A stretch of DNA of 24,838 bases from a virus: IMG/VR virus record IMGVR_UViG_3300005613_000395, positions 1 to 24,838 of that record, one strand, 5' to 3'. Both the position numbers and the translations under genes were made by a program. Below are positions 1-24,838 of the stretch, piece after piece. Every line of letters starts with the position of its first letter. Within the stretch, counting starts at the first letter, position 1. Under the pieces are notes generated by a model that had not been told where the DNA came from, searched no databases, and worked only from the letters and a program-made list of their open reading frames with translations.

Positions 1-709
1 ATGTTAGATTTGGATTTACACATACAGCTTTATTTCCAAGTAATGTCCAGGGTTGTGTTGTCCAAGCAACCAATTTCCTTCCATCTTCTAGATCAAATGT
101 GAAGTAAGCAGATACATCAGTTCTATCTTGATATTCCAATTCTGATTCAGCAAGAACGGTTCTTGTTGATGGTGAATAATGAACTGGTCTGTTATCAAGA
201 TAAACCAATCCTTTATTCATAAGAAAATAAAGTAATTCCAATTGTTTTACTTCGAATTCTTTTTTATTTGTTTGATATTTATTTTCCCAGTCGGCAAAAA
301 CACCTAATGACTTGAATGTTTCCATTTGTTTTTCAACGAATCCATTTGCCAATTTATGACATTCTTTTCTTAGGGCTGTGTGTGATAATTTACCTTTGAA
401 TTTTTTCTGAACTGCTAGTTCGGTTGGTAAACCATGGCAATCCCATCCTGGTCGAAAATCAACCTTATATCCATTCATTAATTTCCATTTTACAACCATG
501 TCTTTGAGGACCTTATTCAGTACATGACCTACATGTAGATCGCCATTGGCATAAGGTGGACCATCGTGTAAAAGAAATCTTTTTTGATTTAATTTATTTC
601 TTTCATATAAAGTATTTTCCCATAATTTTAGCAATTCCGGTTCTTTTGTTTTGTGTTCAGACCTTTGTGTGAAGTCTGTTTTCGGCATGTTTAGTTTTTT
701 TGTTTTCAT
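1..709 (-). CDS. ileS: Isoleucyl-tRNA synthetase, N-terminal part (runs off the left edge)
   Basis: The 236 visible residues are the start of a class I isoleucyl-tRNA synthetase, which joins isoleucine to tRNA-Ile using ATP. The adenylation signature appears as DGPPYANGDLHVGH (HIGH variant HVGH), followed by NKVLKDM and GWDCHGLPTEL. WTTQPWTLLGN marks the beginning of the CP1 editing domain. The N-terminal LNMPKTDFTQR resembles the start of the E. coli-type enzyme (LNLPETGFPMR). The catalytic core looks intact with no frameshift. The KMSKS loop and C-terminus lie outside the window. The start at 709 follows a terminator hairpin by about 25 nt; an in-frame ATG at 688 is an alternative. The upstream leader (735-868) strongly suggests regulation by charged tRNA-Ile. 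A tRNA synthetase among virion genes is unusual but has precedent in very large phages. The family call is very secure. Confidence 0.95.
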   Translation of the reverse strand, partial: MKTKKLNMPKTDFTQRSEHKTKEPELLKLWENTLYERNKLNQKRFLLHDGPPYANGDLHVGHVLNKVLKDMVVKWKLMNGYKVDFRPGWDCHGLPTELAVQKKFKGKLSHTALRKECHKLANGFVEKQMETFKSLGVFADWENKYQTNKKEFEVKQLELLYFLMNKGLVYLDNRPVHYSPSTRTVLAESELEYQDRTDVSAYFTFDLEDGRKLVAWTTQPWTLLGNKAVCVNPNLT

Positions 710-734
710 AATTTTGATTTAATTTTTTTTAGCA

Positions 735-770
735 ATAAAAAACCCAAGGACTTTTTTGAATCCTTGGGTT
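735..770 (-). terminator. Attenuator terminator in the ileS leader
   Basis: Read on the minus strand, AACCCAAGGA (770-761) pairs perfectly with TCCTTGGGTT (750-741) around a 10-nt loop. A short U tract (TTTTAT) follows. This is a Rho-independent terminator about 30 nt before the ileS start. Its 5' arm can instead pair with 817-809 upstream, so it is probably conditional. Confidence 0.85.
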
Positions 771-834
771 GAGTTTAGATAATATAATTCACATTATCTT
801 TGGGTTGTCCAAGGATTTAATCTGTGAATTATAA
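735..834 (-). promoter_or_regulatory. Ile-responsive transcription attenuator of ileS (alternative RNA pairings)
   Basis: Three competing pairings are visible on the minus strand. (1) TATAATTCAC (833-824), overlapping the last Ile codons, pairs over 10 bp with GTGAATTATA (792-783), just after the leader-peptide stop. (2) AATCCTTGG (817-809) pairs over 9 bp with CCAAGGATT (767-759), which would be the antiterminator. (3) The terminator is 770-761 with 750-741. Pairings 2 and 3 share bases 767-761 and exclude each other. A ribosome stalled on the Ile codons would open pairing 1 and leave 817-809 free, so ileS is transcribed. A ribosome reaching the stop at 796-794 would cover part of 817-809, so the terminator forms. 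The logic is that of trp or pheST attenuation. The pairings are seen directly; the function is inferred. Confidence 0.8.
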
Positions 835-856
835 TTATGTTTCTTTTCATTTTCAT
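794..856 (-). CDS. ileS leader peptide with four consecutive isoleucines (20 aa)
   Basis: The ORF begins ATG AAA ATG AAA AGA AAC, then reads ATA ATT ATA ATT (Ile x4), then encodes HRLNPWTTQR and stops with TAA. It could start at 856 or at the second ATG at 850. The first ATG sits 4 nt after a TATTTTTG box, the same box-to-start distance as at several other genes here, which favours 856. The peptide is probably unimportant in itself; its translation would sense charged tRNA-Ile. The alternation of ATA and ATT samples both Ile decoding routes: the lysidine-modified CAU anticodon for ATA and the GAU anticodon for ATT. The stop lies at the base of the terminator/antiterminator switch, as expected for a leader peptide. 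Confidence 0.8.
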   Translation of the reverse strand: MKMKRNIIIIHRLNPWTTQR

Positions 857-860
857 TTTA

Positions 861-868
861 CAAAAATA
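861..868 (-). promoter_or_regulatory. Candidate promoter -7 box (TATTTTTG) for the ileS leader
   Basis: TATTTTTG on the minus strand matches the Bacteroidota -7 consensus TAnnTTTG and lies 4 nt before the leader-peptide ATG. No convincing -33 TTTG was found at the usual distance. If it is a promoter, the transcript would start at or very near the ATG, making the leader almost leaderless. Confidence 0.45.
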
Positions 869-901
869 TCAATTATATATCAAACTTTTACACCTTTGTT
901 T

Positions 902-937
902 AAAAAAAGAAAACCCATCATTTATGATGGGTTTTCT
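902..937 (-). terminator. Rho-independent terminator after the 425-aa gene
   Basis: The arms 908-920 and 925-937 form a 13-bp perfect stem (AGAAAACCCATCA with TGATGGGTTTTCT) around a 4-nt loop. On the minus strand it is followed by a run of T. It lies about 20 nt after the stop of the 956-2233 gene. It would insulate the ileS leader from upstream transcription. The stem is symmetric, but an A run rather than a T run follows on the plus strand, so termination is assigned to the minus strand. Confidence 0.85.
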
Positions 938-955
938 GAATTATTTCAAAGTAGA

Positions 956-2233
956 TTATTTTTTTATTCTTTCTTTGTATTGAAGTTCTTTTATCGAATC
1001 AACTTCAATCTTTAGTTTCTCAGCTCTCTTTTCAAGGTTTTTCAGAGCCTCTGTTAACACCTCAGATGATCCTATCATATCGATAGAGGATTTTATTTTC
1101 TGAATGTTGAACTGAACATCTTCGAGTTTCAATGTAACTTCTCTTTCTTTATCTTCTAATTTTCTCTTAACGATAAGTTCTTTATCAAGCTTTGTTTCAA
1201 AGAAGTAAGTAAGGTCACAATTGAGCTCATTTCTAACTTCATTTACGATCTCAAGTGCTGATTCGTATTGGAAGAAACTATTCCCATATCTTTCATCACA
1301 TCTATAAAGGAATATGTTGTTCTTATAGTTGAAAACGAATGCCTCTAAAGTAGGATTGATAAGGTTTGATACTCTTTTCACAACATCCAATTCAACGAAT
1401 GAATCAAGGTTCTTGTTCACTTCAACTATCAGTGGATAGAAGTTTCTATTGATGATCGGAACAACTGGTGAGTTGAAAACAGACTCTAAAGTTGTTTCAT
1501 CATCCATTTGGTCATCATTGATGTAAATTCCTTTTTTGGAAACTCCCAATCCGATAGTTAGATATTCTGAGATTCTGAAATCTATTCTTGATTCAGAAAT
1601 GGTTGCATATTGCAAAGATGTTTGAAGCATTCTCAATGTTGTCATTCTTGCTTCATCACTCACATGATTCTCCAATAGAGTTTTCTCGATCATATCATCT
1701 TTCAAAAGAAACCAAGAATCTTTTATATATGCCAAGTGACCATCTTCAACCTGTTCAACTATTGTATATACTGGTTCAGATTTACCACCACTCAAAAGGT
1801 TGTTTCTCTTCTCTGGTGATTTTGTCAAGTTGTGAACAAAAAGTTTGATCTCAGGAACCCAATCATAGATGGCAAGTTCATTGAGTATCTTACCCATTCT
1901 ATCTTCATCTGAATCTAAATTGATCGTTTGTAGTAGAACATTTATCGGTTGTCTATAAAGTTCGCCTTGGTTCTTTGTGTTCAACACATTGTACAGTGAC
2001 TTTAGTTCATATACAAGTTTATACTGTTGTACATCATCATTCAAACTTTCCATGAATTTCTTCACTTCTTTGTCGTATGTGTATGGTTTTAATTTTTCAT
2101 TCAATGATCGTATAACCTCTTTTTCTGAGTGATCTGGGTAGTTCATGTGTCCTTCTACAATATATGCAACATCTGACTGATCAAATGAAAGTGATTTTTT
2201 GAAATTGAACAATTCAAGCTTTAAGTTCTTCAT
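956..2233 (-). CDS. Unrecognised phage protein with C-terminal coiled coil (425 aa)
   Basis: I do not recognise this family. It is a soluble, mildly acidic protein without signal peptide or membrane segment. Residues about 1-340 look like a mixed alpha/beta globular part. Residues about 345-420 are rich in K, E and L in heptad-like order (KLEDKEREVTLKLEDVQ and following), which suggests a long coiled coil ending in KERIKK. It is the last gene before a strong terminator. It follows the tail completion gene on the same strand after 58 nt, so a virion or assembly role is possible but unproven. The start codon at 2233 is preceded by an AT-rich stretch with TATATA-like sequence about 25-30 nt upstream, and no Shine-Dalgarno sequence. 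Confidence 0.8.
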   Translation of the reverse strand: MKNLKLELFNFKKSLSFDQSDVAYIVEGHMNYPDHSEKEVIRSLNEKLKPYTYDKEVKKFMESLNDDVQQYKLVYELKSLYNVLNTKNQGELYRQPINVLLQTINLDSDEDRMGKILNELAIYDWVPEIKLFVHNLTKSPEKRNNLLSGGKSEPVYTIVEQVEDGHLAYIKDSWFLLKDDMIEKTLLENHVSDEARMTTLRMLQTSLQYATISESRIDFRISEYLTIGLGVSKKGIYINDDQMDDETTLESVFNSPVVPIINRNFYPLIVEVNKNLDSFVELDVVKRVSNLINPTLEAFVFNYKNNIFLYRCDERYGNSFFQYESALEIVNEVRNELNCDLTYFFETKLDKELIVKRKLEDKEREVTLKLEDVQFNIQKIKSSIDMIGSSEVLTEALKNLEKRAEKLKIEVDSIKELQYKERIKK

Positions 2234-2270
2234 ATTCTGAATTTTTATTTTTTATATAAACTATATATTA

Positions 2271-2295
2271 ATAGCAAAAACCGGTTTTTTTCTAT
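2271..2295 (-). terminator. Palindrome with A/T arms after the gp15-like gene, weak terminator or binding site
   Basis: AAAAACCGGTTTTT sits inside a wider inverted repeat (ATAG ... CTAT) directly at the stop codon of the 2292-3032 gene. On the minus strand it ends in TTTTT. The stem leaves almost no loop, so it is a poor classical terminator. It could equally be a protein-binding palindrome. Confidence 0.3.
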
Positions 2296-3032
2296 TTTCC
2301 AATATTCCCTGAGTTCGGGTTTTTAGGTATGGCTGAGCTTCCATTCTTTAAAGTGATGAGATTGTTGAACCATCGTGTTCTGAAGGGGGTCACCTGTGAT
2401 TCTTCTATGAATGCCGGATAATATGTCTGAACAGAAATATTTGCAGTCAATTTTATAGTATTATCAGATGAAAGATTCTTCTCTCTCGATATTTCAATGT
2501 TCTGGTCATCTGGCATTTCCATGAAAGCATCAATGTTCATATAATTATATTCAAAGAACATATATTTATATAACCAAAGAGCATTCATTATTGATTGTGA
2601 GCACTTGAACACATCTATTTCTGTTTTCAATAGAACGGTGAGTTCGTAAGTTGCAGTCACAGGAATTGCTTTGACCTTTCTAAGAACTCTTTTCACCTCA
2701 ACATCATCCTCACTGACATCTTTCAACCAAACATTTGGATTTCTGAATTCGTCAGATCTCACTGTCCAATTGGTCAATGTGACATGTCCCCTTGGTATCT
2801 GGTCTGAATTGAGTTCAACGAACCTGTTGTTCGATACGACATCATCAACGAATGAGTCAAGTAAAAACCTTTCATCTCCTGTGAGTGAGTAATAAATAGG
2901 TACATTCACCTCAACATCTTTTTTAGTGAACCTATTGACCCATTTTATCCTTCCTTCCAAGGTATCTAAGAGACATATTGTTAGATCTCTTAAAAATACT
3001 TCATCATAATTGAATTTTTTCCCTATTGACAT
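2292..3032 (-). CDS. Tail sheath stabilizer/completion protein, T4 gp15-like
   Basis: The 246 residues follow the pattern of T4 gp15 (272 aa), which caps the tail tube and sheath and joins the tail to the head. Matches are by motif order from memory: an N-terminal strand and helix, then VPIYYSLTGDERFLLDSF (about 45-62, compare VPITYASKEHFMMKL in T4). Next comes PRGHVTLTNWTVRSDEFRNP (about 80-99), then ATYELTVLLKTEIDVFKCSQ (about 128-147, compare MIYELSIFTRYEDDMFQIVE), then a segment leading to DAFMEMPDDQNIEIS. There is no signal peptide or membrane segment. The start codon is directly preceded by TATAAATA (3040-3033), identical to the T4 late-promoter core. The gene diverges from the clamp loader. 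It could be another neck or tail-terminator protein, but a virion role is likely. Confidence 0.6.
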   Translation of the reverse strand: MSIGKKFNYDEVFLRDLTICLLDTLEGRIKWVNRFTKKDVEVNVPIYYSLTGDERFLLDSFVDDVVSNNRFVELNSDQIPRGHVTLTNWTVRSDEFRNPNVWLKDVSEDDVEVKRVLRKVKAIPVTATYELTVLLKTEIDVFKCSQSIMNALWLYKYMFFEYNYMNIDAFMEMPDDQNIEISREKNLSSDNTIKLTANISVQTYYPAFIEESQVTPFRTRWFNNLITLKNGSSAIPKNPNSGNIGK

Positions 3033-3111
3033 TATTTATATTGATTTTCTGTATATATACGAATACACACTTTCTTCATGAACATTTTCGCTTTTTTTCA
3101 ATAAAGTATAT
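3033..3111. promoter_or_regulatory. Divergent intergenic region with TATAAATA and TATATATA boxes
   Basis: This 79-bp gap between the gp15-like and clamp-loader genes holds TATAAATA at 3040-3033 (minus), flush with the ATG at 3032. TATATATA lies at 3052-3059, and TATAT overlaps the clamp-loader ATG at 3112. TATAAATA is the T4 late-promoter core. Assignment as promoters is inferred from position only. Confidence 0.4.
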
Positions 3112-4065
3112 ATGAGAGAATTATTACTTTGGCAGAAATACAGACCACAGACAATGTATGACATTGTTCTACCTGAAAGAATAAAAAACAATTTCGTGAA
3201 TGGTCTTGATATGAATTACATTTTTCACGGAAGGTATGGTACCGGCAAGACCTCGCTTGCAAGAATTCTCATTGGTAAATACACGAAGGATAAGAATTTT
3301 CTTGAAGTGAACGCATCTTTATACACATCGATAGATATACTCAGAAATGACATTGAATCATTCTGTAGATCAACATCAATATTATATTCAAGTGATCCGA
3401 TGAAATATGTTTTTTTGGATGAGTTTGAAAGAGCATCCGCACAATTCCAAGATGCTTTCAAAGCATTCGTTGAACATTATTCAAAGACAGTGAGGTTCAT
3501 TCTTACAACAAATCACTATGATAAAATATCCGATGGTATCAGATCAAGGTTCAGTTCTGTTAATTTCACTCCCAGTTTAGAAGAGGAGAAGTTGCTTATG
3601 AAGGAATTTTTTCAAAAGATAAGAAACATAACAGAAAAAGAAGATATCGATATATCGGATGATCAACTTGCATCACTCATAAAGAAGCGGTTCCCGGATA
3701 TGCGTTCAGTGATGGTTGCTCTTCAAAAATATAAAATGAGTGGCAATATCGAAGCATATTCAAACTCGAATGACAGTCTAAAAATAGACCTTTATAGAAT
3801 ACTCTTCAATAAGAAGATGAGTTATGATCAGATATATCATTTTTTGATGGACAACTTTGGTGATGAGAGCATTGATCAGGTTTTTCAGCTTCTTTCCCGA
3901 CCATTTGTTGAATTCATGGTAGAAAAAAATCAATCTGTTGATAAGCTTTTCAAGTGCAATAAGATAGTTGCTGAGGCACATTCAAAAATTGAAACAAAGG
4001 TTGATCCTATCATTTTGGCAATGACCTGTATAGGTGAGATGAGAGATGTCTTACAACAATCCTAA
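3112..4065 (+). CDS. Sliding-clamp loader ATPase, T4 gp44-like
   Basis: This AAA+ ATPase would load the sliding clamp onto primer-template DNA at the phage replication fork. The 317 residues match T4 gp44 (319 aa). The protein opens with LLLWQKYRPQT, the usual clamp-loader start. It has a Walker A GRYGTGKT (40-47), Walker B YVFLDE (D103, E104), sensor 1 TTN (N134) and an SRF motif IRSRF with the trans-acting arginine finger at R146. The C-terminal half is helical, as expected for the collar. The Walker B tail is DEFER rather than a DExx-box with C or H, a minor variant. The 3' end overlaps the minus-strand gene 4051-4830 by 15 bp, tail to tail. The family call is secure; the small partner (gp62-like) is not in the window. 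Confidence 0.9.
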   Translation: MRELLLWQKYRPQTMYDIVLPERIKNNFVNGLDMNYIFHGRYGTGKTSLARILIGKYTKDKNFLEVNASLYTSIDILRNDIESFCRSTSILYSSDPMKYVFLDEFERASAQFQDAFKAFVEHYSKTVRFILTTNHYDKISDGIRSRFSSVNFTPSLEEEKLLMKEFFQKIRNITEKEDIDISDDQLASLIKKRFPDMRSVMVALQKYKMSGNIEAYSNSNDSLKIDLYRILFNKKMSYDQIYHFLMDNFGDESIDQVFQLLSRPFVEFMVEKNQSVDKLFKCNKIVAEAHSKIETKVDPIILAMTCIGEMRDVLQQS

Positions 4066-4830
4066 ATATATCAAAAGTGGTGCAAGATAATTTGCATCTA
4101 TCAGATAATATTCATCACACAGGAAAGTTATCTCTTGTCTTTCTGCAAGTTCTATGCTATCCATTTCATATGTTGAAATTAAATCCCTGAATATATCGAT
4201 GTCGGTTTCTCCGTTTGAGAATCTATCGAGTTCTTCTGGAAATTCATCTGCGATATCATCCAATGCTGAGTAAAGGTCATCAACCTGTTCACTCCAAATA
4301 TATTTATATTCTCCTATCGGAAAGAAAATTTCGGCTCCGTCGCTGTGTATGTCTGAATATCCAGAGGCAACCCCATAATTTTTCGTTGTGAATGCACCAT
4401 TTTTTCTCGGTTCAACTTCAAAATACTCATAGAAAACTTCATCAAGAGATTTTTGAGTATCCGATGCTGTGTCTTTTGGTCTTCGGTCTTTTCTTGTGGT
4501 TTTATGGTAAAGGTTCTTTATATTGGTTGTTTGTTTGTTTTGCATGCCTCTGAAAACGGGAAATGATCCGGATCGTTTCAATTCACCCAAGAATGGCCCA
4601 CATTTTGATTCAAGTTCTTTGATGATCATATTCCAATTTTCAAGTGTATAATCAGGATCATTTGTTGAGTTAGCTAAAGACGCTATCACTTTATGTATCA
4701 TGTATCTTGGGACCTTCATATCATTGTAGAGTTCGGGTTTTATTTCATTTGATATTCTTTCACCGTCCGTGAAAATGTCATTTAATTTCAAGGATTCTAA
4801 GAATGATATGTATGTTTTCAATTTTTTCAT
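4051..4830 (-). CDS. ADP-ribosyltransferase-like protein B, possibly packaged (259 aa)
   Basis: This is a paralog of the next gene upstream (4827-5639). Shared blocks in order are FRG (R94), RKDRRPKDT (113-121), FTTK (147-150), IFFPIG, and a final RQEITFLCDEYYLID (E233). The order Arg, Ser/Thr strand, (Q)xE resembles the R-S-E signature of ADP-ribosyltransferases, though the central block here is FTTK rather than STS. A longer reading starts at 4839, but ATG 4830 overlaps the upstream stop as ATGA and gives the N-terminus MKKLKTYISFLES, so I chose 4830. That N-terminus resembles T4 capsid-targeting sequences. T4 Alt is an ADP-ribosyltransferase carried in the head. The family function is an inference; no membrane segment is seen. 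Confidence 0.45.
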   Translation of the reverse strand: MKKLKTYISFLESLKLNDIFTDGERISNEIKPELYNDMKVPRYMIHKVIASLANSTNDPDYTLENWNMIIKELESKCGPFLGELKRSGSFPVFRGMQNKQTTNIKNLYHKTTRKDRRPKDTASDTQKSLDEVFYEYFEVEPRKNGAFTTKNYGVASGYSDIHSDGAEIFFPIGEYKYIWSEQVDDLYSALDDIADEFPEELDRFSNGETDIDIFRDLISTYEMDSIELAERQEITFLCDEYYLIDANYLAPLLIYLGLL

Positions 4831-5639
4831 AATATCCAATAAATAATATCTTCTATATATTTTGGGTCCAATAGGTAATATTCGTCACATATGAATATGG
4901 TTTCCTGATTTTTTACTTCAGAGAAATCAGTTCCTTTCTTATAACTTCTTTCAACATCGAATAGGAATGTGTCATATTCATCCATAAGTTCATCGTGTGC
5001 ATCATCCAATTTTTTTTCATATTCTTCTTTATCTTCAAAATCTTCTGGCACATACCCATGTTTAAATTCTAAATAGTCTATCAGGAAGTCTCTGTTTTCT
5101 TTTGATGAAACATAATAATACCAATCATTTGAATCAATCTCATTAAAAAGGTCGGTTATGGTATCGCTGTAAAAGAAATCGAAATCTCCTATGGGAAAGA
5201 AAATATATGGCCATCCATATTGTTCTGAAGTGGATGTCGATTTTGTTGTGAATATGCCTTCACTTCTCAATCGATATCCGAACTTTTGTTCAAACTTATC
5301 GTCTATTGCTATTTGCACATCAATGTCAGTGTCCTTTGGTCGTCTATCATCTCTTCTTTCTTTTTTGTAAAGTCCTTTATTTCCTTTTCCGAGACCTTGT
5401 GATCCTCTTCGATATCCTCTGAAAAAAAGAGATCTTGTTTTTGGGTTCTGTTCATTTGAAGATATCAACAAGCTCAGAAATGGTTTGCAATCTCTTTCCA
5501 ATATTTCTTTGGTATCATTGAAATCTTGTTGTGGTATTGGGTTCTTGCCTTTCCATATGTGAAATCTATCTTTTCTGATCCATGGAAGTGAATCATTTTC
5601 ATTGAACTCTAAAAACAATTTTATATATGACGGTTTCAT
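4827..5639 (-). CDS. ADP-ribosyltransferase-like protein A, possibly packaged (270 aa)
   Basis: First of a tandem paralogous pair, translationally coupled to the second by an ATGA overlap at 4827-4830. Visible blocks are FFRG (R74), RRDDRRPKDT (95-104), IFTTKSTSTSEQYG (129-141, with an STS at 134-136), YIFFPIGDF, and NQETIFICDEYYLLD with E246. This ordering fits the Arg / STS / (Q)xE layout of R-S-E ADP-ribosyltransferases better than the paralog does. An acidic, charged insertion (about 196-222) separates the last two blocks. The N-terminus MKPSYIKLFLEFNE is similar to the start of other small proteins in the window and to T4 capsid-targeting peptides. The start lies 5 nt after a TATATATAT box shared with the gp25-like gene. 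The gene is certain; ADP-ribosyltransferase activity is a hypothesis. Confidence 0.5.
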   Translation of the reverse strand: MKPSYIKLFLEFNENDSLPWIRKDRFHIWKGKNPIPQQDFNDTKEILERDCKPFLSLLISSNEQNPKTRSLFFRGYRRGSQGLGKGNKGLYKKERRDDRRPKDTDIDVQIAIDDKFEQKFGYRLRSEGIFTTKSTSTSEQYGWPYIFFPIGDFDFFYSDTITDLFNEIDSNDWYYYVSSKENRDFLIDYLEFKHGYVPEDFEDKEEYEKKLDDAHDELMDEYDTFLFDVERSYKKGTDFSEVKNQETIFICDEYYLLDPKYIEDIIYWIL

Positions 5640-5644
5640 AATAT

Positions 5645-5653
5645 TATATATAT
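5645..5653. promoter_or_regulatory. Shared TATATATAT box between divergent starts (17-bp spacer)
   Basis: Only 17 bp (5640-5656) separate the start codons of the minus-strand gene at 5639 and the gp25-like gene at 5657. TATATATAT lies 5 nt from one ATG and 3 nt from the other. The same arrangement recurs at 19590-19598. It is a candidate bidirectional late promoter giving near-leaderless mRNAs. Confidence 0.45.
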
Positions 5654-5656
5654 TAT

Positions 5657-6034
5657 ATGCCAGAATTCGATTTCAAAGACATATATATTGGTTATCAAGG
5701 ACATCCAAGATTTCAGATAAACAAGATAATCACTGATGATATTATTCGTGTGATAGTTCAAAAGTATGAGATGATAATTTTCACAAATAAGGGTGAGTTG
5801 TATGGTGATCCAAATTTCGGATGTGACCTATTGAGATTGTTGCATGAAACCAAAATAAGTGCAACTGCAGTTGAGGGTATCATTGCCACTCAGATCGAAG
5901 AGTATATTCCTGAATTGAATGATGTGAACTATCAGCTCAGTGTGTCGTTCGAAGAGGATCCTGAGAATTATCAGGATGTCATGGTGATTGACTTCAAGTT
6001 CAATGATTTTGAGGTAAAGGCATTTGTTGCTTAA
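5657..6034 (+). CDS. Baseplate wedge subunit, T4 gp25-like
   Basis: The 125 residues fit the gp25 (GPW/gp25) family, which forms part of the baseplate wedge core at the root of the sheath; T4 gp25 has 132 residues. The family block appears as YEMIIFTNKGELYGDPNFGCDL (about 37-58). It resembles the conserved loop in which gp25-like proteins carry a GE(R) motif before the NPxFG stretch. The rest alternates strands and helices, ending in a strand-rich tail (VMVIDFKFNDFEVKAF). It is divergent from the ADP-ribosyltransferase-like pair and convergent with the giant baseplate gene, overlapping it by 4 nt at the stop codons. Placement next to a large wedge protein supports the call. Confidence 0.85.
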   Translation: MPEFDFKDIYIGYQGHPRFQINKIITDDIIRVIVQKYEMIIFTNKGELYGDPNFGCDLLRLLHETKISATAVEGIIATQIEEYIPELNDVNYQLSVSFEEDPENYQDVMVIDFKFNDFEVKAFVA

Positions 6035-9000
6035 TTGAGATATCTTGTTATCTGTGTCGCACTTCTGTATTGTTTTGATGTCAGATTCGAAAAGGCTTCA
6101 AGTTCTTCTATGTCAAGTATTCCTTTTATATCATAGTTCTTCTTATCTCTGTAAGTTGATCCGTAACCATTCTCACTTGTAATTTCAACAACAACAAATG
6201 GGTCAATATTCGAGTCCAATGTGAAGTTGAAAGGCAATAGATTGCCACTTCTTCGTGTTTCACTTAACCGTTGTATCGGTGACAGGTCGATCTGTCGCCA
6301 TTCAGTTATGTCTATCCAGTTGTTCTGAGGTCCATTATTATCCAATGATGGTGGTATCACAGATGCCGTCATGGATGGTGTCATTCCGTATCCAGAAAAG
6401 ATATAAAAGTCTCTATCATATCTCACAATGTCTGAAACATTGTAGGTTGTGCCTTGCTGCCAATCATTAACTGACTCATATTTTCTTGGATTGTTCAGTT
6501 TATTGTTATCAATTGTTGATTCATACACTTTATCAAAATAATAAACACGGTCACCTGCATTATAAGTTTTCATAGGATACCACTCGCGATATATCTCATA
6601 TGTTCTTATATCGATCGTGTATTGGTCAGGAAGTCCTGTATCTCTCTGTGTGTAAAGATCCAACACACAGTTATAAACAGTTGATCCATTGTTGACTGGC
6701 ATAAGATATGCCTCATTCATCCTATGTGTTATCGGTGTCATCGATTCATACACATTGAATATGCTGACATCACGGGTGATGTGTGATATTGAACTTGTGT
6801 GTAGAAAATCCGCCCTACCTGTTATGTCAAGTATCTTATGTGTGAGTGGTATTACATTGTTTTCTAACCATTCTTTCAATCCTTGAAGTTTCTTTTGAAC
6901 TTCTTCAAGAGAATATGTAAGAAGATTGTTGCCTTCTCTATCGGTTATCCTGTATGTCAGATTGAACAATTTGGTTTCTTCATAGTTCTGATTGGGGAAA
7001 GTGCCTTTCAGAAAATCATTATCGGTCCAACCTTCAACATTCGGGTCGAATATATCTGGTATCTCTACTTTAAAAAGTTTCAGATAATTTTTTGAAAGTC
7101 GATTGACATTTCTATAATATTCATAAAGTTCAAGGTCATTATATCCAAAGTAGTTGATGGCATTTATTATTGCCTTATATGATCCTATGTATGGATATAT
7201 CATGTGTCTCATCATCAACATCTCTTTTCTTTTCTTATTGAGAAATGTCCAATCGATGCCTTCTTCTTTGATGTCATATGACTTGAAAATGTAAACATCG
7301 TCTGATGATATCAATTTGCCTATGTTGTTCAACTCTATTTTATATCTTTCATCTTCTATCTCGGTCTGTGCATATGTTATGAATCTTCCAATTTCCCTGT
7401 CCCAAACTCTGAACCTTACAGAAAGATATGTCGTGTCGTTCTGATCGGGGTAATTTTCAACAATTGTTGACTCTTCTTCGAGAAAATCAATATCTTTGAA
7501 GAATTCAACGACCAATTGTCTTGGGAAAACCGCTTTGACCTTTAAAAGATATCCATTGTTCTGTGAGATATATTGGCTAGTTGAGTTAGAGACATCATTG
7601 ATGAAAATTGCAATGTGTTGTCCGGATCTTAATCCTCTCTCATTTCCATTTATATCGGTCGTGAACAATTGATTTGATAATACATCCAATTCAATTATTC
7701 CTCGTCTCTCAGATGTTACCGGGTCAGTCTCCGTTCTGAAAGATATCTTGTTTGTGACATCTTCCTTCGTGTTGAGTGTGAAATCTATCGGTTCTGCAAC
7801 GAACAATTGTGCAATTGAACGCAGGGGACCTTCAACAGTCGAATTGAATCCAATGAAAGTTTCAATTGGTTCTGGTTGAGTTGATATATCATCATCGTCA
7901 TCAATGAAACTGAGTTGGTGAACTAGTGCCTGAAAGACGGTCTGTTGTTCCTTTGGATCGTTCACTTTTGTGATGTCTCTGTTAGGTCTTCTGTTCAATA
8001 CAACTTCTGGTAATGGTCTTTCTCCTTGGTAGGCGAGTGGTCCTTGTGTTGTCAACTGGTCACCTGAGAAGTCATAGTAGAAGAACTGTGGTACATTATC
8101 AGAGAACCATCTGAAATAAAGACTTGCGGTTACGCCTCCATTGAAATTCATTCTTGGCCTTCTCAGATAATCTCTTGTATTGAGCCAAAGATGGTCACGG
8201 TCCAAGTAATCTGGATCAAGTGTACCATATTGACTTTGTGTTATGGTTATGGATGGTCCGATCACAATTGGTGATATCACAAAACTTACCTGAGGCACTA
8301 TCTCGATGATCTGTTGTTGTGTCGGTTGTAAGAACCAAACAGAATTTCTATCACCATCGAAGGCCGCTCGTGTAACATTGTCACCGAAAGAAAGTGGGAA
8401 AACTTCTCGTATCGTTCCGATCTGTGAATTCATTACCGAAATGTTCGGGCTCGATGGATCTTGATTCGAAATATAGATATCACCATCATAGTAATTAACT
8501 GTTTCAAATCCATATGCGCTTGGCGCAGTGTTATTGAATGAAAATTGATCATTTATGATGTCATATTTTGCAAACCTTGGTGAATCTGTTGATGTGAACA
8601 CTGAAGAATCAAGTGATGAGAAAGCAATATAATTATCAGTTCCTGATGGATTTGATGTTAATTGTGTAAGTGTATTGTTATCTATCTTGTACAAGAAAGA
8701 TGTGTCAAAGAAAAATATTGATTCATTTACAGGATCGTATATGACCTCATCATCGGTTATTGCAGGAACAAGATATGTACCAACAACAGTTCTTGTGTCA
8801 CCATCGACTCTTCTCATTGTTGATGGTGGTGATGCAATATACATATCACCTTCAAAATCATTGAAGGCAAGATCATATCCTTGGCCAGATATTGTTTGTA
8901 CTAAAGTTCCTGACTGATATATTCTTATGTTGCTATCGGTCGTTATATAAACATCCCCATTATTTCTATTGAAATCCATTGAGAATGCATCCTCAGGTAA

Positions 9001-11826
9001 TGTAATGTCGCCCACTGGATATTGTGTGTAAGGGTCGATCCAGTGAAGTGACCTCTCTTTGAGTGCATAAACATACGAATCAAATTGGTTGAACATCAAT
9101 TTCAACGGTGATGTTGTCCCTGATAGGGGTATTGTTGTTTCAAGAGATCCATTTATCGAATTGAATATCTGAAGATCGCCTGACAGACAGAACATCGAAT
9201 TGGTAGGTTGTACATATATGATATCAACCATCGATTGAGTGCCTGTATTGTATGTGTTCACTGAGTATGTTGTTGTATTCTGAAAGCTTATTGAATATGC
9301 GTTTGAAAATTGTTGATTGTTGAACATTCCAGAATTCGACTGAGTTATCGTGATGCATCCTGTTTCTTGAAATCCATTGGAAAACCCAACAATTGCAAAT
9401 GGTGAATTGGTATCACATGATTGAGTAAGACCCCAAAAAGGACCTTCATAACTCAGATTCATAACATATGGATCCAAAAAGATGATATTATAATCAACAT
9501 TCTGTAATGGATAAATTGTGTTGTTGATGCCTGTTATCATACCGGTTGCAAATCCTGTCGCTTCAAAATGCTCACACGATTGTGTGCCGGAAGCAGTTCC
9601 TGATTGTGTTGCAAGAAGTATCTCATTGGATGTCAACAAAGATCCGTGATTTCCAGAGAACTTATATGTTATCTCAAAGTTCTTGTCGCCTGGTAGAACT
9701 TGAGCGTTCGGTCTTATTTCCAGATCACATCTTCTATCATATTCTTTGAGATTGAATTTCAAAGTTGATCCAACATTGTTTACAAATATTCCAAAATCAT
9801 CAAGTATGAACTGATATTCATTAATCCAATTCTGTAATGTCTGTGGTAGATTTGAATTCGGATCAGGTAAAGAATGTGTCACTGGGTAAGATGTTCCATT
9901 TATTCTTATATCCAAATATGGTGAGAAGCTGAATGTGACTCCCTCGATTGATGGTTCAAAGAATGTTACCTGGCTGTGTTCAATGTAATAATCAGCAGTT
10001 GATCCGACCTCAATCACAAAATCAAGTGGCACATTCGGATATTGTGTTCTCAGATTAATTGAATTGAAGTATGGTGAGATAGAATCAATTGTCTGTAATG
10101 ATGGTATTATACCAAGTAGTATCAATTCAGCAGAATTCAATGTGAACCATCTCCTCAAAGTAGCGTCAATGGTTCTTTCCATATCGATCTGTGCTGATGA
10201 GTATATGAATACAATATCAGATTGATATACTTCACCGTTTATTGTGATTATAAGTCCGAATTCATCCATATCAGTGAAAACAATATTATAATTGAAATTT
10301 TCAGAAATGTCAAAGTTGAATTCTCTCTGTAATTTTTCTTCAATTTCGATCGGCTTTTCGATTATAAGATTCTGCTGACCTATGTTTACCTGTGGTTGTG
10401 TGTCTGTAAGATAATTCAATATCACATATTGTGACGGATATATCAATCTGGAAGTGATCACATCATTATCGAACCCCATATCAACATCGAACACACTTAG
10501 TTGTTCAGAATATCTCTCAACTGCCGATGCAAGTGTCACGGATTGTGAGAAAGTAAAAGATTGTCTGAAAACAAATCTGTCCTGTGTGAGATAAACCTTT
10601 GAGCTTACTATCGTTTCGTTAGTTGGTGTCTGATCTACAAGAATATAGTTCGGTGTGTCACTCCAATAATTTATATCACTCGGATCAGTCGAAATGGTCG
10701 GTGGTGTTGTTGTGAGATCATCGAGAGTTTCATTGGCAACCCATGTATAGGATTGAATGCACTGATATATTTTGTTTTCCCATATTACCTGTTGTCCGAC
10801 CTGATAGGTCACTTGATTTGCATTTCCCAAGAAATTCGGTATGTTCGATACTCTATAGAATTGTTGGTTAAAGTTTGATTCCGGTATTTTGAATTCGGTT
10901 CCTGGTTTCAATATTCTTGGAACACCTGATGTAAAGTCAATTACATTTGTGAATCCTAATAGGTTTGGGGTTGATCCGTCATAGAACTGCAAACCTGCCT
11001 CATAGATGAGTGGTACATCTGTTCTTGTCAGAACTTCGATCAGAAGATCTGTGTTTGATGGCAAGGCAGAAGCATCAAGTGTATATTCATAATTCGATAT
11101 ATCAAAATTGTCTGTCTTCTTTACCGTAACAACCTCAACATCGTCAAAGTCAAGTGTTTCTTTGTAATCATCGTTGTTGTCTGTGTTTACGATGTTAAGT
11201 TTTTTATTTTCATAAAGATTCAAATAAAAATCAGTTTCGTTCCATGATGATAATGTATTCTGTAAGGTAGGTGTTATATAATTGTTTATACCTATGATAT
11301 CTAAAGATGAAATTGTTTCATTGTTGTAACTTGTAGGCAATTGCCAGTTCCAGTTGTTGTCAAAGTCAAGATTTGCTTCATCGGTCAATATCATTATTGC
11401 GCCTGGTTTGGTTCTTATGACCATATAAGTTCTATTCACACTGTTCAAACTGAATATTGGATCATTCACTCTTACAATGGTTCCCTTTGGGAATTTTTTA
11501 TGAAAATCATCACCATATATCCATTTTGAAAAATAATCAGATTCAAAATTGACCGGATCAATTCTATTTATCACTTGATCAGTGAATGTTGATCGATAGA
11601 ATTTGAACCCATGTTCATTGAAAAGTTGCCATTTTTTTAAAGTGAGGTCATTCGGACACGCATATTCGAATGCTGGTATCTTTTCGAACATGTAAATTGC
11701 CTGTGTTTTGAATGTGTCGCTTGAATTTTCATGGAAAAGAATATCTCCTTCATATCTTTCGAGATCTGGCTCATAATTGAAGTTAAGTGATTTTCCTTCC
11801 TTGTCAAAGAATATTAGATTTTCCAT
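6031..11826 (-). CDS. Giant baseplate wedge-type protein, gp7-like, with beta-propeller insertion (1931 aa)
   Basis: This very large protein is likely a baseplate wedge component; T4 gp7 has 1032 residues. The N-terminus (MENLIFFDKEGKSLNF, then RYEGDILFHENSSDTFKT) and the C-terminal block KEMLMMRHMIYPYIGSYKAI resemble wedge proteins of T4-like phages as I remember them. Residues about 865-1180 contain repeated blade-like units (DAFSMDFNRNNGDVYITTDS, YDLAFNDFEGDMYIAS, and others) typical of an NHL/WD-like beta-propeller. CBM5/12-like motifs of the form W-x-Y-x-x-G-x-x-V-x-Y-x-x-x-x-Y occur near residue 340 and twice near 1745-1800. There is no signal peptide. The gene starts 5 nt after an ATATATAT box and ends tail to tail with gp25. 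The structural role is likely; the exact gp7 equivalence is tentative. Confidence 0.6.
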   Translation of the reverse strand: MENLIFFDKEGKSLNFNYEPDLERYEGDILFHENSSDTFKTQAIYMFEKIPAFEYACPNDLTLKKWQLFNEHGFKFYRSTFTDQVINRIDPVNFESDYFSKWIYGDDFHKKFPKGTIVRVNDPIFSLNSVNRTYMVIRTKPGAIMILTDEANLDFDNNWNWQLPTSYNNETISSLDIIGINNYITPTLQNTLSSWNETDFYLNLYENKKLNIVNTDNNDDYKETLDFDDVEVVTVKKTDNFDISNYEYTLDASALPSNTDLLIEVLTRTDVPLIYEAGLQFYDGSTPNLLGFTNVIDFTSGVPRILKPGTEFKIPESNFNQQFYRVSNIPNFLGNANQVTYQVGQQVIWENKIYQCIQSYTWVANETLDDLTTTPPTISTDPSDINYWSDTPNYILVDQTPTNETIVSSKVYLTQDRFVFRQSFTFSQSVTLASAVERYSEQLSVFDVDMGFDNDVITSRLIYPSQYVILNYLTDTQPQVNIGQQNLIIEKPIEIEEKLQREFNFDISENFNYNIVFTDMDEFGLIITINGEVYQSDIVFIYSSAQIDMERTIDATLRRWFTLNSAELILLGIIPSLQTIDSISPYFNSINLRTQYPNVPLDFVIEVGSTADYYIEHSQVTFFEPSIEGVTFSFSPYLDIRINGTSYPVTHSLPDPNSNLPQTLQNWINEYQFILDDFGIFVNNVGSTLKFNLKEYDRRCDLEIRPNAQVLPGDKNFEITYKFSGNHGSLLTSNEILLATQSGTASGTQSCEHFEATGFATGMITGINNTIYPLQNVDYNIIFLDPYVMNLSYEGPFWGLTQSCDTNSPFAIVGFSNGFQETGCITITQSNSGMFNNQQFSNAYSISFQNTTTYSVNTYNTGTQSMVDIIYVQPTNSMFCLSGDLQIFNSINGSLETTIPLSGTTSPLKLMFNQFDSYVYALKERSLHWIDPYTQYPVGDITLPEDAFSMDFNRNNGDVYITTDSNIRIYQSGTLVQTISGQGYDLAFNDFEGDMYIASPPSTMRRVDGDTRTVVGTYLVPAITDDEVIYDPVNESIFFFDTSFLYKIDNNTLTQLTSNPSGTDNYIAFSSLDSSVFTSTDSPRFAKYDIINDQFSFNNTAPSAYGFETVNYYDGDIYISNQDPSSPNISVMNSQIGTIREVFPLSFGDNVTRAAFDGDRNSVWFLQPTQQQIIEIVPQVSFVISPIVIGPSITITQSQYGTLDPDYLDRDHLWLNTRDYLRRPRMNFNGGVTASLYFRWFSDNVPQFFYYDFSGDQLTTQGPLAYQGERPLPEVVLNRRPNRDITKVNDPKEQQTVFQALVHQLSFIDDDDDISTQPEPIETFIGFNSTVEGPLRSIAQLFVAEPIDFTLNTKEDVTNKISFRTETDPVTSERRGIIELDVLSNQLFTTDINGNERGLRSGQHIAIFINDVSNSTSQYISQNNGYLLKVKAVFPRQLVVEFFKDIDFLEEESTIVENYPDQNDTTYLSVRFRVWDREIGRFITYAQTEIEDERYKIELNNIGKLISSDDVYIFKSYDIKEEGIDWTFLNKKRKEMLMMRHMIYPYIGSYKAIINAINYFGYNDLELYEYYRNVNRLSKNYLKLFKVEIPDIFDPNVEGWTDNDFLKGTFPNQNYEETKLFNLTYRITDREGNNLLTYSLEEVQKKLQGLKEWLENNVIPLTHKILDITGRADFLHTSSISHITRDVSIFNVYESMTPITHRMNEAYLMPVNNGSTVYNCVLDLYTQRDTGLPDQYTIDIRTYEIYREWYPMKTYNAGDRVYYFDKVYESTIDNNKLNNPRKYESVNDWQQGTTYNVSDIVRYDRDFYIFSGYGMTPSMTASVIPPSLDNNGPQNNWIDITEWRQIDLSPIQRLSETRRSGNLLPFNFTLDSNIDPFVVVEITSENGYGSTYRDKKNYDIKGILDIEELEAFSNLTSKQYRSATQITRYLN

Positions 11827-11887
11827 ATTTCATATATATTAATATGGAACAGTCGCGTAATATAAAAAATATTTAATATATAGATGT
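11827..11887. promoter_or_regulatory. Divergent promoter region, two TATATA boxes 5 nt from each start
   Basis: The 61-bp gap contains ATATATAT at 11832-11839, 5 nt before the minus-strand ATG at 11826. TATATA at 11877-11882 lies 5 nt before the plus-strand ATG at 11888. The middle holds a less AT-rich patch (ACAGTCGCG). The symmetric box-to-start distance supports each being a start-proximal promoter element. Confidence 0.4.
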
Positions 11888-12691
11888 ATGAAATTATTTA
11901 AATATAAAGACTTTTTAAATGAATCCAATCAGGATATAGATTCTATCTGTAAAAGGTATGGTATAGAAAACTATACCATCAATGGAGATGGATCAATTGA
12001 TGTTGATGGAAATGTTAATTTATATAATAAAGGATTGACTAAACTTCCATTAAAATTCAGAAATGTCAGTGGTCATTTTTATTGTCATAATAAGCGGGGG
12101 AATCAGAATAATAAATTAACTTCTTTAGAAGGAAGTCCAAAAAGTGTTGGTGGTTATTTTTATTGTCATTATAATCAATTAACTTCTTTAGAAGGTGGTC
12201 CAAAAAGTGTTGGTGGTGGTTTTTCTTGTCATTATAATCAATTAACTTCTTTAGAAGGAAGTCCAAAAAGTGTTGGTGGTTATTTTTATTGTTATAATAA
12301 TCAATTAACTTCTTTAGAAGGTGGTCCAAAAAGTGTTGGTGGTGATTTTTATTGTGATAATAATCAATTAACTTCTTTGGAAGGAAGTCCAAAAAGTGTT
12401 GGTGGTGGTTTTTATTGTTCTAGGAATCAAGACCTTATTTCACTTGAAGGATTTCCTTTACACTATGATGAGACCAAAAACTTTTCATGCGAAAACACCA
12501 AACTTAAAGAAGTATATGAACTTTTTGATACGATCGATGCGATCGACTGGATCAACGAGTTTGAAGTTATCAATTGTGACAGTGATGTTCCAGAAGTTTA
12601 TTATATGAAATTATTGGATGTTTGGGAATCACTTGATAAAGAACCGATACCAAAAGAGGAAATAAATCTTAAAAATTATAAATTGATATGA
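11888..12691 (+). CDS. Leucine-rich-repeat-like protein with capsid-targeting-like N-terminus (267 aa)
   Basis: The core is a run of 21-residue repeats of the form NQLTSLEGxPKSVGGxFYC. Five near-perfect copies occupy about residues 77-181, with degenerate copies before (NKGLTKLPLKFRNVSGHFYC) and after (NQDLISLEGFPL). This makes an elongated LRR-like solenoid, a protein-binding scaffold type often seen as accessory genes in large phages. The N-terminus MKLFKYKDFLNES matches the pattern Y-x-(D/E)-F-(L/I)-x-E of T4 internal-protein capsid-targeting peptides, with a possible cleavage after LNE. The C-terminal 65 residues are acidic and mostly helical. The stop overlaps the next start as ATGA. The target of the repeats is unknown. 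Confidence 0.75.
   Translation: MKLFKYKDFLNESNQDIDSICKRYGIENYTINGDGSIDVDGNVNLYNKGLTKLPLKFRNVSGHFYCHNKRGNQNNKLTSLEGSPKSVGGYFYCHYNQLTSLEGGPKSVGGGFSCHYNQLTSLEGSPKSVGGYFYCYNNQLTSLEGGPKSVGGDFYCDNNQLTSLEGSPKSVGGGFYCSRNQDLISLEGFPLHYDETKNFSCENTKLKEVYELFDTIDAIDWINEFEVINCDSDVPEVYYMKLLDVWESLDKEPIPKEEINLKNYKLI
12116..12430 (+). repeat. Five tandem 63-bp coding repeats, alternating as a 126-bp dimer
   Basis: The unit begins ttaacttctttagaagg and recurs at 12116, 12179, 12242, 12305 and 12368. Copies alternate between an AGT-type (SPK) and a GGT-type (GPK) codon at the same place. Odd copies resemble each other, and so do even ones, which suggests recent expansion by 126-bp steps. It lies wholly inside the LRR-like gene. 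Confidence 0.9.
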
Positions 12692-13260
12692 AAGTATTAA
12701 AATTCACACACTACACAATTTCTGAGAATCTGATATACCACTTGGATAATAACATATCAGTTCTTGATAATATTTTCCGACCTGGTTCTGACGCATTTTT
12801 TTCACTTTTGAAGGAGGCAAGAGAAAACTTCAAAAATATTGAATTATTGGATATTGACAGGCAATTATTCGAAAATACTGACTTAGGTGAGTTTGTTGAA
12901 ATTGACGGACAGATGATACCACTTGACCTTCCCATGTTGGATCAGGGAATCATTAACGAAGCAGAATACAAGGGTAAGAAAGTAAAACTGAACAAGCCAA
13001 TGAGAAACACAGGTTCTGGTAAAAAATATAAAGTTTATGTTAAGAATCCAAAGACAGGAAAAGTTAAAGTGGTTCGATTTGGTGACCTGAAAGGCGGTCT
13101 TGCATCAAAGATAAATGATCCTGAGGCCAGAAGGGATTTTGCAAAAAGACACAAATGTAAAGATAAGAAAGATAAAACAAAGCCTGGTTACTGGTCGTGT
13201 AATTTACCGAGATATGCTAAATACCTTGGTCTTTCGGGAGGAGGAAATTTCTATTGGTAA
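12688..13260 (+). CDS. Two-part protein: tagged leader plus basic YKGKKVKLN / YWSC domain (190 aa)
   Basis: Residues 1-91 are acidic and helical; residues 95-175 are strongly basic. The C-terminal block (YKGKKVKLNKPMR, KKYKVYVKNPKTGKVKVVRFGD, DPEARRDFAKRHKC, TKPGYWSC) matches a domain I have met in many T4-like phage genomes, of unknown function, with conserved Cys157 and Cys171. The N-terminus MKVLKFTHYTISEN contains I-S-E, and the junction to the basic part reads IINE/AEYKGKK. Both fit the (I/L)xE rule of the T4 prohead protease. The protein could therefore be processed in the head to release a basic, DNA-binding-like fragment; that is inference. It is coupled by an ATGA overlap to the LRR-like gene and is followed after 7 nt by the next gene. 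Confidence 0.65.
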   Translation: MKVLKFTHYTISENLIYHLDNNISVLDNIFRPGSDAFFSLLKEARENFKNIELLDIDRQLFENTDLGEFVEIDGQMIPLDLPMLDQGIINEAEYKGKKVKLNKPMRNTGSGKKYKVYVKNPKTGKVKVVRFGDLKGGLASKINDPEARRDFAKRHKCKDKKDKTKPGYWSCNLPRYAKYLGLSGGGNFYW

Positions 13261-13267
13261 AAAAATT

Positions 13268-13543
13268 ATGATTTTCATGGAACTACCATTTATAGAAGAA
13301 GAAATATCTCAAGGTTATTTTCTGAGAAAATTCAGCGGCGCATCTCATGATTCTGAGTTTGTCTGGCATCGTGATAAAGAGGATAGATATGTGTTATCCT
13401 GTGAAAATACAGATTGGATGTTACAGCTTGATGATCAACTTCCAATGTCTTTGAATGAGGTAAGATATATACCGAAAGAAACATATCATAGATTGATAAA
13501 GGGTAGTGGTGACCTTGATATTGTCCTTTTGAAGATCAAGTAA
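13268..13543 (+). CDS. Small cupin-like protein (91 aa)
   Basis: A longer ORF opens at 13115, but its first part overlaps the preceding gene and gives unlikely sequence. ATG 13268 lies 7 nt after the preceding stop. The product begins MIFMELPFIEEEISQGYFLRKF; a second ATG at 13277 is also possible. The sequence EFVWHRDKEDRYVLSCENTD, WMLQLDDQLPMSL, VRYIPKETYHRLIKGSGDLDIVLL has the strand spacing and the H-x-n-H (WHRD ... YHRL) look of a single cupin barrel with a possible metal site. I have seen this arrangement next to the YWSC-domain protein in other T4-like phages. The substrate is unknown. Confidence 0.6.
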   Translation: MIFMELPFIEEEISQGYFLRKFSGASHDSEFVWHRDKEDRYVLSCENTDWMLQLDDQLPMSLNEVRYIPKETYHRLIKGSGDLDIVLLKIK

Positions 13544-13550
13544 TATTCCA

Positions 13551-13558
13551 TATATTTG
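13551..13558 (+). promoter_or_regulatory. TATATTTG box 4 nt before the start at 13563
   Basis: TATATTTG matches the Bacteroidota -7 consensus TAnnTTTG and lies 4 nt before ATG 13563. The spacing is the same as at the ileS leader and at the 15869 start. No clear -33 element was found. Confidence 0.35.
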
Positions 13559-13562
13559 TGAA

Positions 13563-13838
13563 ATGGAAATAATTGCAAAATATAAAGATCATGTTTTTAG
13601 AGTTATGATCTCGAAAAAACTTACACAGAATGTTCAATCAATACATTATTTAGGCGAATTTCAAGGATCTGTAAAAGAGTTCATCAATTATTATTCACCA
13701 TTGTATCCGAATGCGAGAAAACAGGTTTTTTTAGACACGAAAAGACCCCTGTTGAGAAGTGTGAGAGTCGAGATAGAAACCATGCCAAAATTCAAAAGGT
13801 TGTTCAGAAAGGAAAAGTTGAAAGAACTGTTAAGTTGA
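13563..13838 (+). CDS. Small basic hypothetical protein (91 aa)
   Basis: I do not recognise this protein. It starts MEIIAKYKDHVFRVMIS and ends in a basic helix (PKFKRLFRKEKLKELLS). It has no Cys, signal peptide or membrane segment. The start is supported by a TAnnTTTG box 4 nt upstream and by a 19-nt gap from the cupin-like gene. The last 9 nt overlap, tail to tail, the end of the Mre11-like gene. Coding is likely because the ORF fills the gap exactly and has codon use like its neighbours. Confidence 0.6.
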   Translation: MEIIAKYKDHVFRVMISKKLTQNVQSIHYLGEFQGSVKEFINYYSPLYPNARKQVFLDTKRPLLRSVRVEIETMPKFKRLFRKEKLKELLS

Positions 13839-14942
13839 TTTTGATCTGTAATTCTCTTGGTATATCTCAGTTATTTTTTCATATTCACCCAAAAGACCTT
13901 TTTTGAATTTTTCTGACCTGAATGTTTTGCTTTCTATGAATTTTCGTATATATGATTCATAATCAAGTTGAGTTGTGATCTCGATATCTCCTTCGATATC
14001 CAACACTTCATCCTCTTGTTCGTCAGAGTTATCTTCAACAATATCATCAAGATATTCAATTGATGTGAACTCTCCTTTTTCGAGTAGAACTTCAAGTTTT
14101 CTTCTAACTTTCCTATCACTTACTATGAGTTTGTTGGATATGACAAGATCGATGTAATCCTTTGAATTTGTTTCTGCTTCCAACATTTCAATATCATCTT
14201 CAGTTATTATTCTCAACTTTCTGAATACCGGTGAGTGTGTATTCTCTACGAAATCAGTTTCACCGCTCATGATATCAAGTATTGTAATTCCTTTTTTATC
14301 ATCTCGGTCATTTCTATCCATTTGATAAGGGCTACCTATGAATTCAAAGTTTTTTTCAACTTGTCTTATGTGTATATGACCTGAGAAAACTCTCTTATAT
14401 CCTTTGAATTGCTCAACATCGATTTTATCTGGATTTCTGTGTGCAACCGAGTTCAGGTGCATTCTACATCCATTGAGATCAGAGTGACAGAACAAATAAT
14501 CACCTGGGTTGTCATTCAACTCATTTATCATATCAAATCTTTTCTCGACCCATGGCATCAGGACCAGTTTTTTACCACACATTTCCAATGTTGTGGTTTC
14601 TGTATAGACTGAAATGTTATCTATATGGTCAAATAACCTCACAGAATTGACATCATTTGTTCCTTTGTTCCAAAGATCGTGGTTTCCAACAATGATATGA
14701 ACAGGTAATATCTTTGATATTTCGTTCAATATCTTTTCTAATTTATATGAGACTATAATTGGGATTGATGTTCTATTATCATAGATGTCTCCTAAAATGA
14801 TGAGTATATCATCTTGCTTTGTATTTTTTCTAAGATATGGAATGAAGAAATTCAAAAAGTAGTCCTCCATCATATCAAGCCATTTGTTGAGATCGTTTAT
14901 ATAGATTCCGAAGTGCCAGTCAGTTGATAAGAATGCTTTCAT
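13830..14942 (-). CDS. Recombination endonuclease subunit, T4 gp47 / SbcD / Mre11-like
   Basis: A calcineurin-like phosphoesterase of the Mre11/SbcD family; with the ATPase gp46 (not in the window) it would process DNA ends for recombination-dependent replication. The ORF opens at 15020, but the conserved start MKAFLSTDWHFG begins at 14942, giving 370 residues (T4 gp47 has 339). Metal ligands visible are D8 and H10 (DWHFG), D52 (LGDIYDNR), N87-H88-D89 (VGNHD), H153 (FCHSD), and H189 and H191 (SGHIHIRQ), so the active site is complete. The C-terminal third is acidic and variable. Upstream lies a structured divergent region. The gene ends with a 9-nt tail-to-tail overlap. Confidence 0.9.
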   Translation of the reverse strand: MKAFLSTDWHFGIYINDLNKWLDMMEDYFLNFFIPYLRKNTKQDDILIILGDIYDNRTSIPIIVSYKLEKILNEISKILPVHIIVGNHDLWNKGTNDVNSVRLFDHIDNISVYTETTTLEMCGKKLVLMPWVEKRFDMINELNDNPGDYLFCHSDLNGCRMHLNSVAHRNPDKIDVEQFKGYKRVFSGHIHIRQVEKNFEFIGSPYQMDRNDRDDKKGITILDIMSGETDFVENTHSPVFRKLRIITEDDIEMLEAETNSKDYIDLVISNKLIVSDRKVRRKLEVLLEKGEFTSIEYLDDIVEDNSDEQEDEVLDIEGDIEITTQLDYESYIRKFIESKTFRSEKFKKGLLGEYEKITEIYQENYRSKST

Positions 14943-15124
14943 GTGTAACTTGTTTATTTGAAATATTAAAACACACAAGTCTTTAGCTTGTGTGGTGTAA
15001 AATATATTAAATTTTTCCATAAAAGTTTAGAAACCTTGATTTAAGGTTGGAAACTCATTGGTATTTACTCGAAGAGTATCTTAGCCAATGAGTAGTTCAT
15101 CTTGTATGTTTAATATATACTTGC
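14943..15124. other. Structured divergent intergenic region, three hairpins, possible small RNA
   Basis: Hairpin C is CACACAAG (14972-14979) with CTTGTGTG (14987-14994); on the minus strand it is followed by TTTTAATATTT, like a terminator. Hairpin A is GTTT..AACCTT (15025-15037) with AAGGTT..AAAC (15043-15054). Hairpin B is ACTCATTGG (15053-15061) with CCAATGAGT (15085-15093), enclosing TACTC/GAGTA (15066-15078). TATATA at 15114-15119 lies 5 nt before the ATG at 15125 and probably serves that gene. On the minus strand the order B, A, C plus T-run would suit a short RNA or a 5' leader attenuating the Mre11-like gene. No tRNA fold fits. Confidence 0.4.
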
Positions 15125-15631
15125 ATGCATATCAAAAGATATCACATGATATTTGAATCACTTGATAATATCAAGAACAATCCATTTTATGATGAGCTTT
15201 GTGCGTTTATGAAAAAATTCACAAGTTCGGAACAACTATTGCGTTCGGGTGGAATACCTATTGATATTCTCGATAGATTGGCCCATGGTTTCAGTGAATC
15301 AGATATCAAGCAACTTGAGCCTGATAGGCTTAAAATACGCTGGTGGGATGATATTGGGAATGTCAAGTATGAGATTCGAACGAGTGGCCTTTCTGAAAAA
15401 GAATGGGCAAAAACGATAAATTTAAATGAACCAATAGAGGTGAGTTATAGAGTTCATAATGGTGAGAAGGGATTCTTTATTGAGGATGGCCATCATAGGT
15501 ACATGGCAGCCAAGATACTTGATAGACCTTTGAATGTAGATATTGATATAAATTTGAACCCTATAAAAGAGCTCGATCCTGAGTTAAGTTATGATGAGTT
15601 TCACAGAAAGATATTCGATATGGTCAGGTAA
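15125..15631 (+). CDS. ParB-like (sulfiredoxin-fold) protein with tagged N-terminus (168 aa)
   Basis: The block EPIEVSYRVHNGEKGFFIEDGHHRYMAAKIL (about 102-132) carries the G-H-H-R-x-x-A-A motif of ParB/Srx-type domains, which in other proteins bind nucleotides or cut DNA. The length is near that of single-domain phage members. The N-terminus MHIKRYHMIFESLDN shares the Y-x-x-(I/F)-F-E pattern with other accessory proteins here and contains I-F-E, a possible prohead-protease site. A TATATA box lies 5 nt before the start. The gene ends with an 8-nt tail-to-tail overlap. Whether it acts on DNA, on nucleotides or as a regulator cannot be told from the sequence. Confidence 0.6.
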   Translation: MHIKRYHMIFESLDNIKNNPFYDELCAFMKKFTSSEQLLRSGGIPIDILDRLAHGFSESDIKQLEPDRLKIRWWDDIGNVKYEIRTSGLSEKEWAKTINLNEPIEVSYRVHNGEKGFFIEDGHHRYMAAKILDRPLNVDIDINLNPIKELDPELSYDEFHRKIFDMVR

Positions 15632-15869
15632 TTGATCTGATTATGACACTTCTCTTGAATTGGTAATAATCCATTGATCCTTTCATGGTTTCGGGATGTT
15701 TTTTTGACAGTATTCTATGAGTCTCAAAACACCTTCTCTCTGCTTCTTTGATATTCAGTTTTAAAAGTGTTTCCTTTCTTCTGCTCAACTGACCTATTCT
15801 TATCGATCTGAATCCATCGTCAGAAAGTTTGAAAATTTCAATAAGATAGTCGATATATTTTTCCACCAT
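15624..15869 (-). CDS. Small hypothetical protein (81 aa)
   Basis: The ORF opens at 15908, but I chose ATG 15869 because it lies 4 nt after TATATTTG (15881-15874), a box-to-start arrangement found elsewhere in the window. The product begins MVEKYIDYLIEIFKLSDDG and is basic and helical, with one Cys. I do not recognise it. It has no signal peptide and no clear membrane segment. It converges with the ParB-like gene, overlapping by 8 nt, and diverges from gmd. Confidence 0.5.
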   Translation of the reverse strand: MVEKYIDYLIEIFKLSDDGFRSIRIGQLSRRKETLLKLNIKEAERRCFETHRILSKKHPETMKGSMDYYQFKRSVIIRSIT

Positions 15870-15873
15870 GAAA

Positions 15874-15881
15874 CAAATATA
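15874..15881 (-). promoter_or_regulatory. TATATTTG box 4 nt before the start at 15869
   Basis: The minus strand reads TATATTTG TTTC ATG. The box fits the Bacteroidota -7 consensus TAnnTTTG and sits at the same 4-nt distance as at the ileS leader and the 13563 gene. Confidence 0.35.
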
Positions 15882-15913
15882 ATAAAAATCAATACAAAAA
15901 GAAAACATTTTAA

Positions 15914-16936
15914 ATGGGGAAAATTGCGTTAATATCCGGTGTGACCGGACAGGATGGAAGTTATTTGGCTGAGTTCTTATTATCTAAAGGTTATCAGGTT
16001 CACGGAATAAAAAGAAGAAGTTCAAGTTTCAATACAGAAAGGATCGATCATTTGTATAATGATGTGAATTTCAAACTTCATTATGGTGACCTGACCGATT
16101 CGACCAATATAATAAGAATAATTCAGGAAGTACAGCCTGATGAGATATACAATCTGGCAGCTCAGTCACATGTAAAGGTTTCATTCGAAACACCTGAATA
16201 TACAGCAAATTCTGATGCTCTTGGTGCATTGAGGATATTGGAAGCAATAAGAATTTTGAACTTAGAGAAAAAAACAAGATTCTATCAGGCATCAACATCA
16301 GAGATGTTCGGTAAAGTTCAAGAGGTTCCTCAAAGAGAAACAACTCCATTTTATCCAAGAAGTCCTTATGGTGTTGCAAAGCTTTATGCGCATTGGATCA
16401 CCGTCAATTACAGAGAATCATATGATTTGTTTGCGTGTTCAGGAATTCTTTTCAATCATGAAAGTCCTGTCAGAGGTGAAACATTTGTCACTCGAAAGAT
16501 AACACAGGCGGTTGCAAGGATAAGTCAAGGATCAGATGAAATACTTTATCTTGGCAATCTTGATGCCGAACGCGATTGGGGACATGCGAAAGATTATGTC
16601 AGAGGTATGTGGTTGATGTTGCAACAGGAAAATCCAGATGATTATGTTCTTGCAACCGGTAAAATGATATCTGTCAGAAAATTTGTTGAAATGTCATTCA
16701 AATATATCGGGATCGATATAGAATGGTCTGGTGAGGGTTGTGATGAGATTGGTGTCGATGTGAGTTCAGGAAAGTGTCTTGTAAAAGTTGATCCTAAATA
16801 TTTCAGGCCAACTGAGGTAGATGAGCTATTGGGTGATTCAACAAAGGCAAGACGACAACTTGGTTGGATGCCTGAGTATTCTGTTGAACAGTTGTGTAAA
16901 GAAATGGTGGAAAATGACATTAAAAGATTGAAATGA
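15914..16936 (+). CDS. gmd: GDP-mannose 4,6-dehydratase
   Basis: This enzyme converts GDP-D-mannose to GDP-4-keto-6-deoxy-D-mannose with bound NADP(H), the first step to GDP-L-fucose. The 340 residues are full length for the family. Visible are the nucleotide-binding motif GVTGQDG (9-15), RR at 34-35, STSEMFG (S127, T128, E130) and the catalytic Y152-x3-K156 in SPYGVAK. Also present are [15 protein letters not shown] and the C-terminal [15 protein letters not shown], all hallmarks of GMD. It overlaps the next gene by ATGA, forming a two-gene fucose operon. A phage could use the product to glycosylate its virion or alter the host surface. No glycosyltransferase is visible in this window. Confidence 0.95.
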
Positions 16937-17868
16937 AGATAAAACCTTATTCAAAGATATTTGTTGCTGGTGGTCGTGGAATGGTGGGATCAGCATTGAT
17001 CAGAAAATTAAAGATGTTAGGATTCAAAAACATAGTCAGTCCATCAAGTTCTGAACTTGATCTCACCAATCAAAAAAGAGTCATTGAGTTTTTCTGTTCA
17101 GAGAAATTTGACTTTGTTTTTTTGGCAGCTGCCAAGGTGGGTGGTATATTGGCCAACAGCACCGAAAAGGCAGATTTCATCTATCAGAATATAATGATAC
17201 AGACAAATGTTATCCACTCATCATATCTGAGTGGTGTGAAAAAATTAGTATTCCTTGGTTCGTCCTGTATCTATCCTAAAATGTCACCTCAGCCTATAAA
17301 AGAGGAATATCTTATGACGGGTGAGCTCGAACCAACGAATGATGCTTATGCGATTGCCAAAATATCAGGGATAAAGATGTGCCAATCATACAATGAACAA
17401 TATGGCACTGATTTTATTTCAGTCATGCCTACCAATCTTTACGGACCAAATGATAATTATGATAGCAAGACATCACATGTTCTACCGGCCTTGATAAGGA
17501 AAGTTCACGAAGCTAAAATAAGTGGATCTGATATGATCACCGTTTGGGGGTCAGGCAATCCAAGGAGAGAATTTCTTTATGTCGATGACCTTGCGGATGC
17601 TATTTTACATGTATTTGAAAATTATTCTGGTAATGAGATCATAAATATCGGCACCGGTGTTGACATATCAATAAAAGAACTTGTAGGTATCATTCAACAG
17701 GTCGTTGGATATGAGTGTCGAGTGGTATATGACTCTGACATGCCGGATGGTACTCCAAGAAAACTTCTTGATGTCAGTAAATTGAATGATTTGGGTTGGC
17801 GATACAAGACAGATATTTCAGATGGTATCCGGTCAGCATATGAGGATTTTCTTAGTAGGGAAACTTAA
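16933..17868 (+). CDS. fcl: GDP-L-fucose synthase (epimerase/reductase)
   Basis: The second step: epimerisation and NADPH-dependent reduction of GDP-4-keto-6-deoxymannose to GDP-L-fucose. Its 311 residues show the Rossmann motif GGRGMVG (13-19), AAAKVGGI (65-72), GSSCIYPK (109-116, with the S and C expected at the active site), and Y139-x3-K143 in AYAIAKISG. It also has [12 protein letters not shown] and [12 protein letters not shown]. All key residues are present. Start and stop fit the ATGA overlap with gmd, which implies translational coupling. It ends 10 nt before the metallopeptidase-like gene. Confidence 0.95.
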
Positions 17869-17875
17869 TATATAT
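17869..17875 (+). promoter_or_regulatory. TATATAT box 3 nt before the start at 17879
   Basis: TATATAT directly follows the fcl stop and ends 3 nt before ATG 17879. This matches the start-proximal TATATA boxes of the virion genes. It supports the shorter start of the metallopeptidase-like gene and suggests transcription separate from the fucose pair. Confidence 0.35.
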
Positions 17876-17878
17876 GCT

Positions 17879-19063
17879 ATGATAAACGAAAAAATGGGTG
17901 TTCCTGATAATATTGAGCTTGTAGCCAAAAGAATACACCGACGCATATTGACATATTTAAATCGAAAAAACATTGATATATTTTTTGGTGAGAATTTACT
18001 CTTATACACCGTCTTCCGAATAGGTAATTTGGATCTCAATATTTCTGTGAAGATAAACTTGGATAAAATTGATCAACCGCTCACTCAAGTTCATTCGATG
18101 TCAATGGCTATGGGAGCTGAGTTTGAAATGAGTGGTGAAAAATTAAGAAAAAGGTCGATAATGGATGACCCATCACTTGTGATAAACATTGTGTGTGACC
18201 GGATCGATATCGAAAAGATACGAAATGAATTGAGTGATGTCGCTGTGGTCTCACACATCGCACATGAGCTTAAGCATCTTTATGACAATTATTATAGAAA
18301 TCCTTCTGTGATTGGATACTCAAAGTATCAATCTTTTCAGTTCAATATTGGACTTCCTTCGGTGGCTGAATTCTTATTTCTACTTTATTACACGACAGTT
18401 GAGGAGAATCTTGTAAGACCTGTCGAATTCTATACGGATATGGTTGAGAATAATATAACAAAGAAAGATTTCAGAGATTATATAAAAAGTTCTGAAATAA
18501 TAAAATGGTTGAGCAAGGGAGAGACAATGACACTTGATATGTTAAAAGAAACGATAAAATCAGACCCAATGTTGAAATATTTTCTTGAGCAACTATATGC
18601 CAGTGAGGATTATGAAAGTGTTGGTGATCCGGTTGATGATGTTCTGAATATTGTCCTGATAAATATCATCAATAATGACATTAAATCCCTCGATCGTCAG
18701 ATCGATGGATATAAGAGAAGACTTGTAAGAGAGAATCCAGTTTTAAGGTCGGGAAATGTTATCAACATAATAATGAATCAGCCTTTGGTTGTTGATCCAT
18801 CAAATGAGGAAAAGTTAAGAAAGATATTTGTTGATCGATTGAATAAGTTTCAAAAATATGAAAATAATCGAGAAAAATATTTTGAAAATCTGATAAAAGA
18901 CCTTAATTTTACATCGATGAAAATGAAGCGCAAACTTTACAAACTTTATGATATGTTACCAGAAGAAACTAAGAACGAATCAATTTTGAATTGGGAACTT
19001 TTCAATAAGATCAACTCAAAACCTATCGTTACAAAGATCGATTGGGAAAAGTTGAAAAAATGA
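17879..19063 (+). CDS. Putative zinc metallopeptidase-like phage protein (394 aa)
   Basis: The ORF is open from 17786, but that part overlaps fcl; ATG 17879 follows fcl by 10 nt and a TATATAT box by 3 nt. The segment VVSHIAHELKHLYDNYY contains HExxH (H129, E130, H133). About 45 residues later TTVEENLVRPVEFY supplies a Glu in an ENxxRxxE context (E175/E176, R180, E183), the spacing and look of a gluzincin active site. The C-terminal 200 residues are helical, charged and rich in K, N and D. It has no signal peptide. A zinc peptidase encoded beside head genes could act in the virion or on host proteins; the substrate is unknown. Activity is inferred from motif only. Confidence 0.6.
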   Translation: MINEKMGVPDNIELVAKRIHRRILTYLNRKNIDIFFGENLLLYTVFRIGNLDLNISVKINLDKIDQPLTQVHSMSMAMGAEFEMSGEKLRKRSIMDDPSLVINIVCDRIDIEKIRNELSDVAVVSHIAHELKHLYDNYYRNPSVIGYSKYQSFQFNIGLPSVAEFLFLLYYTTVEENLVRPVEFYTDMVENNITKKDFRDYIKSSEIIKWLSKGETMTLDMLKETIKSDPMLKYFLEQLYASEDYESVGDPVDDVLNIVLINIINNDIKSLDRQIDGYKRRLVRENPVLRSGNVINIIMNQPLVVDPSNEEKLRKIFVDRLNKFQKYENNREKYFENLIKDLNFTSMKMKRKLYKLYDMLPEETKNESILNWELFNKINSKPIVTKIDWEKLKK

Positions 19064-19585
19064 TCATTTCAAGTGTTTTTCTGTGACAACAATGAATTTA
19101 AATCCTTTTTTGTCACACCACTTTATCATGGTTTTCCATTTCTGTGAATTCTTCTGAGCCATTTTCAATCGATACTCTAAGTTTCTCATCTTTTTCACAT
19201 TTGCATTTTCCGGTATATTGAATTGTTTTTTTTCAAACAGAACAACATCCTCATACTCCTTGTGTGGTTTTACTTCGACAACTACTTTGCTTATCTCACC
19301 ATTTGAATTTATAAGTTCATAATAATAATCTGCGTAATAAGTGTGGCTTTTAAGGTTGATGTCACCATCTTTTTCATAGTGTGTGAGTTGATATGGTATT
19401 TTAATGCACTCTCCACACCATCTTTTGATCATTTCATTCTTATCGAGCCATGTCATGAACTTGAATTCAAGCATTGATCTGTAGTATAGTCCACCTTCCG
19501 AGTTCAACTTGATAACCTTGTCTTTATTTTCCGGTATGAAATTGCCTTGGTGATATTTGCTATTATTTGGCTTAGAGTTTATCAT
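19064..19585 (-). CDS. Head completion nuclease, T4 gp4-like
   Basis: The 173 residues show a PD-(D/E)xK-type core: YYRSMLEFKFMTWLD (E40), WCGE..IKIPYQL, HTYYADYYYEL (D86) and VVVEVKPHKEY (E104, K106). This order (SxxE ... IPY ... DYY ... EVKP) matches the T4 gp4 (gp50/65) head-completion family, related to TnsA-like nucleases, which acts on packaged DNA at the filled head before tail joining. T4 gp4 is about 150 residues, so the length fits. The start is 4 nt from a TATATATAT box shared with the divergent gene at 19603. The stop abuts the metallopeptidase-like gene exactly. Confidence 0.7.
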   Translation of the reverse strand: MINSKPNNSKYHQGNFIPENKDKVIKLNSEGGLYYRSMLEFKFMTWLDKNEMIKRWCGECIKIPYQLTHYEKDGDINLKSHTYYADYYYELINSNGEISKVVVEVKPHKEYEDVVLFEKKQFNIPENANVKKMRNLEYRLKMAQKNSQKWKTMIKWCDKKGFKFIVVTEKHLK

Positions 19586-19589
19586 AATT

Positions 19590-19598
19590 TATATATAT
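19590..19598. promoter_or_regulatory. Shared TATATATAT box in a 17-bp divergent spacer
   Basis: The spacer 19586-19602 is 4 nt + TATATATAT + 4 nt between ATG 19585 (minus) and ATG 19603 (plus). It is the twin of the 5640-5656 spacer. No room remains for a 5' UTR or a Shine-Dalgarno sequence, so mRNAs in both directions would be leaderless or nearly so if initiated here. Confidence 0.5.
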
Positions 19599-19602
19599 CA
19601 TT

Positions 19603-20295
19603 ATGGGAGCTCTCAATGAAAGGTTGAAATTAAGTCAAATGGTATATGGTAAAGATATCGTTGATTACTATAAGAACAACACCGAGTATATGTTCAATCT
19701 TTACAAGAATTCGTCTGATGAGTGTGAATTGATAGATAAATCTGAGATACAGGTAGGTGGTTTCTATCATTTCTTCTATATGGATGATTCAAATTGGATG
19801 AAATATTCCCCAGTTTTCATATGTGATCACAGAGAATTCAAAAACATGATAGTATTACTTGGTGTCAACTTCAACTTTATACCTCTTGAACTCAGAGTCA
19901 GAATTTTCGATGAATTCATAAGAGATGAGGATTTTAATACTGATAAATTATTGCAGGTTGATTTTGTCGGTATGTATCAACAATTGTTGAGAATAGGTTT
20001 TGAATATTCGATAAGGGAATATAATGTTGCTCAAATAGTTGGCGTTCATAGAATATCACTTGAACTTCTTCCAAGATTCTTATACTCTTCTTATCCTTCG
20101 AACAAGTATGACCCTAATAAATTGATGGATACTTGGAAAAAGAAAATTGAGACAAAAGAGCAGAGACACAGAGAAATAATACAATCTGTCATAAGCGATT
20201 TTTATGACATAACCGGTGAAATATCGGAAAATTACAAGGTTCTATCAGGTCATATAGCTGATATACAGAAGAGTTATATGAAATATGGTCGATAG
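19603..20295 (+). CDS. Conserved-looking phage protein upstream of portal (230 aa)
   Basis: I cannot name this family. The central stretch GGFYHFFYMDDSNWMKYSPVFICD followed by LLGVNFNFIPLELRVRIFDEF resembles a block I have seen in hypothetical proteins of other T4-like phages (an F/Y-rich strand, a PVF strand, then a GxNxxxxP loop and helix). The C-terminal 60 residues (KKKIETKEQRHREII and following) look like a coiled coil. It precedes the portal gene by 46 nt on the same strand and probably shares its transcript, so a head or packaging role is plausible. The start is 4 nt after the shared TATATATAT box. Confidence 0.7.
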   Translation: MGALNERLKLSQMVYGKDIVDYYKNNTEYMFNLYKNSSDECELIDKSEIQVGGFYHFFYMDDSNWMKYSPVFICDHREFKNMIVLLGVNFNFIPLELRVRIFDEFIRDEDFNTDKLLQVDFVGMYQQLLRIGFEYSIREYNVAQIVGVHRISLELLPRFLYSSYPSNKYDPNKLMDTWKKKIETKEQRHREIIQSVISDFYDITGEISENYKVLSGHIADIQKSYMKYGR

Positions 20296-20341
20296 AGGGT
20301 AGGATTTTTTATATATACAATGATAAAATTTTAAAAAATGA

Positions 20342-22018
20342 ATGGCATCTTATAATCCAAATAACAATCAAAGTCAATTTTCGTATGTGAACTCGGCCGT
20401 TGAGAACAAAGGTCTTTTTTCAAGGATTCTCAGGAATCTTTCCAATTGGGGTATGAACTATGATGATATGATAGCCAGAAACCAAGTGGGTGTCGGTATA
20501 AATGAGGATCCTTATGAGACACAGGGTAATTCGATGTACAGTTTCTTTTCGAGAAAGGCAGTTGCATCGGTATTGAATCAGAAATCAATTCCATATTTGG
20601 ATAGGAGTTATGCTGATAAAAGAAGAATATTGCGTGAGTATTCTATAAAAGATGAGATCCGTGATTTCATAACTCAGATATGTGACGAAGCAATTGTTTA
20701 TTCTGATAAGGATTTCTGTGAAGCAGCATTCATATCAAATGATTATCCACAAGAGGTCAGAGATAAATATCTTGAATATTTTGAAAAGATCTACTCAAGA
20801 TATGGTTTTGCTGATACCGTCACAGCATGGTCAATGATGAAAGACTTTCTAATTGATGGTTACCTTGCAATGGAGATAGTTTGGGATGATAAGAAAAAGA
20901 ATATAATAATGTTCAATCGATTGAGACCTGAAACTCTTGTTCCGGCATATGAGCCTAATATTGGTCACCTTTGGATCCAGTATCCTGAGGATCCACAACT
21001 AAGAAGAATATTCCTTGATTCACAGATCATATTCATTTCATATTCAACACAGAATGATTACTCAGAAACATCCTATGTTGAGGGACTTATCAAGCCATAC
21101 AATCAGCTCAAGATCATAGAACAGACAAAGATCATGTTCAATATGATAAATGCAACACTTTATCAGAAATTCACAATACCGACAAAAGGACTTGGTAGAC
21201 AAAGAGCAGAAGAACAGATAGGTCAGTTGATACAGGATTATTCTGAAGAGGTCGAGTGGGATGATTCGCTTGGAACTCTTACTATAAATGGATCAAAACA
21301 TTTACCATATAATAAACAATTTTGGTTCCCTGATGGAGATGCAGGAACTCCGCAGATGGAAATAGTATCGCCTGAAGGTCACAATCTTAATGAGGATGAT
21401 ATTCTGAAATGGTTTTTCAATATTCTGAAAAGAGCATCAAAGATACCTATGCAAAGATTCGAGGCTGAAAATGGAGGTGGATCGGTTTTCAACGATGCTG
21501 CTGAGATCACGAGAGATGAGGCAAAGTTTGCAAATTTCATACAGCGATTGAGAGCCATATTCAAGGAAACAATTGTAAAGCCTTTGAAGTTGCAGATATT
21601 GGTTGAATTCCCAGAATATAAGGATGATGAAAGATTTTTAAATCAGATAGACATTGATTTTCTATCGAATCAGCTTTTTGAAGAATGGAGAAAGTTGGGT
21701 AATCTTTCTAAAAAGGCAGAGATACTACAAACATTTACTGGAATTCAAAAGGCGGATGGTGAACCTTATTTCCATATAGAATATCTTATCGACCATGTTT
21801 TGAAATTATCACCAGAGGAAAAACAGGAGAACTTGAGATACTGGCAGCGTGACTCACAAGGTGGTGGATCAGCTGAAGGTATGGAAGGTGAAGGCATGGA
21901 TGCTGGTGGCGACATGGGTGGTGATGTCGGTGGTGATGTCGGTGGTGATATAGGTGGGGATGAAGGCGGTGGTCCTGAGCCAGGTGGTGGAGATGAAGGT
22001 GGTGAGTTTGAATTCTAA
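20342..22018 (+). CDS. Portal vertex protein, T4 gp20-like
   Basis: The portal forms the dodecameric ring through which DNA enters and leaves the capsid. The 558 residues align by motif with T4 gp20 (524 aa): EYSIKDEIRDFITQICDEAIVY near residue 100, then KPYNQLKIIEQTKIMF and FWFPDGDAGTPQMEIV. The wing/stem region LKWFFNILKRASKIPMQRFE and GGSVFNDAAEITRDEAKFANFI follows near 360-400. The last about 50 residues are a Gly/Asp-rich tail with repeated GGD units ending DEGGEFEF, longer than and unlike the acidic T4 tail. A TATATATA box at 20310-20317 precedes the start by about 25 nt. The stop overlaps the convergent gene by 4 nt. Confidence 0.92.
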   Translation: MASYNPNNNQSQFSYVNSAVENKGLFSRILRNLSNWGMNYDDMIARNQVGVGINEDPYETQGNSMYSFFSRKAVASVLNQKSIPYLDRSYADKRRILREYSIKDEIRDFITQICDEAIVYSDKDFCEAAFISNDYPQEVRDKYLEYFEKIYSRYGFADTVTAWSMMKDFLIDGYLAMEIVWDDKKKNIIMFNRLRPETLVPAYEPNIGHLWIQYPEDPQLRRIFLDSQIIFISYSTQNDYSETSYVEGLIKPYNQLKIIEQTKIMFNMINATLYQKFTIPTKGLGRQRAEEQIGQLIQDYSEEVEWDDSLGTLTINGSKHLPYNKQFWFPDGDAGTPQMEIVSPEGHNLNEDDILKWFFNILKRASKIPMQRFEAENGGGSVFNDAAEITRDEAKFANFIQRLRAIFKETIVKPLKLQILVEFPEYKDDERFLNQIDIDFLSNQLFEEWRKLGNLSKKAEILQTFTGIQKADGEPYFHIEYLIDHVLKLSPEEKQENLRYWQRDSQGGGSAEGMEGEGMDAGGDMGGDVGGDVGGDIGGDEGGGPEPGGGDEGGEFEF

Positions 22019-22392
22019 AACTCTTTGACAAAGAATCCACTCACCTGTGGCTTATCATATCCTACCATTTTTATCTGATAGGGTAAAATGGATTCAATTT
22101 CAGCATTTTTTTCTATGATATTGTAATGTATTCTTGTTACTTTCAGATCCTTATCAATTTCCATTTCGAATGAATCACATTTTAGAATATTGCGTATGAT
22201 CTCATTTTCTTCATTCAGACCATCTATGCGCAAAGCAGGTTTTATGTCATCGACACACAATATTGATTTCTTGCCGAATATCGTGTTCATCTTGACCTGT
22301 CTTAGTGATTTATTATAAGATGAGTACCTACTTAGAATGTAGTGGAAATTTTCAAGGTTATTGTTTTCTGTAAGTTCTGTTGATATTGTCAT
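22015..22392 (-). CDS. Hypothetical protein (125 aa)
   Basis: I do not recognise this protein. It is small, soluble and of mixed alpha/beta character, starting MTISTELTENNNLENFHYIL and ending GYDKPQVSGFFVKEF. It has two Cys (ILCVDD, LKCDSF) without a paired zinc motif. It is the last of three minus-strand genes joined by ATGA overlaps (22389-22392 and 23126-23129), so it is probably translated in concert with them. The 3' end overlaps the portal stop by 4 nt. Confidence 0.65.
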   Translation of the reverse strand: MTISTELTENNNLENFHYILSRYSSYNKSLRQVKMNTIFGKKSILCVDDIKPALRIDGLNEENEIIRNILKCDSFEMEIDKDLKVTRIHYNIIEKNAEIESILPYQIKMVGYDKPQVSGFFVKEF

Positions 22393-23129
22393 TTGCTTAA
22401 GACATCTATGATCTGTTCAACCTTTTTTATCTCATCACTTGAAAGATGTTTCATCTTTTCATTCATTTTTTCGATAATATTCTGTTTTTCCTTGTCAGTT
22501 GTCATGTTTTTAATGATATTTTCTATCTCTGATAGTGAAATTTCATTTCCAGCCTGATCGACATATTTTCTCTCAACAATGTGGTCTTTGAATTCTTCCA
22601 GTTCTTCCTCAGAGAAATGATTTACAACATAGACAAGGTCCCAATTCAATTTGTCTTTATATTTTCTAATGAAATCCTTGTCAAGTTGGTTACATGATAT
22701 GCTGTTCCAAAGATCTTTTTCCTTTATGATGTCAATGAATTTCTCATAATCAATATCTTCACTGCAACTAAGATATATCATCATTCGATGCCAGTTGATG
22801 TGTTCTTTATATCTGTCAATGAAATCCTTTGTGAAATTCTGATAGATAGTCATTGACATTTCATTTATATCCTCTTGTTCTAAGAATTCATCATCTATCA
22901 TCTGTCTTATCATGTTCTCTGATACCACATATTTTCCAGATTTCAATAGTTGTACAAATTCTTTTTTCGTATAATTATCTTTTAGTGAATATAAAAGTGA
23001 TTCATCGATATCAAAATCAGTGACCAATTTGAGAATACCGTATTGTTCTAAATGGTCTAAAAGCATTTTTTTCGACATTTTAAGTGTGTTCTCATCACTT
23101 TCTACAATTTCTATCTTTAATTTACTCAT
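22389..23129 (-). CDS. Helical repeat protein with FIxxYKxxINW units (246 aa)
   Basis: The middle contains repeated units: KDFIDRYKEHINW (101-113), KFIDIIKEKDLW (130-141), KDFIRKYKDKLNW (151-163) and a weaker EEFKDHI (178-184). Each is followed by a short hydrophobic turn. Such (D)FIxKYKDKINW repeats form helical solenoids in accessory proteins of large phages and large DNA viruses. The N-terminal 95 residues are acidic helices. The C-terminus (NIIKNMTTDKEKQNIIEKMN and following) is a likely coiled coil. It is coupled by ATGA overlaps to both neighbours. The function is unknown; protein binding is the best guess. Confidence 0.7.
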   Translation of the reverse strand: MSKLKIEIVESDENTLKMSKKMLLDHLEQYGILKLVTDFDIDESLLYSLKDNYTKKEFVQLLKSGKYVVSENMIRQMIDDEFLEQEDINEMSMTIYQNFTKDFIDRYKEHINWHRMMIYLSCSEDIDYEKFIDIIKEKDLWNSISCNQLDKDFIRKYKDKLNWDLVYVVNHFSEEELEEFKDHIVERKYVDQAGNEISLSEIENIIKNMTTDKEKQNIIEKMNEKMKHLSSDEIKKVEQIIDVLSK

Positions 23130-23482
23130 TTCTTTTTATTGTTTTTTATTGTTTTTTTCATCTTATCATAGATTTTCTTGTTCTGAAGCGGATACTCAAC
23201 CCCGTAATTCTTTTTCAGTGTTGATTTTCTTTTCTTCTCAGAGCATTTTCTGCAATAATAGAATCCCCAAATATTATCATATTTGACATAGTTCTTGAAT
23301 ATCACATCCTTTTCGATGCCACATCCATCACATTTACATTTTATCTTTTGGTGTGAACCCCTTGAAAGGAGTTCAACAGGTATCTTTACCCTTTCACCGA
23401 TCGATATATCATATCCCATTCCTTCAAAATATTGATAGTTGGATTCACTTACTTTAATTAAGACTTCTCGTGTTAATATCAT
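23126..23482 (-). CDS. Short zinc-finger protein related to phage endonuclease N-termini (118 aa)
   Basis: The ORF opens at 23521; I prefer ATG 23482 (MILTREVLIKVSESNYQYF) because the 13 residues before it look unlike coding sequence. C51-x2-C54 and C77-x2-C80 (CDGCG ... CRKC) form a probable four-Cys zinc site. It is followed by KKRKSTLKKNYGVEYPLQNKKIYDKMKKT, a unit typical of phage homing-type or VSR-like endonucleases, where it is repeated before a nuclease domain. Here the protein stops after one unit with a lysine-rich tail. It may be a cut-down relative or a stand-alone DNA-binding protein. The stop overlaps the next start as ATGA. Confidence 0.6.
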   Translation of the reverse strand: MILTREVLIKVSESNYQYFEGMGYDISIGERVKIPVELLSRGSHQKIKCKCDGCGIEKDVIFKNYVKYDNIWGFYYCRKCSEKKRKSTLKKNYGVEYPLQNKKIYDKMKKTIKNNKKK

Positions 23483-23530
23483 AAAATACCGCAGGTTATT
23501 TAATGTATATATGATATCCAAAGTCTCTCC

Positions 23531-24838
23531 TTAAAAACCTGATCCGAATATGTTCAAAACCACTGTAAGCCTTTTTGTTATCTCAGGAAGACCTAATGGT
23601 GATATGATGGCATTGATAGGACTCAATATACATTTGTCGAATTGTGTATCATAATCGATATCAGGTGCTATTTCGATCGGATAAGATCCTCTTTGGAATG
23701 CAAATATTGGATTTATCCGACTATCCTTACAATAATAGTACTTTATCTTATTTCCAGATCTCAGGAATTCATATTTCGATTGAAGTGACCTGTTCTTGTG
23801 TAAAAGAAAGTTGTGATACGCAGATGCCTTGACAGCAAAGTGTGTTCCTGTAACGAATGTGAGCCTTTCACGGTCATTCAAAACCTTTTCTTCATACTTA
23901 TTGACAGAACTTTGCATAGATATCGAATCAATATCTGCAAGCTCAAACTCTCTTCTGAGTTCCTTTACCAACTTGAGCAGATCCTTTATATTGAAGTCAT
24001 CCGGATGTGAAAAAAGATATTTCACGATATTCACGATCTTATCTCTTGCAAATGCCGGTGTTGATGACCTTACAAGTTCAACTCCTTTTGGAAATATGTA
24101 AGACAATCTATTGTAATTGATACCATCTTCGAAAAGTATATGTTGAATGTATTTCTTCTTTGCAATGTTGATTATTGATTCAGATATTCTTTCCAACTCG
24201 AAATCTTCTTTGTTCTCTACACCATATTCGGCTGCATACTCTTCAAGACATTTCTTAAAGTATCCAGCATATCTGAAATGATCGAGTCCTTGTATGAAAT
24301 CCAACTCGTTCTGCCAATCCCATTTGATATCACATGTAATATCTGATAGAACCTCTGAGTTGAATTGCCAGTTCTTGACAAAGGCGCCATCGATAATAAC
24401 TGTTTCAGGATCGAATTGATTCAGTTGGTCTTTCAGTTTCTCAGAATCGAACCGTTCTTCAATATCGTCAACATAGAATACTTTGACCATTTCATTGTCT
24501 GTTGAAACATTGTTCCTGTGGTCAATGATGAATGTTCTTTTATCAATATCACGGATGTTTTCATCATTGAGAAATATGTTCTTCCAATTACAGTGCTTGA
24601 TAGCAGGTTCAAAGGATACGAAAAGTGAGTCGGTATCCGCATAGATACTCACATTTTCCTTTTTACCGATAGGTGTCACATCCTTGATGGACATTTTGTG
24701 ATGTAATTCAAAATCATTGTGCCAAAGATTGGTCCAATAATCAACATTCACTATGTCCATTCTTTTAGTGAGTTCTCTACCCTGTGATGTTATACTGCCT
24801 GCTACATACTCATTGAATAGTATGAAGTAGGGTGTTGC
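23531..24838 (-). CDS. Family B DNA polymerase, C-terminal part, T4 gp43-like (runs off the right edge)
   Basis: The reading frame stays open to the right edge, so at least 435 residues are present and the true start lies outside; an internal ATG at 24760 is not the start. The first residues (ATPYFILFNEYVAGSITSQG) match the stretch after motif B in gp43-type enzymes. Motif C is ADTDS (in IYADTDSLFVSF), with the two catalytic Asp. Further on, AKKKYIQHILFEDG is the KKxY-type motif that contacts primer-template DNA. The end NIFGSGF is aromatic-rich, like the clamp-binding tails of T4-type polymerases. Motifs A and B and the exonuclease are outside. It would replicate the phage genome with the clamp loader at 3112-4065. 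Confidence 0.92.
   Translation of the reverse strand, partial: ATPYFILFNEYVAGSITSQGRELTKRMDIVNVDYWTNLWHNDFELHHKMSIKDVTPIGKKENVSIYADTDSLFVSFEPAIKHCNWKNIFLNDENIRDIDKRTFIIDHRNNVSTDNEMVKVFYVDDIEERFDSEKLKDQLNQFDPETVIIDGAFVKNWQFNSEVLSDITCDIKWDWQNELDFIQGLDHFRYAGYFKKCLEEYAAEYGVENKEDFELERISESIINIAKKKYIQHILFEDGINYNRLSYIFPKGVELVRSSTPAFARDKIVNIVKYLFSHPDDFNIKDLLKLVKELRREFELADIDSISMQSSVNKYEEKVLNDRERLTFVTGTHFAVKASAYHNFLLHKNRSLQSKYEFLRSGNKIKYYYCKDSRINPIFAFQRGSYPIEIAPDIDYDTQFDKCILSPINAIISPLGLPEITKRLTVVLNIFGSGF

Follow-up and report, generated by a model that had tools for sequence, protein, structure and literature searches.

A probable isoleucine-codon attenuator before a phage ileS gene, and matched leaders before other synthetase genes and tRNA arrays of huge phages

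In Enterobacteria, pheM-pheST, trpL, hisL and ilvL/ivbL are leader-peptide attenuators, and pheST is a synthetase operon. The element described here, located upstream of a phage isoleucyl-tRNA synthetase gene (ileS), is like them in that a leader rich in the sensed amino acid precedes the cognate gene, and in that the alternative antiterminator has one arm in common with the intrinsic terminator. However, it is phage-borne, its pairings follow the order 1:3, 2:4 and 4:5, strand 2 being located inside the leader ORF or at its end, and in the phage family tRNA arrays are further targets, with single leaders that read several amino acids together. Outside enterobacteria, too, synthetase genes are described as being under leader-peptide attenuation, which is alike in kind; in the available part of that source it is chromosomal and concerns a single amino acid, and neither phages nor tRNA genes as targets are mentioned there. 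The T-box likewise senses tRNA charging and controls synthetases, often by termination, but it binds the tRNA directly and without a leader peptide (PMC1262725).

Regarding the phages, huge phages reach 67 tRNAs and 15 synthetases, and among them are Mahaphages of 634, 642 and 735 kb whose hosts were predicted to be Bacteroidetes (PMC7162821). The main text of that paper gives gene lists only, and "attenuat" and "leader" are absent from it. It has long been asked why phages have tRNAs and synthetases by the dozen, and the answers given are codon compensation or the replacement of tRNAs cut by host defences. Phage tRNAs replace host tRNAs depleted by tRNA-cleaving defences (PMC10264068, PMC11555353), and the first of these papers does not mention attenuation or leader peptides. 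Both treat the tRNAs themselves, whereas the leaders described here would induce tRNA expression upon shortage. The mechanism class is known, but a full-text literature search, limited to open-licence papers, did not turn up leader attenuators of phage tRNA or synthetase genes. Neither the control of tRNA genes by leader attenuation nor a single leader reading an array-matched set of amino acids was found in the literature searched.

The stretch of DNA analysed (the window, 24,838 nucleotides) is a 24.8-kb tailed-phage fragment in which portal, clamp loader, SbcD-like nuclease, DNA polymerase and baseplate wedge proteins were recognised. Its closest kin in the phage collection are LR745206 (634,780 bases; W01, the source of L003), LR756502 (642,428; W02) and LR756501 (735,411; W03), which we infer from their matching sizes to be the largest Mahaphage genomes of PMC7162821. 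The window IleRS is 73% identical to that of LR745206, and the adjoining gene shows about 70% identity with LR745206 and LR756502 at the DNA level. Judged by the homology of its genes and by its phage core genes, the window belongs to a Mahaphage-type huge phage of Bacteroidota; the host phylum rests on PMC7162821 and on the promoter type.

All the parts of the locus lie on the minus strand. The upstream gene (956-2233) has its own terminator (908-937), which separates it from the leader. A candidate promoter box, TATTTTTG (861-868), matches the Bacteroidota -7 box TAnnTTTG, without start-site data, and the same box (TATATTTG and variants) is found upstream of most leaders in the relatives. 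The leader ORF, MKMKRNIIIIHRLNPWTTQR (794-856, from the ORF list and its translation), is kept in relatives; it contains four consecutive Ile codons, ATA ATT ATA ATT (827-838), and ends at a TAA stop (794-796), exactly as an earlier sequence-only reading of this DNA had described. The only uncertain point of the sequence claims is the start of the leader, which may be the ATG at 856 or that at 850. Strand 1 (TATAATTCAC, 824-833, Ile/His codons) is the exact complement of strand 3 (GTGAATTATA, 783-792), which comes directly after the stop codon. Strand 2 (AATCCTTGG, 809-817, codons AAT CCT TGG) lies inside the ORF and inside the loop of pairing 1:3; it is the 5' half of the antiterminator and the exact complement of strand 4 (CCAAGGATT, 759-767), and this pairing accounts for the conserved Pro-Trp in the leader. 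Both pairings, 833-824 with 792-783 and 817-809 with 767-759, had been proposed before and are borne out. Folding and terminator prediction placed an intrinsic terminator at 741-770, with a 6-nt loop and then TTTTATT; the stem first proposed (770-761 with 750-741, plus a T-run) is present but is slightly longer, with 12 bp (770-759:752-741). Since strand 4 is common to antiterminator and terminator, the two should exclude each other, as had been claimed, and the masked folds given below agree.

The gene downstream is indeed ileS (2-709), of which the window holds the N-terminal 236 aa before the gene runs off the contig. These 236 residues match TIGR00392 with an E-value of 3.6e-75, and the full-length ileS of contig L001, 97% identical over them, exceeds the curated cut-off of that family. 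In Firmicutes most synthetase genes are under T-box control, and in several Actinobacteria so is ileS (PMC1262725); one could think that a T-box-like riboswitch, binding tRNA or a metabolite, controls this ileS as well, the short ORF being a by-product. We give this explanation almost no credence, because the ORF and the terminator already occupy this region, which, promoter and terminator included, spans only about 120 nt, and because Rfam gives no family at its gathering score anywhere in the window. Neither the gathering nor the E-value mode gave a hit above cut-off, so that the covariance-model match expected of a T-box is lacking; weak Phe_leader and rnk matches fall on the terminator of the upstream gene, and those in the leader region are below cut-off and none of them is a T-box.

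The 146-nt leader folds with -33.9 kcal/mol, as compared to -18.1 +/- 3.2 kcal/mol for dinucleotide shuffles (z -5.0, 0/200). None of 300 shuffles equalled pairing 2:4, and about 3 of 300 equalled pairing 1:3. As isolated helices, the terminator has -17.5 kcal/mol and the antiterminator -12.2 kcal/mol, and the complete RNA always folds as the terminator. As the finished RNA always prefers the terminator, the control must be kinetic, that is, decided during transcription. Actually, the equilibrium fold of the full-length leader gives no antitermination, and truncated transcripts together with ribosome masks are needed to see the antiterminator. In such masked folds, which are a computed model and not a measurement, an RNA with its 3' end at 758 forms an antiterminator of 8-9 bp when the ribosome is at the first or the fourth Ile codon, and none when the ribosome has left the Ile run behind or stands at the stop; in the latter cases the terminator pairing is computed to start as the next bases emerge. 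This is the stall dependence that folding with a blocked Ile region had been expected to give. However, the antiterminator is a good competitor at 3' end 758 even if no ribosome is present, which counts against the model.

Three features of the sequence are expected of an attenuator of this kind: a terminator between the leader and the structural gene, an antiterminator incompatible with this terminator and set free when a ribosome stalls at the control codons, and a short ORF whose codon run corresponds to the amino acid of the controlled gene. All three are present, the second one only in silico. The comparison with pheM-pheST and trp made in the sequence-only reading is right as to the class but not as to the trp-type pairing chain: the order 1:2, 2:3, 3:4 is not found, and this order is typical of trp without defining the wider class. 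A phage-borne attenuator with an Ile-codon leader acting on IleRS is the best reading, although the Ile-dependent readthrough itself is inferred.

The proposed course of events is as follows. The polymerase would start at the element's own Bacteroidota-type promoter, and a ribosome would translate the leader behind it, leader translation being itself an inference. If charged Ile-tRNA is present, the ribosome would reach the stop and cover strand 2 (817-809), the terminator (770-741) would form and ileS would be off. If charged Ile-tRNA is scarce, the ribosome is supposed to stall at 838-827, opening pairing 1:3 and leaving strand 2 free. Strand 2 could then capture strand 4 (767-759) before the second arm of the terminator is made, and the polymerase would read into ileS. 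Neither the stalling nor the readthrough has a basis other than inference.

Regarding conservation, six further phage ileS genes are preceded by a leader with four consecutive Ile codons and a terminator. Five belong to close relatives: L001 (IleRS 97% identical, leader MKMKRNIIIIHRLNPWIPQR), L002 (79%, MRSTCIIIIHRLTPWIFQW), L003/LR745206 (73%, MNFNTIIIIRYSIPWSIPIG), L137 (69%, MLNRNIIIIRRSIPWYKPIG) and L138 (68%, MNFNSIIIIRKSTPWYKPIG). The loss of the Ile run or of the pairings in relatives would have refuted the proposal; all five keep the Ile codons, the CCTTGG of the Pro-Trp codons, the 1:3 hairpin and a terminator whose 5' arm is able to pair with CCTTGG. In the stems of the close relatives, whose arms were aligned by hand for the covariation count, 97.9% of cells are paired and 9 cells are changed on both sides (0/500 shuffles), whereas controls with a slid partner gave at most 50% paired. 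The compensatory changes predicted for the stems are thus seen, with a double change in 3 of the 9 pairs of strands 1:3 and a change from A-U to G-C/C-G in the terminator stem. The sixth case is the distant 181-kb viral contig G005 (L147; IleRS 41% identical), which has MKTLNTFVNSIIIIPKLPMS and a terminator before ileS, and MTIRFIADNNDNFAQLSVGLSVA and a terminator before a nondiscriminating-type AspRS. Since it carries Shine-Dalgarno-like and sigma70-like sequences, its host is probably of another kind.

The leader is not general among phage ileS genes: the IleRS genes on viral contigs L139-L146 and L148-L157 have no Ile leader, and most IleRS from distant viral contigs are without one. Where short ORFs with homopolymer runs adjoining a terminator were screened (six phage contigs), IIII leaders stood only before ileS, and a DNA pattern for the Ile/Pro-Trp motif matched only the two closest viral contigs and one Jeotgalibacillus site. 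The suggestion that alternating ATA and ATT codons report on two Ile tRNAs had to be dropped as a conserved feature, because only the four Ile codons are kept and the alternation is not (ATA ATA ATA ATT in L003, ATT ATT ATT ATC in G005).

One could still suppose an ordinary constitutive terminator or polarity element, in which the short ORF is an incidental piece of AT-rich, Ile-prone sequence; these genomes are indeed AT-rich (GC 0.29-0.33), and Ile makes up 8.3% of codons in W01. We consider this very improbable, since the preceding gene already has its own terminator, since the Ile run, the Pro-Trp codons and the stems are conserved with compensation, and since in equivalent leaders the codons, which are for Leu, Val, Asn, Asp, Gln, Phe and Ser, match the targets.

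These equivalent leaders belong to related phages of 500-735 kb, where the same device precedes the genes of Leu-, Val-, Asn-, Asp-, Gln- and His-tRNA synthetases and of a PheS-related ligase (SrmL). Three screens, namely for short ORFs adjoining terminators, for antiterminator strands irrespective of amino acid, and for leaders in a search anchored only on tRNA genes, agree on the same arrangement in W01, W02, W03, G002 and G004 (IMG/VR 3300049793_000366). Synthetase targets were named by NCBIfam and tRNAs by ARAGORN. The leaders are MINNNVNILLLPLT and MITTMNTNLLLLADS for Leu, MKTINLNNLVVVNVSV, MNNKSENNLVVVTDIVKMLV and MKHINSNNVVVVNRNPVC for Val, MKSLSINNNNHNRKP and MKTMTINNRNRLTDII for Asn, MRKIIKLKDDRYLWTDCLAD and two others for Asp, and MTTSFQQQQQQQINRTD and others for Gln; MKTLNINTHFHFHFENLELGVH precedes HisRS together with SrmL, and MNTNTTFNFFFSHKMV precedes SrmL alone in W01. 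In W01 and W02 a Gln leader is followed by three or four tRNA-Gln genes and then GlnRS, and in W03 a Leu leader by five tRNA-Leu genes and LeuRS. Eight more contigs with a Gln leader, and one with MKQNAKSLLLLLL, came from scans with the synthetases for Gln, Leu and Asp. Some members have no leader: the LeuRS of G002, the AsnRS of G004 and several W03 arrays lack one, the GluRS of W01, W02 and W03 has none at any gene examined, and the GlnRS of Escherichia phage D6 has no Gln leader. The HisRS leaders of W01 and W02 contain a single His codon only.

Some of these synthetase-like genes are unusual in themselves. The HisRS-like genes with single-His leaders (W01 345085, W02 377658) encode about 210 aa, with LHTYK conserved in the leader and an intervening gene of about 66 aa. 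LeuRS-/ValRS-like proteins of 422-443 aa (W01 L036:4831-6096 and L017:14381-15709; G002 L056) match the family models only partly, as if the CP1 editing domain were missing. W01 has, besides its full-length GluRS, a second, short GluRS-like gene (L017:3338-4192, minus strand, 285 aa), and both are without leader. Copies of SrmL (NF051887, "PheS-related mystery ligase SrmL") lie in W01 (L046, 13821-14897, minus) and in G004 (L187, 15861-16958, plus). The SrmL leader is Phe-rich (FNFFF) in one phage and alternates His and Phe (HFHFHF), together with HisRS, in another, which suggests that SrmL charges phenylalanine. In this way the leaders can predict substrates of unknown enzymes.

Most large tRNA arrays of these phages are also preceded by a matched leader device, and here a leader may combine several amino acids, as HKNFSKSHKWF before tRNAs for His, Phe, Trp and Lys or YNDYCIND before tRNAs for Ile, Cys, Asp, Asn and Tyr. 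The leader MTTNSTHKNFSKSHKWFSNQSF... precedes tRNA His, Phe, His, Phe, Trp and Lys x4; ...SSSRSSS... precedes tRNA Arg, Ser and Ser; MNTITNIASYESYYEEG... precedes tRNAs Glu, Tyr, Ile, Gly and Met; MTMNLTLNVVNITLCNIRPT... precedes tRNAs Asn, Arg, Leu, Val, Ile, Thr and Met; and ...PVNPQPQDQDP... precedes tRNAs Pro and Asp. In W03, MKNMVRKYNDYCINDKLKMLIG stands before tRNAs Ile, Cys, Asp, Asn and Tyr, and MNFRIINMIQEQMQQIQNLIGG... before tRNAs Met, Gln, Ile and Glu. The Glu/Tyr/Gly array of G004 holds in addition two tRNA-Ala genes, and its leader, YIGYIAEGGYEAG, has Ala codons, so that the match follows the gain of a target.

Orthologous leaders were pooled into groups before testing. The fraction of leader residues that fall in the target set averaged 0.361 over 17 groups, as compared to 0.148 (sd 0.026) when leaders were permuted (0/500,000). 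For nine tRNA-array families, exact enumeration found that 1 of 362,880 assignments, the true one, reaches the observed match; the share of array isotypes with a codon in the leader is 98.8% for the own leader and 57.6% for foreign ones. Several single-amino-acid leaders were first spotted through homopolymer runs, their targets being identified afterwards; the leaders before tRNA arrays came to light through structure and position. The pairings are also specific: pairing 2:4 has -10.45 kcal/mol with the own terminator arm and -7.45 kcal/mol with foreign ones (0/200,000 leader swaps), and pairing 1:3 is stronger with its own partner as well (3/200,000 swaps), although multi-amino-acid leaders form it only weakly. 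The middle control codon precedes strand 2 by 15-35 nt, and the stop codon is close to strand 2; at this distance a stalled ribosome leaves strand 2 free, and one at the stop usually would cover it.

Since any ribosome stall ahead of strand 2 would trigger a kinetic antiterminator, the leaders could be general sensors of translation stress (antibiotic, general starvation, host shut-off) whose amino acid composition matters little. This seems improbable to us, because the agreement between leader codons and the downstream tRNA or synthetase far exceeds chance and tracks target gain, as with the Ala codons of G004.

Taking into account the sequence, its conservation, the alternative pairings and the codon-target matching, we hold with high confidence that the window element is a ribosome-mediated transcription attenuator and one of a regulon of matched leaders in Mahaphage-type phages. 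It is not a lone element but one of a set that also governs other synthetases and tRNA arrays. Within such a regulon, most large tRNA arrays and several synthetase genes would be under matched leaders, with feedback supplying just those translation parts that are short. Since matching leaders precede most tRNA arrays and many synthetases, the phages appear to make tRNA parts only at shortage. It is likely, in our opinion, that this is a huge-phage RNA regulon in which leaders read several charged-tRNA supplies and sense and repair shortages, including those caused by anticodon nucleases or other tRNA-cleaving defences, as opposed to constitutive tRNA expression; the benefit to the phage is inferred. 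That an attenuator on a tRNA array would make the replacement of destroyed tRNAs responsive to their loss is speculation. As the leader of each array names the releasing shortage in its codons, the phage genome spells out which charged tRNAs are in short supply, and every leader-array case can be tested individually. Leader composition is moreover a simple computational route to further phage attenuators.

Some minor observations were also made. A tRNA-Ile with anticodon TAT is unusual for bacteria; the arrays of W01 L034 and L035 contain one, which reads ATA directly, plus a tRNA-Ile with GAT. In the window, the plus-strand gene at 11888-12691 encodes a leucine-rich-repeat-like protein with near-identical internal repeats (LTSLEGSPKSVGGYFYCHYNQ). 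A nucleotide-sugar gene pair at 15914-17868 resembles in sequence GDP-mannose 4,6-dehydratase and GDP-fucose synthase, and its first gene matches phrog_540. Finally, two adjacent paralogues of unknown function (4051-5639, minus strand, 262 and 270 aa) have in common a (D)DRRPKDT motif and a similar C-terminal CDEYYL motif.
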